A stretch of DNA of 64,000 bases. It comes from Oscillospiraceae bacterium (lineage in GTDB: Bacteria; Bacillota; Clostridia; Oscillospirales; Oscillospiraceae). The notes beneath the pieces were generated by a model that saw only the letters and a list, made by a program, of their open reading frames with translations, was not told where the DNA came from and ran no database searches. Both the position numbers and the translations under genes were made by a program. The DNA lies in assembly GCA_022846075.1 (NCBI GenBank), contig AP025582.1, positions 930,001-994,000 on the forward strand, in the 5' to 3' direction. This document shows positions 1-64,000 of the stretch, one piece after another (the stretch's first letter is position 1; each line of letters begins with the position of its first letter).

Positions 1-18
1 CTGGCGGAAGAGCTGTGA
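1..18 (+). CDS. possible 3' end of an upstream gene
   Basis: The first 18 bases read as five codons (Leu-Ala-Glu-Glu-Leu) and a TGA stop, directly followed by an intrinsic terminator. This fits the tail of a plus-strand gene that starts outside the window. Too little is present to identify it, and the frame is inferred only from the stop-plus-terminator arrangement. Confidence 0.35.
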   Translation: MAEEL

Positions 19-51
19 AAAAAGGGCACACGCTGTGATTCGTGCCCTTTT
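19..51 (+). terminator. intrinsic terminator
   Basis: GGGCAC at 24-29 pairs with GTGCCC at 42-47 and is followed by TTTT. It is preceded by an A-run, so it could work in both directions. Confidence 0.6.
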
Positions 52-87
52 CCCGCCACGGCCGGGCGTTTCTCGCCGGATTTCCGT

Positions 88-115
88 TTGCAAACGTCCC
101 GGCATGTGCTATACT
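88..115 (+). promoter_or_regulatory. sigma-A promoter for the nucleotidyltransferase operon
   Basis: TTGCAA at 88-93, a 16-nt spacer and TATACT at 110-115 with an upstream TG (extended -10). It lies about 40 nt before the start codon at 157. Confidence 0.55.
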
Positions 116-156
116 AAAGCATCAGAACCAACATCGAAACAAAGGGGACATACCAC

Positions 157-909
157 ATGAGTGAAGCGCTGAAAGCGGTTGTTCTGGCCGCGGGAAAAGG
201 CACCCGTCTGCGGGCCGACGGAGTGGACCTGCCCAAGGTCCTGCGCCTGGCCAACGGGAAGCCTCTGCTGTCCTATGTGCTGGACGACATCTCTTTCCTG
301 CCCAGGGAGGATACCATATTGGTGGTGGGATACGAGGGGGAGAAGGTCCTCTCCGCCTTTCCCGGCTATCCCCATGTCCACCAGTGCCCCCAGCTGGGGA
401 CCGGGCACGCCGTCCAGTGCGCCCAGTGCGCCCTGGAGGGCTTCGAGGGCCACGTGCTGATCTGTTACGGGGATATGCCGCTTCTGGGCCGGAAGGCCTA
501 CGAGAAGCTGCTGGCCGCCCACCTGGCCGAGGGCAACGCCTGCACGCTGATGGCGGGGGTGGCCGACCGGCCCCTGCCCTACGGCCGGATCATCCGGGAC
601 GCCCAGGGGGGCTTTTCCCGCATCGTGGAGGACAAGGACTGCAGCGAGGAAGAGCGGCAGGTAAAGGAGCTCAACGCCGGGGTCTACGTCTTTAAATCCC
701 AAGAGCTGTGGCGGGCCCTCACCACCCTGCGGCCCAACAACGCCCAGGGGGAATACTACCTGACGGACGCCCCCGTGTGGCTGCTCAAGGAGGGGGAGAA
801 GGTGGGCGTCTGCGCCGCCTGCACCCCGGAGGAGATGCTGGGGGTCAACACCGTGGAGCAGCTCCAGCAGGTGGAGGAATTTTTGAAAAAGCGGGAGGAT
901 AAGGCATGA
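157..909 (+). CDS. GlmU-like nucleotidyltransferase lacking the acyltransferase domain
   Basis: A 250-residue nucleotidyltransferase of the GlmU uridylyltransferase type. It shows the signature LAAGKGTRLR near residues 10-19, a PKVL lysine, QLGTGHAVQ near residue 80, GDMPLL for metal and nucleotide binding, YGRI, and GEYYLTD followed by GVNT near the C-terminus. It is expected to condense a sugar-1-phosphate with UTP. Bifunctional GlmU is about 450 residues and carries a left-handed beta-helix acetyltransferase. That part is absent here, so the protein is either a monofunctional UDP-GlcNAc pyrophosphorylase or a related sugar nucleotidyltransferase. The start is supported by AAAGGGGA ten bases upstream. 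The stop overlaps the next gene by 4 nt, indicating translational coupling. The exact sugar substrate cannot be read from the sequence. Confidence 0.8.
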   Translation: MSEALKAVVLAAGKGTRLRADGVDLPKVLRLANGKPLLSYVLDDISFLPREDTILVVGYEGEKVLSAFPGYPHVHQCPQLGTGHAVQCAQCALEGFEGHVLICYGDMPLLGRKAYEKLLAAHLAEGNACTLMAGVADRPLPYGRIIRDAQGGFSRIVEDKDCSEEERQVKELNAGVYVFKSQELWRALTTLRPNNAQGEYYLTDAPVWLLKEGEKVGVCAACTPEEMLGVNTVEQLQQVEEFLKKREDKA

Positions 910-1712
910 ACGTTTTTATCAGCGCCGATATCGAGGGCACCTGCGGCATCGCCGACTGGGCGGAGACCGAGCGCTCCACCCCCCGGGACTATACCCCCTT
1001 TCAAAAGCAGATGACCCGGGAGGTCCGGGCCGCCTGTGACGGGGCCGCAGCCGGGGGCGCGGGCCAGATCTTCGTCAAGGACGCCCACGACTCCGCCCGG
1101 AACATCGACCCCGTTGCCCTCCCCGAGTGCGCCCGGATGATGCGGGGGTGGACGGGGGACCCCCTCAGTATGATGAGCGGGCTGGACTGCGGGGACTACG
1201 GCGCGGTGCTGTTCACCGGCTACCACGCCTGGGCCTCCAGCGGGGGCAACCCCCTCAGCCATACCATGAACCTCAGAAACGAGTTCGTCACCCTCAACGG
1301 CATCCGCATGAGCGAGTTCATGATGAACGCCTACACCGCCGGCTACTACGGCGTGCCCGTTGTGTTCCTCTCCGGGGACAAGGCCCTGTGCGACTTCGCC
1401 GAGGAGTTCATCCCCGGCATCGTCACCGTGCCGGTGAACGAGGGGAGAGGGGGGGCGGTGGTCTCCATGCACCCCGACGCCGCCGTGAAGGCCATCAAGG
1501 AGGGGGCGAAGAAGGGCGTGAAGAACGCCAAGAACTGCCTGGTGACGCTGCCCGACTTCTTTGAGATGACCGTCCGCTTCAAGGAGCACACCACGGCCTA
1601 TTCCAAGAGCTTTTATCCCGGCGCCAGCCTGGAGGACGAGAAGAACGTGTGCTTCGCCTCCGACGACTGGTTCGAGATGCTCCGCTTCAGCCATTTTGTC
1701 CTCAGCGACTAA
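906..1712 (+). CDS. M55 family metallopeptidase (DppA-like D-aminopeptidase)
   Basis: A 268-residue protein opening with FISADIEGTCGI, the hallmark of M55 D-aminopeptidases such as Bacillus DppA. Metal ligands characteristic of the family are visible: Asp8 and Glu10 in the N-terminal motif, His61 in KDAHDS, His107 in TGYHAW and His119 near LSHT. The likely catalytic glutamate is in NGIRMSEF (Glu137). The family forms ring-shaped zinc decamers that release N-terminal D-amino acids from peptides, often D-Ala peptides from the cell wall. It overlaps the upstream nucleotidyltransferase by 4 nt (ATGA), so the two are probably co-expressed. The pairing suggests peptidoglycan recycling, which is an inference. 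No signal peptide is present. Confidence 0.88.
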   Translation: MNVFISADIEGTCGIADWAETERSTPRDYTPFQKQMTREVRAACDGAAAGGAGQIFVKDAHDSARNIDPVALPECARMMRGWTGDPLSMMSGLDCGDYGAVLFTGYHAWASSGGNPLSHTMNLRNEFVTLNGIRMSEFMMNAYTAGYYGVPVVFLSGDKALCDFAEEFIPGIVTVPVNEGRGGAVVSMHPDAAVKAIKEGAKKGVKNAKNCLVTLPDFFEMTVRFKEHTTAYSKSFYPGASLEDEKNVCFASDDWFEMLRFSHFVLSD

Positions 1713-1725
1713 GAAAGGAAGGACT

Positions 1726-2475
1726 ATGGAGGCTAACGAACTGCGCCTGGCCGTCCTCATCGACGCCGACAATGCCCCCCGCACCGCCCTCAAAGAGATC
1801 CTGGGGGAGTGCGTCAAATATGGCACCCCCACCATCAAGCGCATCTACGGGGACTGGACCATGAACAACATGGACTCCTGGAAGCCCCTGCTGCTGGAGA
1901 ACGCCATCATCCCCATCCAGCAGTACGGCTACACCACCGGGAAGAACTCCACCGATTCGGCCATGATCATCGACGCCATGGACGTGCTGTACTCCGGGCG
2001 GGTGGACGGCTTCGTGCTGGTATCCAGCGACTCCGACTTTACCCGGCTGGCCCTGCGGCTTCGGGAGGCTGGGATGAAGGTCTACGGCATCGGGGAGAAA
2101 AAGACCCCCGCCCCCTTCATTGTGGCCTGTGACAAGTTCATCTACGTGGAGGTCATCCGGGGCAAGGGCGAGGAGAAGCCCGAGGAGAAGGAGGCCCCCG
2201 CCCCCGCTCCCGCCGCCCGGAAGGCGGTGCCCCAGAAGATCGTGCGGCTCATCGCCGCCAGCATCCAGGATGTATCCGACGAGGACGGCTGGGCCTTCAT
2301 GGGGGAGCTGGGCAACGTGCTGCCCAAGAAACAGCCGGACTTTGACCCCCGGAACTACGGCTTTGACAAGCTGACGACGATGGTGAAGTCCATCGACCGC
2401 TTTGAGATCGACGCCCGCCCCACCAGCGCCCCCCACGTCAAGCACATCTACGTCCGGGACAAGCGGCAGCGGTGA
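1726..2475 (+). CDS. NYN domain protein with C-terminal OST-HTH/LOTUS domain
   Basis: A 249-residue protein. The N-terminal ~140 residues form a NYN (PIN-like nuclease) domain with acidic motifs LIDADNAP, STDSAMIIDAMD and VSSDSDFTRLA, the usual metal-binding aspartates. A charged, Pro/Ala-rich linker near residues 145-165 leads to a LOTUS/OST-HTH-like domain of about 75 residues, a fold that binds RNA. The combination suggests an RNA-processing or RNA-binding factor, but no bacterial substrate is established. ATG at 1726 is preferred over an upstream in-frame start because AAAGGAAGG sits immediately before it. It follows the M55 gene after 13 nt and is probably the last gene of that operon. 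Confidence 0.82.
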   Translation: MEANELRLAVLIDADNAPRTALKEILGECVKYGTPTIKRIYGDWTMNNMDSWKPLLLENAIIPIQQYGYTTGKNSTDSAMIIDAMDVLYSGRVDGFVLVSSDSDFTRLALRLREAGMKVYGIGEKKTPAPFIVACDKFIYVEVIRGKGEEKPEEKEAPAPAPAARKAVPQKIVRLIAASIQDVSDEDGWAFMGELGNVLPKKQPDFDPRNYGFDKLTTMVKSIDRFEIDARPTSAPHVKHIYVRDKRQR

Positions 2476-2524
2476 CCCTGTTTTCAAAGGCCGTGTGTGT
2501 CGGCCTGTGATAAAATAGAGAGCA

Positions 2525-2685
2525 GGCCTTGCTTGAAAAATATCAACATACCCAAACGGCGGGTCTTTTCCCGCTGTGCCGCCCCGATTTTCCTTGAAAT
2601 CCACCCGGGATTCCCGCGAAAAATCGGCTTGCCCAACGAAAAAATCCCTCGCCGTTGGGTACGTTGCCATTTATCAAACAAGGCC
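2525..2685. repeat. 161-nt long imperfect palindrome (MITE-like element or long hairpin)
   Basis: The outer arms GGCCTTGcTTGAaAAAT and its complement (ending CAAACAAGGCC at 2685) match over about 37 nt. The match continues through CCCAAACGGCG against CGCCGTTGGG and CCGATTTT against AAAATCGG, to a centre near 2605 (AATCC/GGATT). Nearly the whole element folds on itself. No coding potential is evident. It fills most of the gap between the NYN gene and the following small gene, ending 17 nt before that start codon. Confidence 0.65.
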
Positions 2686-2701
2686 CAGAGAGAAAGGAAG
2701 A

Positions 2702-3136
2702 ATGAGAATGACACAAGCACCTGGAAGAGGCCTTTTGAAGGTCACCGGCATTATTTACATCATCCTGTCCGCCCTGGGCCTGATCGGCACTTTGATGACC
2801 CTGGCGGGCGGCGGCCTGCTGGCCGCCACCGGGGCCCCCATGGGCGCCGTCTTGGGCGCGGTCTTTATCGTGGCAGCCATCATCTCCCTGGCTCAGGGGG
2901 TATTCGGCCTCATCATGGGCATCCTGGGCGTGCAGAACTGCGACAAGCTGGAGAAGGCCGGCACCTGCTTTGTCCTGGGCATGATCGTGGTGGTCCTGGG
3001 GGCTATCGGCCTGGTGGGCAACCTGCTGGGCCGCGCCGACGGGGCCACCATCTTCGGCAACCTGCTGGGCCTGGTCATCCCCGTCCTATACACCGTAGGG
3101 GCTTACAAGAACAAGGAGTTTGCCCGGAGCATGTGA
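2702..3136 (+). CDS. small integral membrane protein of unknown function
   Basis: A 144-residue, strongly hydrophobic protein with about four predicted membrane segments: residues 12-37, 45-75, 84-105 and 115-132. A short polar loop (QNCDKLEKAG) lies in the middle. It resembles small DUF4064-like or tetraspan proteins of Firmicutes, but I do not recognise a defined family. ATG 2702 has AGAAAGGAAG just upstream. It stands alone between the long palindrome and a strong terminator, so it is probably monocistronic or read from the upstream operon through the hairpin. Confidence 0.6.
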   Translation: MRMTQAPGRGLLKVTGIIYIILSALGLIGTLMTLAGGGLLAATGAPMGAVLGAVFIVAAIISLAQGVFGLIMGILGVQNCDKLEKAGTCFVLGMIVVVLGAIGLVGNLLGRADGATIFGNLLGLVIPVLYTVGAYKNKEFARSM

Positions 3137-3150
3137 CCGCAAATAAAAAC

Positions 3151-3182
3151 CGGCGTACCCGTAACGGGTACGCCGATTTTTT
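3151..3182 (+). terminator. intrinsic terminator
   Basis: CGGCGTACCC at 3151-3160 pairs with GGGTACGCCG at 3166-3175 and is followed by ATTTTTT. It closes the first operon and faces the convergent DUF4179 gene. Confidence 0.85.
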
Positions 3183-3206
3183 GTCCTGCGCGGGGAAGCT
3201 GTCCTC

Positions 3207-4466
3207 TTAAAAAAGCTCTAACACCGTGTCGCAGGGTGTCCCGCGGCTATACCAGAGGGGCAGGGTCAGGAATTGGTCGCCGCAGTTTTCCAGGAGGACG
3301 TAGATGTGCTCGATGTTTTCGTCCTCCTGGTCGGTCCAGAAGCCGCAGCCCGAGCTGTCGTATCCCTCTGTGGAGAAGAAGGGGATGGAGCCGCCGGTCT
3401 TTTCCAGGGTGAACTCCAGCCGCCACCCGCCGCCCTCCCGGACGGCGGACCAGTCCAGCACATAGCCCGGCAGGTTTTCCGCCCGGTGGGCCGGGATGTC
3501 CAGGGTCATCACGTCCCGGCCCTGGTCCAGCCACCTGGCCCCGGTGATGTGGAGCTTGAGGTGTTCTCCGCTGCCGAAATAGGCACTCTCCAGCCGGTAA
3601 TGGCCGGTAAAGGGCGTGTCCTCTCCCGCCTCGTGGAAGGAAGAGATGCCGTTGAGGATCCCGTCGTACCGGGTCCCCCGCTCGTCCTCCAGGTAGAAGT
3701 CCAGCCCCGTGAGCCAGGCGGTGTTCCCCTGGTGGTCGCTGAAGTCCAGCTGGGCGTGGGTCGGATTGAGGATGAGCCGGTCCAGGGTGATGGTCTGGCC
3801 GTCCAGGTCAAAGGTTTTCCCCACTTCCACGGTCCGCCCGCTCTCCAGGAAGGGACGCTCCAGGGACAGGGAAACCCGGAACTGGGCGAGGACCTCTCCG
3901 TCCGGCTGGTCGTCGGGCGTGACCTGGTAGAGGAAGGTCAGCTCCTGGGGGGTGGTCCCCCCGGCAAAGTCCACCGTAAAGTATTGCAGCTCGCCCGGCC
4001 GGGCGTCCAGGTCGTCCAGGGTGGCGGAATAGCCGAGCTGGGAGCCGTCTCCGGGAAAGACCCGGTACAGCCATCCGTGGCCCTCACTGACGGTGAGGAA
4101 CACGTTCACCCGGTGCTCGTCGGCCACCGCGCAGTAGAGCTTCAGGGTGATGCCGTTTTCCGTGTACTCCTGGTCCAGGATTTGGTAGTAGCTGCTCTCC
4201 AGGGCCGCTTTCAGGCTGGGGTCCTGGGCCGCCGCCGCCGTCAGCCCCCGCAGGAGGGGCACCTGTCCGCAGGCCAGGGCAAAGGGGATGGAGGTGTTCA
4301 CCAACAGTACGAAAGCCGCCGCGATCCCCGCCAAAGACGCCGCGGGGATGCCGAGGATCTTCCCTCTGCGCCCGGCCCGGCGGCGCCTGGCCCGCCGGAG
4401 GGTGTCCTCCAGGGCGGGGGGAGGGGTCAGGGCCATGAGCTCTTCCAGTTCATCCGTTCGGTTCAT
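3207..4466 (-). CDS. DUF4179 domain protein, probable anti-sigma factor
   Basis: A 419-residue single-pass membrane protein. A short cytosolic N-terminus (about 35 residues, rich in arginine) precedes one membrane segment near residues 38-62, then a large extracytoplasmic region containing a DUF4179-type domain. Proteins of this layout are encoded directly after ECF-type sigma factors in Clostridia and are thought to sequester them, releasing them on an envelope signal. Here the start overlaps the sigma factor gene by 17 nt, so the two are translationally coupled. The signal sensed is unknown. Confidence 0.75.
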   Translation of the reverse strand: MNRTDELEELMALTPPPALEDTLRRARRRRAGRRGKILGIPAASLAGIAAAFVLLVNTSIPFALACGQVPLLRGLTAAAAQDPSLKAALESSYYQILDQEYTENGITLKLYCAVADEHRVNVFLTVSEGHGWLYRVFPGDGSQLGYSATLDDLDARPGELQYFTVDFAGGTTPQELTFLYQVTPDDQPDGEVLAQFRVSLSLERPFLESGRTVEVGKTFDLDGQTITLDRLILNPTHAQLDFSDHQGNTAWLTGLDFYLEDERGTRYDGILNGISSFHEAGEDTPFTGHYRLESAYFGSGEHLKLHITGARWLDQGRDVMTLDIPAHRAENLPGYVLDWSAVREGGGWRLEFTLEKTGGSIPFFSTEGYDSSGCGFWTDQEDENIEHIYVLLENCGDQFLTLPLWYSRGTPCDTVLELF

Positions 4467-4932
4467 ATGTCTCCTCCTCCGTCAGCTCTAATTTCAAAAG
4501 GGCCAGCGCCCGCCGCTGGCGGCTGGCCGCCGTCCCCTGGGGGATGCCCAGGGCCCTGGCCGTCTGGGCCAGAGTGAGGCCGGTGAAGTACCGCAGGACC
4601 ACCACCTGTCTGAGCTCGGCGGGCAGACGTTGGATGGCCTCTTTCAGGGGGAGGGCGTCAAATTCCTCCGCCGCCGTCTCGGGCAGTGCCTCCACCGCCA
4701 GCTCCCGCTTTCGCCGCCGCAGCTCGTCGGTGCAGACGTTGATGAGGATGCGGCCCATCCAGGTGGAGAAGAACTCCTCCTGGCGCAGACGCCCGTGGGA
4801 CAGCAGGCCTTTGTAGACCGCCTCATCCACCGCGTCCACCGCCGCGGATTCCCCGCCCAGATACAGAAGGGCGGTTCGGTAGAGCCTGGGCTTCAGCGCT
4901 TCTGCCCGGGCGCAGTATTCCGTTTCCGTCAT
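4450..4932 (-). CDS. ECF-type RNA polymerase sigma factor
   Basis: A 160-residue sigma-70 family protein containing only regions 2 and 4. Region 2 includes the FFSTWMGRILINVCTDELRRR segment. Region 4 has LPAELRQVVVLRYFTGLTLAQTARALGIPQGTAASR, a helix-turn-helix of the ECF type. AGGAGGAAGGTCC precedes the ATG. It forms a two-gene operon with the overlapping DUF4179 protein, the standard sigma/anti-sigma arrangement. Its regulon cannot be deduced, and no clear copy of a self-recognised promoter was identified upstream. Confidence 0.85.
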   Translation of the reverse strand: MTETEYCARAEALKPRLYRTALLYLGGESAAVDAVDEAVYKGLLSHGRLRQEEFFSTWMGRILINVCTDELRRRKRELAVEALPETAAEEFDALPLKEAIQRLPAELRQVVVLRYFTGLTLAQTARALGIPQGTAASRQRRALALLKLELTEEETYEPNG

Positions 4933-4992
4933 GGACCTTCCTCCTCTCTTCGCCCGTTAGACGCCCGGGGGAGCTCTTTTTATCACGGGTGC

Positions 4993-5032
4993 AGAAAAAA
5001 GTTTGGGCCGCCGGGAGGGCGGCCCAAACTTG
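4993..5032 (-). terminator. intrinsic terminator for the membrane protein gene
   Basis: On the minus strand, AAGTTTGGGCCGCC pairs with GGCGGCCCAAACTT around a 5-nt loop and ends in a run of Ts. It lies directly after the stop codon of the gene at 5034. Confidence 0.88.
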
Positions 5033-5033
5033 G

Positions 5034-6473
5034 TCACAGGGTTTGGTGGATGGCGGTTTCTTTCCGGGGGGCGGCCGAGCCGGTGACCCCTTCCCCGGTG
5101 TTGGGGTCTACCACGGAGCGGACCCCGTCCGCGGCGAAGAGGGTGAGGAGCACCACGCACACTGCCCCGGCGGTCTTGGGGGGGATCCGGTCATACCACT
5201 GGCCCAGCATGGGGGCGATCAGGTAGATGGCGGCGCAGCAGCCCACGCCGAAGACCAGGGCCCCCTCCAGGCACACCCGGCCGTTCAGGTTGAGGAAGTA
5301 ACCGCTGTAATCCCACCAGCGCAGGCCGGTGGCCGCTTCCAGCACCCAGCTGGTGGCGTACTCGATGGCGGTGCACAGCACGGTGGAGAGAAGGAAGGTG
5401 AGCCCCGGCCGGTGGAACCATTTCCGCAGGAGCAGGAGCACCAGCACCCCGCCGGTGCCGTAGATAGGCAGCCAGGGTCCCAGCATGGTGCCCCGGTTCA
5501 CCAGCTGGCCGGTCTGGACCAGGTGGAAGCCCACCTCCCAGATCCAGCCGATGCCGGAGAAGGTGAAGAAAAAGAGGATATAGTCGGGCAGAGGGTATTT
5601 TTCCCGAATGGGGAACTTGGGCGGGGAGGGGAGGACGATCTCCCGGCCCATGGGCTGGAAGGCGGGCACGGCCTCCAGCCGGACGGGGAAGGCGTTTTCC
5701 GGCAGGGCGGCGCGGAGGGCCATATAGGCCTGGGCCTCCGCCGAGAGGATATAGGAGTTGGCCCAGAAAATGCCGCTGAGACCCAGGGTGAAGCAGGAGA
5801 GGATCCGCCAGGGGATGAGGGTCAGGTCAAAGAGAAACATCCGCCACCGGTTGCCCTTCATCATCTGTTTGGAGAGGAGAAAGACCTCTTTCCGGCTCAG
5901 GTCGGACCGCTCGGCCAGCAGATAGGGCACCATGCGGTAGGTGTAGTCGGCGATGATGCCGGGGATGACGAGAAGGTAAAGGGCCCACACGAAGGCGTCC
6001 CGGCAGAACATGACCCACACGGTGTGGAGCCACCGCTTCTCCCGGATGGGGGCGAAGAGCTCGCCGAAGTCCGCCTTCTCCGTTTGGTTGCGCAGGAAGA
6101 ACCGCCGGGCCCCCACCCGCAGGGGGCCGCCCACCAGGAAGCGGAAGGTGAGCATCACCAGGGCCGCCAGCAGGAAGAGCCCCCCCGCCAGCATTCGGAA
6201 CAGCCAGTCCTGGGAGGTGGTGGCGGCGTCAAAGAGGATGGCCAGCACCAGTCCCGCGGTGTCTCCCGGCGGAGGGGACTCCCCGGCCACGCCGCCCACG
6301 GCCATGAGAAGGGCGCCGTTGGTGACCGAGTCGGCGTTGCGGTGGATGAAGTCCATGGACTCGGTGAACTCGCCCGCCACAAAGCAGACGAGAAAGCAGA
6401 CGATGATGGCGGCCCAGTAATTGCGTTTCAGGCTGGCTCTGGCCTGGCGCTTGAGGGCCTTCCGATCCCACAT
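5034..6473 (-). CDS. DUF975 / putative ABC transporter permease (CmpB-type) membrane protein
   Basis: A 479-residue polytopic membrane protein. The N-terminal ~270 residues resemble DUF975 proteins (start MWDRKALKRQARASLKRNYW, several membrane helices). The C-terminal ~170 residues resemble the putative ABC transporter type IV permease domain (CmpB family), with the motif GWIWEV and the stretch LNLNGRVCLEGALVFGVG. This fusion of two families usually found separately is notable. No ATPase gene is adjacent, so a transporter role is only a family label. The ATG follows GAGGA at suitable spacing. Confidence 0.72.
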   Translation of the reverse strand: MWDRKALKRQARASLKRNYWAAIIVCFLVCFVAGEFTESMDFIHRNADSVTNGALLMAVGGVAGESPPPGDTAGLVLAILFDAATTSQDWLFRMLAGGLFLLAALVMLTFRFLVGGPLRVGARRFFLRNQTEKADFGELFAPIREKRWLHTVWVMFCRDAFVWALYLLVIPGIIADYTYRMVPYLLAERSDLSRKEVFLLSKQMMKGNRWRMFLFDLTLIPWRILSCFTLGLSGIFWANSYILSAEAQAYMALRAALPENAFPVRLEAVPAFQPMGREIVLPSPPKFPIREKYPLPDYILFFFTFSGIGWIWEVGFHLVQTGQLVNRGTMLGPWLPIYGTGGVLVLLLLRKWFHRPGLTFLLSTVLCTAIEYATSWVLEAATGLRWWDYSGYFLNLNGRVCLEGALVFGVGCCAAIYLIAPMLGQWYDRIPPKTAGAVCVVLLTLFAADGVRSVVDPNTGEGVTGSAAPRKETAIHQTL

Positions 6474-6513
6474 AGCAACACGTCCTCTGTCTCAAGATGA
6501 AAAATCGCCTTTT

Positions 6514-6542
6514 AGTTTACCTGATTTTTCCCCTTTGCGCAA
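6514..6542 (-). promoter_or_regulatory. promoter for the DUF975 membrane protein
   Basis: Minus strand: TTGCGC, a 17-nt spacer and TAAACT, about 40 nt upstream of the start. It is back to back with the mutY promoter. Confidence 0.5.
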
Positions 6543-6548
6543 CCACCG

Positions 6549-6577
6549 TTGAAATTTTGGCCGGGACAAAGTATAAT
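6549..6577 (+). promoter_or_regulatory. promoter for mutY
   Basis: TTGAAA at 6549-6554, a 17-nt spacer and a perfect TATAAT at 6572-6577, 33 nt before the mutY start. Confidence 0.75.
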
Positions 6578-6609
6578 AGAACAGACTTTGTAGAAAGAGG
6601 GGGAAGGAT

Positions 6610-7635
6610 ATGAACGAGCTGGAGGCACTTCCCATCCCTCTCCTCACATGGTACCGGGAACACGCCCGGGTTCTCCCCTGGCGCAGCGACCCCACGCCCT
6701 ACCACGTGTGGGTGTCTGAGATCATGCTTCAGCAGACCCGGGTGGCGGCGGTGCTGGACTACTACCGCCGCTTCCTGGAGGCCCTGCCCACGGTGGCCGA
6801 CCTGGCCGCCTGCCCGGCCGACGCGCTCATGAAGCTGTGGCAGGGCCTTGGCTATTACAGCCGAGCCCGGAACCTCCAAAAGGCGGCACGGCAGATCATG
6901 GAGGACTTTGATGGGGTGTTTCCCGGCGAGTACGCCGCCATCCGCTCCCTGGCGGGGGTGGGAGACTACACCGCCGGGGCCATCGCCTCCATCGCCTTCG
7001 GCATCCCCGTCCCCGCGGTGGACGGCAACGTCCTGCGGGTGGTCTCCCGGGTCACCGGCGACCTGCGGGACGTGACGAGGCCCGAGACCAAGAACGCAAT
7101 CCGCCAGGCCCTCATGGATACCATGCCCCAAAACGCGCCGGGGGATTACAACCAGGCGCTGATGGAGCTGGGGGCCACGGTGTGCCTGCCCAACGGCGCG
7201 CCCCTGTGTGAGCAGTGCCCGGCGGGGGAGCTCTGCGCCGCCCGCCGCCTGGACCTGACGGGGGAGATCCCGGTGAAGCCCCCCAAGCGGGAACGCCGGG
7301 TGGAGGAGCGGACGGTCTGGCTGATTTTCCGGGACAAGCGTGTGGCCCTCCGCCGCCGTCCCTCCAAGGGCCTGCTGGCGGGGCTGTGGGAGTATCCCAA
7401 CGCCCTCTCCTCCGAACCCTGTCCCATCCCGGGGCGGATTGAGTTTGCCGGGGCGGGGAAGCACATTTTCACCCATATCGAGTGGCGGATGAAGGCCTAT
7501 ACCGTGGAGGCGGAGAGGGAGGACCTCCCCGAGGGCTGGGTCTGGGCGGACAGGGCCGAACTGGCGAAGGTCTACGCCGTGCCCAACGCCTTCCAGAGCT
7601 TTTCCCATATCGTGGAGGAGTGGCTGCGTCCCTGA
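6610..7635 (+). CDS. mutY: A/G-specific adenine glycosylase
   Basis: A 341-residue base-excision repair glycosylase that removes adenine mispaired with 8-oxoguanine. It contains the catalytic glutamate in SEIMLQQTRV, the helix-hairpin-helix LAGVGDYTAGAI with the aspartate of VDGNVLRV, and four cysteines for a [4Fe-4S] cluster near residues 197-213. The first two cysteines are separated by seven residues, where E. coli MutY has six. A C-terminal NUDIX-like domain (about 230-341) recognises the oxidised base. AGAGGGGGAAGGAT precedes the ATG, and a strong promoter lies just upstream. Confidence 0.93.
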   Translation: MNELEALPIPLLTWYREHARVLPWRSDPTPYHVWVSEIMLQQTRVAAVLDYYRRFLEALPTVADLAACPADALMKLWQGLGYYSRARNLQKAARQIMEDFDGVFPGEYAAIRSLAGVGDYTAGAIASIAFGIPVPAVDGNVLRVVSRVTGDLRDVTRPETKNAIRQALMDTMPQNAPGDYNQALMELGATVCLPNGAPLCEQCPAGELCAARRLDLTGEIPVKPPKRERRVEERTVWLIFRDKRVALRRRPSKGLLAGLWEYPNALSSEPCPIPGRIEFAGAGKHIFTHIEWRMKAYTVEAEREDLPEGWVWADRAELAKVYAVPNAFQSFSHIVEEWLRP

Positions 7636-7681
7636 CCCGGCCAAGCAAAAAAAGACAACTGATGCAAAGGTGGAGAAAGAG

Positions 7682-8266
7682 ATGGCAAAGCTGTATTTCC
7701 GTTACGGAGTCATGGGCTCCAGCAAGACGGCCAACGCCCTGATGGTGCGCTACAACTACGAGGAGCGGGGCCAGGACACCCTTCTGGTGAAGCCCTCGGT
7801 GGACCAGCGGGACGGGGCCCGTTTTGTGGCCAGCCGGGCGGGCCTGTCCCACCCCTGCATCTATTTCAGCGACCTCCAGGCCATGCCGGAGCCTGACATC
7901 CAGAAATACGCCTGCGTCATTGTGGACGAGGCCCAGTTCTTGAGCCGGGAAGAGGTCCGCTGGCTCACCCACCTGGTGGACGACCTGAACGTGCCGGTGA
8001 TGTGCTACGGCCTCCGGGCCGACTTCCGGGGTGACCTGTTCCCCGGCTCGGCGGAACTGCTGGCCACGGCGGACATCATTGAGGAGATCAAGACCATCTG
8101 CTGGTGCGGCAAGAAGGCCACCTGCAACGCCCGCTTCGACGACACGGGCCGGGTCCTGAAGGAGGGCGCCCAGGTGGTCCTGGGGGCCAACGACCAGTAC
8201 ATCGGCCTGTGCCGCAAGCACTGGAAGGCCGGGGACCTGGGCCCCGACCACAAGCCCCTGGGCTGA
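7682..8266 (+). CDS. tdk: thymidine kinase (type II)
   Basis: A 194-residue class II thymidine kinase for the salvage of thymidine to dTMP. It shows the P-loop GVMGSSKT, the Walker B-like segment YACVIVDEAQFLSREEV, the lasso-type region near EEIKTICWCGKKATCNAR, and paired metal-binding residues (two cysteines in CWCG..C, then CRKHW). ATG 7682 is preferred to an in-frame GTG at 7670 because AGGTGGAG lies at the right distance. It follows mutY by 46 nt with no terminator between, so the two probably share a transcript. Confidence 0.92.
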   Translation: MAKLYFRYGVMGSSKTANALMVRYNYEERGQDTLLVKPSVDQRDGARFVASRAGLSHPCIYFSDLQAMPEPDIQKYACVIVDEAQFLSREEVRWLTHLVDDLNVPVMCYGLRADFRGDLFPGSAELLATADIIEEIKTICWCGKKATCNARFDDTGRVLKEGAQVVLGANDQYIGLCRKHWKAGDLGPDHKPLG

Positions 8267-8298
8267 GGCCGGGAAGGGCTGTGAATAATCGAGGGTTT

Positions 8299-8326
8299 AG
8301 TACGTCTTAGGCGGATAAGGCGTACT
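8299..8326 (+). other. stem-loop upstream of the DUF5713 gene
   Basis: AGTACG at 8299-8304 and CTTA pair with TAAG and CGTACT at 8321-8326, each arm interrupted by one unpaired base. There is no T-run. It marks the border where base composition changes from GC-rich to AT-rich. Confidence 0.4.
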
Positions 8327-8373
8327 CGATAAATCGGGAGTTGAACAAGATATGTTTTGAAAGGAAAATAACT

Positions 8374-8700
8374 ATGAAAAAGTTTGATGAAAGCTATGTT
8401 TTGATTAAGGATATGGTTGACGATGACTACTATCCTAAATTCCTCGTTGAAAAAATAAGGAATTTGATTTTCCCAGTAATTACTCTGTTGGAGAATGGTG
8501 AAACAGAGGTAAGTGTAATACAGGCGAAACTTGATGAAATGACACTTGCAATCAACGATTTGCAGGAAGAATTTGACGAAAATGATAGCGAAATCGAAAC
8601 CGTGGCACGAGATAGTATTGCGGTTACAATAGGACATATCATGGAGTGGTTTGGTATTGATATTGACATGGAAACGGCACTCCGAGAAAGAGATTGGTAA
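8374..8700 (+). CDS. DUF5713-like protein, AT-rich and probably acquired
   Basis: A 108-residue acidic soluble protein. The segment LQEEFDENDSEIETVARDSI near residues 68-87 and the C-terminal RDW resemble the DUF5713 family. Function is unknown. ATG 8374 is preceded by AAAGGAAAA. The codons are strikingly AT-rich (Lys as AAA, Ile as ATA/ATT) compared with the GC-rich genes on both sides, a sign of recent transfer from a low-GC relative. It is inserted between tdk and uvrC, with a stem-loop on its left side and the uvrC promoter directly on its right. Confidence 0.65.
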   Translation: MKKFDESYVLIKDMVDDDYYPKFLVEKIRNLIFPVITLLENGETEVSVIQAKLDEMTLAINDLQEEFDENDSEIETVARDSIAVTIGHIMEWFGIDIDMETALRERDW

Positions 8701-8710
8701 TTGCGCCTTA

Positions 8711-8739
8711 TTGGTACAAGACGCATGGTAAAGTAAAAT
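8711..8739 (+). promoter_or_regulatory. promoter for uvrC
   Basis: TTGGTA at 8711-8716, a 17-nt spacer and TAAAAT at 8734-8739, 46 nt before the GTG start. Confidence 0.55.
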
Positions 8740-8785
8740 TTGCCCGAAGCGAGGCCCTATGGGGTGAAGTGAGGGAGGTGAGAGA

Positions 8786-10609
8786 GTGACCTTCGATGAA
8801 CTGAAAGAGAAAGCCCACGCCCTGCCGCTGAAGCCGGGCGTGTACATCATGCAGGACAAGCACAACACCGTCATCTACGTGGGCAAGGCCAAGGCCCTGA
8901 AAAACCGGGTGTCCCAGTACTTCGCCAACCTGGCCTCCCACACGGAAAAGACCCGGGCCATGGTGGCCTCCATCGACCACTTCGACGTCATCGTGGCCGA
9001 CTCGGAGTTCGAGGCCCTGGTGCTGGAGAACTCCCTCATCAAGCGCCACCAGCCCCACTACAACATCCTCCTGAAGGACGACAAGGGCTACCCCTACATC
9101 CGCCTGGACGTGAAATCGGACTATCCCCATTTCTCCCTCTCCAACCGAGTGGCGGAGGACGGGGCCCGGTACTTCGGCCCCTATGGGAGCCGGGGGGCCA
9201 CCTGGGCCATCGTGGACGCCCTCCGCGCCGCCCTGCGCCTGCCCTCCTGCCACAAGAAGTTCCCCCGGGACGTGGGCAAGGAGCGCCCCTGCCTCAACTA
9301 CCACATGGGCCTGTGCGACGGCTACTGCCGTCCCGAGATGGACCAGAGCCGCTACCGGGAGGCCATGGACCAGGCCGTCCGTCTGCTGGAGGGCCAGTTC
9401 AAGGAGGTCCAGGCCGACCTGGCCGCCGAGATGGAGCAGGCCGCCGAGGACCTGCGGTTCGAGAAGGCGGCGGAGCTGCGGGACCGCATCCGGGCCATCG
9501 AGCTGCTGGGCAAGCGGCAGAAGGTGGTGGCGGGCTCCCTGGCGGACACCGACGTGGTGGGCTACCACCGGGGGGAGGCCAAAAGTTGCTTCGTGGTCCT
9601 CCACTACGTGGAGGGGGACCTGGCCGCCAAGGACATGGACCTCATCGAGACCCCCATGGAGGGGGAGGAGGGGGAGGCGGTCTCCGCCCTGGTGCGGCAG
9701 TACTATGGTGGCCGGGCCCGCCTGCCCCGGCAAATCCTGCTCCCCTGCGAGCTGGAGGACGAGGTGTCCCTTACCCGGATGCTCTCCGAGGCGGCGGGGC
9801 GGCGGGTGGAGATGGTCACCCCCCAGCGGGGGGCCAAGGTGGACCTCATCCGCCTGGCCAACAAGAACGCCGTGGAGGAGGTGGAGCGGGCCACCTCCCG
9901 GGCCGAGCGGCAGTCCAAGCTGCTGGAGCTGCTGGGGAAGATGCTGGACATGCCCGCGCCCCCCAACCGCATCGAGTCCTACGACATTTCCAACCAGGGG
10001 GCCAGCGACATCGTGGCCTCCATGGTGGTCTACGTGGGGGGCAAGCCCCTCAAGCGGGACTACCGGCGCTTCAAGCTCAAGGACATGGACGGTCCCGACG
10101 ACTACGCCTCCATGGAGCAGGTGTTGACCCGGCGCTTCCAGCGCTACCTGGACGGGGACGAGAAGTTCGCCGACCTGCCCGACGCCCTCTTCATCGACGG
10201 CGGCGAGGAGCACGCCCGGGTGGCCGTGGGGGTGGAGGAAAAGCTGGGGCTCCACATCCCGGTGTTTGGCATGGTGAAGGACGACCGCCACCGCACCCGG
10301 GCCCTGGTGACCCCCGACGGGCGGGAGATCGGCATCCAGCGGGTGCCCGCCGTCTTTGCCCTGGTGGGGCAGATCCAGGAGGAGACCCACCGCTTCGCCA
10401 TCGAGTTCCACCGCCAGCAGCAGTCGGCCCACCTGAAGGGCTCGGAGCTGGACAAGGTGCCCGGGATCGGGCCGGCGAGGAAGACGGCGCTGTTAAAACG
10501 GTTCAAAAGCGTGAAGAATATCAAGGCCGCCTCCCTGTCCGAGCTGGAGGAGGCGGTGGGGAAGGCCACCGGGAAGGTCGTGTACGACTACTTTTCGGAG
10601 AAAAAATAG
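8786..10609 (+). CDS. uvrC: excinuclease ABC subunit C
   Basis: A 607-residue nucleotide excision repair endonuclease that makes the dual incision with UvrB. Domains in order are: a GIY-YIG nuclease (GVYIMQDKHNTVIYVGKAKALKNR, residues 18-41), a cysteine-containing region (CHKKFPRD...RPCLNYHMGLCDGYC), the UvrB-binding UVR motif (DLRFEKAAELRDRIRAIE), the RNase H-like second nuclease (ESYDISNQGASDIVASMV), and tandem helix-hairpin-helix motifs at the C-terminus (LDKVPGIGPARKTALLKRF). It begins with GTG behind GGGAGGTGA. Length is normal for the family. Confidence 0.95.
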   Translation: MTFDELKEKAHALPLKPGVYIMQDKHNTVIYVGKAKALKNRVSQYFANLASHTEKTRAMVASIDHFDVIVADSEFEALVLENSLIKRHQPHYNILLKDDKGYPYIRLDVKSDYPHFSLSNRVAEDGARYFGPYGSRGATWAIVDALRAALRLPSCHKKFPRDVGKERPCLNYHMGLCDGYCRPEMDQSRYREAMDQAVRLLEGQFKEVQADLAAEMEQAAEDLRFEKAAELRDRIRAIELLGKRQKVVAGSLADTDVVGYHRGEAKSCFVVLHYVEGDLAAKDMDLIETPMEGEEGEAVSALVRQYYGGRARLPRQILLPCELEDEVSLTRMLSEAAGRRVEMVTPQRGAKVDLIRLANKNAVEEVERATSRAERQSKLLELLGKMLDMPAPPNRIESYDISNQGASDIVASMVVYVGGKPLKRDYRRFKLKDMDGPDDYASMEQVLTRRFQRYLDGDEKFADLPDALFIDGGEEHARVAVGVEEKLGLHIPVFGMVKDDRHRTRALVTPDGREIGIQRVPAVFALVGQIQEETHRFAIEFHRQQQSAHLKGSELDKVPGIGPARKTALLKRFKSVKNIKAASLSELEEAVGKATGKVVYDYFSEKK

Positions 10610-10636
10610 GGGTTTCCACCTCTGGGAGGTGTACCC

Positions 10637-10685
10637 TCTGGGGGGGGGCCATCTTTTCCACGTGGAAAAGATGGCCCCCCCCAGA
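10637..10685. repeat. 49-nt near-perfect palindrome
   Basis: TCTGGGGGGGGG, CCATCTTTTCC and the self-complementary centre CCACGTGG (10658-10665) are mirrored exactly, apart from one base (nine Gs against eight Cs). It lies 28 nt after the uvrC stop and may also serve as its terminator, although no T-run follows. Confidence 0.6.
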
Positions 10686-10863
10686 CCCCCCAGAAAAGAC
10701 GCCAGGGGGAGAGTTTCGACTCTCTCCCCCTGGACCCCCTCTCAACGACCAGCCAAGGGGGCCTCGGCCCCCTTGTTTGGATTCATCCCCCGGGGCTGTC
10801 CACAAGAGGGGGGATGACCCTGGCCCCTTACTCCGTAACGGGTCCGGGGTTCGGCAGGTCTTA

Positions 10864-10911
10864 GGCTTCCCTTGGGGGAAGCTGTCTGCGAAGCAGACTG
10901 ATGAGGGGAAC
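10864..10911 (+). repeat. dispersed palindromic repeat, copy A
   Basis: Conserved left end GGCTTCCCTTGGGGGAAG, central stem GTCTGC-GAA-GCAGAC and conserved right end TGATGAGGGGAAC. The same layout occurs at 10948, 18071 and 63451. Confidence 0.7.
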
Positions 10912-10947
10912 TTATCGGTTTGGTAGAACCTTTTCCATGTCCCCCAG

Positions 10948-11000
10948 CTCCCCTCATCCGTCAGCCCTTCGGGCTGCCACCTTCCCCCAAGGGGAAGGCT
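10948..11000 (-). repeat. dispersed palindromic repeat, copy B
   Basis: Read on the minus strand: AGCCTTCCCCTTGGGGGAAG, then the stem CAGCCC-GAA-GGGCTG, then CGGATGAGGGG. It is inverted relative to copy A, 36 nt away, so the two copies together can form a larger cruciform. Confidence 0.7.
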
Positions 11001-11326
11001 AAAGACCAACCTTCTGTCAAGTTCACGCCAGCGGCCGAGCGGCGCTAGGAGGACCACGTGTCGCACAGACGCTCCCGCGCTTTTCCCCCTAGCTTTGAGC
11101 AGTAGACCTTCTACTAAAAAGGGAACCTGTGAGCAGGTTTGCCCCCAAGACTTTTCTTTGGGGGTCTGGGGCCGCAGCGTTAAGAAAATGCGCCGGTGGC
11201 GCATTTTTAGCGGAGGCTGGCCGGCTATGCCGGCCAGGCCACCCTTCCCTGAGACCGAAAAGAAATGTCCCCCAGATATACACACGTCCCAACGTGCAAT
11301 CACGCAAAAGAGAAAGGAACATCGCC

Positions 11327-11878
11327 ATGAGAGTCATCACCGGCACGGCCCGGGGCCGCAAGCTCAAGGAGCTCCCCGGCCTGGATACCCGTCCCACCAC
11401 CGACAAGGTGAAGGAGTCCATTTTCAATATCGTCCAGTTCGACGTGGAAGGCCGCCGGGTGCTGGACCTCTTCGCCGGCACCGGACAGCTGGGCATCGAG
11501 GCCCTCTCCCGCGGGGCGGAGCGATGCGTGTTTGTGGACGCCTCCAAGGAAGCCGCCAGGATCATTAAGGAGAACGTCTCCCTCACCGGTTTTGCCGACC
11601 GCGCCCGGGTGACTCAGGGGGACGCCATGTCCTTTCTGACCTCCTGCCGGGAGAAATTTGGTTTGGCCTTTTTGGACCCTCCCTATGCCTCCGACCTGCT
11701 GGATCAGGCTTTGGAGCGTATGGCCGCGATTGACATTATGACGGAAAATGGTATAATCGTCTGTGAAAGCGCCTTGGAAAAGGTGCTGCCCGACCTCTCC
11801 GGCCCCTATGAGCGGGGCCGTGAGTACCGGTACGGAAAGATCAAATTGACACTTTACCGCCGTCAGGCCGGGCTGTAA
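11327..11878 (+). CDS. rsmD: 16S rRNA (guanine(966)-N(2))-methyltransferase
   Basis: A 183-residue SAM-dependent methyltransferase for G966 of 16S rRNA. The start MRVITGTARGRKLK, the SAM-binding motif LDLFAGTGQLGIEALSRGA near residues 45-63 and the catalytic LDPPYA near residue 116 are diagnostic. GAAAGGAACATCGCC precedes the ATG. The open frame extends upstream, but only through the repeat array, and is not used. It begins a run rsmD-coaD-coiled-coil gene; the rsmD/coaD pairing is very common in Firmicutes. Confidence 0.92.
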   Translation: MRVITGTARGRKLKELPGLDTRPTTDKVKESIFNIVQFDVEGRRVLDLFAGTGQLGIEALSRGAERCVFVDASKEAARIIKENVSLTGFADRARVTQGDAMSFLTSCREKFGLAFLDPPYASDLLDQALERMAAIDIMTENGIIVCESALEKVLPDLSGPYERGREYRYGKIKLTLYRRQAGL

Positions 11879-11915
11879 GTTTTTTGGGGCCGGGGCGGGA
11901 AGGACGTGGTTACGT

Positions 11916-12413
11916 ATGAAGACCGCCATCTATCCCGGCAGCTTCGACCCCATCACCCTGGGCCACCTGAACGTGATCAAACGGGCCGCCATGTGCTTTG
12001 ATAAGCTAATCGTCTGTGTCATGGTGAATTCCGAAAAGAAGGATTCCGGCTTTTTTACCCCCGACGAGCGGGTGGAACTGATCCGCCGGGTGGTGGCCAA
12101 GATCCCCAACGTGGAGGTGGACCAGTCCTCCATGCTGGTGGCGGAGTATGCCCGGCAGAAGAGGGCCTGCACGCTGGTGAAGGGGCTGCGGGCAATGTCC
12201 GACTATGAGCAGGAGCTCCAGATGGCCATGATCAACCGCAAGCTGAATCCCCGCCTGGACACCATGTTCCTGCCCTCCAGCGCAAAATACACCTATATCA
12301 GCTCCAGCGTAGTGAAGGAAATGGCGGCCTATGGGGCCGAGCTGACCGATTTTGTCCCCCGGGAGATCATTGGGGATGTGAATGAAAAAATGAAGAGCAG
12401 GAGGAATCTGTGA
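11916..12413 (+). CDS. coaD: phosphopantetheine adenylyltransferase
   Basis: A 165-residue nucleotidyltransferase for the fourth step of coenzyme A synthesis (phosphopantetheine plus ATP to dephospho-CoA). It begins with the signature AIYPGSFDPITLGHLNVI containing the HxGH-type motif (TLGH). It also has KGLRAMSDYEQELQMAMINR and the ATP-binding SSSVVKEMA near the C-terminus. Length is typical (about 160). Its TGA overlaps the next gene's start (TGATG), implying coupling. Confidence 0.95.
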   Translation: MKTAIYPGSFDPITLGHLNVIKRAAMCFDKLIVCVMVNSEKKDSGFFTPDERVELIRRVVAKIPNVEVDQSSMLVAEYARQKRACTLVKGLRAMSDYEQELQMAMINRKLNPRLDTMFLPSSAKYTYISSSVVKEMAAYGAELTDFVPREIIGDVNEKMKSRRNL

Positions 12414-12931
12414 TGGCGACCGGGGTAAACGAACTGCTGGATATGCTTTTTGAAATGATCGACGAGGCGAAGAACGTCCCGCTCTCTTCCGACAAATGTA
12501 TGCTGGAGCGGGACAAGGCCCTGGACCTGATCGACGAGATCCGGGGCCAGTTCCCCATGGAGCTGGCAGAGGCCAAGAAACTGCTGGCCGCCCGCAACGA
12601 CTACCTGGCCTCCGCCAAGCGGGAGGGGGACCTCATCATCCAGCAGGCGGAGGAGAAGGCCAAGCAGATGTTGGCCGAGGACGAGCTGCTGGCCCAAGCC
12701 AAGCAGAAGGGCACCGAGATGCTCCGCCAGGCCGAGGATCGGTCCCGGGAGCTGAAAAAGGCCGCCAATGAGTACTGCGAGGACGCCCTGCGCCGCACCG
12801 AGGAGGCTGTGGCCGAGGCCTACGACGAGATTAAGAAGTCCCGCACCCGTTTCCGGGCGGCGGCGGCCGGCATGTCCGGCGGCTCCGCCGGTCAGAGCCA
12901 GATCTTTGACGCCGCGGCGGAGGAGAACTGA
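12413..12931 (+). CDS. coiled-coil protein downstream of coaD
   Basis: A 172-residue, highly charged protein, mostly predicted coiled coil: Glu/Ala/Lys/Gln-rich heptads from about residue 40 to 140. It ends in a low-complexity Gly/Ser tail. It resembles the short V-type ATPase subunit H-like or DivIVA-like proteins often found after coaD in Clostridia, whose role is not established. AGGAGGAA at 12399-12406 favours ATG 12413 over the GTG three bases earlier. A strong terminator follows. Confidence 0.65.
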   Translation: MATGVNELLDMLFEMIDEAKNVPLSSDKCMLERDKALDLIDEIRGQFPMELAEAKKLLAARNDYLASAKREGDLIIQQAEEKAKQMLAEDELLAQAKQKGTEMLRQAEDRSRELKKAANEYCEDALRRTEEAVAEAYDEIKKSRTRFRAAAAGMSGGSAGQSQIFDAAAEEN

Positions 12932-12943
12932 ACCAGAGCCTCA

Positions 12944-12983
12944 GCGCCCCGCAATACCGAGAGGTATTGCGGGGCGCTTTTTT
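12944..12983 (+). terminator. intrinsic terminator
   Basis: GCGCCCCGCAATACC at 12944-12958 pairs with GGTATTGCGGGGCGC around GAGA and is followed by six Ts. It separates the rsmD-coaD operon from the dcw cluster. Confidence 0.92.
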
Positions 12984-13164
12984 GTCCCAAAGTTTGCCAA
13001 AATACTATATCTAGTTTTGTAAAGGCGAAAACCTTACCGTAAAATGTGTTTTTGCCCTGAAAAGGTGGTTACAAATTGAAAACGAACAAATGTTTTCGTA
13101 GTAAAAACCCGTATATTCCAAGGAAAAAAACTAAAGTTTCGACGAAAAAAATGACAATTAACTA

Positions 13165-13193
13165 TTGCAATTTTGTTACACAGCCTTTATACT
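13165..13193 (+). promoter_or_regulatory. mraZ (dcw cluster) promoter
   Basis: TTGCAA at 13165-13170, a 17-nt spacer and TATACT at 13188-13193, inside an AT-rich stretch (12990-13200) that otherwise holds no gene. The predicted transcript begins near 13200. Confidence 0.7.
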
Positions 13194-13202
13194 AGAAAAC
13201 GT

Positions 13203-13251
13203 AAGTGGAGCAAAGTGGAGTAAAAAACCATGAATGCCCATAAAAGTGGGG
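13203..13251 (+). promoter_or_regulatory. candidate MraZ operator repeats
   Basis: AAGTGGAG occurs at 13203-13210 and again exactly 10 bp later at 13213-13220. A third related copy, AAGTGGGG, is at 13244-13251. MraZ is known to bind direct repeats in its own leader (TGGGN-type in E. coli, AAAGTG-type in mycoplasmas). The position just after the -10 fits autoregulation. Confidence 0.6.
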
Positions 13252-13260
13252 GGAGAGGAC

Positions 13261-13677
13261 ATGACCGGCACATACGAGCATTCCATTGATGCCAAGGGCC
13301 GGCTGTTCATTCCCGCCAAGCTCCGGGAGGAGCTGGGGGTCACCTTTTACCTGGCCATGGGCGTGGACGCGTGCCTCGCCATCTACCCCCAGGAGACCTG
13401 GGACCGCTTCACGGAAAAGTTTGCCTCCCTCCCCATGAGCCAGTCCAAGGCCATGCGCCCCCTCTTCGCCAACGCCGCCAAGTGCGAGCTGGACAGCCAG
13501 GGCCGCATCGTCATCCCCCAGAAGCTGCGCAAGTACGCCAACCTGGACAAGGAGACCGTCATCATCGGCGTCAACGACCGGGCCGAGATCTGGTCCGCCG
13601 AGGCCTGGAATGCCCAGGAGGAGGAAGAGATGACCCCGGAGAAGATGTCGGAGTGCATGGAGGCGCTGGGCTTCTGA
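13261..13677 (+). CDS. mraZ: division/cell wall cluster transcriptional repressor MraZ
   Basis: A 138-residue protein with two AbrB-like swapped-hairpin domains. Each carries the MraZ signature: IDAKGRLFIPAKLREELG near residues 8-25 and LDSQGRIVIPQKLRKYA near residues 77-93. MraZ assembles into rings, binds direct repeats upstream of its own gene and represses the dcw operon. ATG 13261 behind GGGGGAGAGG matches the usual family N-terminus better than the upstream ATG at 13234. Its stop overlaps the rsmH start (TGATG). Confidence 0.93.
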   Translation: MTGTYEHSIDAKGRLFIPAKLREELGVTFYLAMGVDACLAIYPQETWDRFTEKFASLPMSQSKAMRPLFANAAKCELDSQGRIVIPQKLRKYANLDKETVIIGVNDRAEIWSAEAWNAQEEEEMTPEKMSECMEALGF

Positions 13678-14615
13678 TGAGTGAGACGTTTTCCCACCGC
13701 CCGGTGCTGCTGGACGAGTGCATCGAGGGCCTGAACATCCGCCCGGACGGCGTCTACGTGGACGGCACCCTGGGCCGGGCGGGCCATTCCGCCGAGATCG
13801 CCAAACGGCTCACCACCGGCCGGCTCTACTGCATCGACCGGGACCAGGCGGCGCTGGACGCCGCGGTGGACAAGCTGGGACCCTGGATGGACCGGGTGCG
13901 GCTGATCCACGGCAACTTCAATGATTTGGACGAGCTTCTCACGGACGCGGGCGCCCCCGCCGTCCACGGAATGCTCTTTGACTTCGGCGTTTCTTCCCCT
14001 CAGCTGGACGATCCGAGCCGGGGCTTCTCCTACATGCACGACGCCCCGCTGGACATGCGCATGGACCAGACCCAACCCCTGACGGCCCGGGCGGTGGTGA
14101 ACGAGTGGCCCCAAGAGGAGCTGCGGCGCATCCTCTACCAATATGGGGAGGAGCGGTATGCCCCCGCCATTGCGGCGGCCATCGTCCGGGCCAGGGGACA
14201 AGCCCCCATCGAGACCACCCTCCAGCTGGTGGACGTGATCCGTTCCGCCATGCCGCCGCAAGCCCTGCGGGAGAAGCAGCACCCCGCCAAGCGGACCTTC
14301 CAGGCCGTGCGCATCGCCGTCAACGACGAGCTGACGGCGGCCGAGCGGGTCATCGGGCAGGCGGTGCCCCGGCTGGCTCCGGGGGGAAGGCTGTGCATCA
14401 TCACTTTCCACTCCCTGGAGGACCGGATCGTGAAAACGGGCTACGCCGCCCTGGCCAAGGGCTGTACCTGCCCCCCGGACTTCCCGGTGTGCGTGTGCGG
14501 CAAGACTCCGGCCATCCGGCTGGTGAACAAAAAGCCCATCCTCCCCGGCGAGGCGGAGCTGGCGGAAAACCCCCGCGCCCGCAGCGCCAAGCTGAGGATC
14601 GCGGAAAAGCTGTAA
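13677..14615 (+). CDS. rsmH: 16S rRNA (cytosine(1402)-N(4))-methyltransferase
   Basis: A 312-residue SAM-dependent methyltransferase (MraW). It opens with HRPVLLDECIEGL, then the SAM-binding region YVDGTLGRAGHS, the segment LFDFGVSSPQLDDPSRGFSY, RRILYQYGEERYAPAIA and the C-terminal CIITFHSLEDRIVK. All are hallmarks of RsmH, which acts with RsmI on C1402 of the ribosomal P-site. It overlaps mraZ by 1 nt. Length matches the family (about 310). Confidence 0.95.
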   Translation: MSETFSHRPVLLDECIEGLNIRPDGVYVDGTLGRAGHSAEIAKRLTTGRLYCIDRDQAALDAAVDKLGPWMDRVRLIHGNFNDLDELLTDAGAPAVHGMLFDFGVSSPQLDDPSRGFSYMHDAPLDMRMDQTQPLTARAVVNEWPQEELRRILYQYGEERYAPAIAAAIVRARGQAPIETTLQLVDVIRSAMPPQALREKQHPAKRTFQAVRIAVNDELTAAERVIGQAVPRLAPGGRLCIITFHSLEDRIVKTGYAALAKGCTCPPDFPVCVCGKTPAIRLVNKKPILPGEAELAENPRARSAKLRIAEKL

Positions 14616-14770
14616 AAATGTGTGTGTGAAGATCCCCCAAAACCAGCCAAGAGCCCGGCGAAGCGGGTCCGGGCTGGGGCGGAGGGGCAACGGAGCGAAC
14701 GAGCCCCTTCGCCTTGCGAAGGTGGGGCGATACGAAGTTTGCCACGACGAGAGAACGGAGTGACGCAAAG
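14616..14770. other. hairpin-rich spacer inside the dcw cluster
   Basis: 155 nt without a gene. It holds GC-rich stems: AGCCCGG against CCGGGCT near 14651-14675, GGGGC against GCCCC near 14685-14708, and CTTCGC against GCGAAG near 14707-14721. There is no T-run, so termination is not expected. Such an interruption is unusual in a compact operon. Confidence 0.45.
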
Positions 14771-15310
14771 ATGGCCAGTGCCGCGAAGCGCAGACCCTAT
14801 GACCCCTATCGGAACATCAGCTATGCCTATGACGGCTCTGCCGCCCGGGTACTGGAGCGGGAGGAAGTCCTCCAGCCCCGCCCCCAGGTGCGTCCCCGCC
14901 GCCAGACCGTGGCCCGTCCCAAGGTCAAGGTCCGGGAGGCCGGCTATGTCTCCCTCTTCGCGGTCAGCGGCTTTGCCGCCGTGGCGGCCCTTGCGGTGCT
15001 CATCCTCATGAGCTTTGTCCAGCTTTCCACCATTTCCAGTTCGGTGGTGAGCCTGGACAGCGAGATGACCCGGCTGCGCAGCGAGGAAGCCACCCTGCGG
15101 GCCCGCTATGAGCTGGCCTATGACCTGGGCGCTATCGAGAGCGCCGTGACCGCCGACGGCTCCATGAGCCGCCCCCAGTCCAGCCAGATGGTCTATGTGG
15201 ACCTGACCGAGCCGGACAGCGTGGTGGTCTATGACCGGGGCGAAGAGGTCACCGGCGGCTTCGTGGACGGAGTCCAGGAGATCATCCAAAACGTGTTGGC
15301 ATATTTCTAA
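14771..15310 (+). CDS. ftsL: FtsL-like cell division protein
   Basis: A 179-residue bitopic membrane protein. A basic, Arg/Pro-rich cytoplasmic N-terminus (about 60 residues) precedes one membrane segment near residues 60-80. A coiled-coil region follows (LDSEMTRLRSEEATLRARYELAYDLG). Sequence identity to FtsL is low, as is usual. The call rests on topology and on its place between rsmH and the transpeptidase gene. It is expected to join FtsQ(DivIB) and FtsB(DivIC) in the divisome. The tail contains SMSRPQSSQMVYVDL and a short amphipathic end. GGAG ten bases before ATG 14771 supports the start. Confidence 0.75.
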   Translation: MASAAKRRPYDPYRNISYAYDGSAARVLEREEVLQPRPQVRPRRQTVARPKVKVREAGYVSLFAVSGFAAVAALAVLILMSFVQLSTISSSVVSLDSEMTRLRSEEATLRARYELAYDLGAIESAVTADGSMSRPQSSQMVYVDLTEPDSVVVYDRGEEVTGGFVDGVQEIIQNVLAYF

Positions 15311-15392
15311 GGTGGAGCGTCATATATTGCGCTGAGGACCCTGAAAGAGAGAAAAGCGGGCCGCTGACCCTACCGCGGCTCAAAGAGAGGAG

Positions 15393-15422
15393 GGCGTAAG
15401 AAAAGGATTTTTCTTACGCCCT
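15393..15422 (+). other. hairpin between ftsL and the pbp gene
   Basis: GGGCGTAAGAAA pairs with TTTCTTACGCCC. The stem itself ends in Ts but no T-run follows, so it may be a weak terminator or an RNA processing/stability element. Confidence 0.45.
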
Positions 15423-15461
15423 TCAGCGTTGATCCACAGGGGGCGGGAACGCCCGACTTAC

Positions 15462-15512
15462 GGCCAGACACGCGCTGGCGGCGTTATCGCTTTTGCCGGC
15501 GCGTGTCTGGCC
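15462..15512 (+). other. long hairpin in the pbp leader
   Basis: GGCCAGACACGCGC at 15462-15475 pairs exactly with GCGCGTGTCTGGCC at 15499-15512, with further GGC/GCC pairing inside. It ends 63 nt before the pbp start codon. Confidence 0.5.
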
Positions 15513-15575
15513 CTGTGCCGGGTGGGGATGAATGTCCGGGCGCCGGCCGGCGTGATTGTGAAAGGGGAGCGGAAG

Positions 15576-17981
15576 ATGGATCACAGAGACAGAAAAAACC
15601 GGGAGCCGGTCAAAAAGACGCCGGACCGGCGGGCCAACCGCACGGTCCTTCTCCGTACCCTGGCCCTTCTGGGGCTGTTCGGGGTGGCGGCCTTCCTTCC
15701 CCTGTTCGGGAAGCTCTACGCCATCCAGATCAAGGATCACGACATGTACCAGCAAAAGGCCATCGACCAGCAGACCATGGACAACGCGGTGGCTGCCAAC
15801 CGGGGGCAGATCACCGACGCCAACGGCAAGGTGCTGGCCACCAGCGCCACGGTATACGATATCATCATCTCCCCCAACGACTTCAAGACCCTCCAGGAGA
15901 ACTGGGATAAAAAGTATGGGGAGCACCCGGAGAAGGCGGACTATCCCCGCCCCGAGGCAGAAAAGGTGGCCGCCGCCCTGGCGGAGATCCTGGGGAAGGA
16001 CGAGGAGAAGCTCCTCAAGCAGCTGGGCAAGACGGGCAGCTACTACGAGATCGCCGCCGCCCGGGTGGAGACCGAGGTGGCCGACCAGGTCCGGCAGCTC
16101 ATCAAGGACCAGCATCTCTCCAACTCCATCGTGCCAAACCCCACCACCAAACGCTACTACCCTTACGGCTCCCTAGCCGCCCAGGTCATCGGCTGGGTGA
16201 ATCCAAACCTGGACAATACCGGCGCCTACGGCATGGAGGCCCTCTACGAGGATGAGCTGGCCGGCGAGACCGGGCGGGTGGTCACCGCCAAGAACGGCAA
16301 GGGCACCGAGATGAAATATTCCTTCCAGGACTACTATGACGCCACCGACGGGAATAACCTGAACTTGACCCTGGACACCACCATCCAGTATTACTGCGAG
16401 CGGATCCTGGAAAAGGGCATTGAGATGTTCGACGTGCAGAACGGCGGCTTCGCCATCGCCATGAACCCCAAGACCGGGGCCATCCTGGCCTGGGCCAACT
16501 CCCCCACCTACGACCTCAACGATCCCTGGACCGTCACCGATCCGGTGCTGAACACCTATCTGGAGACGGTAAAAAACGACCCCAACTCCAGCGAGGAGGC
16601 CTATCTCACCGCCCTGGGCAGCGCCCAGAACCAGCAGTGGCGCAACAAGGCCATCAACGATACCTACGAGCCCGGCTCCACCTTCAAGTCCATGGTCCTG
16701 GCCGCGGCCCTGGAGGAGGGAGTCGTCAACGAGAATTCCACCTACTACTGCCCCGGCTACGCCATCGTGGCGGACCGGCGGATCAGCTGCTCCAAGAAAG
16801 AGCCGGGTCACGGCAGCCAGACCTTGGCTGAGGCGGTGGCCAATTCCTGCAACCCCGCCTTCATCGCCATCGGCCAGGCCCTTGGGGCGGAGAAGTTCTA
16901 CGACTATCTGGAGGACTTCGGTTTCCTGGGGGCCACCGGCATCGATATGCAGGGGGAGTCCCAGCTCAGCCCCGTCCCCAACCTGGTCTGGCCCCGGGAT
17001 AAGTTTACCAGCGCCAACGGCATCACCAACCTGGCCACCGCCTCCTTCGGCCAAGGCCTCCAGGTCACCCCCATCCAGCTCATCACCGCCGCCTCCGCCG
17101 TCATCAACGGCGGGCACCTGATGGAGCCCTATGTCATGCGCTCCATCACCGACCCGGAGGGCAACGTGGTCCGCCAGACCGAGCCCACCGAGGTGCGGCA
17201 GGTCATCAGCCAGGAGACCTCCGACCGCTGCCGGGCCATCCTGGAGAAAGTGGTGGACGGCGGCACCGGCAAGCGGGCCTACGTCCCCGGCTACCGCATC
17301 GGCGGCAAGACGGGCTCCTCCGAGACTCTGGACAGCCGGCGGGGCATCGACCACACCATCGTCTCCTTCCTGGGCTTCGCCCCCGCCGACGATCCCCAGG
17401 TCATCGTCCTGCTGATGTACGACAACCCCAAGCCCGCCTCCCCCGGCAACAACCTGACCGCCAAGGGCTATTACATCAGCGGCGGCAACATGGCCGCCAT
17501 GATGGCGGGGGAGCTCCTCTCCAACGTCCTGGACTACATGGGGGTGGAAAAGAGCTATACCGAGGCCGAGAAGGCCAAGATCGACGTCACCGTGCCCAAC
17601 CTGGTGGGGCAGACCGCCCAGGTGGGCCAGGAGGCCGCCGCGGGGGCGGGCTTCACCGTCCGCACCGTGGGGGAGGGGGACACCGTCACCGCCCAGATCC
17701 CGGTGGGCGGGGCCGTCATTCCCAGCGGCAGCGAGGTGGTCCTCTACCTGGGAGCCGACAAGCCCACCGACCTGGTGACCGTCCCCGACGTCCGGGGCAA
17801 GACCTCCGCCGGCGCCCAGCAGACCTTGGCCCAGTATGGGCTCTACCTGAAGATCGGCGGCTCCAGCAGCTATATGTCCGACCAGGCCGTGGTGGCCAGC
17901 CAGTCCATCAACGTGGGCACCAGCGTGGAGCGGGGCACCGTGGTGGAGTGTCTGTTCGCCGACAATACTCTGGTGGATTAA
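15576..17981 (+). CDS. penicillin-binding transpeptidase with PASTA domains (FtsI/SpoVD type)
   Basis: An 801-residue class B PBP. A short basic cytoplasmic start and one membrane helix near residues 24-44 are followed by a dimerisation domain (NRGQITDANGKVLATS). The transpeptidase domain has its three motifs: SxxK in EPGSTFKSM, SxN in ANSCNPAF and KTG in GGKTGSSE. Two PASTA repeats form the C-terminus (from about residue 670: TVPNLVGQ and TVPDVRGK). PASTA-bearing members include the sporulation SpoVD and division PBPs. Location in the dcw cluster before murE favours septal synthesis. ATG 15576 behind AAAGGGGAG is chosen over a longer frame that would run through the leader hairpin. Confidence 0.9.
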   Translation: MDHRDRKNREPVKKTPDRRANRTVLLRTLALLGLFGVAAFLPLFGKLYAIQIKDHDMYQQKAIDQQTMDNAVAANRGQITDANGKVLATSATVYDIIISPNDFKTLQENWDKKYGEHPEKADYPRPEAEKVAAALAEILGKDEEKLLKQLGKTGSYYEIAAARVETEVADQVRQLIKDQHLSNSIVPNPTTKRYYPYGSLAAQVIGWVNPNLDNTGAYGMEALYEDELAGETGRVVTAKNGKGTEMKYSFQDYYDATDGNNLNLTLDTTIQYYCERILEKGIEMFDVQNGGFAIAMNPKTGAILAWANSPTYDLNDPWTVTDPVLNTYLETVKNDPNSSEEAYLTALGSAQNQQWRNKAINDTYEPGSTFKSMVLAAALEEGVVNENSTYYCPGYAIVADRRISCSKKEPGHGSQTLAEAVANSCNPAFIAIGQALGAEKFYDYLEDFGFLGATGIDMQGESQLSPVPNLVWPRDKFTSANGITNLATASFGQGLQVTPIQLITAASAVINGGHLMEPYVMRSITDPEGNVVRQTEPTEVRQVISQETSDRCRAILEKVVDGGTGKRAYVPGYRIGGKTGSSETLDSRRGIDHTIVSFLGFAPADDPQVIVLLMYDNPKPASPGNNLTAKGYYISGGNMAAMMAGELLSNVLDYMGVEKSYTEAEKAKIDVTVPNLVGQTAQVGQEAAAGAGFTVRTVGEGDTVTAQIPVGGAVIPSGSEVVLYLGADKPTDLVTVPDVRGKTSAGAQQTLAQYGLYLKIGGSSSYMSDQAVVASQSINVGTSVERGTVVECLFADNTLVD

Positions 17982-18070
17982 GCGGGGGGCCCTTTGTGGG
18001 GGGACGCAGTGGGCCAAGGGATGGCCAATGAGCGTGCGTTTTTCAGACGGAAGCAGTCTGGATTTGAGAA

Positions 18071-18118
18071 GTTCCCCTCATCCGGCCCTGCGGGGCCACC
18101 TTCCCCCGGGGGAAGGCA
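18071..18118 (-). repeat. dispersed palindromic repeat, copy C
   Basis: Minus strand: GCCTTCCCCCGGGGGAAGG, then the stem GGCCC-CGCA-GGGCC, then GGATGAGGGGAAC. It sits in the 212-nt gap between the pbp gene and murE. Confidence 0.7.
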
Positions 18119-18193
18119 TGGGGAGAGGGTTTTGCGGGATAGATTCCCAGGTAAGCCTAGGGCAGGTTTCGCGACGACAAAGGGGTGAGTAGG

Positions 18194-19627
18194 ATGCGTT
18201 TACACGCGCTGTTAAACGGCACGGGCTATGCTGGCCCCCTGCCGGAGGACGTTGAAATCAAAGGCATCTCTTACGACACCCGCACCATCCGGCCCGGGGA
18301 GCTCTTCGTGGCTCTGAAGGGCTACAAGACCGACGGGCACAGGTATATCCGGCAGGCGTTGGAAAAGGGGGCCGCCGCCGTATTGTGCGAGAGCGGGGAG
18401 GAGGGGACCCTCCGGGTCCCCGACGGCAGAGCCGCCCTGGCCGCCGTCTCCGCCAACTGGTTCGGCCACCCGGCGGAGGAGCTGACCGTCATCGGTGTCA
18501 CCGGAACCAATGGCAAGACCACCACCACCAGCCTTCTCAAGGCCATGCTGGAAGAGGTGCTCCACACCAAGGCGGGGCTCATCGGCACCAACGAAAACGA
18601 GATCGGGGAAGAGTCCTTCCCCGCGGACCGGACCACCCCCGAGAGCTGGGAGGTCCAGCAATGGCTGCGGCGGATGGCGGACGCCGGATGCACCCACGTG
18701 GTGATGGAGGTCTCCTCCCACGCCCTTTGTCTCCACCGGGTGGACGGCATCCGCTTCGCGGTGGGGGCCTTTACCAACCTGACCCAGGACCACCTGGATT
18801 TCCACAAGACCATGGAGGCCTACCGCCAGGCTAAGGGACGGCTGTTCCTCCAGAGCGGCAGGGCGGTGTTGAACCTGGACGACGAGGCGGGGCAAAGCTA
18901 CGCCGCCTCCGCCCCCTGTCAGGTATTTACCTACTCCGAGCGCAAGGACGAGGCGGACCTCACCGCCAAGAACCTGCGGCTCTTTCCCGACCGGGTGGAG
19001 TTTGAGGCGGTGACCCGGGAGGAGATCTGCCGGGTCCGGCTGGGCATCCCCGGCGGGTTCACCGTCTACAACGCGCTGTGCGCCCTGTCCTGCGCCCAGG
19101 CTTTGGGCATCCCCCTGAGCAAGGCCGCCGCCGCCCTGGCCCATGCCCCCGGCGTGAAGGGACGGATGGAGGTGGTGCCCACCCCCGGCCCCGGCACCGT
19201 CCTCATCGACTACGCCCACACCCCGGACGCCCTGGAAAACGCTCTGGCCGCCCTCCGGGACTTCACCCCCGGACGGCTCATCTGCCTCTTTGGCTGCGGG
19301 GGGGACCGGGACCGGGGCAAGCGGCCCCTCATGGGGGCCATCGCCGCCAGTATGTCCGACCTGGCCGTGGTGACCTCCGACAACCCCCGCACCGAGGAGC
19401 CCCAGGCCATTATCGACGATATCCTGAAGGGGATGGAGGGCATGGATACCCCCCGGCTGGTGGAGCCGGACCGGCGGAAGGCCATCCGGGCCGCCCTGGC
19501 CCTGCTCCGGGAGGGGGACACCCTGGTGCTGGCGGGAAAGGGCCACGAGACCTATCAGGAAGTGAACGGGGAAAAACGCCACCTGGACGAGAGGGAAGAG
19601 GTGGCTAAATTCTTGCTATCTCAGTGA
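18194..19627 (+). CDS. murE: UDP-MurNAc-L-Ala-D-Glu ligase, meso-diaminopimelate type
   Basis: A 477-residue Mur ligase that adds the third amino acid to the peptidoglycan stem. It shows the ATP-binding loop GVTGTNGKTTTTS near residue 106, the histidine/lysine segment with VMEVSSHALCLHRV, FTNLTQDHLDFH, and the C-terminal TSDNPRTEEP. The DNPR motif is the known determinant of meso-diaminopimelate specificity, as opposed to lysine enzymes. ATG 18194 fits the ribosome site AAAGGGG. An in-frame GTG lies 9 nt earlier. An internal promoter for mraY begins in its last codons. Confidence 0.94.
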   Translation: MRLHALLNGTGYAGPLPEDVEIKGISYDTRTIRPGELFVALKGYKTDGHRYIRQALEKGAAAVLCESGEEGTLRVPDGRAALAAVSANWFGHPAEELTVIGVTGTNGKTTTTSLLKAMLEEVLHTKAGLIGTNENEIGEESFPADRTTPESWEVQQWLRRMADAGCTHVVMEVSSHALCLHRVDGIRFAVGAFTNLTQDHLDFHKTMEAYRQAKGRLFLQSGRAVLNLDDEAGQSYAASAPCQVFTYSERKDEADLTAKNLRLFPDRVEFEAVTREEICRVRLGIPGGFTVYNALCALSCAQALGIPLSKAAAALAHAPGVKGRMEVVPTPGPGTVLIDYAHTPDALENALAALRDFTPGRLICLFGCGGDRDRGKRPLMGAIAASMSDLAVVTSDNPRTEEPQAIIDDILKGMEGMDTPRLVEPDRRKAIRAALALLREGDTLVLAGKGHETYQEVNGEKRHLDEREEVAKFLLSQ

Positions 19628-19641
19628 TTGTGTGGTAAAAT
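19613..19641 (+). promoter_or_regulatory. internal promoter upstream of mraY
   Basis: TTGCTA at 19613-19618 (inside the end of murE), a 17-nt spacer and TAAAAT at 19636-19641. A small hairpin, ACCCGCT at 19642-19648 with AGCGGGT at 19657-19663, follows in the leader. Confidence 0.5.
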
Positions 19642-19696
19642 ACCCGCTTGTGCGCGAGCGGGTTTCCCGCTGAGAAAAGAGCTGGAGGTTCAAAAG

Positions 19697-20707
19697 ATGA
19701 AGTCGGAACTGTCGATGATCGCAGAGATCCTGATCGCCCTGGCGGTGAGTTTTGTCCTGACCGCCGTCCTGGGCAGGATCCTTATCCCCGCCCTCAGGCG
19801 GCTGAAGGCGGGCCAGTCCATCAAAGAGGACGGCCCCACCTGGCATATGGCCAAACAGGGTACCCCCACCATGGGCGGGCTCATGTTTATCATCGCCATG
19901 GCCGTCACCGTGGTGGGCCTGGGCTGGGGCTATTTTCTCCGGGGGGACCGGGGGGCGGTGTACGTATTCCTCTTCGCCCTGGTCTTTGGCATCATCGGGT
20001 TCATTGACGACTATATGAAGGTGGTCCACCGGCAGAACACCGGCCTCACCGCCGGGTGGAAGTTTCTCCTTCAGCTGGCCGCCGCCATTTTGATGACGGT
20101 GCTGCTGCGGTACGAGGGCTACCTGTCTCCCAACCTCTATATCCCCTTCGCCCAGACCACCATCCCCCTGCCCTGGCCGGTCTACATGGTCTTTGCCGCC
20201 TTCGTCATGGTGGGTACCGTCAACGCCGTGAACATCACCGACGGGGTGGACGGTCTGTCCTCCTCGGTGACCGTGCCGGTGGCGCTGTTTTTCATTGTGG
20301 TGACCGCCCTCTGGGGCAAGGATGAGCTGACCCTGTTCTCCGCCGCCCTGCTGGGGGGCCTGCTGGGCTTCCTCCTCTATAACCACTACCCCGCCAAGGT
20401 CTTTATGGGGGACACCGGCTCCCTCTTCCTGGGCGGGGCGGTCTGCGGCCTGGCCTTCTCCACCGACATGCCCCTCATCCTGATCCTGGTGGGCATCGTC
20501 TATATCGCCGAGACCCTCTCCGACATTATCCAGGTGGTCTATTTCAAGGCCACCCACGGCAAACGCATCTTCAAGATGGCCCCCCTCCACCACCATTTCG
20601 AGATGTGCGGATGGAAGGAGAAGAAGGTGGTGGCGGTATTTTCCGCCGTGTCCGCCCTCTTCTGCGTCCTGGCCTTCTTGGGCGTGGCCGGACGGTACCT
20701 TATCTGA
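19697..20707 (+). CDS. mraY: phospho-N-acetylmuramoyl-pentapeptide-transferase
   Basis: A 336-residue polytopic membrane enzyme that transfers phospho-MurNAc-pentapeptide to undecaprenyl phosphate, making lipid I. Conserved loops are present: GPTWHMAKQGTPTMGG near residues 45-60, FIDDYMKVV, NAVNITDGVDGL with the catalytic aspartates, FMGDTGSLFLG, and MAPLHHHFEM near the end. About ten membrane helices are predicted. GGAGG eight bases before ATG 19697 supports the start. Confidence 0.95.
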   Translation: MKSELSMIAEILIALAVSFVLTAVLGRILIPALRRLKAGQSIKEDGPTWHMAKQGTPTMGGLMFIIAMAVTVVGLGWGYFLRGDRGAVYVFLFALVFGIIGFIDDYMKVVHRQNTGLTAGWKFLLQLAAAILMTVLLRYEGYLSPNLYIPFAQTTIPLPWPVYMVFAAFVMVGTVNAVNITDGVDGLSSSVTVPVALFFIVVTALWGKDELTLFSAALLGGLLGFLLYNHYPAKVFMGDTGSLFLGGAVCGLAFSTDMPLILILVGIVYIAETLSDIIQVVYFKATHGKRIFKMAPLHHHFEMCGWKEKKVVAVFSAVSALFCVLAFLGVAGRYLI

Positions 20708-20746
20708 GCGCAGACTGCGATTCTATGCTGAAAGGCGGTGAGCCCT

Positions 20747-21955
20747 GTGGGAAAATCAAAGCGTGATCTGACCATGGAAGAGCAGCTCTCCCGGGGCCCC
20801 ATGGACCTGCCCTTCCTCATGCTGGTGGTGATGCTCACCGTCATCGGCGTCATCATGGTGTTCTCCGCCTCCTACGCCACCGCTGTCAGCGAGGGGAAGG
20901 CCCCCACATACTACTTCGCCCGGCAGGGGATTTTCGCCGTCCTGGGCCTTGTCATCATGTATATCACCTCCAAGATCAACTACCAGGCCTTCCGCTGGAT
21001 GTCGGTGTTTATCCTCATCGCCGCCCTGGTGCTGCTGGTGGTGGTGCTGATCCCCGGCATCCATACCAACCGCAGCGACAACGTGAAGCGGTGGATTAGA
21101 GGGTTTGGCCCGATCCCCGCCTTCCAGCCCTCGGAGGTCGCCAAGCTGGGCGTGATCCTCTATTTTTCCGCCCGAATGTCCAAACGGACTACGGAGAAAA
21201 AGAAACAGTTCAATACCCGGACCTATACCGGGGTCGCCCTGAACAAACTGGATGAGCTGGGCTTCATCGAGCTTGTGCCCTACGGGCTGCTGCTGCTGGG
21301 CATCATCGCCCTCATGGCTCTGGAGCCCCATATGTCGGGCACCATCCTCATTCTGGTCCCCGCCGCCGCCATCCTCTTTGCCGGCGGGGTGAGGCTGGGC
21401 TGGTTCGCCGCCGGGGGCGCCGGGGTGGTGGGATTGCTGCTGCTCATCATGTCGGGCAAGGACTACCAGACCGGCCGTATCGCCATCTGGCGGGACCCCT
21501 GGGCCCACCCGAGGGACGGCGGCTACCAGATCATCCAGTCCCTTTACGCCATCGGCTCCGGCGGCCTCTTCGGCGTGGGCTTTGGCCAGAGCCGCCAGAA
21601 GCAGCTCTTCCTCCCCGAACCGGAGAACGACTTCATTTTTTCCATCGTCTGCGAGGAGCTGGGCCTCATCGGCGCGGGGCTCATCCTGCTCCTCTTCGCC
21701 CTCCTCATCGTCCGGGGCTACTGGATCGCCATCCACGCCAGGGACCGGTTCGGTTCCTTGTTGGTGGTGGGGATCACCACCCTCATGGCGGTGCAGGTAT
21801 TCCTGAACATCTCCGTGGTCACCAACCTGCTGCCCACCACCGGCATTTCCTTGCCCTTTTTCAGCTACGGGGGCACGGCGCTGATGATCCAGCTCATCGA
21901 GATGGGCATCGTCCTGGGGGTCTCCCGGCAGATCCCGGCGCCCAAACAGGGCTAG
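20747..21955 (+). CDS. ftsW: FtsW/RodA/SpoVE family SEDS glycosyltransferase
   Basis: A SEDS family peptidoglycan polymerase with about ten membrane segments. It includes SASYATA near the first helix, the loop RWIRGFGPIPAFQPSEVAKLGVIL, and EPHMSGTILILVPAAAILFAGG. The C-terminal signature LPEPENDFIFSIVCEELGLIGAG and NLLPTTGISLPFFSYGG are also present. It partners the transpeptidase PBP during septum formation. Two GTG starts are possible: 20747 lies at better spacing from AAAGGCGG than 20738. The position within the dcw cluster favours FtsW over RodA; SpoVE cannot be excluded. Confidence 0.9.
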   Translation: MGKSKRDLTMEEQLSRGPMDLPFLMLVVMLTVIGVIMVFSASYATAVSEGKAPTYYFARQGIFAVLGLVIMYITSKINYQAFRWMSVFILIAALVLLVVVLIPGIHTNRSDNVKRWIRGFGPIPAFQPSEVAKLGVILYFSARMSKRTTEKKKQFNTRTYTGVALNKLDELGFIELVPYGLLLLGIIALMALEPHMSGTILILVPAAAILFAGGVRLGWFAAGGAGVVGLLLLIMSGKDYQTGRIAIWRDPWAHPRDGGYQIIQSLYAIGSGGLFGVGFGQSRQKQLFLPEPENDFIFSIVCEELGLIGAGLILLLFALLIVRGYWIAIHARDRFGSLLVVGITTLMAVQVFLNISVVTNLLPTTGISLPFFSYGGTALMIQLIEMGIVLGVSRQIPAPKQG

Positions 21956-22051
21956 GGCACGCCGCGCTTGGGCGGATGCTTTTGCGGCCCGAAAGCGCGC
22001 CCCCTGCCTCCCGAGAGGAGGAGAGGAAGCGACGTCAAAGGAGGTATATGT

Positions 22052-23173
22052 GTGAACGTTTTATTCACCTGCGGCGGCACCGCCGGGCATATCAACCCCG
22101 CCGTGGCCCTGGCCCGCATGTTTCAGGAGCGGGAGAGCGGCTGCCGGATCCTCTTCGTGGGGGCCGACGGGGGCATGGAGACCCGGCTGGTCCCCAAGGA
22201 GGGGTTTGAGCTGAAGACGGTGACCATCACCAACTTCCGCCGCTCCGTCACCCCCACCGCCATCGGCCATAACCTGAAGACCCTCTTCAACATGGGCCGC
22301 TCCGACAAGCAGGCCAAGGCCATCCTGGACGAGTTCCAGCCCGACCTGGTGGTGGGCACCGGGGGCTACGCCAGCTTCCCGGTGGTGAAGGCGGCGGCCA
22401 AGCGGGGCGTCCCCACCGCCGTCCACGAGTCCAATGCCGTTCCCGGTCTCACCACCAAGGCCCTGTCCAAGGTGGCCGACGTGGTGATGGTGGGTTTTGC
22501 CGAGAGCAGGGACCACTATGAGGACCCGGCCAAGGTGGTGGTCACCGGCACCCCCGTCCGGGGGGACTTCTTCCGCTATACCCGGGCCGAGGCCCGCGAG
22601 AAGCTGGGCTTCGACGACGACCGGCCCCTCCTCCTGTCCTACTGGGGCAGCCTGGGGGCGGAGGTGATGAACGGCTATATGGCCGAGTTCATCCGCCTGG
22701 AATGTCAGCAGGGCCAGCCCTTCCGCCACATCCACGGGGCGGGGCGGGACTTCTCCTCCATCACGAAGATCCTCGCCGATTCCGACGTACCCAAGGACTG
22801 CCACCCCGGAGTGGAGGTGCGGGAGTATATCTATGATATGCCTCTCGTGATGGCTGCGGCGGACCTGGTGCTGTGCCGCTCCGGCGCCTCCACCATCTCC
22901 GAGCTGGCGGCCATCGCCAAGCCCTCCATCCTGGTGCCCTCCCCCAACGTGACGGCGGACCACCAGACCAAAAACGCCAGGGTCCTCTCCGAAGCGGGCG
23001 GGGCGGTGCTGCTGCCGGAGAAAGAGTGCTCCGGCAAACGCCTTTACGAGGAGGCCTCGGCCCTCCTCCGGGACCGAAGCCGCCGCGCCGGGATGGCCCG
23101 GGCCCTGTCGGCCATGGCGGTCCCCGACGCCAACGAGAAAATCTTCGACACTCTGATGGGGATTCTGCGGTAA
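22052..23173 (+). CDS. murG: undecaprenyldiphospho-muramoylpentapeptide beta-N-acetylglucosaminyltransferase
   Basis: A 373-residue GT28 glycosyltransferase that converts lipid I to lipid II at the inner face of the membrane. It opens with LFTCGGTAGHINPAVALA (glycine-rich loop). VVGTGGYASFPVVKAA and VHESNAVPGLTTK follow. The UDP-GlcNAc-binding part holds MAAADLVLCRSGASTISELAAIAKPSILVPSP. GTG 22052 follows a perfect AAAGGAGGT at six bases. An ATG four bases earlier is out of frame. The rest of the operon continues with murA. Confidence 0.94.
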   Translation: MNVLFTCGGTAGHINPAVALARMFQERESGCRILFVGADGGMETRLVPKEGFELKTVTITNFRRSVTPTAIGHNLKTLFNMGRSDKQAKAILDEFQPDLVVGTGGYASFPVVKAAAKRGVPTAVHESNAVPGLTTKALSKVADVVMVGFAESRDHYEDPAKVVVTGTPVRGDFFRYTRAEAREKLGFDDDRPLLLSYWGSLGAEVMNGYMAEFIRLECQQGQPFRHIHGAGRDFSSITKILADSDVPKDCHPGVEVREYIYDMPLVMAAADLVLCRSGASTISELAAIAKPSILVPSPNVTADHQTKNARVLSEAGGAVLLPEKECSGKRLYEEASALLRDRSRRAGMARALSAMAVPDANEKIFDTLMGILR

Positions 23174-23283
23174 CGGGGGAGGACACCCCTCCCGCCCCGC
23201 CGCGGCCCCGCCGGTTTTGTACCCGATTTCGCCCTTCCGCATAGGATGGCCTGAATGGAATCCATCCATAGGGAGGACGAATT

Positions 23284-24552
23284 ATGAGCGTTTTCAGCAT
23301 TGAGGGGGGCCGCCCCCTGGGTGGGACTGTCAAGGTCCACGGGGCCAAGAACAGTGTCCTGCCCATCCTGGCGGCCGCCTTTTTGGTCCCAGGAGAGTGC
23401 GTCATCCACAACTGCCCCCGGCTCACCGACGTGGAGGGCACCCTGGCCATCCTCCGCCACCTGGGCTGCCGGGTGCGCCGGGAGGGGGACACGGTGACGG
23501 TGGACGCCTCCGCTCCCGCCGCCGCGGACGTGCCCGACGCCCTCATGCGCCAGATGCGCTCCTCGGTGGTCTTTCTGGGGCCCATCCTGGGCCGCATGGG
23601 CCGGGCGGAGCTGTCCTATCCCGGCGGCTGTGAGCTGGGGCCCCGGCCCATCGATCTCCACCTGACCGCCCTGCGGGCCCTGGGTGCGGAGATCGAGGAG
23701 CGGGGGAGCCGGCTCTCCTGCCGGGGGGAGCTGAAGGGGGCCGACCTGACCCTCTCACTGCCCAGCGTGGGGGCCACCGAGAACGCCATGCTGGCGGCGG
23801 TGGCGGCCCAGGGGGTCACCACCATCACCAACGCGGCCCGGGAGCCGGAGATCACCGATCTCCAGAATTTTTTGAACACCATGGGGGCCGACATCCGGGG
23901 GGCGGGGAGCTCGGTGGTCACCGTCCGGGGGGGAAGGCCCCTCCACGGCGGGGAGCACACCGTTATCGCCGACCGCATCGTGGCCTGTACTTATCTCTCC
24001 GCGGCCGCCTGCGCGGGCGGAGAGGCGGAGGTCACCGGGGTGGACTGGCGGCACCTGTCCACCGTCACCGCCGTCCTGGCGGAGGCGGGGTGCCAGGTGA
24101 AGAGCTCTCCCACGGCCATCTCACTCACGGCGCCCAAGCGGCTGAAGGCGGTCCGACCGGTGCGCACGGCCCCCTACCCCGGCTTTCCCACCGACGCCCA
24201 GGCCATCGTCATGGCCGCCCTGTGCAAGGCGGAGGGGGCCACGGTCTTTGCCGAGAATATGTTCGACAGCCGCTACCGCCACGTGGATGAGCTGACCCGC
24301 ATGGGGGCGGATATCCGGGCGGAGGGCCGGGTGGCCGTGGTATACGGCGTGCCCAGGCTCTTCGGCGCGCGGGTCACCGCCGCCGACCTCCGGGGCGGGG
24401 CCGCCCTGGTGGTGGCCGGCCTGGGGGCGGAGGGGGAGACGGTGGTCTCCGGCCTGGAGCACATCGACCGGGGCTATGCCGACCTGTCCGGCGGTCTGGC
24501 AGCCCTGGGGGCACGGATTGCCCGAAATGAGGAAACTGTAAGCGAATCTTAA
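23284..24552 (+). CDS. murA: UDP-N-acetylglucosamine 1-carboxyvinyltransferase
   Basis: A 422-residue enolpyruvyl transferase for the first committed step of peptidoglycan synthesis. Lys22 lies in HGAKNSVLP. The catalytic cysteine is present as Cys116 in PGGCELGPRPIDLHL, so the enzyme is expected to be fosfomycin-sensitive (some bacteria have Asp there). Other family motifs include SVGATENAMLAA, PTDAQA and ENMFDSRYRHVDEL. It lies in the dcw cluster, as in several Firmicutes. Confidence 0.94.
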   Translation: MSVFSIEGGRPLGGTVKVHGAKNSVLPILAAAFLVPGECVIHNCPRLTDVEGTLAILRHLGCRVRREGDTVTVDASAPAAADVPDALMRQMRSSVVFLGPILGRMGRAELSYPGGCELGPRPIDLHLTALRALGAEIEERGSRLSCRGELKGADLTLSLPSVGATENAMLAAVAAQGVTTITNAAREPEITDLQNFLNTMGADIRGAGSSVVTVRGGRPLHGGEHTVIADRIVACTYLSAAACAGGEAEVTGVDWRHLSTVTAVLAEAGCQVKSSPTAISLTAPKRLKAVRPVRTAPYPGFPTDAQAIVMAALCKAEGATVFAENMFDSRYRHVDELTRMGADIRAEGRVAVVYGVPRLFGARVTAADLRGGAALVVAGLGAEGETVVSGLEHIDRGYADLSGGLAALGARIARNEETVSES

Positions 24553-24571
24553 CGATTTATTCACTTTGAAA

Positions 24572-24580
24572 TGCTATAAT
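24572..24580 (+). promoter_or_regulatory. extended -10 promoter upstream of ftsQ
   Basis: TGCTATAAT is an extended -10 with no good -35 hexamer. It lies in the 70-nt gap between murA and ftsQ, 42 nt before the ftsQ start. Confidence 0.45.
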
Positions 24581-24622
24581 GCCCTTTAAATACCCGGCAA
24601 AGGAAGTAACGGAGGCCAAAAA

Positions 24623-25552
24623 ATGGCGGCGAGGAACAAACGGAATCGACACCGGCGCAGGAGGGGACGCTTCGGCTTCCTCTATAAGCTGCTGTCCTTT
24701 CTTCTGATCTTCGCCGCCATCCTGGCGGGCTGTGTGGCCTTTTTCCGGGTGAACCAGGTGACGGTGACGGGCAACAGCCGCTATACCGCCGAGGAGATCG
24801 TGGCCGCCTCCGGGGTGAACACGGGGGACAACCTCTTCCTGGTGAACAAGCCCCAGACGGCCCAGAGCATCATCAGGCGTCTGCCTTACGTGGAGAAGGT
24901 GGCCCCGGTCCGGGTCCTCCCCGACACCCTGGAGCTGCGGGTCACCGAGACCTCCGCCGTGGCCGCCGTCCAGGCGGAGGGGAACTGGTGGCTCATGAAC
25001 GCCGGCGGCAAGCTGCTGGACCAGGGGGACGCCTCGCTGAAGGCGGATTTCCCCCAGGTCCTTGGCCTTCACCCCGTCACCCCCAGCGTGGGGGTACGCC
25101 TGACGGTGCCGCTGGAGGAGCAGACCAAGCGGGACAGCCTCAGGAGCCTGCTCACCGCCCTCTCAGAGCGGGGTATGACGGGGAATGTGACCGGGTTCAT
25201 CGATCTGACCTCCAACAACGCCATCTACTTCGGCTACGGCGGGGATCTGACGGTGGCCATGCCCCTGACGGGGAACTTCAACGAACAGGCCTTCCGCCTC
25301 CAGCGGGTGATGGAGTCCTTCCAGCAGCGGGGGGAGGCGGTGGCCGGAACGCTGGATCTGACCTACGAGGGCAAGCAGGCCCGGCTGCTCACCAGCCGGT
25401 GGATGCCCGAGGACGGTTGGGACGCACCGGCACAGCAGGATCAGGAAGGAGGGAGCCAGGATGGACAACCCCAGCAGTCAGACGCCCCGGAGCCGGGAGC
25501 CGATGCCCCAGAGCCCAGCGTCGTGCCAGAGCCCCCCAGCATCCAAGACTAA
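24623..25552 (+). CDS. ftsQ: cell division protein FtsQ/DivIB
   Basis: A 309-residue bitopic protein. A very basic cytoplasmic N-terminus (residues 1-20) precedes a membrane helix near residues 22-42. A POTRA domain follows (VNQVTVTGNSRYTAEEIVAASG), then the FtsQ beta domain (LPYVEKVAPVRVLPDTLELRVTE). It coordinates the septal synthase through FtsL and FtsB. The last ~40 residues are Gln/Pro/Glu-rich and probably disordered; their codons overlap the start of the next gene by 92 nt in another frame. ACGGAGGCC precedes the ATG. Confidence 0.9.
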   Translation: MAARNKRNRHRRRRGRFGFLYKLLSFLLIFAAILAGCVAFFRVNQVTVTGNSRYTAEEIVAASGVNTGDNLFLVNKPQTAQSIIRRLPYVEKVAPVRVLPDTLELRVTETSAVAAVQAEGNWWLMNAGGKLLDQGDASLKADFPQVLGLHPVTPSVGVRLTVPLEEQTKRDSLRSLLTALSERGMTGNVTGFIDLTSNNAIYFGYGGDLTVAMPLTGNFNEQAFRLQRVMESFQQRGEAVAGTLDLTYEGKQARLLTSRWMPEDGWDAPAQQDQEGGSQDGQPQQSDAPEPGADAPEPSVVPEPPSIQD

Positions 25553-26291
25553 GAACCGTGGGAGCATGTCGGTGGCCCTGGTGTGCGCCGTGGTGGGCTT
25601 TCTCCTGGCCTCCCAGCTGCAAAGCGTGTGGGTCAACACCCAGACCGACGCCGCCAACGCCAGCCGGCTGGAGACCCTTCAGGAGCTCTATAACCAGGAG
25701 ATGGACAAGTCCGAGGGCCTTCAGAAGCAGCTGGAACAGACCCAGGAGGAGCTGGCCCTCTACCGGAAACAGGCCAGCGAGGGCAGCGCCCAGGGCGAGG
25801 CCCTGAAGGCGGAGCTGGACAAGCTGGAGATGACCGCCGGTCTGGTGGATGTCACCGGTCCGGGCGTCACCGTCATCATGACCGACTCCACCGCCGTCAA
25901 CGCCACGGGGGACGAGGCCGACTACATCATCCACGATTCGGACCTCCTCTCGGTGGTGAACGAGCTGCGCTCGGCGGGGGCGGAGGCGATCTCCCTCAAC
26001 GGGGAGCGGCTGCTGGCCGCCAGCGAGATCCGCTGCACCGGCGCCGTGGTGACGGTGAACGGACGGCGGCACGCCGCCCCCTACGTCATCATGGCCATCG
26101 GGGACTCGGGCACCCTCTACAACGCCCTCACCATGCGCAACGGCGTGGTGGACATCCTGGGCCAGTGGAAGATCGACGTGCGGGTGACCGCCAGCGAGGA
26201 GCTCACCATCCCCAAGTACCAGGGGGCGGTGGAATTCCAGTACGCCAAGCCGGCGGAGAGCTTCCCCGCCGCGGAAGAGGGGGTGGGGTAA
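25461..26291 (+). CDS. DUF881 family protein (YlxW-like)
   Basis: A 276-residue membrane-anchored protein. A Ser/Pro-rich N-terminus leads to a membrane helix near residues 36-56, a coiled coil (residues 66-125), and the DUF881 domain with VTGPGVTVIMTDS and NELRSAGAEAISLNGERL. Family members sit beside ftsQ and DUF1290 genes in many Firmicutes; their role in division is suspected but unproven. AAGGAGGG seven bases before ATG 25461 is a strong ribosome site, so the 92-nt overlap with ftsQ appears real. A start at 25566 would leave only the membrane helix onward. Confidence 0.82.
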   Translation: MDNPSSQTPRSREPMPQSPASCQSPPASKTKNRGSMSVALVCAVVGFLLASQLQSVWVNTQTDAANASRLETLQELYNQEMDKSEGLQKQLEQTQEELALYRKQASEGSAQGEALKAELDKLEMTAGLVDVTGPGVTVIMTDSTAVNATGDEADYIIHDSDLLSVVNELRSAGAEAISLNGERLLAASEIRCTGAVVTVNGRRHAAPYVIMAIGDSGTLYNALTMRNGVVDILGQWKIDVRVTASEELTIPKYQGAVEFQYAKPAESFPAAEEGVG

Positions 26292-26678
26292 ATGCTGGAG
26301 CTGATCGGCCTCACCGCCGGGCTGCTGCTGGGGTTTTTGATCCCCCTCCACTTTCCCGCCGGTATGACCCTCTACGTGGGGGTGGGCCTGCTGGCCGCGC
26401 TGGATTCCGCCCTGGGGGGCTTCCGCTCCCGGCTCAAGGGGGAGTTCCATCTGCCCATCTTTTTGTCGGGCACCATCGGCAACGCCGCCATTGCCGTTTT
26501 CCTCACCTGGCTGGGCAATCGGATGGGGATCCCCATCTATTTGGCGGCCGTGGTGGTGTTTGGCACGAGAATGTTCCAAAACTTTGCGGAAATCCGCAGA
26601 GAACTATTGACCTCCAAGCCAAAGAAGGATAAAATAAAACAAGATATAGAAAACACTGGGGAATTCGACACAAAATGA
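26292..26678 (+). CDS. sbp: small basic family membrane protein (DUF1290)
   Basis: A 128-residue membrane protein of the DUF1290 (Sbp) family with three hydrophobic segments in the first ~100 residues, including [20 protein letters not shown] and [22 protein letters not shown] charged tail follows (about residues 106-128). It begins directly after the DUF881 stop codon (TAAATG), showing tight coupling. The gene conventionally lies between ylxW and ftsZ/ftsA in Firmicutes; biochemical function is unknown. Confidence 0.85.
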
Positions 26679-26725
26679 AGCCGTTTTGCCCGTTACATAA
26701 GAATGTTACAGTAGGAGGAGCAGCT

Positions 26726-27832
26726 ATGCCTTTCGGATTGGATACCGGCCCGGAGTCTGTCGTCAACATCAAGGTCATCGGCGTAGGGGGCGGCGGCAAC
26801 AATGTAGTCAACCGTATGGTGAAATCGGGCGTGAAGAGCGTGGATTTCATCGCCGTCAATACGGATAAGCAGGCCCTTGGGATTTCCAGCGCCAACCAGA
26901 AGATCCAGATCGGGGAGAAACTCACCTGCGGCCAGGGCGCCGGTTCCGATCCCGAGGTGGGCCGCAAGTCCGCCGAGGAGAGCCGGGGCCAGATCGCCAA
27001 GGCCCTGGAGGACACCGATATGGTGTTCATCACCGCCGGCATGGGCGGCGGCACCGGTACCGGCGCGGCCCCCATCGTGGCCGATATCGCCAAGGAGGCG
27101 GGGCTCCTCACCGTGGGCGTGGTCACCAAGCCCTTCAACTTTGAGGGCCGCCGCCGCATGCAGCAGGCCGAAGCCGGCATCGAGGAGCTGAAGACCAAGG
27201 TGGATTCCCTGGTCATCATCCCCAACGAGCGGCTGAAGTTCGCCACCGACCAGAAAATCACCTTCGCCAACGCCTTCGAGATCGCCGACGACGTGCTGCG
27301 GCAGGCCGTCCAGTCCATCTCCGACCTGATCAAGAACACCGGCTTCATCAACCTGGACTTCGCCGACGTCACCGCCGTGATGCAGTCCGCCGGCATGGCC
27401 CACATGGGCGTGGGCCGGGCCGCGGGCAAGGCCAAGGCCGAGGAGGCTGCCAAGATGGCCATTTCCAGCCCCCTGCTGGAGACCTCCATCAACGGGGCCC
27501 GTGGCGTGCTGGTCAACATCACCGGCTCTATGGACATCGGCCTGGAAGAGGTGGAGACCGCCGCCGAGCTGGTGCGCCAGGCCGCCCATCCCGAGGCCCT
27601 CATCATCTTCGGCGCCGCCTTCGACGACAGCCTGGAGGATGAGATCCAGGTCACCGTCATCGCCACCGGCTATGACGAGCACGCCCAGAAGGCGGGGACC
27701 GACAAGCCCTTTACCAAGGCCGGGGAAAAGGTGGAGGACGATAAGAAAAAGTCCGAGACCGCCTCCGGCGATGAGGAAGAGGACAAGACCTGGGAGGATA
27801 TTTTCAATATCTTCAACAACCGGGACCGATAA
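26726..27832 (+). CDS. ftsZ: cell division protein FtsZ
   Basis: A 368-residue tubulin-like GTPase that forms the Z-ring. It has the glycine-rich [13 protein letters not shown], the tubulin signature [10 protein letters not shown] near residue 105, the T7 loop region [11 protein letters not shown] and the GTPase C-terminal domain. An acidic linker near residues 330-355 leads to a short end, [11 protein letters not shown]. This lacks a clear match to the canonical IPxFL peptide that binds FtsA, and ftsA is not found in this cluster. ATG 26726 follows AGGAGGAG. No ftsA is needed to explain the operon, since SepF could substitute. Confidence 0.95.
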
Positions 27833-27838
27833 AAAACA

Positions 27839-27872
27839 GCGCCGCCCTTGCGTGCAAGGGCGGCGTCTTTTT
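27839..27872 (+). terminator. intrinsic terminator of the dcw cluster
   Basis: GCGCCGCCCTTG pairs with CAAGGGCGGCGTC around CGTG, followed by TTTTT. It lies 7 nt after ftsZ. Confidence 0.9.
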
Positions 27873-27888
27873 ATGTGTTTGAAGGGGC

Positions 27889-28383
27889 TTACTTCAGGCG
27901 TTTCCCCACCCGCTCCAGCAACAGCTGGGCCGCAAGGCCGGTAAAGGCCCCTGCGGCGATGCCGGTGATCAGGAGGACGGGCAGGTAGAGGATGAGCTGG
28001 GGGGTCCGCGCGATGAGGATGGCGGCCCCCATCTGGCCGATGTTATGGAAGATGGCCCCGATGGCCCCGCAGACCCAAAGCTGCTTTTCCGTCAGTACCT
28101 TCCGCAGGAGGAGCATGGCCAGATAGCACAGCAGGCCCCCCGCTAGGGAGTAAAAGAAGGTGGAGCCCCCGGCGAAGAGGCTGCCCAGGAAGATGCGGCA
28201 CAGCAGGATCATCAGGGTGTCCCCGGGCCCCAAGGCGAACATGGCGTATACCGTCACCACGTTGGCAAGGCCCAGCTTCATGCCGGGGACGGGGACGATG
28301 GGGGGGATCTGGGCCTCGGCCACGAAAATGGTGAGGGCGATGGCCGTGAGGAGGGCGCAGAGGGTCAGCCGTTTCGCTTTCAT
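27889..28383 (-). CDS. Gx transporter family membrane protein
   Basis: A 164-residue polytopic membrane protein of the family once labelled heptaprenyl diphosphate synthase component I, now Gx transporter. The motifs PVPGMKLGLANVVTVYA near residues 31-47 and FLGSLFAGGSTFFYSLAGGLLC are typical. It is the last gene of a minus-strand set apbE / NusG-II protein / Gx transporter. The same trio occurs in flavin-based extracellular electron transfer loci (EetB-like) and near Rnf-type complexes. The transported substrate is unknown. Confidence 0.82.
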   Translation of the reverse strand: MKAKRLTLCALLTAIALTIFVAEAQIPPIVPVPGMKLGLANVVTVYAMFALGPGDTLMILLCRIFLGSLFAGGSTFFYSLAGGLLCYLAMLLLRKVLTEKQLWVCGAIGAIFHNIGQMGAAILIARTPQLILYLPVLLITGIAAGAFTGLAAQLLLERVGKRLK

Positions 28384-28387
28384 CCGC

Positions 28388-28789
28388 TCACCTCACGACC
28401 GCGTCCACCCCAGGCTCACTGCCGGGGGCGTCCTCGATTTGAATGACCAGGGCGTTGGGCAGGCACACGATGGGGGCCACCCCCGTCTCGATCCACCCCT
28501 GGTGGACACAGACCTGGTCGGGGCAGTCGGCCTCCTTCACCCGGATCTTGCCGGGGGCCACCTCCACCACGTCGGTGATGCCGCCCTTGCCGGTGATGGG
28601 GATGGTGTAGGTCTCCGTGACCGCCGACAGGTCGATGCTCTCAATGCACTCTCCGTTGAGATAGAGATTTGCGATGGAGCCCTTGGGGGCCCGCAGAAAC
28701 AAAAACAGGGCGGCCAGGGCGGAGAGGGCCAGAACGGCCCCCAGCAGGATCAGCCAGACCCGGCTGGACAGGGTTTTCTTTTGATCCAT
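28388..28789 (-). CDS. NusG domain II-containing protein
   Basis: A 133-residue protein with an N-terminal membrane helix (residues 11-33) and an extracytoplasmic NusG-II-like domain. It includes the cysteine segment EADCPDQVCVHQGWIE and VCLPNALVIQIED. The domain is unrelated in role to the transcription factor NusG. It is 4 nt from the Gx transporter gene and 1 nt from apbE, so the three form one operon. EetA of the Listeria electron transfer locus has, to my recollection, a comparable layout. Confidence 0.85.
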   Translation of the reverse strand: MDQKKTLSSRVWLILLGAVLALSALAALFLFLRAPKGSIANLYLNGECIESIDLSAVTETYTIPITGKGGITDVVEVAPGKIRVKEADCPDQVCVHQGWIETGVAPIVCLPNALVIQIEDAPGSEPGVDAVVR

Positions 28790-28790
28790 C

Positions 28791-29807
28791 TCATTCCTCC
28801 ACGATGCGCAGGGTATAGCCGGCGTCGTTGTTCAGGGTAAACTTGTCCGCCAGACCGGCGGTGATCCAGACGGTATCGCTGTCGTCCACCAGCACGGCCT
28901 CAAAGCCGCCGTACTGCCGCCAGTAATTGACGGCCCCGTCCCTGCCCAGCACAAAAAGGGCGGTGGACAGCCCGTCGCAGGCCGTCCCGCTGGTCCCCAC
29001 GATGGTGACGGACTGGAGCCCGCTGCGGGCAGGGGCGCCGGTGGCGGGGTCGATGATGTGCCAGTAGCACACCCCGTCCTCCTCAAAGTAGCGCTGATAC
29101 CCCCCGGAGGTCACCGCCGCCTGGTCCACCAGCTCCAGGGTGCCCACGTAGTCTCCGCCGTCCCCCTTGGGGTCCTGCACCAGCACCCGCCAGGGGGAGC
29201 CGTCCGGCTTGGCCCCCACGGTCTGAACGTTGCCCCCCAGAGACAGCAGGGCGGAGGTGATGCCCATGTCCTTCATGAGCAGGGCGCACCGCTCCCCGGC
29301 GTAGCCCTTGGCCAGGGCGCCGAAGTCGATCTCAGTCCCCTCCGGGAGGGTGACGGTGTCCCCCTCCCGGAGGATGGCCCGGTAATCCACGTGGGTGAGG
29401 AGCTCCTGGAGGACGGCGGGGTCGGGCACCTGGTAGCTGCCGGTGGTGAAGCCCCAGGCCCGGGTCACCGGGTAGAGGGTCACGTCCAGGGCCCCGCCGC
29501 TGCGCTCCCCCATCTGGGCGGCGGCGTCCAGCAGGGTCCTGGTGTCCTCGCTGACGGACAGGGGGGCCCCGTTGCCGTGGTTCAGCTTCCAGACCTCGCT
29601 GTCCTCATCGGTGACGGAAAGAAGCTTTTGGAGCCGGTTGATCTCCCCGATGGCGGCCTCGACTCCGTCCTGGGCTTTGGGGCCGTATGCCGAGAGGGAC
29701 ATGATGGTGTCCATGGCGAAGGTATCCCGGCTGTATTCCTCCGGCTGGGACGTACAGCCGGACAGGAGGAGCAAAAGAGCCAGAGAGAGGGCGAGCGGTC
29801 GTTTCAA
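28791..29807 (-). CDS. apbE: FAD:protein FMN transferase (ApbE family lipoprotein)
   Basis: A 338-residue extracytoplasmic enzyme with a lipoprotein signal (LLLLLSGC, lipidated Cys18). It links FMN to threonine residues of secreted or membrane flavoproteins such as RnfG/NqrC or fumarate reductase-like proteins. Typical motifs are TFAMDTIMSLSAYG, LYPVTRAWGF, IDFGALAKGYAGERC, SLGGNVQTVG and the C-terminal GTSGTACDGLSTALFVLG. Its protein substrate is not in this window. It has its own promoter and heads the operon. Confidence 0.92.
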   Translation of the reverse strand: MKRPLALSLALLLLLSGCTSQPEEYSRDTFAMDTIMSLSAYGPKAQDGVEAAIGEINRLQKLLSVTDEDSEVWKLNHGNGAPLSVSEDTRTLLDAAAQMGERSGGALDVTLYPVTRAWGFTTGSYQVPDPAVLQELLTHVDYRAILREGDTVTLPEGTEIDFGALAKGYAGERCALLMKDMGITSALLSLGGNVQTVGAKPDGSPWRVLVQDPKGDGGDYVGTLELVDQAAVTSGGYQRYFEEDGVCYWHIIDPATGAPARSGLQSVTIVGTSGTACDGLSTALFVLGRDGAVNYWRQYGGFEAVLVDDSDTVWITAGLADKFTLNNDAGYTLRIVEE

Positions 29808-29840
29808 GGCAGAACCACCTTTTTCTGATCATAATATGTT

Positions 29841-29869
29841 ATTCTACCCTAAAAACCGGAGAAAGGCAA
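29841..29869 (-). promoter_or_regulatory. promoter for the apbE operon
   Basis: Minus strand: TTGCCT, a 17-nt spacer and TAGAAT, about 34 nt before the apbE start. Confidence 0.55.
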
Positions 29870-29902
29870 TCCCGGCCCGACCCGGTTTGGGTATGTTACC
29901 AC

Positions 29903-29931
29903 TTGTGCCTTTTTCCCACCGGTGGTAAAAT
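29903..29931 (+). promoter_or_regulatory. promoter for the SDR gene
   Basis: TTGTGC at 29903-29908, a 17-nt spacer and TAAAAT at 29926-29931; the start codon follows at 29973. Confidence 0.5.
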
Positions 29932-29972
29932 GCCAGATATCAGACATACTATTGGAAAAAGGAGGCGGTTTC

Positions 29973-30743
29973 ATGCGCATCGGGATCGTGACCGGGGCTT
30001 CTTCCGGTCTGGGCCGGGCCTTCGCCCGGCACATCGACAAGACCATGGACCTGGATGAGCTGTGGCTCATCGCCCGGCGGGAGGAGCGGCTGCGGGATCT
30101 GGCGGCGGAGCTTCGGTGCAGAGGGCGGGTTTTTCCCCTGGACCTGACGGACCGGGCCAGCGCCGGGAAGCTCCAGGCGGCCCTGGAGGAGGAGCAGCCT
30201 CAGGTGGACATCCTGGTATGCGCCGCCGGCTTCGGCAAGTTCGGAAGGGCGGAGGACATGACCCTGGAGGAGAACGACGACATGATCGCCCTCAACTGCC
30301 GCGCGGCGGTGGACGTGACGAAGGTGTGCCTCCCCCACATGGACCGGGGGAGCCGCATTCTGGAGATCTGCTCCTCGGCCTCCTTCCAGCCTCTTCCCGG
30401 CCTCAATATCTACGCCGCCACCAAGGCCTTCCTCACCCGCTATACCAGGGCCCTGCGCTGGGAGGTGGCCGAACGGGGGATCAAGGTCACCGCCGTGTGC
30501 CCCGGCTGGATCAAGACCGAGTTCATGGAGGTGGCCCGCCGGACCAAGAACGCCGACGCCGTGCGCCACTTCACCCTTCTGGCCCAGCGGCCCGAGGCCG
30601 TGGCGGCCTGGGCCCTCACCATGAACGGCCTGGGCCTGGCGGTGGCTACCTGCGGCCCCATCGCCCTGGTCCAGCGGCTTGGGGCAAAGGTGCTGCCCTC
30701 CTGTGTCACCATGGCGGCCTGGGAGGGCCTGCGCCGGGTGTGA
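29973..30743 (+). CDS. SDR family NAD(P)-dependent oxidoreductase
   Basis: A 256-residue short-chain dehydrogenase. It begins with the nucleotide-binding TGASSGLGRAFARHI, has the NAG-equivalent segment VCAAGFGKFG and the catalytic YAATKAF (Tyr-xxx-Lys). A serine in CSSASFQPLPG lies upstream. VCPGWIKTEFM after the catalytic motif is typical of the DltE/YqjQ-like classical SDRs. The substrate cannot be predicted. AAAGGAGGCGG precedes the ATG. Confidence 0.85.
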   Translation: MRIGIVTGASSGLGRAFARHIDKTMDLDELWLIARREERLRDLAAELRCRGRVFPLDLTDRASAGKLQAALEEEQPQVDILVCAAGFGKFGRAEDMTLEENDDMIALNCRAAVDVTKVCLPHMDRGSRILEICSSASFQPLPGLNIYAATKAFLTRYTRALRWEVAERGIKVTAVCPGWIKTEFMEVARRTKNADAVRHFTLLAQRPEAVAAWALTMNGLGLAVATCGPIALVQRLGAKVLPSCVTMAAWEGLRRV

Positions 30744-30824
30744 CGTCTCACCGATCCCCCGGGCCGGCCTCCGCCGGCCCGCTTACTTAGGAAGAACAGT
30801 ACACAGAGAAAGGAAGCGACGCCC

Positions 30825-32492
30825 ATGCCCACCGACATCGAGATCGCCCAGAGCGCCCACCTCCGCCCCATTCCAGAGATCGCCGCCAAGCTGTCCCTCA
30901 CCCCGGAGGACCTGATCCCCTACGGCCGGGACAAGGCCAAGGTGGAGCCCTCCGCCTACCGGGACAAGCCCCGGAAGGGGAAGCTTATCCTGGTCACCGC
31001 CATCAATCCCACCCCGGCGGGGGAGGGGAAGACCACCACCTCAGTGGGCCTGGCCGACGCCCTGAGCAGGCTGGGGCAGAAGACCTGCCTGGCCCTGCGG
31101 GAGCCCTCCCTGGGCCCCGTGTTCGGCGTCAAGGGGGGTGCCGCCGGGGGCGGGTACGCCCAGGTCATCCCCATGGAGGACATCAACCTCCACTTCACCG
31201 GGGATTTTCACGCCATCGGGGCGGCCAACAACCTGCTGGCGGCGATGCTGGACAACCACATCCAGCAGGGGAACGCCCTGGACATCGACGTAAAGAATAT
31301 CACCTGGAAGCGCTGCGTGGACATGAACGACCGGCAGCTTCGGAACGTCATCGACGGCCTGGGGGGCCGGATGCAGGGCGTGCCCCGGGAGGACGGCTTC
31401 GACATCACCGTGGCCAGCGAGGTTATGGCGGTCTTCTGCCTGGCCACCAGCCTGACGGATTTGAAGGAACGGCTGGGCCGCATGGTGGTGGCCTATACCC
31501 GCTCTGGGGCCCCCGTCACCGCCCACGATCTGAAGGCGGAGGGGGCCATGGCGGCCCTGTTGAAGGACGCCGTCAAGCCCAATCTGGTCCAGACCTTGGA
31601 GGGCACCCCCGCCCTCATCCACGGCGGGCCCTTCGCCAACATCGCCCACGGCTGCAACTCGGTCTCCGCCACCGACGCCGCCCTGCGGCTGGCCGACTGC
31701 GTGGTCACCGAGGCGGGCTTCGGCGCCGACCTGGGGGCGGAGAAGTTTTTGGACATCAAGTGCCGGGCGGCGGGGCTGAGGCCCGACGCCGTGGTCATTG
31801 TGGCCACTGTCCGGGCCTTGAAGCACCACGGGGGCTGTCCTAAGGCCGAGCTGACCCGTGAAAATTTGGAAGCCCTGGAAAAGGGGCTTCCCAACCTTCT
31901 GAAGCACGTGGAGAATATCACCCAGGTGTACGGCCTGCCCGCCGTGGTGGCCATCAACCAGTTTGACTGCGACACCGAGGCCGAGATCGCCCTCATCCGC
32001 AAGGCCTGTGACACCTATGGCGTCAAGGTGGCCCTGTCCCAGGTGTGGGCCAGGGGCGGCGCGGGCGGTGAGGAGCTGGGCAGGGAGGTCCTCCGGGTCA
32101 TGGAGGAGGGGGAGAACCGCTTCACCTTCGCCTATCCCGATGAGCTGTCCCTCAAGGAGAAAATCGAGGCGGTGGCGAAGAAGGTCTATGGCGCGGACGG
32201 CGTCTTTTTCGCCCCGGCGGCGGCAAAGGAGCTGGAGAAGCTGGAGAGCCTGGGCTTCGGCGGCTTCCCGGTGTGCATGGCCAAGACACAGTATTCCCTC
32301 TCGGATGACCCGGCCCTCTTGGGCGCGCCCCGGGACTTTACCGTCACCGTCCGCAAGGTGAAGGTATCCGCGGGGGCCGGATTCGTGGTGGCCCTCACCG
32401 GGGACATCATGACCATGCCGGGCCTGCCCAAGGTGCCGGCGGCGGAGAATATCGACGTGGACGAGAACGGGAGGATTACCGGGCTGTTCTGA
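30825..32492 (+). CDS. fhs: formate-tetrahydrofolate ligase
   Basis: A 555-residue ATP-dependent ligase producing 10-formyl-tetrahydrofolate for one-carbon metabolism, and in acetogens for the Wood-Ljungdahl methyl branch. Diagnostic motifs are [19 protein letters not shown] (P-loop), [64 protein letters not shown] and [16 protein letters not shown]. Length matches the family. AAAGGAAGCG lies before the ATG. The presence of fhs alone does not show acetogenesis. Confidence 0.96.
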
Positions 32493-32525
32493 TCGGCGGT
32501 GGATACACAGAAGAGGGAACACAAA

Positions 32526-33018
32526 ATGAAATTGGTGAAAGCAAAGGAAAAGGACATCCACCGGAGCATGGAGCTCATTGAGCAGGCCCGGACCTTTCTG
32601 CGGGAAAACGGCGTGGACCAGTGGCAGGACGGCTACCCGGACGAGGCGGTCGTCCGGGCGGACGCGGCGGCGGGGCTACCTGTGTATGGAGGACGGCCGG
32701 AGCGTGGGCTATCTCTGCGCCGACTTCGACGGGGAGCCCGCCTACGGCGGCATCGAGGGCCGGTGGCTCAGCGAACAGCCCTACGTGGTGGTCCACCGGC
32801 TGGCCCTGGACAACGCCGTGAAGGGCAGGGGGCTGGCCTCCCAGGTGTTCCGGCTGGTGGAAGAGCTGGCCCTGGCCCGGGGCGTACACAGCTTCAAAAT
32901 CGACACACAGACCGACAACAAGCGGATGCGGCACCTGCTGGAGAAGAACGGCTTCCAGTACTGCGGCACCATCCTGTTCGACGGGGATAAAAAACTGGCC
33001 TACGAAAAGCTGATTTAA
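32526..33018 (+). pseudogene. GNAT family N-acetyltransferase interrupted by a frameshift
   Basis: The first frame encodes a normal GNAT N-terminus (MKLVKAKEKDIHRSMELIEQ, then FLRENGVDQWQDGYPDEAVV). The conserved remainder is in another frame: from RGYLCMEDGRSVGYLCADF through the acetyl-CoA loop region NAVKGRGLASQVF to the C-terminal NKRMRHLLEKNGF and KKLAYEKLI. The switch lies near 32670-32685, in a run of GCG/GGG repeats. Loss of five bases from a GGGGC duplication, or a gain of one base, would explain it. A sequencing error in this GC tract is also possible. It sits 33 nt after fhs and is followed by a strong terminator. Confidence 0.8.
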
Positions 33019-33020
33019 AA

Positions 33021-33058
33021 AACGGGACGCTGCCAGACGGCAGCGTCCCGTTTTTTTT
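33021..33058. terminator. bidirectional intrinsic terminator
   Basis: AACGGGACGCTGCC pairs with GGCAGCGTCCCGTT around AGAC. It has an A-run before and eight Ts after, so it serves both the GNAT locus and the convergent hydratase gene. Confidence 0.92.
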
Positions 33059-35288
33059 ATTTGGCGTAATAATTGATGAGGCACCCGGCCAGCACGATGT
33101 CCCGCTCCTCCCGGGTCATCCCCGGCAGACGCAGGGTGACGGGCTTCTCGGTCCCGTTCTGGATGAGCGTGGCAGAAATCTCCTCCCCGTCCCCCTCCAG
33201 CAGGGCCTTGACGCCGGGGATATACAGCCGGTCCCCCGGCTGGAGGTTCCAGCTCTTCACGTCCTCGGCGATGAAGGGAAGCATGCCCCAGTTCATCACG
33301 TTGGAGCGGTATCGCTTGGTGGCGTACTCGGCGGCCAGGTTGGCGCAGCCCCCCAGCACCCGCTGGCAGGAGGCGGCCTGTTCCCGGGCGGAGCCGTCTC
33401 CGGGCTTGAGGGCCATGATGAAGGAGCCAAGGCCGGTGCTCACCGCCTCCCGGCCCATCAGCGCTTCGGTGGGCTCGCCCCGGCGGCGCGTTTCCTCCTC
33501 CGCCTGGATGGCCAGGGCCCGGGGGACGTACTGGGGGTCCTTCCGGGACAGGGCGAACTGGGAGAGCTTGATGGGGTTGGAGCGGTAGGAGGAGGTCTCC
33601 CCGGAGGGGATGAGCTCGTCGGTGGTGGTCACCGGGTCGTAGATGGCGGCGCAGCAGGTGAGGAGCAGGTTTTCCGGCAGGGGGATCTGCTGGGGCCAGT
33701 CGGCGATGTTGGGGCCGAACTTCAGCTCCTCGTCGGGGAGGGGCCGGCCCACGCCGTAGTAGACCCGGTGTTTGTAGGCGCTGTCGTCGTAGCGGTAGGG
33801 CTCGTCGGCTTTGTCGGGGACCAGCAGCTCGTCGGGCAGCTCGTCGGCCCCGGTGAGGACGCCGCCACTGAGGGCGGTGGCGGCGATGGACCGGGCGTCC
33901 ATCAGCGCCACGTAGGACACCTGGCCGTCCCCGGGCTTGCTGCCCTCCCGGTTGGGGAAGTTCCGGGTGGAGTGGCGGATGGAGAAGGCCCCGTTGGCGG
34001 GCACGTCCCCCGCCCCGAAGCAGGGGCCGCAGAAGCAGGAGCGCACACTGGCCCCGGCGGCCATCAGGTCGGAGATGCAGCCCTTCCGGGTCAGCTCCTG
34101 CATGATGGGCATGGAGCCGGGGTAGCAGGACAGCCAGAAGGCCCCGGAGCCGGTGCTCCGGCCCTTCAAGAGCTCAGCGGCCCGGAGGAGATTTTGATAG
34201 GTGCCGCCGGAGCAGCCGGCGATGACCCCCTGGTCGGCCACGAAGTCCCCGTCCACAATTTTCTCCCGGAGGGAGGGCACGGGCTTCGTCAACTCCAGCT
34301 GGCGGCGGGTGTCCTCGTCCACCTGGTGGAGCAGGTCGTCCAGGTTGGCCTTGAACTCCTTGATGGTGAAGGCGTTGGAGGGGTGGAAGGGCAGGGCTAT
34401 CATGGGCTCCACCTCGTCCAGGCGAATTTCCACCAGGGCGTCGTAGTAGGCGCCCTCGGCGGGGGCCTGGGCCTGGAACTCCTTCCCCCGGCCCAGGGTC
34501 TTCAGGTGGGCGCGAGTCACCTCGTCGGTGCTCCACACGGAGGAGAGGCAGGCGGTCTCGGTGGTCATCACGTCGATGCCGGAGCGGTAGTCCATGGAGA
34601 GGGAGGCCACGCCGGGGCCGAAGAACTCCAGCACGGCGTTTTTCACCGCCCCGTCCTTGAAGGTGGCCCCCACCAGGGCCAGGGCCACATCCTGGGGCCC
34701 CACGCCGGGCCGTGGGGCGCCGGTGAGGTGGACGGCGATGACGGGGGGATAGGCGATGTCGTAGGTCTTCTGGAGGAGCTGGCGGGCCAGCTCCGGGCCG
34801 CCCTCGCCGATGGCCATAGTGCCGTAGGCGCCGTAGCGGGTGTGGGAGTCGGAGCCCAGAATCATCTTTCCGGGGGCGGCGTACCGCTCGCGCATGTAGG
34901 AGTGGATGACCGCCTGGTGGGCGGGGACGAACTCGCCGCCGTACTTCTTGGCGGCGGAGAGGCCGAAGAGGTGGTCGTCCTCGTTGATGGTGCCGCCCAC
35001 GGCGCACAGGGAGTTGTGGCAGTTGGTGAGCACGTAGGGGATGGGGAAGGCCCGCAGCCCGGAGGCCCGGGCGGTCTGGATGATGCCCACGTAGGTGATG
35101 TCATGGGAGGCCATGGCGTCAAATTTCAGTTTGAGCCGGTCCATGTCGCCGCTGGTGTTGTGGGTGGAGAGGATGGAGTAGGCCATCGTCCCCTTCCGCC
35201 CTTCGGCCGCCCCCGCCGGATCGCTCCGCCCGGGGACAAATTGTCCGTTTTTATAGTAGACGCCCTCCCGGGCCACCGTTACCATCAT
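33057..35288 (-). CDS. aconitase-family hydratase (YbhJ-like)
   Basis: A 743-residue member of the aconitase superfamily. It contains ILGSDSHTRYGAYGTMAIGEGGPELARQL (substrate region), GCSGGTYQN, RSCFCGPCFGAGD with candidate [4Fe-4S] cysteines, FSIRHSTRNFPNREGSKPGDGQVSYVALMDARSIAATALSGG, and a C-terminal swivelling domain (KRYRSNVMNWGMLPF). It belongs to a branch annotated simply as hydratase, whose substrate is not known; canonical citrate/isocitrate activity should not be assumed. The start at 35288 has GAGGAG upstream. Alternative in-frame starts lie 3 nt downstream and 33 nt upstream. Confidence 0.85.
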   Translation of the reverse strand: MMVTVAREGVYYKNGQFVPGRSDPAGAAEGRKGTMAYSILSTHNTSGDMDRLKLKFDAMASHDITYVGIIQTARASGLRAFPIPYVLTNCHNSLCAVGGTINEDDHLFGLSAAKKYGGEFVPAHQAVIHSYMRERYAAPGKMILGSDSHTRYGAYGTMAIGEGGPELARQLLQKTYDIAYPPVIAVHLTGAPRPGVGPQDVALALVGATFKDGAVKNAVLEFFGPGVASLSMDYRSGIDVMTTETACLSSVWSTDEVTRAHLKTLGRGKEFQAQAPAEGAYYDALVEIRLDEVEPMIALPFHPSNAFTIKEFKANLDDLLHQVDEDTRRQLELTKPVPSLREKIVDGDFVADQGVIAGCSGGTYQNLLRAAELLKGRSTGSGAFWLSCYPGSMPIMQELTRKGCISDLMAAGASVRSCFCGPCFGAGDVPANGAFSIRHSTRNFPNREGSKPGDGQVSYVALMDARSIAATALSGGVLTGADELPDELLVPDKADEPYRYDDSAYKHRVYYGVGRPLPDEELKFGPNIADWPQQIPLPENLLLTCCAAIYDPVTTTDELIPSGETSSYRSNPIKLSQFALSRKDPQYVPRALAIQAEEETRRRGEPTEALMGREAVSTGLGSFIMALKPGDGSAREQAASCQRVLGGCANLAAEYATKRYRSNVMNWGMLPFIAEDVKSWNLQPGDRLYIPGVKALLEGDGEEISATLIQNGTEKPVTLRLPGMTREERDIVLAGCLINYYAK

Positions 35289-35324
35289 GGCGCTCTCTCC
35301 TCTGTCAAATTTCGATTGCAAATC

Positions 35325-35353
35325 ATAATATCAAATTTCACGGGAAAAGGCAA
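35325..35353 (-). promoter_or_regulatory. promoter for the hydratase gene
   Basis: Minus strand: TTGCCT, a 17-nt spacer and TATTAT, about 37 nt upstream of the start. Confidence 0.55.
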
Positions 35354-35446
35354 GAGCGGGAGCGGGGGCTTTGGGAGGGAAGGGACTTTTTTTTCCGCCG
35401 GTATGGGGGTGGAAAATTTATCTTTTCACGGATTGTTTGCCTTCCA

Positions 35447-35475
35447 TTGACGGCCCCGCCGGGATAGGCTAGAAT
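35447..35475 (+). promoter_or_regulatory. promoter for the amidase gene
   Basis: TTGACG at 35447-35452, a 17-nt spacer and TAGAAT at 35470-35475, 40 nt before the start codon. Confidence 0.7.
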
Positions 35476-35515
35476 AGAGTTGATTTTGTCGAATGGAGCG
35501 AGGAGCTTTTAACAT

Positions 35516-37150
35516 ATGAGAAAATGGATTGCTTTTGTGTGCGCGCTGGCCCTGACGGCCGCCCTGATGCCCGCCGCCTTTGCCGCCGGTCCGGCCGGAA
35601 CGGTGCCGGTCCAGTTTTATGACGAGGGCAAGGGCCGCTACAACGCCGAGACCACGGTGGACCAGGTGCGGGTCACCCTCAATGGGAGGACGCTGGACAT
35701 GGGCGTGCCCGGCGTGGTGCAGACGGTGGACGGCGTGGACGGCCGGACCCTGGTGCCGGTGCGGGCCATCGCCGAAGCGCTGGGGGCCACCGTCCTCTGG
35801 ATGGCTGACAACCGGCAGGTGTTGGTGTTCAACGAGGCCGACACCATCGTTCTCACCCTGGGCTCGGCCACGGCGGTGGTCAACGGCCAGAGCGTCCAGC
35901 TCCCCGGCGGGGTCCCCGCGGGCGTGGTGAAGCAGGGGGGGACGGAGTCCACCATGGTGCCCCTCCGCTTCGTCTCCGAGCAGCTCCACGCCACCGTGGA
36001 CTGGGACAACGACACTTTTACCGCCATGGTCACCGCCGAGATCCCAGAGCCGGAGCCCGGCGTCACGCCCACGCCGGAGCCCACCCCCTCCGTGACCCCC
36101 GGAAAGCCCGACCTGGGCATGCTCCTGCGGGTCACGCCGGACGACAAGGCCGAGACCGTCACCCTCTACCTGAACCATGCCCCCCAGTACCGGGTCACCG
36201 ACTTGGGGGACCGGGTGGCCATCGACCTGCTGGGGGTCACCATCGGCAGCGGAAAGGACGGCTCCCAGAAGATCGAAAACCCGGTGATCCCTACGGTCCG
36301 CTATGCCCAGCACACCAATGACCTCTATCCCGACTACGCCCACACCACCCGGGTGGTGCTGGACCTGGCCAAGGGCTGTACCTACAAGGACAACGTCACC
36401 GTCACCGGGGACGCCAACCTGATGGCGGTGGTGATCTCGGTCAAACCTCCGGAGGGTGGCTCCGCCCCCCACGATCCGCCCGCCGAGCCTTTGGACCCCA
36501 CGGCCTTCACCGTGGTGCTGGACGCGGGCCACGGCGGCTCCGCCTCCGGGGCCTTCTATGAGGAGATCAAGGAGAAGGACATCACCTTCCCAATCACCCT
36601 GCGGGTGGAGGAACTCTTGAAGGAAAAGGGCTATAACGTGGTCATGACCCGCACCGAGGACGTGTACATGGACCTCTATGACCGGGCCGGCGTGGCCAAC
36701 GACATAGGCGCCGACATTTTCGTCTCCATCCACGCCAACGCCAGCGCCTCCAACTACTCCTTCCAGGGGACGTTCACCTATTACTACCCGGACAGCGTGG
36801 AGGGGGAAAAACTGGCCCGGGCGGTCCAAAAGGGCCTGGTGGCCGCCGCCGGGTCCATCGACCGGGGCCTACTGACCAACGACTACGTGGTCCTGCGGGA
36901 AACAACCATGCCCGCCTGCCTTGTGGAGACCGGGTTCATGACCTGCCACGAGGAGCTGATGAAGCTGATCGACCCGGACTATCAGGAGAAGCTGGCCCAG
37001 GGCATCGCGAAGGGCATCGCAGACTATCTCTCCACCCTCCCGGCCAAGACGGACAACCCCTCGCCCAGCCCCAAGGCCTCCGCATCTTCCCAACCCCAGG
37101 CCGCACCCACGCCCGGGAGTGACGACGTGGTCCTCCCTCCGGCGGCGTGA
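35516..37150 (+). CDS. secreted N-acetylmuramoyl-L-alanine amidase with copper amine oxidase-like N-terminal domain
   Basis: A 544-residue secreted protein. The signal peptide (residues 1-24) ends in AFAA. Next is a copper amine oxidase N-terminal-like domain (GRTLVPVRAIAEALGATVLW and MVPLRFVSEQLHATVDWD, residues 75-175). A Pro/Thr linker near 180-200 and an AMIN-like beta domain (about 205-310) follow. The catalytic Amidase_3 domain begins at VVLDAGHGG near residue 340; zinc ligands are His in AGHGG, Glu in YEEIKEKD and His in VSIHANAS. The catalytic glutamate is in LVETGFMTC. It should cleave the MurNAc to L-Ala bond, for cell separation or spore germination and lysis. The C-terminus is a Ser/Pro-rich tail. 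Confidence 0.92.
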   Translation: MRKWIAFVCALALTAALMPAAFAAGPAGTVPVQFYDEGKGRYNAETTVDQVRVTLNGRTLDMGVPGVVQTVDGVDGRTLVPVRAIAEALGATVLWMADNRQVLVFNEADTIVLTLGSATAVVNGQSVQLPGGVPAGVVKQGGTESTMVPLRFVSEQLHATVDWDNDTFTAMVTAEIPEPEPGVTPTPEPTPSVTPGKPDLGMLLRVTPDDKAETVTLYLNHAPQYRVTDLGDRVAIDLLGVTIGSGKDGSQKIENPVIPTVRYAQHTNDLYPDYAHTTRVVLDLAKGCTYKDNVTVTGDANLMAVVISVKPPEGGSAPHDPPAEPLDPTAFTVVLDAGHGGSASGAFYEEIKEKDITFPITLRVEELLKEKGYNVVMTRTEDVYMDLYDRAGVANDIGADIFVSIHANASASNYSFQGTFTYYYPDSVEGEKLARAVQKGLVAAAGSIDRGLLTNDYVVLRETTMPACLVETGFMTCHEELMKLIDPDYQEKLAQGIAKGIADYLSTLPAKTDNPSPSPKASASSQPQAAPTPGSDDVVLPPAA

Positions 37151-37180
37151 TGACTTGGTAAATTATTTAGATAATTATCG

Positions 37181-37218
37181 AAATGTCTATTGACATTTAT
37201 TTCGGATGGGGTTATTTT
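37181..37218 (+). promoter_or_regulatory. promoter with overlapping inverted repeat
   Basis: TTGACA at 37190-37195, a 17-nt spacer and TATTTT at 37213-37218. The inverted repeat AAATGTC-TATT-GACATTT at 37181-37198 covers the -35 element and is a plausible operator. Confidence 0.5.
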
Positions 37219-37239
37219 AAAGGGGAAAGGGGGGCCGGT

Positions 37240-37464
37240 ATGAAAAAGGGAAAACTGGTGGCTCCCGTCGTCGTCACAGTCCTGGTATGCCTGTGGCTGC
37301 TGTTCTACCTGTCCATGATCCTGCTGGTGCCCGGCGTGCCCTTCGCCTTCAAGGCCATCGGCGGCGTCATTACCCTGGGCTTGGGGGCTGTGGCCGTCTA
37401 CAATCTGCTGGAGCGGATCAAAGAGATAAGGAGCGGTGAAGAAGATGATCTTGACAACTACTGA
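37240..37464 (+). CDS. small membrane protein
   Basis: A 74-residue protein with a basic start (MKKGKL) and two membrane segments, near residues 8-31 and 36-55. A charged C-terminal tail follows (IKEIRSGEEDDLDNY). No family recognised. ATG 37240 follows AAAGGGGGG. It overlaps the next gene (YbjQ family) by 20 nt, so the two are co-translated. Confidence 0.6.
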   Translation: MKKGKLVAPVVVTVLVCLWLLFYLSMILLVPGVPFAFKAIGGVITLGLGAVAVYNLLERIKEIRSGEEDDLDNY

Positions 37465-37756
37465 GCATATCCCCGGCAAGGAATACGAGGTCCTGGGCCT
37501 GGTGCGGGGGAGCACCATCCAGTCCAAAAACCTGGGCAAGGACATCACCCAGAGCTTCAAGACCCTGGTGGGCGGCGAGCTGAAAGCCTACACCGAGATG
37601 ATGAACGAGGCCCGGGCTCTGGCCACCAAACGCATGGTGGAGGACGCCGAGAGCCAGGGAGCCGACGCGGTGGTGTGCATGCGCTACGCCTCCGCCTCCG
37701 TGATGCAGGGGGCCGCCGAGGTCATGGCCTACGGCACCGCCGTAAAATTTAAATAA
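37445..37756 (+). CDS. YbjQ family (UPF0145/DUF74) protein
   Basis: A 103-residue protein starting MILTTTEHIPGKEYEVLGLVRG, the typical YbjQ N-terminus. A conserved block follows, from GGELKAYTEMMNEARALATKRMVEDAESQGADAVV through ASVMQGAAEVMAYGTAV. The family forms pentamers and is sometimes described as heavy-metal-binding, but its role is unresolved. ATG 37445 is chosen over GTG 37436 because AAGGAG at 37428 is too close to the GTG. Two tandem terminators follow. Confidence 0.85.
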   Translation: MILTTTEHIPGKEYEVLGLVRGSTIQSKNLGKDITQSFKTLVGGELKAYTEMMNEARALATKRMVEDAESQGADAVVCMRYASASVMQGAAEVMAYGTAVKFK

Positions 37757-37763
37757 GAAAACG

Positions 37764-37800
37764 AAGGCCCGGGGCGGTGTATCACTGCCCCGGGCCTTTT
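37764..37800 (+). terminator. intrinsic terminator, first of two
   Basis: AAGGCCCGGGGC pairs with GCCCCGGGCCTT, followed by TT. It lies 7 nt after the YbjQ gene. Confidence 0.85.
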
Positions 37801-37813
37801 CATCAGGGTTGAG

Positions 37814-37849
37814 AAAGAGCCGGGGGACAGGGCGTCCCCCGGCTCTTTT
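37814..37849 (+). terminator. intrinsic terminator, second of two
   Basis: AAGAGCCGGGGGA pairs with TCCCCCGGCTCTT and runs into TTTA. Its 3' side merges with the kdp operator box that begins at 37847. Confidence 0.85.
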
Positions 37850-37911
37850 ATACAACCTTAATGCCCCGGCGCTGTTCCCAAATGGCACCCTTACCTGATC
37901 CGCGCTACCAT
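37847..37911 (+). promoter_or_regulatory. kdpFABC promoter region with candidate KdpE box
   Basis: The box TTTATACAACCTTAATGC at 37847-37864 is followed 42 nt later by a -10-like TACCAT at 37906-37911, with a poor -35 (TGGCAC at 37883-37888). A box identical at 16 of 18 positions stands at the same place before kdpD. Weak -35 elements with an upstream box fit an activator-dependent promoter. E. coli KdpE also recognises a TTTATAC-containing site. Confidence 0.6.
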
Positions 37912-37936
37912 AGGGACTGCAAAGGAGGTTTGCGAT

Positions 37937-38020
37937 ATGCAGTTTGTTTTGGCTGGAATCGGAATTTTAGTAGTAGCCGTCCTGGGGTATCTGGGATGGA
38001 TGCTGTTGAAGGAGGAGTGA
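37937..38020 (+). CDS. kdpF: K+-transporting ATPase small subunit KdpF
   Basis: A 27-residue peptide that is one membrane helix (MQFVLAGIGILVVAVLGYLG) with a short charged end (LLKEE). It is directly upstream of kdpA, where KdpF (29 residues in E. coli) is encoded. KdpF stabilises the KdpABC complex at the KdpA interface. AAAGGAGG ten bases upstream is an excellent ribosome site. The gene is short enough to be missed by ordinary gene callers. Confidence 0.85.
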   Translation: MQFVLAGIGILVVAVLGYLGWMLLKEE

Positions 38021-38025
38021 GGGCA

Positions 38026-39831
38026 GTGGAATCCATGCTGCAATACGGCCTTTATCTGGTCATCCTGGTGGCCCTGGCCATTCCCCTTGGCAAATATATG
38101 AGCAAGGTCATGAACGGGGAGCGGGTCTTCCTGTCCCGGATCCTCTCCCCCTGTGAAAAAGGGCTTTACAAGCTCCTGCGGGTGGACCGGGAGGAGGACA
38201 TGGGGTGGAAAAAATACGCCCTGTGCGCCGTGGCGTTCAACGTTTTCGGCCTCGTCGTCCTGTTCCTGGTCCTGATGCTCCAGGGGGTCCTGCCTTGGAA
38301 TCCCCAGGGCTTTGACGGGCTGAGCTGGCATTTGGCCTTCAATACCGCCGTCAGCTTCGTCACCAACACCAACTGGCAGACCTATTCCGGGGAGGTTGCC
38401 CTCTCCAACTTCTCCCAGGCCATGGGATTGACGGTGCAGAACTTCGTCTCCGCCGCCTGCGGCATCGCGGTGCTCTTCGCCATCATCCGGGGGCTTGTCC
38501 GCAAGGAGGTCAAGGGCATCGGAAACTTCTGGACGGACCTGATTCGGACCACGCTGTACATTCTGCTCCCCATCTGCCTGGTGGCCTCGGTGGCCTTGGT
38601 GGGGCTGGGGGTCCCCCAGTCCTTGGGCGGCAATCAAACTGTGGATCTGATGGAGCCTATCGCCGCCGATGCCGAGGGCAACGTCCTCACCGGCGCGCAG
38701 ATCGACCTGGACGCCAACACCGTCACCCTGGACGGCGCGGTGGTGGAGGGGGCCCAAATCATCACCAAACAGGTGATGCCCCTCTACCCCCAGGCCAGCC
38801 AGGTGGCCATGAAGCAGCTGGGCACCAACGGCGGCGGCGTGCTGGGCACCAACTCCGCCCACCCCTTTGAAAACCCCAATCTCATCACCAACCTCATTGA
38901 GATGGTATTCCTGCTGGTGATCCCCGTGGGGCTCTGCTTCACCTTCGGGCGGAGCGTCAAGGACAAGCGCCAGGGCATCGCCATTTTCCTGGCCATGTTC
39001 CTCCTGCTGGTGGGGGCTATGGCGGTGGTCCACTTCAGCGAGGCCGCGGCCACCCCCGTCCTGGAGCAGAACGGCCTGGTGGATACCACCCTTGGCAACA
39101 TGGAGGGCAAGGAGACCCGGTTCGGCGTGGTCACCTCCAGCACGTGGGCCAGCTGGACCACGGCGGCCTCCAACGGCTCGGTGAACTCCATGCATGACAG
39201 CTACACCCCCATTGGCGGCATGATCCCTATGCTCCTGATGATGCTGGGCGAGGTAGTGTTCGGCGGCGTGGGCTGCGGCCTCTACGGTATGATCGGCTTT
39301 GTCATTTTGACCGTGTTTATCGCGGGGCTGATGGTAGGCCGGACCCCGGAGTATCTTGGGAAGAAGATCGGTCCCCGGGAGATGCGCATGGCCGTGCTGG
39401 TATGTCTGGCTACCCCCATCGCCATCCTGGTGGGCAGCGGCGTGGCCGCGCTGCTCCCCTCCACGGCGGAGGCGGTCAACAACCCCGGCGCCCATGGCCT
39501 GAGCGAGGTGCTCTATAACTATGCCTCCGCCGGCGGCAACAACGGCTCCGCCTTTGCGGGCATGGGCTGCGACACACCCTTCCTCAACACCAGCCTGGGC
39601 TTTGTGATGCTGTTCGTCCGGTTCGTGCCCATGCTGGCCACCCTGGCCATCGCGGGCAGCATGGCCGCCAAAAAGAAGGTGGCGGAGAGCTCCGGCACCC
39701 TGTCCACCTGCAACGCCATGTTCGTGTTCCTGCTCATCCTTATCGTCCTCATCGTGGGCGCGCTGAGCTTTTTCCCCGCTTTGTCCCTGGGCCCCATCGC
39801 GGAGTTTACCCAAATGCTGGGCTTAGGCTGA
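38026..39831 (+). CDS. kdpA: potassium-transporting ATPase subunit KdpA
   Basis: A 601-residue channel-like subunit with about ten membrane helices. It contains the four selectivity-filter-type loops of the SKT family: NTNWQTYSGE, LGTNGGGVLGTNSAHPFENP, the region ending TAASNGSVNSMHDSYTPIGG and ASAGGNNGSAF. It binds and passes K+ to the transport path shared with KdpB. GTG 38026 is favoured because AAGGAGGAG ends eight bases before it; ATG 38035 is a less well spaced alternative. It is about 40 residues longer than E. coli KdpA. It begins 5 nt after kdpF. Confidence 0.95.
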   Translation: MESMLQYGLYLVILVALAIPLGKYMSKVMNGERVFLSRILSPCEKGLYKLLRVDREEDMGWKKYALCAVAFNVFGLVVLFLVLMLQGVLPWNPQGFDGLSWHLAFNTAVSFVTNTNWQTYSGEVALSNFSQAMGLTVQNFVSAACGIAVLFAIIRGLVRKEVKGIGNFWTDLIRTTLYILLPICLVASVALVGLGVPQSLGGNQTVDLMEPIAADAEGNVLTGAQIDLDANTVTLDGAVVEGAQIITKQVMPLYPQASQVAMKQLGTNGGGVLGTNSAHPFENPNLITNLIEMVFLLVIPVGLCFTFGRSVKDKRQGIAIFLAMFLLLVGAMAVVHFSEAAATPVLEQNGLVDTTLGNMEGKETRFGVVTSSTWASWTTAASNGSVNSMHDSYTPIGGMIPMLLMMLGEVVFGGVGCGLYGMIGFVILTVFIAGLMVGRTPEYLGKKIGPREMRMAVLVCLATPIAILVGSGVAALLPSTAEAVNNPGAHGLSEVLYNYASAGGNNGSAFAGMGCDTPFLNTSLGFVMLFVRFVPMLATLAIAGSMAAKKKVAESSGTLSTCNAMFVFLLILIVLIVGALSFFPALSLGPIAEFTQMLGLG

Positions 39832-39850
39832 CGAAAGGTAGGTGTCTATC

Positions 39851-41929
39851 ATGGTTCAAAATAAAAACGCCTTTATGAAAAAGGACTTGGTGGGAAGAGC
39901 AGTCGGGGATTCCTTCCGGAAGCTCGCCCCCGCCGACCAGGTCAAAAACCCGGTCATGTTCCTGGTCTATCTCTCGGCCATCCTGACCGCCGGGCTCTTC
40001 GCCCTTTCCCTGGCGGGAGTCTTTGACGACGGCCTCGTTTCCAGCGGCTTTATCCTGGCCATCTCGATCATCCTGTGGCTGACCTGCCTCTTCTCCAACT
40101 TCGCCGAAGCTATCGCCGAGGGACGGGGCAAGGCCCAGGCCGACGCCCTGCGCTCGGCCAAGCGGGACGTGACGGCCCATCTTCTTGCCGACCCGGACGA
40201 CCGGACCCGGACGGAGGACGTCCCCGGGGCCGCGCTGAAGAAGGGGGATTATTTCCTGGTCTCCGCCGGGGAGCAGATCGCCGCCGACGGCGAGGTGGTG
40301 GAGGGCGCCGCCAGCGTGGACGAGAGCGCCATCACCGGCGAGTCCGCCCCCGTCATCCGGGAGGCGGGGGGCGACCGGAGCGCCGTCACCGGCGGCACTA
40401 CGGTCCTGTCCGACTCTCTGGTCATCCTGGTGACCCAGGAGAGCGGCCACAGCTTCCTGGATCAGATGATCGCCATGGTGGAGGGGGCCAACCGAAAAAA
40501 GACCCCCAACGAGATCGCCCTCCAGATATTGCTGGTGGCCCTGTCCATCATCTTCGTGCTGGTCACGGCCTCCCTGTACGCCTACTCCCAGTTTTCCGCG
40601 GACCAGCTGGCCGTCGCCAATCCCACGTCGGTGGTCTCCCTGACGGCCCTGCTCATCTGCCTGGCCCCCACCACCATCGGCGCCCTCCTCTCCGCCATCG
40701 GCATCGCCGGCATGAGCCGCCTCAACCAGGCCAACGTCCTGGCCATGAGCGGCCGGGCCATCGAGGCCGCCGGCGACGTGGATATCCTGCTGCTGGACAA
40801 GACGGGCACCATCACCCTGGGCAACCGGCAGGCCGTGGCCTTCCTGCCCGTGGGCGGCTGCGCCGAGGAGGAGCTGGCCGATGCGGCCCAGCTCTCCTCC
40901 CTGCCCGATGAAACCCCCGAGGGGCGCTCCATCGTGGTGCTGGCCAAGGAGAAGTTCGGCCTTCGGGGCCGGGAGGTGTCCGGCCAGCATATGACCTTCA
41001 TCCCCTTTACCGCCCAGACCCGGATGTCCGGGGTGGACTATGACGGGGGAGAGATCCGCAAGGGGGCCGCCGACGCGGTGCGCGCCTACGTGGAGGAGAG
41101 CGGGAACCCCTATCCGCCCCAGTGCGCCAAACTGGTGGATGAGGTGGCCCGCCAGGGCGGCACCCCTCTGGTGGTTGCGAAAAACCACCAGGTCCTGGGG
41201 GTCATCCACCTGAAGGATATTATCAAAGACGGCGTGAAGGAGAAGTTCGCCGACCTCAGGACCATGGGGATCAAGACCATCATGATCACCGGGGACAACC
41301 CGGTGACCGCCGCCGCCATCGCCGCGGAGGCCGGGGTGGACGACTTCCTGGCCGAGGCCACCCCCGAGGCCAAGCTGGACATGATCCGCAAGTTCCAGTC
41401 CGAGGGCCACCTGGTGGCCATGACCGGCGACGGCACCAACGACGCCCCTGCCCTGGCCCAGGCCGACGTGGCCGTGGCCATGAACTCGGGCACCCAGGCC
41501 GCCAAGGAGGCGGGCAACATGGTGGACCTGGACTCCAGCCCCACCAAGCTCATCGAGATCGTCCGCATCGGCAAGCAGCTCCTCATGACCCGGGGCAGCC
41601 TCACCACCTTCTCCATCGCCAACGACATCGCCAAGTACTTCGCCATCATCCCGGCCCTGTTCATGGGCCTGTACCCCGGCCTGGCCAGGCTGAACATCAT
41701 GGGCCTGGCCAGCCCCCAGAGCGCCATCCTCTCCGCCCTCATCTACAACGCCCTCATCATCGTGGCCCTTATCCCCCTGGCCCTGAAGGGCGTGAAGTAC
41801 CGGGAAGTCCCGGCGGGCAGGCTGCTGAGCCACAACCTGCTGGTCTACGGTCTGGGCGGCATCGTGGTGCCCTTTGCGGCCATCAAGCTCATCGACCTGA
41901 TCGTGGCCCCGCTGCTGGGGCTGCTCTGA
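39851..41929 (+). CDS. kdpB: potassium-transporting P-type ATPase subunit KdpB
   Basis: A 692-residue P-type ATPase that energises the Kdp complex. It shows the actuator loop ITGESAPV, the phosphorylation motif DKTGTITLG, the nucleotide-binding [13 protein letters not shown], the hinge [48 protein letters not shown], and seven or so membrane helices. AAAGGTAGGTG precedes ATG 39851, and a GTG lies three codons earlier. It follows kdpA by 19 nt. Confidence 0.96.
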
Positions 41930-41948
41930 TTGGAAAGAAGGTATTTCC

Positions 41949-42164
41949 ATGACATGCGCGCAAGCGCCCGCCCTCGTCTGGCGGACGGAACGGACCCGCC
42001 CCCGGCTCCGCGCCGGGGACCTGCTGGCCGCCGGGCTGGCCGGTCATCCGGTGCTGACCCTGGCCGCCGCCCTCCTCCTGACGGGGGCGGGCATGCTGGC
42101 AGCGGTCTGCCTGCTCACCCTGAGCTGTGTCCTTCCCCTGGGCCTCCTGCTGGGCTGGTACTGA
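41949..42164 (+). CDS. small membrane protein between kdpB and kdpC (71 aa)
   Basis: A 71-residue protein. The first ~22 residues are polar and Arg-rich (WRTERTRPRLRAGD); the rest is hydrophobic, one long or two short membrane segments from about residue 24 to 70. No family recognised. GAAGGT lies before the ATG. It is 19 nt after kdpB and 12 nt before the next small ORF, in the position where kdpC normally follows directly. It could be a Kdp accessory or assembly peptide; this is inference from place and topology only. Confidence 0.6.
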   Translation: MTCAQAPALVWRTERTRPRLRAGDLLAAGLAGHPVLTLAAALLLTGAGMLAAVCLLTLSCVLPLGLLLGWY

Positions 42165-42176
42165 AAGGAGGACACG

Positions 42177-42284
42177 ATGAAAAAGAAGCTCCCGATTACA
42201 AAAAGCGATATTTTGACCCTTCTGCTTCTGGGCGCGGTGACGCTGGGGCTCGTGGCCCTGCGGTGCGCCAGGTTCCTTCCCTGA
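42177..42284 (+). CDS. small membrane protein between kdpB and kdpC (35 aa)
   Basis: A 35-residue peptide with a basic start (MKKKLPITKSD) and one membrane helix (ILTLLLLGAVTLGLVAL), ending CARFLP. A very good ribosome site (AAAGGAGGACACG) precedes the ATG, which supports real translation. Size and topology resemble KdpF, but the sequence does not, and a KdpF is already present at the front of the operon. It is short enough to escape gene callers. Confidence 0.6.
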   Translation: MKKKLPITKSDILTLLLLGAVTLGLVALRCARFLP

Positions 42285-42307
42285 TATAGCTGTGAGGAGA
42301 TGCGACG

Positions 42308-42907
42308 ATGAAAAAAGCAATACTGCAGGCCGGTGGGACACTGCTGGTCATGATGTTCCTGTGCGGGTTTTTGTATACCGTCCTGGTCACCGGTGTGGGG
42401 CAGACCTTGTTCCCCCGGCAGGCCAACGGAAGCGTCATCGAGGTGGACGGTAAGACCTACGGCTCCGAGCTGCTGGCCCAGCAGTTTACCGATCCCGCCC
42501 ACCTGTGGGGCCGCCCCATGAATCTGGACGTGAGCTCCTTCACCGATGAGGACGGCCAGCCGGTAATGTACGCCTGGGCCTCCAACAAGACCCCCGCGGG
42601 AAAGGAGCTGGACGCCCTCATCCAGGAGCGGGTCTCCGCCCTTCAGGAGGCCGATCCGGTCATGGCCGGCGTGCCCGTCCCGGTGGATCTGGTGACGGTG
42701 TCGGGCAGCGGGCTGGACCCGGAGATCTCCCCCGAGGCGGCGGAGTATCAGGTCCACCGCGTCGCCCAGGCCCGGTCGATCCCGGAGGAGGAGGTGCGTT
42801 CGGCCATTGAGGCCTGCACCACCGGCCGCCTGCTGGGCATTTTCGGAGAGCCCCGGGTCAACGTGCTGAAGGTGAACCTGATGCTGGACGGCATCCTGGA
42901 GGCGTGA
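42308..42907 (+). CDS. kdpC: potassium-transporting ATPase subunit KdpC
   Basis: A 199-residue subunit with one N-terminal membrane helix (residues 8-30) and a periplasm-facing domain. Motifs are VTGVGQTLFPRQANGSVI, the family's GS and WGRP segments (DPAHLWGRPMNLD), and the C-terminal VSGSGLDPEISPEAAEYQVHRVAQARSIPEEEVRSAIE, followed by GIFGEPRVNVLKVNLML. It completes the KdpFABC complex. GAGGAG lies upstream of the ATG. Confidence 0.95.
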   Translation: MKKAILQAGGTLLVMMFLCGFLYTVLVTGVGQTLFPRQANGSVIEVDGKTYGSELLAQQFTDPAHLWGRPMNLDVSSFTDEDGQPVMYAWASNKTPAGKELDALIQERVSALQEADPVMAGVPVPVDLVTVSGSGLDPEISPEAAEYQVHRVAQARSIPEEEVRSAIEACTTGRLLGIFGEPRVNVLKVNLMLDGILEA

Positions 42908-42908
42908 A

Positions 42909-43799
42909 ATGCTCTATCCCTTCCGGCTGATCTCTGAGGAGGCTCTGTCCGTGGGACAGGACCAGAGCGGCGCCCCGCCCCTGGCCCGGCTTTTGACCCT
43001 GCTGCGGGATTTGAGCGGGCTGTTCGACACGGCCCCCGCCGTGCTGGCCCTGCCGGGGAGCGCCGTCCTCACCTTCCTCTACCGGGATGTGGCCTATCCC
43101 TGGCGGGACGTCATGGCGGCGGCGGGCCCCGCCGCCGCCGGGCTGGCGGACAGCCTGCCCCTTCGGTTTTTCGGGACCACCCAGGCCCGGGAGACCGCCG
43201 AGCTGACCGCCCGGCGGGAGGGGGAGGCCGTTCTGGTCCGGCTTCGCTCGGTGTCGGGCCGTCCTATTCAGACGCTTGAGGGGCTGGGCCTTCAGGCGCG
43301 CCTCCCGGATGCCGAAACGGCCGCCCAGATCGCGGAGATCGCCGCCTCTGGGCCCTTTTTGGCCCCCTGCGGCGTGGTGAAGCGGCGCTGTGAGGCGCTT
43401 TTGGCCGCCTGCGGCCTGCTGGCCCCCACCGGGGGGAGCCTGTTTTCCTACCTGGCCTGGGAAACCGTGGAAGCCTCTGCCTGCCTCTCCGCCCTCACCG
43501 TCAGCCACAAGGCCGCCCTGTGGAAGACCTTTCTGGAGGACGACCAGCAGCCCATGGAATTCGACTGGCTCTGGGAGAGCTACTACTCGGGGGAGGCGGT
43601 GTTTCTTCTGGAGTGGGAGCTGGCCCTGCGCATGGTGCTGGAGGATCTGGGGTTCCAGGTGGAGCGTGGGGATGCCTGCTTCCATGTAACGGACCCGCTG
43701 GGCCGGGAGCGCCGTTTTGATTTTGCCCGGGGTGGCCCGGCGGAAAAGCTGTTTTTGAAGCTCCTGTTTCCCCTGGACACCAAAGAAGGCGCCGGCTGA
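42909..43799 (+). CDS. unknown protein encoded at the end of the kdp operon
   Basis: A 296-residue soluble protein, Ala/Leu/Gly-rich, with no membrane segment or signal peptide. I do not recognise a family. The second half contains paired cysteines (PCGVVKRRCEALLAACG), a block FDWLWESYYSGEAVFLLEWELALRMVLEDLG, and an end resembling a small alpha/beta fold (DACFHVTDPLGRERRFDF). It starts 1 nt after kdpC with GGAGG at good spacing and ends inside a terminator hairpin, so it is a genuine member of the operon. A role in sensing or regulation of Kdp is possible but unproven. Confidence 0.6.
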   Translation: MLYPFRLISEEALSVGQDQSGAPPLARLLTLLRDLSGLFDTAPAVLALPGSAVLTFLYRDVAYPWRDVMAAAGPAAAGLADSLPLRFFGTTQARETAELTARREGEAVLVRLRSVSGRPIQTLEGLGLQARLPDAETAAQIAEIAASGPFLAPCGVVKRRCEALLAACGLLAPTGGSLFSYLAWETVEASACLSALTVSHKAALWKTFLEDDQQPMEFDWLWESYYSGEAVFLLEWELALRMVLEDLGFQVERGDACFHVTDPLGRERRFDFARGGPAEKLFLKLLFPLDTKEGAG

Positions 43800-43813
43800 C
43801 CGCCGGCGCCTTT
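43786..43813 (+). terminator. terminator after the kdpFABC operon
   Basis: AAGGCGCCGGC pairs with GCCGGCGCCTT around a 5-nt loop that includes the stop codon of the preceding gene. The stem's 3' Ts lead straight into the second KdpE-type box. Confidence 0.7.
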
Positions 43814-43874
43814 ATACGATCTTAATGCTATGGAAAAAAAGTCAATGTCAAGCTGACGGCCCGTGTGGTATACT
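43811..43874 (+). promoter_or_regulatory. kdpDE promoter with candidate KdpE box
   Basis: The box TTTATACGATCTTAATGC at 43811-43828 precedes TGTCAA at 43846-43851, a 17-nt spacer and TATACT at 43869-43874. The end of the box is 40 nt before the -10, against 41 nt at kdpF, which suggests shared, autoregulated control. Confidence 0.65.
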
Positions 43875-43905
43875 AGACCCAAACGAGCGGGGGAGGCGGT
43901 ACGGC

Positions 43906-46590
43906 GTGGAAGATCAAAGGCCAGATTCCGAGGCGCTGCTGCGGAGCATCCGGCGCGCGGAGGCGAAGCCCGCGGGAAAGCTGAAGATCTTTTTCGGCTA
44001 CGCCGCCGGGGTGGGCAAGACCTACGCCATGCTGGAGGCGGCCCATCAGGCCCAAAAGGCGGGGGCGGACGTGGTGGCGGGATACATCGAGCCCCATACC
44101 CGCCCCGAGACGATGGCCCTTCTGGAGGGGCTGGAGCAGCTGCCCCGGAAGGTCGTCCCCTATAAGGGGATCGAGCTCAAGGAGTTCGACCTGGACGCCG
44201 CCCTTCTCCGCCGCCCCCAGCTTCTCCTGGTGGACGAGCTGGCCCACACCAACGCCCCGGGCTGCCGCCATGTGAAGCGGTTCCAGGATGTGCAGGAGCT
44301 GCTGCGGGCGGGCGTCAACGTCTATACCACCGTCAATGTCCAACATCTGGAGAGCTTGAACGACGTGGTTGCCTCCATCACCGGCGTCACGGTGACCGAG
44401 CGCATCCCGGACCAGGTCTTTGATTCCGCCGACCAGGTGGAGGTGGTGGACCTGGAGCCCGCCGATTTGCTGGAGCGGCTGCGGGACGGAAAGATTTACC
44501 AGGGGGCCCAGGCGGCCCGGGCCATGGGGCATTTCTTTACGGAAAAGAACCTGGCCGCCCTGCGGGAGATCGCCCTGCGCCGGACGGCGGACCGTTTGGA
44601 GCGGGTCCCCGGGCCGGACAGCGCCCCCCGGCCCAAGGCGGGGGAGCACATCCTCATCTGCCTGTCCGGGGCCCCCAGCAACGCCAAGGTCATCCGGACC
44701 GCCGCCCGGATGGCGGAGGCCTTCCACGGGGCCTTTACCGCACTCTTTGTGGAGCCTCCCGACTTCCCGGACCAGAGCGAGGAGGAGCGGGCCAAGCTCC
44801 GGGCCAACCTGCGGCTGGCGGAGGAGCTGGGGGCCCGGATCACCACCGTGTACGGGGACGACCCCGCCTTCCAGATCGCCGAGTACGCCCGGGTGGGCGG
44901 CATCTCCAAGATCGTTCTGGGCCGCAGCCCGCAGAAAAAGGGCCTTCTGGCGGGCGGCAAGAACCTGGTGGACCGGCTGGGGGAGCTGGCCCCCGACCTG
45001 GATATCTATATCATCCCCGACCAGGCCGCCGGGCGGAGGCGCCCGCCCCGGAGCCATTTGCCCCGGGAGCGTTTTTCGTGGGCCGACCTGCTCAAGACCC
45101 TGGTCATCCTGGCCCTCTGCACGGCGGTGGGCTACGGGTTTGTGGGACTGGGCTTTACCACAGCCAACGTTATCATGGTCTATATCCTGGGTGTGCTGGG
45201 CATCTCCATGGTCACCGGGGGCCGGGCGTACAGCCTGCTGGCCTCTCTGCTGTCGGTGCTCATTTTCAACTTCTTCTTTACTCACCCCTACTTCACCCTC
45301 ATGAGCGACCCCAGCTACGTGGCCACCTTCGGCGTCATGTTCATCGTGGCACTGTTAAGCAGCTCTCTTACCACCCGGATCAAGCGCCAGGCCGCCCAAA
45401 GCGCCCACAAGGCCTACCGCACCGAAGTCCTGCTGGAGACCAGCCAAAAACTCCAAAAGGCGGAGGGGGCCCGGGCCATCCTCACCGTCACAGCCACCCA
45501 GCTTGGGAAGCTGATGGAGCGGGATCTGCTGCTCTACCCGGTGGAGGAGGGGGAAGCCCTGGGGGAGCCCCTGGTCTTTCCCATCTCCGGGGAGAGCGAT
45601 ATGGCGGACTGCCTGGCCCCGGAGGAGCGGGCGGTGGCGGAGTGGGTTCTGAAAAACAACAAGCACGCGGGGGCCACCACCAACACCCTCCCCAGCGCCC
45701 AGTGCCTCTATCTGGCTGTCCGGGGGGCGGACCAGGTTTTGGCGGTGGCGGGCGTCTCCATCCAGCCGGACCGGAAGCCCGACGCCTTTGAGAAAAACCT
45801 GATGGTGGCCATCCTGGACGAGTGCGGCCTGGCCCTGGAGAAGGAGAACATGGTCCGGGCCAAGCAGGCGGTGGAGGAGCAGGCCCGGCAGGAGGCCCTG
45901 CGGGCCAATCTGCTGCGGGCCATCTCCCATGACCTGCGCACCCCCCTCACCAGCATTTCCGGCAACGCGGGCATTTTGATGGAGAGCGGGGACAGCCTGA
46001 AGGAGGATACCAAGCGGTGTCTCTACACCTCCATCTACGACGACTCCATGTGGCTCATCAATCTGGTGGAGAACCTTCTCTCCATCACCCGGATGGAAAA
46101 CGGCTCCATGAAGCTGAACATTCAGCCCGAGCTGCTGGAGGAGGTGTTCGGGGAGGCGCTGGCCCATCTGGACCGGGCCGCCGCCCGCCACACCATCGCC
46201 GCCCGGCTGGACGACGACTTGCTGATGGCGGACATGGACGCCCGTCTGGTGGTCCAGGTGGTCATCAACATTGTCGACAACGCCGTTCAGTACACCCCGG
46301 ATGGCTCCCGAATCACCCTTTCGGCCCACCGGCGGGGGGAACTGGTGCAGGTGGAGATCGGCGACGACGGACCCGGCATCGCCGACGAGGCCAAAGACAA
46401 GCTCTTCGACATGTTCTACACGGTGGACAACGTCCGGGGGGACGGCCGCCGGAGTCTTGGACTGGGGCTGGCCCTGTGCAAATCCATCATTACGGCCCAC
46501 GGCGGCTCCATCTGGGTGGAGGACCAGCCGCCACACGGGGCGAAATTCTGCTTTACGCTGCGGGCATCTGAGGTGAATGCGTATGAATAA
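43906..46590 (+). CDS. kdpD: sensor histidine kinase KdpD
   Basis: An 894-residue K+/turgor sensor kinase. It has an N-terminal KdpD domain with a P-loop (FFGYAAGVGKTYAML), VAGYIEPHTRPET and LVDELAHTNAPGCRHVKR, and a universal stress protein-like domain (about 245-365). Four membrane helices follow (DUF4118, about 395-500), then a GAF-like region. The kinase core has the phospho-accepting His in AISHDLRTPLTSISGNAG, and the ATPase has the N box (NIVDNAVQYTPDG) and G boxes (GDDGPGIADEAKD, GLGLALCKSI). GTG 43906 behind GGGGGAGG fits downstream of the promoter. Earlier in-frame starts would precede the predicted transcription start. Confidence 0.95.
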   Translation: MEDQRPDSEALLRSIRRAEAKPAGKLKIFFGYAAGVGKTYAMLEAAHQAQKAGADVVAGYIEPHTRPETMALLEGLEQLPRKVVPYKGIELKEFDLDAALLRRPQLLLVDELAHTNAPGCRHVKRFQDVQELLRAGVNVYTTVNVQHLESLNDVVASITGVTVTERIPDQVFDSADQVEVVDLEPADLLERLRDGKIYQGAQAARAMGHFFTEKNLAALREIALRRTADRLERVPGPDSAPRPKAGEHILICLSGAPSNAKVIRTAARMAEAFHGAFTALFVEPPDFPDQSEEERAKLRANLRLAEELGARITTVYGDDPAFQIAEYARVGGISKIVLGRSPQKKGLLAGGKNLVDRLGELAPDLDIYIIPDQAAGRRRPPRSHLPRERFSWADLLKTLVILALCTAVGYGFVGLGFTTANVIMVYILGVLGISMVTGGRAYSLLASLLSVLIFNFFFTHPYFTLMSDPSYVATFGVMFIVALLSSSLTTRIKRQAAQSAHKAYRTEVLLETSQKLQKAEGARAILTVTATQLGKLMERDLLLYPVEEGEALGEPLVFPISGESDMADCLAPEERAVAEWVLKNNKHAGATTNTLPSAQCLYLAVRGADQVLAVAGVSIQPDRKPDAFEKNLMVAILDECGLALEKENMVRAKQAVEEQARQEALRANLLRAISHDLRTPLTSISGNAGILMESGDSLKEDTKRCLYTSIYDDSMWLINLVENLLSITRMENGSMKLNIQPELLEEVFGEALAHLDRAAARHTIAARLDDDLLMADMDARLVVQVVINIVDNAVQYTPDGSRITLSAHRRGELVQVEIGDDGPGIADEAKDKLFDMFYTVDNVRGDGRRSLGLGLALCKSIITAHGGSIWVEDQPPHGAKFCFTLRASEVNAYE

Positions 46591-47302
46591 GCCACAAATA
46601 TTGGTGGTGGAGGACGACACGGCGGTGGGCAATCTGATTGCCACCACCCTGGAGACCCAGAATTACCAGTACCACCGGGCCAAGACCGGGGCGGGGGCCG
46701 TGCTGGACGCTCTGTCCTACCGGCCCGACGTGATGCTGCTGGACCTGGGCCTGCCTGATATGGACGGGGTGGACATTATCAAAAAGGTCCGCTCCTGGAG
46801 CAACCTGCCCATTATCGTGGTCTCGGCCCGCAGCGAGGACGGGGACAAGGTGGCGGCCCTGGACGCCGGTGCGGACGACTACCTCACCAAACCCTTCTCC
46901 GTGGACGAGCTGCTGGCCCGGCTCCGGGTGGCCCTCCGCCGGGTGCGCTTCGATTCGGAAAAGACCAGCCAGGCGTCCAGCGTCTACGAAAACGGCGGAC
47001 TGCGGATCGACTACGCCGCAGGCTGCGCCTACCGGGACGGGGAGGAGATCCACCTGACCCCCATCGAGTACAAGCTGCTGTGCCTTCTGGCAAAAAACAC
47101 CGGAAAGGTGCTGACCCACAACTATATCCTGAACGAGGTGTGGGGCAGTCCCAGCGCCTCCGACACCCCGTCCCTGCGGGTTTTCATGGCCACCCTCCGC
47201 AAGAAGCTGGAGGCCGACCCCAGCCACCCCCAGTATATCCAGACCCACATCGGGGTGGGCTACCGGATGCTCCGCCAGAGCCAGGAGCATTTGGAGGAAT
47301 GA
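46583..47302 (+). CDS. kdpE: response regulator KdpE
   Basis: A 239-residue OmpR/PhoB-type response regulator. The receiver domain shows VVEDD, phospho-acceptor Asp in LLDLGLPDMDG, and TKPFSVDELLARLR. The C-terminal winged helix contains LTPIEYKLLCLLAKNTGKVLTHNYILNEVWG and HIGVGYRM. It overlaps kdpD by 8 nt with GAGGTGA inside the kdpD end; ATG 46583 gives the better spacing than 46577. It is the expected binder of the two boxes at 37847 and 43811. Confidence 0.95.
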   Translation: MNKPQILVVEDDTAVGNLIATTLETQNYQYHRAKTGAGAVLDALSYRPDVMLLDLGLPDMDGVDIIKKVRSWSNLPIIVVSARSEDGDKVAALDAGADDYLTKPFSVDELLARLRVALRRVRFDSEKTSQASSVYENGGLRIDYAAGCAYRDGEEIHLTPIEYKLLCLLAKNTGKVLTHNYILNEVWGSPSASDTPSLRVFMATLRKKLEADPSHPQYIQTHIGVGYRMLRQSQEHLEE

Positions 47303-47337
47303 AAAGAGCGGACAGCAAAAGCTGTCCGCTCTTTTTA
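47303..47337. terminator. bidirectional intrinsic terminator
   Basis: AAAGAGCGGACAGC pairs with GCTGTCCGCTCTTT around AAAA and continues into Ts. It separates kdpE from the convergent zinc transporter operon. Confidence 0.9.
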
Positions 47338-47340
47338 TGG

Positions 47341-48189
47341 TTAGAGCCGTTTTTTCTGGAACAGGAGGGAGAGGACGAAGAACCCCGCCAGATAGAGGGT
47401 GATGGACGCCCCGGCGGAGGAGCCGATGTAGTAGGAGGTCATCAGCCCGGCGATTCCGCACACCACCGCCCCCAGGACGGAGAAGAGGTGGTACTGCCGG
47501 GTATTCCGGGCCAGGTTCCGGGCGGCGGCGGCGGGGAGGACCAGCAGGGAGTTGATGACCAGCAGGCCCACCCAGGTCATGGACACCGTCACCACCACGG
47601 CAATGGCGGCGTTCAAAATGGCCTCCTGCCAAAAGACCCGGATACCCCGGCTGTCGGCCAGGGCGGGGTGGAGGGCGGAGAGCAGGAGGGTGTTGTAGGC
47701 GCACACCCACAGCACCGCGATCACGGCCAGGATGCCCGCCAGCAGGGCGATCTTGATGGGTTCCACGCTCAAAATGTCGCCGATGAGCAGGGCGTTGAAC
47801 TTGGTGAAGGACCCGCCCCCCAGGGTGGCGATGAAGATGCCCAGGGCCACCGCCGTGGAGGAAAAGACCCCGATCACCGTGTCACTGGCCATGCTGGAGC
47901 GGCGGCGGACATAGGTGAAGAGGAGGGAGAACACCAGGGCGAAGGCGACGGCCGCCCACATGGGCTCGGCCAGGCCGCAGAGGGTGCCGATGGCGATGCC
48001 CGTGAAAGCGGAGTGCCCCAGGGCGTCGGAGAAGAAGGACATGCGGCTCTGCACCACCATGGTGGACAGCAGGCCGAAGAGGGGGGAGATGACCAGCACC
48101 GCCAGCAGGGCGTTCTTCATGAAGAACATGCCACCGGGCTGGGCCCACTCGAAGGGGAGCAGGCCCACCAGGGAATACCACCACTCCAT
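47341..48189 (-). CDS. znuB: metal ABC transporter permease (ZnuB type)
   Basis: A 282-residue integral membrane permease of the ABC-3 family with about eight helices. Typical segments are FFSDALGHSAFTGIAIG near residues 53-69, SDTVIGVFSSTAVALGI, and VTVSMTWVGLLVINSLLVLPAAAARNLA near the C-terminus. It forms the membrane channel for zinc or manganese together with the adjacent ATPase and binding protein. It starts directly after the ATPase gene stop on the minus strand. Zinc is favoured because of the histidine-rich binding protein. Confidence 0.92.
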   Translation of the reverse strand: MEWWYSLVGLLPFEWAQPGGMFFMKNALLAVLVISPLFGLLSTMVVQSRMSFFSDALGHSAFTGIAIGTLCGLAEPMWAAVAFALVFSLLFTYVRRRSSMASDTVIGVFSSTAVALGIFIATLGGGSFTKFNALLIGDILSVEPIKIALLAGILAVIAVLWVCAYNTLLLSALHPALADSRGIRVFWQEAILNAAIAVVVTVSMTWVGLLVINSLLVLPAAAARNLARNTRQYHLFSVLGAVVCGIAGLMTSYYIGSSAGASITLYLAGFFVLSLLFQKKRL

Positions 48190-48957
48190 TTACTGCCCCC
48201 CCTTTCCCATCCGCAGATGGAACACGTCCTGGAACTCGGGGCTGGAGAGGACCTCGGCGGGAGGGCCCACCTTCAAAACAGTGTTTTTCAGGAGGATGAC
48301 CTTGTCGGCGAACTGTTCCAGAGTGGCGAAATCGTGAGTGGAGAGGAGGATGGAGAGGTCGTAGGTCTGCCGGATCTCGTCCAGCATGTCCAAAAGCTGC
48401 TTCTCCCCGTCGATGTCCACCCCGGACAGGGGCTCGTCCAGGATGAGGATGTGGGGCAGGGGCTCCAGGGCCAGAGCCATCAGCACCCGCTGGACCTCGC
48501 CCCCCGAGAGGGCCCCCACTCGCTTGTCCATCAGCCCCTCGGCGTGGGTCCGGGCCAGGCAATCCCGCACCCGGGCCCGGAGCTTGGCGGGGATGGGGAG
48601 GAACACAGGCCAGTCCGCCACGGCGGCGGCGAAGAAGTCCAGCACGCTCACCGGGTCCCCCCGGTCGAAGGCGGGGGACTGGGGCACGTAGCCGATGATG
48701 GGACGGGATTTTTTCCCGTCGGAGCGCTGAAAATTGATGGCGCCGGTATGGGGAAACTGGCCCAGGATGGCCTTGAAGAGGGAGGACTTGCCCGCCCCGT
48801 TGGGGCCGATGAGGGCCACGATCTCCCCGCAGTGGAGGTGGAAGGACACGTCGTGGAGAAGCTGGGTGTCCCCCAGGGACACCCCCATGCCGTCCACCCG
48901 CAGGCAGCACAGCCCGGCGCAGCCGGAGGCGCAGTTTTCATGCTTGCGTACGCTCAA
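48190..48957 (-). CDS. znuC: metal ABC transporter ATP-binding protein (ZnuC type) with Cys-rich N-terminus
   Basis: A 255-residue ABC ATPase. Walker A is IGPNGAGKSSL, the signature ALSGGEVQRV and Walker B HILILDEPLSGVD. It is expected to power zinc import. Before the ABC domain lies an unusual extension with four cysteines, CASGCAGLCC at residues 9-18, which looks able to bind a metal. Such an extension is not part of E. coli ZnuC and may serve as a zinc sensor; this is inference. It overlaps znuA by 4 nt. Confidence 0.9.
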   Translation of the reverse strand: MSVRKHENCASGCAGLCCLRVDGMGVSLGDTQLLHDVSFHLHCGEIVALIGPNGAGKSSLFKAILGQFPHTGAINFQRSDGKKSRPIIGYVPQSPAFDRGDPVSVLDFFAAAVADWPVFLPIPAKLRARVRDCLARTHAEGLMDKRVGALSGGEVQRVLMALALEPLPHILILDEPLSGVDIDGEKQLLDMLDEIRQTYDLSILLSTHDFATLEQFADKVILLKNTVLKVGPPAEVLSSPEFQDVFHLRMGKGGQ

Positions 48958-49889
48958 TCCATCCTCACCTGCCCCTCGCCCAGCGCGTTGACGATGGTTT
49001 TCACATTATCACGGATGGCGTCGGTATAGGCGGCCAGGGAGCTGTCTGTCCCGCTCATGACCATGGAGAGCTGACACACCTCCACCCCGGTCTCCCGGGC
49101 GATGGCCTGGGCGGTGGCCTCAGAGCCGTTGACCTCGGTGAAGATAGCGGGGAGGCCGTATTCCCCGATGAGGGAGACGATCTCCTTGATCTCCTGGGCG
49201 CTGGCCTCGCTGCCCTCCTCCTCTTCGATGGCCTTGAGGATGGTGAAGTCGAAGGCGTCGGCGAAATACTGGAAGCCGTCGTGGAAGGTGATGAGCTCCC
49301 GGTGGGAAAACTGGGGGGTGATGCCCTCCAGGAGGGTGGACGTTAGGCCGCGGAGCAGCGCCGCCTGGTCGGTGGCGTTGCCCTGATAGGTCTGGGCCTG
49401 GGCCCCGTCGAGCGCGGAGAGGCCTTTGCCGATGCTCTCCACCATCTGGGCGGCCCGGTCCGGGTCCATCCAGATGTGGGGGTCGTACTCTTCCTCGTGG
49501 TCGTGGCCGTCGTGTCCCTCGTGCTCCAGGGTGGGCAGAAGGGCGACGCCCTCGGAGGCATCGATGACGGCGGCCTTGGACTGGGCCAGGGCGTCGGACA
49601 TGAAGTCCTCCAGCCCCACCCCATTCATCACGATCACGTCGGCCCCCTCGATGGCCTTCATGTCGGTGGTGGTGAGGGTATAGTCATGGAGGCAGGAGGT
49701 CTGGGAGTTGACCAGCAGGGAGACCTCCACCCCCTCCGCCCCCTGGGTGACGGCGGTGGTAAAGAGGTACACCGGGTAGGTGGTGGCCAAAATGTGGAGG
49801 GTGTCGTCCTGCTCCCTCTGAGGGGCGGAACAGGAGGTGAGCAGAAGGAACAGGGCCGCCAGCAGGGCGGACAGGGAACGTTTTTTCAT
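48954..49889 (-). CDS. znuA: zinc ABC transporter substrate-binding lipoprotein (ZnuA type)
   Basis: A 311-residue lipoprotein (signal ending LLLTSC, lipidated Cys21) of the cluster A-I metal-binding family. It has TTYPVYLFTTAVTQGAEGVEVSLL, the acidic histidine-rich loop EHEGHDGHDHEEEYDPHIWMDP typical of zinc-specific members, FSHRELITFHDGFQYFADAF and the C-terminal GTDSSLAAYTDAI. ATG 49889 follows GAGGT. It is first in the operon and has its own strong promoter. No clear Zur box was recognised. Confidence 0.92.
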   Translation of the reverse strand: MKKRSLSALLAALFLLLTSCSAPQREQDDTLHILATTYPVYLFTTAVTQGAEGVEVSLLVNSQTSCLHDYTLTTTDMKAIEGADVIVMNGVGLEDFMSDALAQSKAAVIDASEGVALLPTLEHEGHDGHDHEEEYDPHIWMDPDRAAQMVESIGKGLSALDGAQAQTYQGNATDQAALLRGLTSTLLEGITPQFSHRELITFHDGFQYFADAFDFTILKAIEEEEGSEASAQEIKEIVSLIGEYGLPAIFTEVNGSEATAQAIARETGVEVCQLSMVMSGTDSSLAAYTDAIRDNVKTIVNALGEGQVRMD

Positions 49890-49922
49890 GGGATACCTCG
49901 CTTTTTCCGAATTGCAAAGCAC

Positions 49923-49951
49923 ATTATACCCGATTCCACCTGGTTTGTAAA
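49923..49951 (-). promoter_or_regulatory. promoter for the znuACB operon
   Basis: Minus strand: TTTACA, a 17-nt spacer and a perfect TATAAT, 34 nt before the znuA start. Confidence 0.75.
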
Positions 49952-50009
49952 ATGAAGGAACGCTCATATGTCCCACTGGAGCCTTTTCCCCAGGGGGGAA
50001 GTCCGCCGG

Positions 50010-50038
50010 TTGACGACTCCCCCGGCGTCTGCTATAAT
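50010..50038 (+). promoter_or_regulatory. strong promoter of the ABC-F leader
   Basis: TTGACG at 50010-50015, a 17-nt spacer and a perfect TATAAT at 50033-50038. The transcript should begin near 50045, leaving a leader of about 250 nt before the ABC-F start at 50297. Confidence 0.82.
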
Positions 50039-50050
50039 GGGGCCAATCGA

Positions 50051-50092
50051 ATGGGAAGGGAGCTGGAAGGCTTGCGCAATATTTCTCGCTGA
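50051..50092 (+). CDS. candidate 13-residue leader peptide (uORF)
   Basis: ATG at 50051 opens a 13-codon frame (MGRELEGLRNISR) that stops at TGA 50090-50092. It starts about six bases after the predicted transcription start and has no Shine-Dalgarno sequence, so translation would be near-leaderless. Its codons overlap the RNA segment that pairs with the distal leader. This is what is expected for ribosome-sensing control of antibiotic-responsive ABC-F genes, but translation is not shown by the sequence. Confidence 0.4.
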   Translation: MGRELEGLRNISR

Positions 50093-50230
50093 ACGACGGA
50101 AGGAAAAGAGGGGACGCCGTCCCCATCTCTTTTCATGCCGTCCCGCGGGAAATCACGCGCTCCTTCCAGCTGCGCCCTTTCAGGGCGGGGCTGTGAGAAG
50201 GCATGCTTTCTCGCGGCCCCTTTTGTTTTG
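50061..50230 (+). promoter_or_regulatory. candidate transcription attenuator of the ABC-F gene
   Basis: Segment 1 AGCTGGAAGG (50061-50070) is exactly complementary to segment 2 CCTTCCAGCT (50162-50171), with added GCGC/GCGC pairing (50074-50077 with 50157-50160). Segment 2 can instead join CAGC-CGCCC (50167-50177) to GGGCG-GCTG (50183-50193), which would block the terminator. The terminator is a continuous 13-bp stem counting wobble pairs (50187-50199 with 50208-50220), then TTTTGTTTT. An extra hairpin, AAAAGAG-GGGACG against GTCCCC-CTCTTTT, lies near 50103-50133. The alternatives are mutually exclusive. Confidence 0.65.
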
Positions 50231-50296
50231 GATCCTCTGTGGCACGGGCGGACATGCCCCTGTCATGGGGACTTGCGCCTGAAAGGAGAACCGCCT

Positions 50297-51781
50297 ATGT
50301 CTATGATCGAGATCAACCATCTGACCTTTGCCTATGAGGGCAGTTACGACAACGTGTTTGAGGACCTGACCCTCCGCCTGGACACCTCCTGGCGGTTGGG
50401 ACTGGTGGGCCGCAACGGCCGGGGAAAGACCACCCTCCTGCGCCTCCTCGCCGGGGAGCTCTCCGGAGGGCGGGCCGTCCGCAGCGGAGTGTCCGCCCGC
50501 TATTTTCCCGCCCCGGTCCGCCGCCCGGACCGGATGACACTGGAGGTGCTGGGGGAGCTGTGCCCCGCGGCGGAGGACTGGGAGATCATCCGGGAGCTCT
50601 CCCTTCTGGATGTGGAGATCGAGGCCCTCTACCGCCCTTTCTCCAGCCTGTCCGGCGGGGAGCAGACCCGGGCCCTCCTCTCCGTCCTCTTTCTGGACGA
50701 GGGGGCCTTTCCCCTCATCGACGAGCCCACCAACCACCTGGACGAGGCGGGCCGCCAAACGGTGGCGGCCTACCTCAAGCGCCAGCGGGGCTTCCTCCTG
50801 GTCTCCCACGACCGGGCCTTCCTGGACGGCTGTGTGGACCACATCCTGGCCCTGGAAAAGACCGGCGTCCGGCTCCAGGCGGGCAATTATTCCGCCTGGC
50901 GGGCCGACACCCAGCGTCGCACAGCCTGGGAGGCCCAGCGGGACGCCCAGCTCAAGCGGGAGATCGGCCAGCTCAGGGACGCCGCCCGCCGGACGGGGGA
51001 CTGGTCGGAGAAGGTGGAAAAGACCAAGAACGCTGGGGCCGCGGCCTCCGGGCTGAAGGCGGACAAGGGCCGCGTGGGCCATATGGCGGCCAAGATGATG
51101 CGCCGCTCCAAGGCCATCGAAGCCCGCCGCCTCTCCGCCGCCGAGGAGAAGGAGACCCTTCTCCGAAACGTGGAGGAGGCCGAGCCCCTGAAGCTCCGCC
51201 CCCTGGCCTTCCAGGGCCCCCGCCTCCTGGAGCTGCGGGAGGCCGCCCCCATCTACGGCGGCAGACCAGTGTGCCCGCCCGTCTCTCTCACCCTGGCCCC
51301 CGGCGAGCGGGTGGCCCTCACCGGCCCAAACGGCTGCGGAAAGACCAGCCTTTTAAAGCTCCTGCTGGGCGGGGAGCTGGACCACACGGGGGAGGTGCTG
51401 CGTCCCGCCCGCCTCACCGTCTCCTATCTGCCCCAGGACACTTCCTTCCTCCGGGGGAGCCTGGAAGAAGCCATGGAGACGTGGGAGGTGGACCCGGTCC
51501 TCTGCCGGGCCATCCTCCGCAAGCTGGGGCTGGAGCGCCGCCAGTTTGAAAAGGACCTGTCTGGGTACAGCGCGGGGCAGAAAAAGAAGGTCCTTTTGGC
51601 CCGGAGCCTCTGCCAAAGCGCCCACCTCTACGTGTGGGACGAACCCCTCAATTATATCGATCTCTGGTCCCGCCAGCAGGTGGAGGAACTGATCCTGGAG
51701 TACCGGCCTACTCTGATCTTCGTGGAGCACGACCGGGCCTTTCGGGAGACGGTGGCCACCCGGACGGTGGAACTGGGCTGA
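50297..51781 (+). CDS. ABC-F type ribosomal protection protein (Lsa/CplR-like)
   Basis: A 494-residue protein with two ABC domains and no membrane part. Domain 1 has Walker A GRNGRGKT, signature SSLSGGEQTR and PLIDEPTNHLD. A charged interdomain linker (about 215-300, with KTKNAGAAASGLKADKG) is the segment that reaches into the ribosomal tunnel in this class. Domain 2 has GPNGCGKTS, YSAGQKKK and WDEPLNYID. Phrases such as RELSLLDVEIEALYRPFSSLSGGE closely resemble Lsa-family proteins, which protect against lincosamides, streptogramin A and pleuromutilins. The substrate spectrum is inferred. ATG 50297 follows GAAAGGAG; the frame is open back to 50135, but without a ribosome site. Confidence 0.88.
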   Translation: MSMIEINHLTFAYEGSYDNVFEDLTLRLDTSWRLGLVGRNGRGKTTLLRLLAGELSGGRAVRSGVSARYFPAPVRRPDRMTLEVLGELCPAAEDWEIIRELSLLDVEIEALYRPFSSLSGGEQTRALLSVLFLDEGAFPLIDEPTNHLDEAGRQTVAAYLKRQRGFLLVSHDRAFLDGCVDHILALEKTGVRLQAGNYSAWRADTQRRTAWEAQRDAQLKREIGQLRDAARRTGDWSEKVEKTKNAGAAASGLKADKGRVGHMAAKMMRRSKAIEARRLSAAEEKETLLRNVEEAEPLKLRPLAFQGPRLLELREAAPIYGGRPVCPPVSLTLAPGERVALTGPNGCGKTSLLKLLLGGELDHTGEVLRPARLTVSYLPQDTSFLRGSLEEAMETWEVDPVLCRAILRKLGLERRQFEKDLSGYSAGQKKKVLLARSLCQSAHLYVWDEPLNYIDLWSRQQVEELILEYRPTLIFVEHDRAFRETVATRTVELG

Positions 51782-51825
51782 GCCCGGCGGCATGTTGCCG
51801 CCGGGGGCTGGAAAGGTCTCAATCA

Positions 51826-51862
51826 AAAAGCGCCGTGCCCCGAAAAGGGGCACGGCGCTTTT
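51826..51862. terminator. bidirectional intrinsic terminator
   Basis: AAAAGCGCCGTGCCCC at 51826-51841 pairs with GGGGCACGGCGCTTTT at 51847-51862. Another hairpin (AGCCCGGCGGCA against TGCCGCCGGGGGCT) lies at 51781-51809 just after the stop codon. Confidence 0.9.
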
Positions 51863-51870
51863 GCGCGGTT

Positions 51871-53256
51871 TTATTTCTCCGATGTTTCCGCCCTGTCGGG
51901 CAGACGGCCCTTACCGGTATACTCCCGGAAGAGCTTGACGAACTTGCCGCTGAGGAGCAGGAGGGCGATCATATTGGGAATGACGATGAAGCCCACCGCC
52001 ATATCCGCCAGGGACCAGATAGCCTCGATGGGCATGGTCACGGCCAGGATAGGGGGCACGAAGAAGAACCACTGGAGATACTTTACGCTCTTCTCCCCGA
52101 ACAGGTATTCCACGCTGGTGCGGTATTCCACGAAGAAGCCCAGGTAGCTGGAGTAGGTGAACAGGATGACGGCGATACAGAGGATCCAGGTGCCCCACTC
52201 GCCCCACACGCTGCGGAAGGCGGCGAAGGTGAGGATAACGCCCGTCTCGCCGCTGCTCCACACGCCGCTGGTGATGATGGCCAAGGCAGTGAGGGTGCAG
52301 ATCAGGACGGTGTCGATGAACACCTCCACGATGCCGTACATGCCCTGGTGGACGGGATGGTCGGTCTGGGCGGTGGCGTGGACGGTGGCAGCGGTGCCCT
52401 CGCCGGCCTCATTGGAGAAGATGCCCCGGGAGGCGCCGCGGGCCACGGCCAGGGAGATGGTGGAACCCAGGAAGCCGCCCACGGCGGGGGCGGGGGCAAA
52501 GGCATAACGGAAGATCATGCCGAAGGCCTCAGGGATGCTGCGGAAGTTGGCCACGATGACCACCAGGGTGCCCAAGATGTAGAGGACGCACATGGGGGGT
52601 ACCACCTTGCCGCAGAAGGCGCCGATCTTCTTCACGCCGCCCCGGAGGATGATGAACAGGCTCAGGGCCACCAGCACCACGCCGCTGACCAGCAGGGGAA
52701 TATGGAACACGTCCTGTGCGGAGGTGGCCAGGGTGTTGGTCTGCACGAAGCAGGCGTCGGTGACCACCAGGATGAACAGGGCCACGGCGTAGAAGCCGCC
52801 CAGGAACTTGCCCAGGCCGCCACCCAGGCCCTCCTTGATGTAGTGCATGGGTCCGCCGTAGAACTCGCCGTTCTCACCCTTCTTGCGGTAAGCCACGGAG
52901 AGGGTGACCTCGGCCATCTTGGTCATCATGCCCACCAGGGCGATGATCCACATCCAGAACACGGCGCCGGGGCCGCCCACGGCGATGGCGGCGGCCACGC
53001 CCGCGATGTTGCCGCTGCCCACGGTGCCGGCCAGCACGGTGGAGAGGGCCTGGAAGGGGCGGAGCATCCCCTCACCGGCGTCCGCCGGCTTGTCCTTGCG
53101 GAACAGCTCCCCAAAGGTCTTTTTCCAGATGGTCTTGATCCCGGTGAACTGGAAGAATCCGGTGCGGATGGTGAGGTAGAGGCCCACGCCGATCATCAGG
53201 ATCATCAACGGGGTCCCCCAAAGGAACTCGGTCACGTTTACCAGCCAGTCAAACAT
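51871..53256 (-). CDS. alanine/glycine:cation symporter family protein
   Basis: A 461-residue polytopic membrane transporter of the AGCS family. Signatures include RTGFFQFTGIKTIWKKTFG near residues 31-49, the sodium/substrate region FQALSTVLAGTVGSGNIAGVAAAIAVGGPGAVFWMW, and MHYIKEGLGG. Members import alanine, glycine or D-serine with Na+ or H+. It lies 44 nt downstream of the diaminopropionate ammonia-lyase gene with AAGGAGGAA before its ATG, so it probably supplies a substrate of that enzyme. Confidence 0.92.
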   Translation of the reverse strand: MFDWLVNVTEFLWGTPLMILMIGVGLYLTIRTGFFQFTGIKTIWKKTFGELFRKDKPADAGEGMLRPFQALSTVLAGTVGSGNIAGVAAAIAVGGPGAVFWMWIIALVGMMTKMAEVTLSVAYRKKGENGEFYGGPMHYIKEGLGGGLGKFLGGFYAVALFILVVTDACFVQTNTLATSAQDVFHIPLLVSGVVLVALSLFIILRGGVKKIGAFCGKVVPPMCVLYILGTLVVIVANFRSIPEAFGMIFRYAFAPAPAVGGFLGSTISLAVARGASRGIFSNEAGEGTAATVHATAQTDHPVHQGMYGIVEVFIDTVLICTLTALAIITSGVWSSGETGVILTFAAFRSVWGEWGTWILCIAVILFTYSSYLGFFVEYRTSVEYLFGEKSVKYLQWFFFVPPILAVTMPIEAIWSLADMAVGFIVIPNMIALLLLSGKFVKLFREYTGKGRLPDRAETSEK

Positions 53257-53300
53257 CTTTTTTCCTCCTTACATATTCTCTTTTCTCTTCTCTCAATGGG

Positions 53301-54515
53301 TCAAAAGCTGGGGTAGGCGCCGTCCCACACGATCCGGCGGTACCCGGCACGGTCGGTGTCTCCCTCGGTGGAGATGCACAGGACTCTGGAATTTCCGTCC
53401 AGCTGAAGCTCCTCCCGCAGCCAGTCCAAGCTCCTGTTCTGCATGACCTCGGCCACCAGGCCCAGCGTGGCGGCGCCGCTCTCCCCGGAGACTACCCGGG
53501 GATCTCCCGCCAGGGGGTTGCCCAGCACCCGCATGCCCTTGGCGGCGGTGTAGTCGGGGCAGGAGACGAAATGGTCGGCGTGGTCGGCCAGGACCTTCCA
53601 GCCGATGGTGCAGGGCTCTCCGCAGGCCAGGCCGGCCATAATGGTATCCATGCCGTCGGAGACAAAGCGGAGCCGGCCGTCGTTGGCCCGGGCGGTGCGG
53701 TAGAGGCAGTCGGCCTTGTTGGGCTCCACGATGGTGATGATGGGCCGGTCCTTCTCCCCGTAATAGTCACTGAGGAAGCCGGTGACGCCGCCGGACATGG
53801 CGCCCACGCCCGCCTGCAGGAACACGTGAGTGGGCCGCTCTACCTGATGCTCCCGCAGCTGTTCCACCGCCTCCAGGGCCATGGTGGTGTAACCCTGCAT
53901 GATCCAGGCGGGGATGTCCTCATAGCCCTCCCAGGCGGTGTCCTGGACCATGACCCAGCCGTACTGTTCCGCGCCTTGATTGGCCAGGCGCACCGCGTCG
54001 TCGTAGTTCAAATCGGTGATGGAGGCCTCGGCGCCCAGGGCCCGGATGTTCTCCAGCCGCTCCAGGGCGGAGCCCTTGGGCATGTAGACCACCGCTTTCT
54101 GCCGCAGCCGGTTGGCCGTCCAGGCCACGCCCCGGCCGTGGTTGCCGTCGGTGGCGGTGACAAAGGTGATCTCCCCCAGCTTTTGCCGCACGGCGTCGCT
54201 CACCATTTTCTCATAGGGCAGGTCCTTCAGCGCTACCCCCAGCCGCCCGGCGATGTAGCTGCCGATGGCAAAGCTCCCGCCCAGCACCTTGAAGGCGTTC
54301 AGGCCGAAACGGTAGCTTTCGTCCTTGACGTATACGCCCCCCAGGCCCAGCGCCCCGGCCAGGCCGGACAGGTCCGCCAGGGGAGTGACGCCGTACTCCG
54401 GGAAGCTGGCGTGAAAGGCGCGCGCCTGCTTCGCCGCCTCAAGACCGAAGGCGGAAACGTCGCTGAGCCCCTGGGTCCGCCTGGGGCGGTGGACCGCTTT
54501 GAAACACTCGTCCAT
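53301..54515 (-). CDS. dpaL: diaminopropionate ammonia-lyase
   Basis: A 404-residue PLP-dependent lyase of the YgeX type that converts 2,3-diaminopropionate (and in relatives D-serine) to pyruvate and ammonia. The PLP lysine is in RFGLNAFKVLGGSFA near residue 70. The phosphate-binding loop TATDGNHGRGVAW, the aspartate/glycine segment LQAGVGAMSGGVTG, and CLYRTARANDGRL are present. GAGGAGG precedes ATG 54515. It heads an operon with the AGCS symporter and is divergent from a GntR-type regulator that likely controls it. Confidence 0.9.
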   Translation of the reverse strand: MDECFKAVHRPRRTQGLSDVSAFGLEAAKQARAFHASFPEYGVTPLADLSGLAGALGLGGVYVKDESYRFGLNAFKVLGGSFAIGSYIAGRLGVALKDLPYEKMVSDAVRQKLGEITFVTATDGNHGRGVAWTANRLRQKAVVYMPKGSALERLENIRALGAEASITDLNYDDAVRLANQGAEQYGWVMVQDTAWEGYEDIPAWIMQGYTTMALEAVEQLREHQVERPTHVFLQAGVGAMSGGVTGFLSDYYGEKDRPIITIVEPNKADCLYRTARANDGRLRFVSDGMDTIMAGLACGEPCTIGWKVLADHADHFVSCPDYTAAKGMRVLGNPLAGDPRVVSGESGAATLGLVAEVMQNRSLDWLREELQLDGNSRVLCISTEGDTDRAGYRRIVWDGAYPSF

Positions 54516-54533
54516 CAAATCCCTCCTCAAACT

Positions 54534-54555
54534 GATATGCAATATATCGCATATC
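54534..54555 (-). promoter_or_regulatory. palindromic operator candidate downstream of the dpaL -10
   Basis: GATATGC at 54534-54540 is inverted as GCATATC at 54549-54555, separated by eight bases. It lies between the -10 (54564-54569) and the ribosome site of dpaL, where a bound repressor would block transcription. Confidence 0.6.
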
Positions 54556-54563
54556 GCAATCAA

Positions 54564-54592
54564 AATATAGCATGGTTTTTGGATGCCGTCAA
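54564..54592 (-). promoter_or_regulatory. promoter for the dpaL operon
   Basis: Minus strand: TTGACG, a 17-nt spacer and TATATT with an upstream TGC (extended -10). Confidence 0.75.
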
Positions 54593-54665
54593 CAAAAACA
54601 AAAAGGCTTTGCACAACTAAAATTTTTTGTGCATTTTTGTGTCCGCCTTTTTCCCCCCTCGATGG

Positions 54666-54695
54666 TTGCACGATGGCGCTTGGGTGTGCTATGAT
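54666..54695 (+). promoter_or_regulatory. promoter for the GntR regulator
   Basis: TTGCAC at 54666-54671, an 18-nt spacer and TATGAT at 54690-54695 with TGC just before (extended -10). It is 40 nt before the start codon. Confidence 0.5.
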
Positions 54696-54735
54696 TGAAA
54701 AAACAATATTTCCAGAGATTAAGGAGCAGACCAAT

Positions 54736-55425
54736 ATGCCGATACCACAAGAGAGTGCCCCCATTGAGCGCCTCAACGCCAAGGAGCGGGTGCTCCAGAC
54801 CTTGTCCGCCTGGATGGTGGACGGGACCCTGGAGCCGGGGGAGCGGATCTATGACGAGGAGCTCTCCAAATATTTTCATGTGAGCCGCACCCCGGTGCGG
54901 GAGGCCCTGCAGGTCCTCTCGGAAAAAAAGCTGGTGGAGATCCTCCCCGGCCGGGGCACCCGGGTGGCCCCCATCAACCTGGAGGAGATGCGGCAGATCT
55001 ATCCTCTGCTGTCCAACCTTCACGGCTTTGCGGTGGAGCTGGCCTTCGACCGGGTGACCCCGGAGGTCATCCGAAGGCTGGAGGAGCGCAACGAGGCCCT
55101 GGGGCGGGCCATCGCCGAGGGGAGCCTTGCCCAGGTCCAGGAGGCCGACCGGCTCTTCCACCAGGAGCTGATCTCACTGGCGGAGAACCACTATCTGGCG
55201 GCCTATATCGACGACCTGGGCCTTCATGTGGACCGGACCGAGACCCAGTTCTTTAAACGGGAGGACTTCCGGGGCCAGTCGGTGGAGGGCCACCGGTGCA
55301 TCATCGCCGCCCTGGCCGCCGGAGACCGGGCGGGGGCCGTCCGGGCCACGGAGGAGAACTGGATGCTCAACTTCCGCCTGGTGATCGAGGGCCTGCTCCG
55401 CCGGGAGCGGGAAGAACAAATCTAG
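54736..55425 (+). CDS. GntR family transcriptional regulator, FCD (FadR) type
   Basis: A 229-residue regulator. The N-terminal winged helix shows LQTLSAWMVDGTLEPGERIYDEELSKYFHVSRTPVREALQVLSEKKLVEILPGRGTRVAP (about residues 18-77). The C-terminal FCD ligand-binding domain (about 85-220) contains an Asp/His set typical of metal-containing FCD folds, including DRLFHQELISLAEN and GHRCIIAALAAGD. AAGGAG lies nine bases before ATG 54736. Divergence from dpaL and the palindrome in between suggest that it senses an amino acid and represses dpaL-AGCS. Confidence 0.9.
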   Translation: MPIPQESAPIERLNAKERVLQTLSAWMVDGTLEPGERIYDEELSKYFHVSRTPVREALQVLSEKKLVEILPGRGTRVAPINLEEMRQIYPLLSNLHGFAVELAFDRVTPEVIRRLEERNEALGRAIAEGSLAQVQEADRLFHQELISLAENHYLAAYIDDLGLHVDRTETQFFKREDFRGQSVEGHRCIIAALAAGDRAGAVRATEENWMLNFRLVIEGLLRREREEQI

Positions 55426-55446
55426 CATCGTTATACGGCAGCGCGT

Positions 55447-55484
55447 AAAAAAGCACCGTGTCCAATTTGGACACGGTGCTTTTT
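55447..55484. terminator. bidirectional intrinsic terminator
   Basis: AAAAAGCACCGTGTCC pairs with GGACACGGTGCTTTTT around AATTT. It serves the gntR gene and the convergent pyrophosphatase gene. Confidence 0.92.
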
Positions 55485-55502
55485 CTTGTTTTAAAATGTC
55501 TC

Positions 55503-57641
<2,139 letters not shown>

Positions 57642-57700
57642 TTTCTTTCCAACTCCTTTTGCGTTTCGGGGCATCGCCCCGTCCAATAGACAACGACGCA

Positions 57701-57729
57701 ATTTTATCAACTCAGTGCACATTTTGCAA
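57701..57729 (-). promoter_or_regulatory. promoter for hppA
   Basis: Minus strand: TTGCAA, a 17-nt spacer and TAAAAT, about 60 nt upstream of the TTG start. Confidence 0.65.
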
Positions 57730-58054
57730 GGTCTTACCCGATTTTAACCCTTTTCCCTTACGCTTTTTGACGAAATACCCAAAACGCGGCGGGGGAAATG
57801 TCTGGGAATGTGCAATTTGACCGCCGGTATGGCGGGCCCTGCCGAACCCTGGCGGAGCGGATAAAACAGGGGCCGGAAAAACTGTGTTGTAAGAAATAAT
57901 TACATATAGTAACGTCAATTCACACAAAAAGGAACGGCTATTTTTAGAATATTTACATATTGAAAAAATATATGACCTAATGTTATTATAAGTTACACAA
58001 GGTAATAAAAAATAAACCTTGCAAAAATGAAACAAGTGAAAGGGAGTATTTACT
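57730..58054 (+). promoter_or_regulatory. tryptophanase upstream region and promoter
   Basis: 325 nt without a gene, becoming AT-rich after 57880. A likely promoter is TTGAAA at 57960-57965, an 18-nt spacer and TATTAT at 57984-57989. A hairpin CAAGGT/ACCTTG (57998-58021) follows in a leader of about 60 nt. No TnaC-like peptide with a tryptophan codon was found, so the E. coli attenuation mode is not supported. Confidence 0.5.
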
Positions 58055-59449
58055 ATGCCGGAGATCAGAGATTTTCAAACCGCTGAGAATTTCCGCATCA
58101 AAGTCGTGGAACCCATCAAGAAAACCACCCGCGCCCAGCGGGAAGAGGCCCTGAAGCTGGCCCAGTACAACGCCTTCCGCCTGAAGGCTGAGGACGTGTA
58201 TGTGGACTGCATCACCGACTCCGGCACCACCGCCATGAGCACCGAGCAGTGGTCGGCCATGATGCTGGGTGACGAGAGCTACGCCGGGGCCAAGAGCTTC
58301 TACAAGCTTGAGGCCTCCGCCCAGGAAGTCTTTGGGATGCCCTACGTCCAGCCCACCCACCAGGGCCGCGGCGCCGACTTCATCATGGCCCAGTACTACG
58401 CCAAGCCCGGCAAGTACGCCGTGGGCAACATGCACTTCGACACCTTCCACGGCAACGCCGAGATCCTGGGCGCCATCCCCGTGGACTGCGTCATCGACGC
58501 CGGCCTGGACGCCTCCAGCCCCGCCGAGGACTTCAAGGGGGACATCGACCTTAAGAAGGTTCAGAAGATCCTGGACGACCACGGCGAGGACGCCATCTCG
58601 GTCATCATCATCACCGTGACCTGCAACAACAACGGCGGCCAGCCCGTGTCCATGGCCAACATCCGCGCCGTCAGCGAGTTCGCCAAGGCCCACAAGATCC
58701 CCCTGGTCATCGACAGCGCCCGCCTGGCGGAGAACGCCTGGTTCATCAAGCACCGGGAGCCCGGCTACGCCGACAAGGATATCCGGGAGATCACCCGGGA
58801 GATGTTCTCCTACTGCGAGACCGCCACCATGAGCTCCAAGAAGGACGGCCTTGTGAACATCGGCGGCCTGATCGTCACCCGGAACCACGACTTCTACCTC
58901 TATTCTAACGTCCAGGCCATCGTCCACGAGGGCTTCATTACTTACGGCGGCCAGTCCGGTCGTGACATGGAGGCCCTGGCCGTGGGCCTGCGGGAGGCCA
59001 CCACCGACGCCTACCTGGATACCCGCATCGCCCAGGTCAAGTATCTCGGCGACCAGTTGCGGGAGAAGGGCATCCCCATCGTGGAGCCCGCCGGCGGCCA
59101 TGGCATCTATGTGGACGCCCGCCGGTTCTTCCCCCAGATCCCCCAGTACGAGTTCCCGGCCCAGCGGTTGGTGGTGGCCCTCTATGAGGAGGCCGGCATC
59201 CGGGCCGTGGAGATGGGCGCCTGCGCCTTTGGCGGCAAGGACGCCGAGGGCAACCCCATCTGGCCCGAGCTGGAGCTCATGCGGATCTCGGTCTCCCGCC
59301 GGGTGTACACCAACAACCACCTGGACTGCATCGTCAACGCCATGGAGTACATCTATGCCCACCGGGATGAGTACAAGGGCATGAAGATGATCTACGAAGG
59401 CCCCATCACCGCCCTGCGCCACTTCACCGCCGGTTTCGAGCTGCTCTGA
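58055..59449 (+). CDS. tnaA: tryptophanase (tryptophan indole-lyase)
   Basis: A 464-residue PLP enzyme of the beta-eliminating lyase family, cleaving L-tryptophan to indole, pyruvate and ammonia. Key elements are TDSGTTAMS, PTHQGRGAD, the PLP lysine in ATMSSKKDGLVNIGG and RHFTAGFEL at the C-terminus. The close relative tyrosine phenol-lyase is argued against by three positions: Asp in NMHFDTF where it has Thr124, Met in AVEMGA where it has Arg381, and His in RHFTA where it has Phe. The overall text (GDIDLKK, EMFSY, DMEALAVGLREA) is nonetheless rather lyase-like. AAAGGGAG precedes the ATG. Confidence 0.85.
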   Translation: MPEIRDFQTAENFRIKVVEPIKKTTRAQREEALKLAQYNAFRLKAEDVYVDCITDSGTTAMSTEQWSAMMLGDESYAGAKSFYKLEASAQEVFGMPYVQPTHQGRGADFIMAQYYAKPGKYAVGNMHFDTFHGNAEILGAIPVDCVIDAGLDASSPAEDFKGDIDLKKVQKILDDHGEDAISVIIITVTCNNNGGQPVSMANIRAVSEFAKAHKIPLVIDSARLAENAWFIKHREPGYADKDIREITREMFSYCETATMSSKKDGLVNIGGLIVTRNHDFYLYSNVQAIVHEGFITYGGQSGRDMEALAVGLREATTDAYLDTRIAQVKYLGDQLREKGIPIVEPAGGHGIYVDARRFFPQIPQYEFPAQRLVVALYEEAGIRAVEMGACAFGGKDAEGNPIWPELELMRISVSRRVYTNNHLDCIVNAMEYIYAHRDEYKGMKMIYEGPITALRHFTAGFELL

Positions 59450-59497
59450 TCGAAGCCGTCCCCAGGTAAGAACGGACCTGTGTGTAATGGTGTCCCT

Positions 59498-59526
59498 CCT
59501 GACGGAAGGGTGCCCCCTCCGTCAGG
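59498..59526 (+). other. hairpin between tnaA and the transporter gene
   Basis: CCTGACGGA at 59498-59506 pairs with TCCGTCAGG at 59518-59526. There is no T-run, so it is probably an RNA stability or processing element within the operon. Confidence 0.45.
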
Positions 59527-59554
59527 GGCGGACGTCGGGAAAGGGAGGGAACCC

Positions 59555-60940
59555 ATGTCAAAAGAAGTATCCACAGCCAAAGTGACGCCTCCTGGTCAAC
59601 GGGAGCAATTCGGCAGCCGCATCGCCTTCGTCCTGGCCTCTATGGGCGGAGCCATCGGCTTGGGAAATGTCTGGAAGTTCCCCTACATGGTCGGCCGCTA
59701 CGGCGGCGCAGCGTTCATTGTCGTGTACATCATCGCCCTGCTCGTGATCGGCGCTCCGGTGCTGATGACGGAGTTCGCCATCGGCCGGAAGACCGGCACC
59801 AGCTATACCAGCGCCCTCAAACAGCTCCTTCCGGGTACCAAGTGGTACCTGCTGGGCATCATCGGCGTCATCGCCCTGACCCTGACCCTGGGCTTCTACG
59901 GCGGGATCGCTGGCTGGACCGCGGCCTACCTGATCAAGTCCGTGACCGGTACCTTTGTCGGGATGGACGCCGCCCAGGTGGGCGGGGTCTTCGGTGAATT
60001 CATCGCCGACCCTGTCCAGGTCATCTTCTGGCTGGCGTTTATGCTGATCATCACCACCTTCGTCGTTGTGCGGGGGGTGAAGGGCGGCATTGAAAAGGTA
60101 TGCAACGTCCTGCTTCCCGTCCTGTTCGTCATGATTATTTTCCTGGCCATCCGCTCCGTCCTGCTCCCCGGCGCCGGGGCGGGGCTGGAATTCTACCTCA
60201 TGCCCAAGATTGAGAACCTCAACGGCGAAACCATTGTGGCCGGCGTGGGACAAGCGCTGTTCACCCTGGGGGTGGGCGCCGGCAACCTGGTGATCTACGG
60301 CAGCTATCTGGATCGGAAAAAGAGCCTGGGCAGCAGCACCATCATGGTGGGCCTGGGCGATACCATGGCCGCCATCCTCTTCGGCTTCATCATTTTCCCC
60401 GCCTGCGTCTCCTTCGGCATCGAGGCCGGCATGGGCCCCCCGCTGGTCTTCATCACCCTGCCCACCATCTTCGCCCAGATGAAGTTCGGCATGCTGTTTT
60501 CCACCATCTTCTTCCTGCTGCTCTTCTTCGCCTGCCTCACCTCCACCATCTGCATCATGGAGGCCATCGTGGGCTTCTTCACGGACGAGCTGAAGATCGA
60601 GCGGAAGAAAGCCACCATCATCGTGGCCCTCATCGTCTTTGCCGTGGGCGTGCTGATGATGCTCTCCTTCGGCCTGCTGTCCGGCGTGTCGATTTTCGGC
60701 CGCAGCATCTTCGACTTCACCAACGACGTGCTGGTCTCGGCCATCCTGCTGCCCCTGGGCGCCCTGATGATGATCATCCTGGTGGGCTGGGTCATCAAGC
60801 CCAAAGTCCTCGTGGATGAGATCAACCTGGGCGAGGGCATCAAGTTCAACCGCCTGTATGTCGTCCTGGTCAAGTACATCGTGCCCGTGGTCATCGCCGC
60901 GGTCTTTGTACAGCTGGTCGTCAACCTGATTTCTGCCTGA
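59555..60940 (+). CDS. NSS family sodium-dependent amino acid transporter
   Basis: A 461-residue LeuT-fold transporter with about twelve helices. It opens with FGSRIAFVLASMGGAIGLGNVWKFPYMVGRYGGAAF, where helix 1 residues bind Na+ and substrate. It has EFAIGRKTGTSY, the helix 6 region QALFTLGVGAGNLVIYGSY, and the helix 8 region FACLTSTICIMEAIVGF. MhsT/TnaT-type bacterial members carry hydrophobic or aromatic amino acids. Its location directly behind tnaA points to tryptophan uptake. GGGAGGGAA lies before ATG 59555. Confidence 0.9.
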   Translation: MSKEVSTAKVTPPGQREQFGSRIAFVLASMGGAIGLGNVWKFPYMVGRYGGAAFIVVYIIALLVIGAPVLMTEFAIGRKTGTSYTSALKQLLPGTKWYLLGIIGVIALTLTLGFYGGIAGWTAAYLIKSVTGTFVGMDAAQVGGVFGEFIADPVQVIFWLAFMLIITTFVVVRGVKGGIEKVCNVLLPVLFVMIIFLAIRSVLLPGAGAGLEFYLMPKIENLNGETIVAGVGQALFTLGVGAGNLVIYGSYLDRKKSLGSSTIMVGLGDTMAAILFGFIIFPACVSFGIEAGMGPPLVFITLPTIFAQMKFGMLFSTIFFLLLFFACLTSTICIMEAIVGFFTDELKIERKKATIIVALIVFAVGVLMMLSFGLLSGVSIFGRSIFDFTNDVLVSAILLPLGALMMIILVGWVIKPKVLVDEINLGEGIKFNRLYVVLVKYIVPVVIAAVFVQLVVNLISA

Positions 60941-60961
60941 GCCATCGCTCTTCCTCTCTCC

Positions 60962-61005
60962 GGCCGGCGGCCCGCGCGTTACGCGCGGGCCGCCGGCCTC
61001 TTTTT
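60962..61005 (+). terminator. intrinsic terminator of the tna operon
   Basis: GGCCGGCGGCCCGCGCG pairs with CGCGCGGGCCGCCGGCC around TTA and is followed by TCTTTTT. Confidence 0.92.
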
Positions 61006-61012
61006 GATCCCC

Positions 61013-61041
61013 TAGACTTTTCCATCCATTTATAGTATAAT
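61013..61041 (+). promoter_or_regulatory. promoter for the YheO/DauR-like regulator
   Basis: TAGACT at 61013-61018, a 17-nt spacer and TATAAT at 61036-61041. The inverted repeat ATTCC-GCGT-GGAAT at 61050-61063, just downstream of the predicted start of transcription, could be an autoregulatory site. Confidence 0.6.
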
Positions 61042-61092
61042 TAGTAAAAATTCCGCGTGGAATGGAACGCCCGTTGGGAGGAGACAGAGCCT

Positions 61093-61746
61093 ATGTCGGA
61101 GAATATGGACCGCTTTTTGCCGCTGACCCAATTTATCGCCGAAATGATGGGGCCGGACACGGAGGTTATCCTCTATGAGGTGGAGACCCGTTCGGTTTAC
61201 CATGTGGTCAACCCCTTTGACGAGGAGATGGTGGTGGGCAGTGAAATGCGTTCCCTGGAGCGCGGCTTTTTGGAGGAGCGGCGCTACGAGCGGAACGACT
61301 TTATCGTCAACTACCGGGCTCTGTCCAAACGAAAGAACAAACTCAAGTCCGCCACCCTGTTCCTCCGCAACGACGCCCATGAGCTGATGGCGGTCCTCAC
61401 GGTAAACCAAAACGTGGACCGGCTGGTGGAGCTGCGGGATCTGCTGAACGTCATGGTTTCCGGCCAGCACCCCTACGACGCCGAGCCCGGCACTTCCTTT
61501 TATAACAGCTTCGACATCTCGGTGGAGGGGATGGTCTCCCACACGATCCGGGACGAGCTGGACAAGTACCAGCTGGACCCCATCCGCCTCTCCCAGCAGG
61601 AAAAGCTGGAGATCGTCCGCAGTCTGGACCAAAAGGGCATCTTCCTGGTCAAGGGGGCCATCGCCGAGCTGGCCGAGTGCCTGCACACCACCGAGACCAC
61701 CATCTACCGCTATCTGAACAAGCTGAACTTCGCCGAGAAGGAGTAA
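61093..61746 (+). CDS. YheO/DauR-like PAS-HTH transcriptional regulator
   Basis: A 217-residue protein. The N-terminal ~115 residues match the YheO-like PAS fold (LTQFIAEMMGPDTEVILYEVE, then LRNDAHELMAVLTVNQN). The C-terminal ~60 residues form a helix-turn-helix (LSQQEKLEIVRSLDQKGIFLVKGAIAELAECLHTTETTIYRYLNKL). The family includes DauR and regulators of amino acid catabolism. Placed after tnaA and the NSS transporter, behind its own promoter, it may respond to tryptophan or indole; this is inference. GGGAGGAGA precedes ATG 61093. Confidence 0.85.
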   Translation: MSENMDRFLPLTQFIAEMMGPDTEVILYEVETRSVYHVVNPFDEEMVVGSEMRSLERGFLEERRYERNDFIVNYRALSKRKNKLKSATLFLRNDAHELMAVLTVNQNVDRLVELRDLLNVMVSGQHPYDAEPGTSFYNSFDISVEGMVSHTIRDELDKYQLDPIRLSQQEKLEIVRSLDQKGIFLVKGAIAELAECLHTTETTIYRYLNKLNFAEKE

Positions 61747-61750
61747 AGGA

Positions 61751-61788
61751 AAAGCCGCCCGGCAGACATTGGTCTGCCGGGCGGCTTT
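61751..61788. terminator. bidirectional intrinsic terminator
   Basis: AAAGCCGCCCGGCAGAC pairs with GTCTGCCGGGCGGCTTT around ATTG. It serves the regulator and the convergent secreted protein gene. Confidence 0.9.
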
Positions 61789-61791
61789 GGT

Positions 61792-62463
61792 TCAGATGGT
61801 CCACTGGCTGTGGATGGCGCCCACCAGGCGCCAGGTCCCCTGGTATTCCCGGAATACCAGCTTCAGAGAGCACCAGTCGAAGCCCTCGTTCACCGGGTCC
61901 AGGCCGGGGAAATAGTAGTCCACGAACCGGTCGCCGGGATAGGCGTCCGGGGCGTTTTCCAGGGCGTTGCCCGTCTCAAGCACCTGGTCGACCCCAATCA
62001 TGGGGGCCTGGGTGTAGTCGGCGTTAAAGACATAACTGGCAAAGTATTCCGCGATGGTGGCCACCAGGGGGCTGCCCCTGCCGTCCACCACGCCCCAGGT
62101 GTAGGAGCGGCTGTCCCCTCCGGCGGCGGCCAGCCGTTCCGGGGAGAGCACCAGGTCGCTCTCGGTGTCCACGGTGGAATAGGGGGTGAAGCGGACCCCC
62201 AGCTCCGGATGGGCCAGCTGGGCCAGAGCGGCGTAATCGGATTGCTTCAGGGCGTCCAGGACGGCCTGGCCCTGTTCCAGCAGAGGGCCGTTATCCCTGG
62301 TGTCCAGGGGGGCGGCTCCGGCGGGCAGCGGGGTGGGGGCGATGTTGAGCACGGCGGCCGCCGTCTGGAGGGGCAGGGCGGCGGGGAGAGCCTGGCCCAC
62401 GCCCAGGCCCAGGGCAGCGCCCAGGACCAGGGAGAGCAGACAAAGGGGCACAGTCTTTTTCAT
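61792..62463 (-). CDS. secreted protein of unknown function
   Basis: A 223-residue protein with an N-terminal signal peptide or anchor ([28 protein letters not shown]). The mature part is a small mixed alpha/beta domain with NTF2-like features: a helix with [23 protein letters not shown], then strands ending in [13 protein letters not shown]. Similar lipoprotein-like proteins occur in Clostridia without known role. No lipobox cysteine is evident. AAGGAAGGAAG precedes the start codon at 62463. Confidence 0.65.
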
Positions 62464-62561
62464 AGGATCTTCCTTCCTTTGGGCAGTATACATTTTAGCC
62501 GATGGGAGAGGAAAAAACAACAACAAAAGGTTACAGACCGCACCCGTCCTTTGTAGGAAAC

Positions 62562-62590
62562 TTGCAAAGGGGAGGAAAAAGGAGTATAAT
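62562..62590 (+). promoter_or_regulatory. promoter for the uridine phosphorylase gene
   Basis: TTGCAA at 62562-62567, a 17-nt spacer and a perfect TATAAT at 62585-62590, 39 nt before the ATG. Confidence 0.75.
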
Positions 62591-62629
62591 CATTTTACAG
62601 TTCTCCAAAAAATAAATGAGGTGACACAA

Positions 62630-63394
62630 ATGCAGGAACACGAGCTGCAGTTCCATATTCAGTGTAAAAAGGGCGACGTGGGCCGCTATTGCTTCCTCCC
62701 CGGCGACCCCGGCCGGTGCGAGAAGATCGCCGCCTATTTTGACGATCCCCATCTGGTCCACTCCAACCGGGAATACACCATCTACACCGGCACCCTCCTG
62801 GGGTCGAAGGTTTCGGTCTGCTCCACCGGCATCGGCGGGCCCTCCGCCGTCATCGCCATGGAGGAGCTCCACAATATCGGGGCGGACACCTTTATCCGGG
62901 TGGGCACCTGCGGGGGCATCAACCTGAAGGTCCAGGCCGACGACGTGGTCATCGCCACCGGCGCCGTCCGGCATGAGGGGGCCTCCCGGGAGTACGCCCC
63001 CATCGAGTTCCCGGCGGTGTCCGACTACCAGGTGCAGTCCGCCCTGGTCCAGGCGGCCAAGAACCTGGGCAAGCCTTGGCACGCCGGGGTGGTCCAGTGC
63101 AAGGACTCCTTCTACGGCCAGCACGACCCCAAGCGGATGCCGGTCAGCTACGAACTGCTGGCCAAGTGGGAGGCGTGGAAGCGCCTGGGGGTCCTGGCCT
63201 CCGAGATGGAGTCCGCCGCCCTCTTCTGCTGCGCCGCCGCCCTGGACGTGCGCTGCGGCTCCTGCTTCCACGTGATCTGGAACCAGGAGCGGGAGGCCGC
63301 CGGCCTGGACCAGAAGGAGAGCCACGACCTTGCCGCCGCCATCGAGGTGGGCATCGAGGCCGTCAAGCTCCTCATCCAGCAGGACAAAGCCTAA
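62630..63394 (+). CDS. udp: uridine phosphorylase-like nucleoside phosphorylase
   Basis: A 254-residue nucleoside phosphorylase of the PNP/UDP family, splitting uridine with phosphate to uracil and ribose-1-phosphate. Motifs are [15 protein letters not shown] (phosphate-binding Gly-Asp-Pro-Gly-Arg), [23 protein letters not shown] near residue 90 and SEMESAALF near residue 195. [15 protein letters not shown] is the uracil-recognition insertion expected for uridine phosphorylase. GAGGTGACACAA precedes ATG 62630. It appears monocistronic. Confidence 0.88.
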
Positions 63395-63450
63395 ACAGCC
63401 GGAAAGGCCCCCCGCCCGTAACGTCTATGTCCCCGTTGGCACCCCTTAAA

Positions 63451-63507
63451 AGCCTTCCCCTGGGGGAAGGTGCCCCAGCGCGCACGCTGGGGCGGATGAG
63501 GGGAACC
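63451..63507 (+). repeat. dispersed palindromic repeat, copy D
   Basis: AGCCTTCCCCTGGGGGAAGG, then the stem CCCCAGCG-CGCA-CGCTGGGG, then CGGATGAGGGGAACC. It lies in the 233-nt gene-free gap after the uridine phosphorylase. Confidence 0.7.
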
Positions 63508-63564
63508 TACCGCCAAGGACAGCCTCCCTTTATCACCATCCCACCAGTGAACGCCCCAAAAGAG

Positions 63565-63600
63565 AACCCCCGTCGGCCCTTTCGGACCGCCGGGGGTTTT
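63565..63600. terminator. bidirectional intrinsic terminator
   Basis: AACCCCCG-CGG pairs with CCG-CGGGGGTT and is followed by TT, between the uridine phosphorylase and the convergent SDR gene. Confidence 0.75.
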
Positions 63601-63627
63601 GCATTGATGCAGATGTACAGGGCAGGC

Positions 63628-64000
63628 TCAATACGCCGTCCAGCCGGCGTCGGTGGCGAAGGGCACACCGGTGACATACCCCGCGTCCTCGGAGGCCAGG
63701 AAGAGGATGGCCGCGGCCTGCTCTTCCGGGGTGGAGTTGCGCTTGAGGAGGGCCTGGGTCTTGCCGCCGATCATGGTGTCGGCCTTGGCCTCCTCCAGGG
63801 TCTTGCCCGCGGCCATGGCCGCCTGGATCTTCTCCTTTACCGCCACGGCGGAGGCGTCGGTCATGGGGGTGGTGGTGTTGGCGGGGTTGACGGAGTTGAC
63901 CCGGATGCCGAAGGGGGCCAGGTCGTTGGCCATGGCCTTGGTCAGGCCGTTGACGGCGTGCTTGGAGGCCACATAGGCGGTGGCCCGGTAGAAACCGGTG
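63628..64000 (-). CDS. SDR family oxidoreductase, partial
   Basis: The C-terminal ~123 residues of a classical short-chain dehydrogenase; the gene runs off the right edge. The catalytic Tyr-xxx-Lys is seen in AYVASKHAVNGL near the visible start. Downstream motifs are FGIRVNSVNPANTTTPM, a helix rich in Ala/Lys, and the family ending EEQAAAILFLASEDAGYVTGVPFATDAGWTAY. The N-terminal cofactor-binding part is outside the window, so specificity cannot be judged. Confidence 0.88.
   Translation of the reverse strand, partial: TGFYRATAYVASKHAVNGLTKAMANDLAPFGIRVNSVNPANTTTPMTDASAVAVKEKIQAAMAAGKTLEEAKADTMIGGKTQALLKRNSTPEEQAAAILFLASEDAGYVTGVPFATDAGWTAY

Follow-up and report, generated by a model that had tools for sequence, protein, structure and literature searches.

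A predicted ribosome-sensing transcription attenuator upstream of an Lsa-related ABC-F gene, with switch helices conserved in related bacteria

Does the leader of an ABC-F gene in an Oscillospiraceae bacterium sense a ribosome held by a drug, and which of its segments would do the switching? The gene lies in a 64,000-nucleotide stretch of contig AP025582.1 (positions 930,001 to 994,000; hereafter the window), for which a first-pass annotation had proposed a two-state device, with a terminator forming when no ribosome is present and an antiterminator forming when a drug stalls one. The comparative evidence supports this idea well, although several of its details had to be corrected, and we conclude that the leader is very probably a ribosome-sensing transcription attenuator of an Lsa-related ABC-F ribosome-protection gene. 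The features involved are collected in Table 1.

Table 1. Features of the leader and its gene, in window coordinates.
Feature	Position	Strand	Basis or remark
Sigma-70-type promoter, TTGACG-17-TATAAT	50010..50038	+	11/12 consensus bases; TG before -10
Shine-Dalgarno AGGGAG of leader frame	50057..50062	+	sequence; Shine-Dalgarno-like run in relatives
P1 5' strand, in uORF Shine-Dalgarno region	50061..50070	+	pairs with 50162-50171
Putative uORF TTG CGC AAT ATT TCT CGC TGA, (M)RNISR	50072..50092	+	aligns with relatives
S1, uORF tail, 5' strand of anti-antiterminator	50081..50089	+	pairs with 50145-50153
Inner stem-loop of anti-antiterminator hairpin	50095..50142	+	fold; varies among species
S2, switch segment	50143..50153	+	pairs with S1 (off) or S4 (on)
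P1', 3' strand of P1	50162..50171	+	on-state: can extend antiterminator with part of S3
Small hairpin GCCCTTTCAGGGC	50174..50186	+	antiterminator tip in masked fold
S3, terminator 5' arm	50187..50201	+	stem reading, covariation
S4, terminator 3' arm	50206..50220	+	50207-50216 pairs with S2 in antiterminator
U-tract TTTTGTTTT, expected termination site	50221..50229	+	sequence
ABC-F gene Shine-Dalgarno region; AAGGAG at 50283-50288	50278..50288	+	includes complement of 50176-50184
Lsa-related ABC-F ribosomal protection protein, 494 aa	50297..51781	+	profile and structure-relative matches

The gene had been described as Lsa/CplR-type, and the Lsa half of this label is the part that holds. Its best NCBIfam family is Lsa (NF000167), matched over the full length with 643.9 bits; since this falls below the curated cut-off of 750, we call the gene Lsa-related rather than Lsa. 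Membership of CplR was rejected (NF043038, 141.3 bits against a cut-off of 780). The model for ribosomal protection-like ABC-F proteins (NF000355) is matched with 425.3 bits, above its cut-off of 380, and the best solved relative of the product is Lsa(A) (7nhk, E 5e-124). According to PMC10201436, proteins of the LsaA type shield the ribosome against three drug classes: pleuromutilins, lincosamides and streptogramin A.

The promoter proposed for the leader is present, matching the consensus as listed in Table 1, and transcription would be expected to start near 50045; four related leaders (L085, L086, L089 and L090) also carry promoter-like sites 59-62 nt 5' of the uORF. The proposed terminator stem is likewise found at 50187-50220, with 15 pairs followed by TTTTGTTTT. 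Across 31 aligned leaders its arms (S3:S4) are paired in 87.1% of cells, against 49-52% in slid controls, and show the strongest covariation among the helices counted. The leader as a whole folds at -101.8 kcal/mol, whereas 200 dinucleotide-shuffled versions of it average -69.7 +/- 4.9 and none of the 200 folds as well (z -6.5).

Could the gene instead be controlled mainly in translation, through access to its Shine-Dalgarno sequence, with the hairpin at 50187-50220 terminating little? In favour of this reading, CCTTTCAGG (50176-50184) is complementary over 9 nt to CCTGAAAGG (50278-50286), a match equalled in length in 7/1000 letter shuffles of the leader, and across the 31 leaders this anti-Shine-Dalgarno pairing is stronger between own than between swapped partners (-15.5 vs -13.1 kcal/mol, 0/2000 permutations as good). 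The orthologues L084 and L086 can form about 14-16 contiguous pairs, in different letters, between a pre-terminator stretch and the gene's Shine-Dalgarno sequence, and for Clostridioides difficile cplR translational attenuation is enough by itself to bring about repression (PMC10201436). However, a 15-pair stem running into TTTTGTTTT is a textbook intrinsic terminator with the strongest covariation among the helices counted, the position of the Shine-Dalgarno partner varies in a free search of ten same-genus loci, and the same search in the window returns a best-scoring partner other than 50176-50184. Moreover, both layers can coexist, as in vmlR. We consider mainly translational control unlikely.

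Returning to a transcription attenuator that senses ribosomes, the leader frame had been read as a 13-codon uORF at 50051-50092, starting with ATG and lacking a Shine-Dalgarno sequence. This frame is open and shares its phase and stop with the frame from TTG 50072, but its start appears to have been misread. The ATG at 50051 lies only about 6 nt past the expected transcription start; at this place the orthologue L082 has an ATG in another frame than the conserved uORF, and L084 lacks one. In the alignment with relatives the start falls at TTG 50072, which gives a six-codon frame, and AGGGAG at 50057-50062 provides the Shine-Dalgarno sequence thought to be missing; a Shine-Dalgarno-like run lies 5' of 122/124 short leader frames. 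TTG starts are rare in the group (4/124), in a tally that excludes 6/130 rows, either because no start codon lay within 4 columns or because the frame exceeded 8 codons. The tallied frames span 1 to 7 codons, in Paenibacillus being at their shortest just a start and a stop codon, and most begin MR.. or MI.. and include S-C codons, with no run of a single amino acid; in MRK leaders the S-C letters are located 3' of the stop codon. Because the pattern used to select training rows favoured Arg at codon 2, the Arg excess in those rows is partly a product of selection; outside them, codon 2 is Arg in 31 and Ile in 27 of 93 short frames. The range of 1 to 7 codons suggests that occupancy of the start codon, rather than the peptide, may be what is sensed.

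The 1:2 helix of the original proposal can form: AGCTGGAAGG (50061-50070) is the exact complement of CCTTCCAGCT (50162-50171), and the minimum-energy fold contains this pairing as well as the second one, between GCGC at 50074-50077 and 50157-50160. Its conservation in homologous leaders is divided: a swap test across species favours it (own -19.8 vs swapped -17.0 kcal/mol, 0/2000 permutations as good), whereas at fixed columns it is paired in only 154/309 cells of the 31 leaders, about 50%.

Two other helices are better kept. S1:S2 shows covariation and is paired in 78.0% of cells in the 31 leaders, against 44-55% when slid, with its inner five pairs reaching 94.8% and its outer four only 55.9%. 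S4 repeats the letters of S1 at 50207-50216 (TTTCTCGC), and the alternative helix S2:S4 (50143-50152 with 50207-50216), the putative antiterminator, is paired in 83.2% of 309 cells (44-57% slid) with a covariation score reached by 0/500 shuffles. In two sets of rows outside the training set, aligned with a covariance model that did not contain the S2:S4 helix, the pairing holds as well: in 71 distinct rows 94.9% of 511 cells are paired (40-72% slid) and all five measures are reached by 0/500 shuffles, and in 29 phylum-wide rows the figure is 97.2% of 215 cells (41-78% slid). Both percentages are raised by the preference of the covariance-model alignments (A2 and A3) for consensus letters. The S2:S4 duplex also passes the swap test (own -14.9 vs swapped -10.5 kcal/mol, 0/2000 permutations as good), although swap and shuffle tests alike leave shared ancestry in. 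Two of the measures, which count doubly changed pairs and additional pair types, stay within the range of the shuffles for S2:S4 in the 31 leaders (132 and 148/500) and the phylum-wide rows (126 and 459/500), and for S1:S2 in the 31 leaders (34 and 372/500). S2:S4 is weak in L087 and L091 (-4.8 and -5.3) and in L118, L132 and L127 (-9 to -10), and has one A.C mismatch in L082 and L084, which are among the nearest orthologues. 

The antiterminator first proposed, 50167-50177 with 50183-50193, fares differently, being paired in 37.7% of pair cells of the 31 leaders, within the 31-47% of slid controls. Since the alignment of the region 50167-50193 is poor, weight also falls on the swap test, which needs no alignment; here the gain for the P1' region with S3 is slight (own -13.2 vs swapped -12.6 kcal/mol, 115/2000 permutations as good), and this pairing was rejected as the conserved switch. 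Conservation in homologous leaders, which the first-pass annotation had itself named as its test, is thus failed by its own antiterminator and passed by the corrected S1:S2 and S2:S4 helices. The pairings of the original wiring do exist, and 50167-50193 can still form the tip of the window's longer antiterminator in the masked fold, a window-specific arrangement. Together with the ATG at 50051, which is not kept in frame in L082 or L084, the pairing data make it quite unlikely that a 13-codon ATG frame and an antiterminator consuming the terminator's 5' arm are the exact wiring. On the comparison of sequences, the decisive switch segment is 50143-50153, not 50162-50171, and the conserved antiterminator is predicted to take the 3' arm of the terminator, not the 5' arm.

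When the RNA is masked from -20 to +16 as by a ribosome, the antiterminator-minus-terminator energy of the window leader, +17.3 kcal/mol unmasked, drops to -0.9 kcal/mol, and the mean of the 31 leaders drops from +17.7 to +1.9 kcal/mol, a shift that is partly built in because the anti-antiterminator is present only in the unmasked terminator state. By energy alone, the masked state still favours the terminator in 17/31 leaders, with 1 tie and 13 opposite, and by as much as +16 to +18 in L127, L087 and L091; folding order during transcription must therefore matter.

How widely is the leader shared? Because a search with its DNA gave matches in just 1/98 other genomes, the survey relied on protein searches and a covariance model. 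For training, 107 distinct upstream regions were searched for a short frame fitting the Arg-favouring pattern and 33 were chosen by hand; L063 and L090, for which the terminator finder failed, were omitted, and L120 and L081 had their ends placed manually. The resulting model, built on 31 leaders including that of the window, gives the latter 106.7 bits, and the next best place in its own genome 19 bits. Within 250 genomes of the family, the leader lies at most 350 nt upstream of 51/64 genes closely related to that of the window, and 13 of these 51 leaders had served for training. The count rests on 63 model matches, a list that omits some weak matches close to its lower end and everything scoring below it; one of the 51 loci (G151) scores just 23.2 bits. 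A match of 32.5 bits (G162) was a false positive, adjoining by eye an apparent small ribosomal-protein gene and Rnf-type genes, and matches near or below about 33 bits are accordingly distrusted. Among public loci that were not used for training and offer 229 nt or more of upstream sequence, 52/63 also have the leader at most 500 nt upstream. The covariance model detected no leader at 13/64 family loci and 11/63 public loci. Four family genes lacking a match (L184, L187, L190 and L192) seem on visual inspection to have a leader frame and a hairpin of divergent sequence. In a phylum-wide sample of 29 matches, an Lsa-like gene follows in 25 cases, the remnant of such a gene in 2, a different ABC-F gene in 1 and none of these in 1. 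The model finds the leader upstream of mobile lsa(E); an R1 model match is absent upstream of lsa(B), one Priestia Lsa gene and one E. gilvus ABC-F gene. Because so many related bacteria share the leader, the switch is very probably real.

No description of the leader group was found in the open-licence literature among the titles, abstract openings and passages listed. Rfam 15 gave no match at gathering score across the whole window; under relaxed settings, the leader matched only the mir-627 model (21 bits, cut-off 86), and seven related loci gave just two matches, to a microRNA model and to a Burkholderia sRNA model, which fell short of the cut-offs and lay outside the leaders. A classical amino-acid attenuator, T-box-like sensor or metabolite riboswitch would share the general plan of a leader frame with alternative hairpins, but is scarcely credible here given frames that lack a one-residue run and are sometimes merely a start and a stop, Rfam matches that are unrelated and far below cut-offs, and a downstream gene for a ribosome-protection ABC-F protein.

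For the preferred ribosome-sensing attenuator, we propose that in the off state ribosomes translate the 50072-50092 frame and leave, whereupon S1 (50081-50089), with P1 outside it, would pair with S2 (50145-50153) to close the long hairpin of the anti-antiterminator; the terminator 50187-50220 would then form and the RNA end near 50228. In the on state, a drug blocking the first peptide bonds would hold the ribosome at the start codon, masking the Shine-Dalgarno region and S1, and the freed S2 would pair with S4 (50207-50216), so that the terminator is lost and the gene transcribed. Candidate inducers, judging from the gene family, are a lincosamide, pleuromutilin or streptogramin A, to which the product would presumably confer resistance. 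As a second layer, for which the evidence is weaker, the anti-Shine-Dalgarno segment 50176-50184 may close the gene's ribosome site unless the antiterminator forms.

With this arrangement, many Lsa-related genes across Bacillota have a proposed mechanism of control specific enough to be tested, and the leader of transferable lsa(E) falls into the same group as that of the window. The natural series of 1-7-codon frames can be used to ask whether the nascent peptide or start-codon occupancy is sensed; for VmlR, frame identity is reported to be crucial for induction (PMC10201436). It seems to us evenly poised whether the leaders form an unnamed Bacillota-wide RNA family that senses a drug-held ribosome on the start codon whatever the peptide, with the S-C motif acting as an RNA tail that needs masking, and that travels with mobile lsa(E).

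Several known leaders can be compared with that of the window. The vmlR leader of Bacillus subtilis (uORF MIN; PMC9226507) resembles that of the window in layout, with the uORF inside an anti-antiterminator hairpin, an antiterminator tipped by a small hairpin, an intrinsic terminator and a stem covering the gene's Shine-Dalgarno sequence, for which the window has a candidate. Both genes are ABC-F and expected to act on the same drugs; VmlR is ARE2, whereas the window gene is Lsa-related (ARE3-like). Unlike vmlR, the window group has mostly MR../MI.. frames with S-C codons, and the window terminator's 3' arm repeats the uORF tail. The C. difficile cplR leader (uORF MR[I/M]; PMC10201436) shares with the group an MR-starting short frame in a 5' hairpin, as well as terminator/antiterminator alternatives combining transcription and translation attenuation, which are predicted in the window. 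The window gene, however, is not CplR (141 bits against 780), and in cplR it is the terminator stem that sequesters the Shine-Dalgarno sequence of the gene, whereas the window stem ends 76 nt before the gene. The enterococcal lsaA leader (uORF MAGN, a uORF4u prediction; PMC10201436) precedes a gene of the same ABC-F subfamily and has a short, though different, frame. At rli53/lmo0919 of Listeria monocytogenes (PMC11550727), an ABC-F gene of another subfamily follows a leader terminator that is read through when lincomycin is present; read-through is predicted for the window. In Streptomyces coelicolor, toeprints on the leaders of are5sc and tiaA (PMC12421871) show that drugs of the lincosamide, pleuromutilin and streptogramin A classes inhibit the uORFs at their start codons, and one of the two uORFs uses a TTG start, as in the window; these are ARE5 genes of an actinomycete, with frames MLV and MVGDDDISG. 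Two marks of ARE ABC-F attenuators are found in the window as well: a putative short uORF with a Shine-Dalgarno sequence 5' of a resistance-type ABC-F gene, and an overlapping uORF-containing anti-antiterminator, antiterminator and intrinsic terminator conserved across species. The leader would thus very probably be a new member of the known ABC-F ribosome-sensing attenuators, such as those of VmlR and CplR.

The promoter, the terminator, the 10-nt complementarity (50061-50070 with 50162-50171) and the GCGC pairing described in the first-pass annotation are all present in the leader bases, and the fold of 50045-50232 reaches -101.8 kcal/mol (z -6.5), a value equalled by none of 200 shuffles. 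The reading frame, by contrast with the 13-codon ATG frame proposed there (50051-50092), aligns in relatives with a shorter TTG frame nested within it, and the supposed absence of a Shine-Dalgarno sequence is answered by an AGGGAG preceding that frame (see table). Upstream regions of relatives likewise carry a Shine-Dalgarno sequence and then a very short frame, such as ATGCGCAACATTTCTCGCTGA (MRNISR) at locus L082 and MRK, MRNFSC or MRKFSCK elsewhere. Among 130 distinct aligned rows, 124 carry a frame no longer than 8 codons, with a Shine-Dalgarno-like run ahead of 122 of these; taking as start the codon closest to the aligned column, by which individual assignments may err, 115 begin with ATG, 5 with GTG and 4 with TTG. 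Frame lengths are 6 codons (63 rows), 7 (36), 3 (15), 2 (5), 1 (4) and 5 (1). The second codon is Arg in 61, a count including 30 of the rows used for training, which were picked by an Arg-favouring pattern, followed by Ile (27), Lys (9), Tyr (9), Ser (5), stop (4), Phe (3), His (2), Asn (2) and Leu (2). The one-codon frames, in which a stop codon directly follows the start, occur at L219 and at three loci with Paenibacillus record titles (L007, L013, L020), the latter three being mutually consistent.

Features of the leader, its gene and their flanks (window coordinates)
Feature	Position	Strand or placement	Basis
Divergent promoter TTTACA-17-TATAAT, 11/12	49889-49951	minus	promoter scan
uORF Shine-Dalgarno AGGGAG	50057-50062	+	sequence
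uORF TTG CGC AAT ATT TCT CGC TGA	50072-50092	+	alignment with relatives
ABC-F gene, ribosome-protection type, full-length	50297-51781	+	NCBIfam profile scores
GC-rich long inverted repeat, A and T runs flanking	51825-51863	between ABC-F and convergent transporter gene	by eye

We then compared the switch helices across an alignment of 31 leaders, selected for possessing a short leader frame. The terminator (S3:S4, 50187-50201 with 50206-50220) was paired in 87.1% of cells against 49-52% when its arms were slid as a control, with all five measures matched by none of 500 shuffles. The antiterminator S2:S4 (50143-50152/50207-50216) was paired in 83.2% of 309 cells (slid 44-57%); its percentage, double-changed cells and covariation score were each matched by 0/500 shuffles, while the number of double-changed pairs and the pair types showed no excess (132 and 148 of 500). 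The anti-antiterminator S1:S2 (50081-50089/50145-50153) was paired in 78.0% of 273 cells (slid 44-55%), with the inner five pairs at 94.8% and the outer four at 55.9%. The antiterminator originally proposed (50167-50177 with 50183-50193) was not conserved in this poorly aligned region (37.7%, slid 31-47%). Exchanging helix partners between species, a test for which exact pair alignment is unnecessary, favoured own over swapped partners for S2:S4 (-14.9 versus -10.5 kcal/mol), S1:S2 (-12.2 versus -8.7) and the uORF Shine-Dalgarno region with 50162-50171 (-19.8 versus -17.0), each equalled by 0/2000 permutations. Across species the original P1 helix (50061-50070 with 50162-50171) is supported by this exchange test only, with 154/309 cells paired at fixed columns; an antiterminator of the type first proposed, pairing the 50162-50171 region with the terminator 5' arm, barely differed (-13.2 versus -12.6; 115/2000). 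S2:S4 was weak at L087, L091, L118, L132 and L127, and at the first two a longer duplex begins further upstream (-15.3 and -17.3).

The covariance model R1, built from these 31 training leaders, contains only the anti-antiterminator and terminator helices, S2:S4 being absent from it. Applied to 88 further loci, it gave 79 matches, or 71 distinct rows that all differ from the training rows. In these, S2:S4 pairing held in 94.9% of 511 cells (40-72% when slid), 33 changes were double-sided and all five measures stood at 0/500; 7-8 rows per pair lack letters, and partial or doubtful matches are included. In 29 phylum-wide matches, one of them identical to an earlier row, 97.2% of 215 cells were paired (slid 41-78%), with two of the five measures no higher than shuffles.

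Both states were also forced, either on the free leader or with positions -20 to +16 relative to the start codon masked as by a ribosome. Masking lowered the antiterminator-minus-terminator energy in 31/31 leaders, from +17.3 to -0.9 kcal/mol in the window and from +17.7 to +1.9 on average, a shift owed partly to how the states are defined; the masked terminator is still preferred in 17/31. In the window's antiterminator fold, 50162-50171 and part of S3 pair within S2:S4, and the helix first proposed forms its tip, which reconciles the two wirings.

In longer leader frames S1 encodes ..S-C, whereas in MRK leaders it lies beyond the stop codon with its pairing to S2 kept, and the terminator arm, which is non-coding, repeats the S1 letters. 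Read most simply, RNA pairing rather than peptide sequence determines the S1 codons, and a ribosome stalled on the start codon would suffice for switching. As a counterpoint, lincomycin induction of VmlR reportedly depends crucially on the identity of its frame (PMC10201436).

A second layer closing the gene's Shine-Dalgarno is suggested, not proven. CCTTTCAGG (50176-50184) can pair throughout with CCTGAAAGG (50278-50286), a stretch overlapping the Shine-Dalgarno of the ABC-F gene; this match length was equalled in 7/1000 letter shuffles, and own partners pair better than swapped ones across the 31 leaders. At the orthologues L084 and L086 some 14-16 contiguous pairs join the pre-terminator stretch to the gene Shine-Dalgarno with differing letters, and at other loci of the genus the partner sits elsewhere; a free search of the window ranked a partner other than 50176-50184 first.

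The gene product had been called Lsa/CplR-type. Lsa is its top-scoring family (643.9 bits) yet falls below the 750-bit cut-off, so we name the gene Lsa-related; the CplR half of the label does not hold (141 bits). NF000355 scores 425 bits (cut-off 380), and Lsa(A) is the best solved relative. The inverted repeat behind the gene resembles a bidirectional terminator common to the two convergent genes and is not in the computed terminator list. The divergent promoter stands back to back with that of the attenuator, directed by eye at an apparent metal (zinc-type) ABC transporter operon.

The single-contig, 3.23-Mb window genome has one strong R1 match, the leader itself (106.7 bits; runner-up 19). 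Within the genus, 10/16 genomes encode a close protein relative, all ten with the leader (7 are training rows). At family level, 64/250 genomes have such a relative (E <=1e-150), 51 with an R1 match within 350 nt upstream, a count with 13 training rows that retains any duplicates of these under other names. At E 0.01, R1 matches 83/250 genomes, many weakly and over short stretches. Matches scoring above 30 bits number 57, and 50 of them lie upstream of a listed gene; among the rest, G212, G169:C11, G174 and G215 precede Lsa-like genes that are contig-end-cut or less similar, G103 (the same as L180), with an MRK frame, precedes another ABC-F gene, G169:C6 lies at a contig end and G162 was rejected as a false positive. 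From 80 public loci chosen by protein, 77 had at least 229 nt upstream (14 of them training rows), and 52/63 untrained loci matched within 500 nt. Across the phylum, 30/398 genomes matched (E 1e-5), giving 29 loci excluding the window, 25 with the leader ahead of an Lsa-like gene and the other four being L203, L205, L227 and L221. The switch outlives its gene at L203 (1501-1973) and L205 (1501-1800): well-kept leaders (113 and 110 bits) precede only the beginnings of Lsa-type genes, similarity ending after 48 residues in the former and first codons being recognisable by eye in the latter. Weak matches before other ABC-F subfamilies at L180 (2542-2746, 33.0 bits) and L227 (1357-1600, 38.8 bits; NF000355 best, then Vga and Msr) indicate that the switch may not be restricted to Lsa genes.

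Separately, L221 (1501-1850) has a 53.8-bit match with a 23-codon frame ahead of an ECF sigma factor look-alike (by eye), no ABC-F being found within the locus. By eye, L196 (lsa(E)), L197 (lsa(B)), L198 (Priestia Lsa) and L176 have a second small frame close upstream of ABC-F, with its own Shine-Dalgarno and followed by a CCGACTTTG motif and, in the last three, a ACTCCGTAT / ATACGGAGT-like inverted repeat; this arrangement resembles an additional leader, perhaps a translational one, and is present at L197 and L198 where an R1 match is absent.

No Rfam family was found for this leader group, and the portions of open-licence papers searched yielded no description of it. The lsa(E) leader is a member: a 1,929-base stretch of L070 (titled Streptococcus porci) matches 116 plasmid records, 115 at >=99% identity, those listed being annotated lsa(E), and the region upstream of one such gene scores 64.8 bits. 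L069, L070, L072 and L073, titled as four different bacteria, share this score and length (236 nt); given the plasmid matches, theirs is likely a mobile copy, or contamination. Enterococcal lsaA has a previously predicted frame MAGN, unlike those of this group (PMC10201436), and the mechanism class is already known from vmlR and cplR (PMC9226507, PMC10201436), lmo0919 (PMC11550727) and Streptomyces ARE5 genes (PMC12421871), the vmlR model including, as in the window fold, an antiterminator with a small apical hairpin (PMC9226507).
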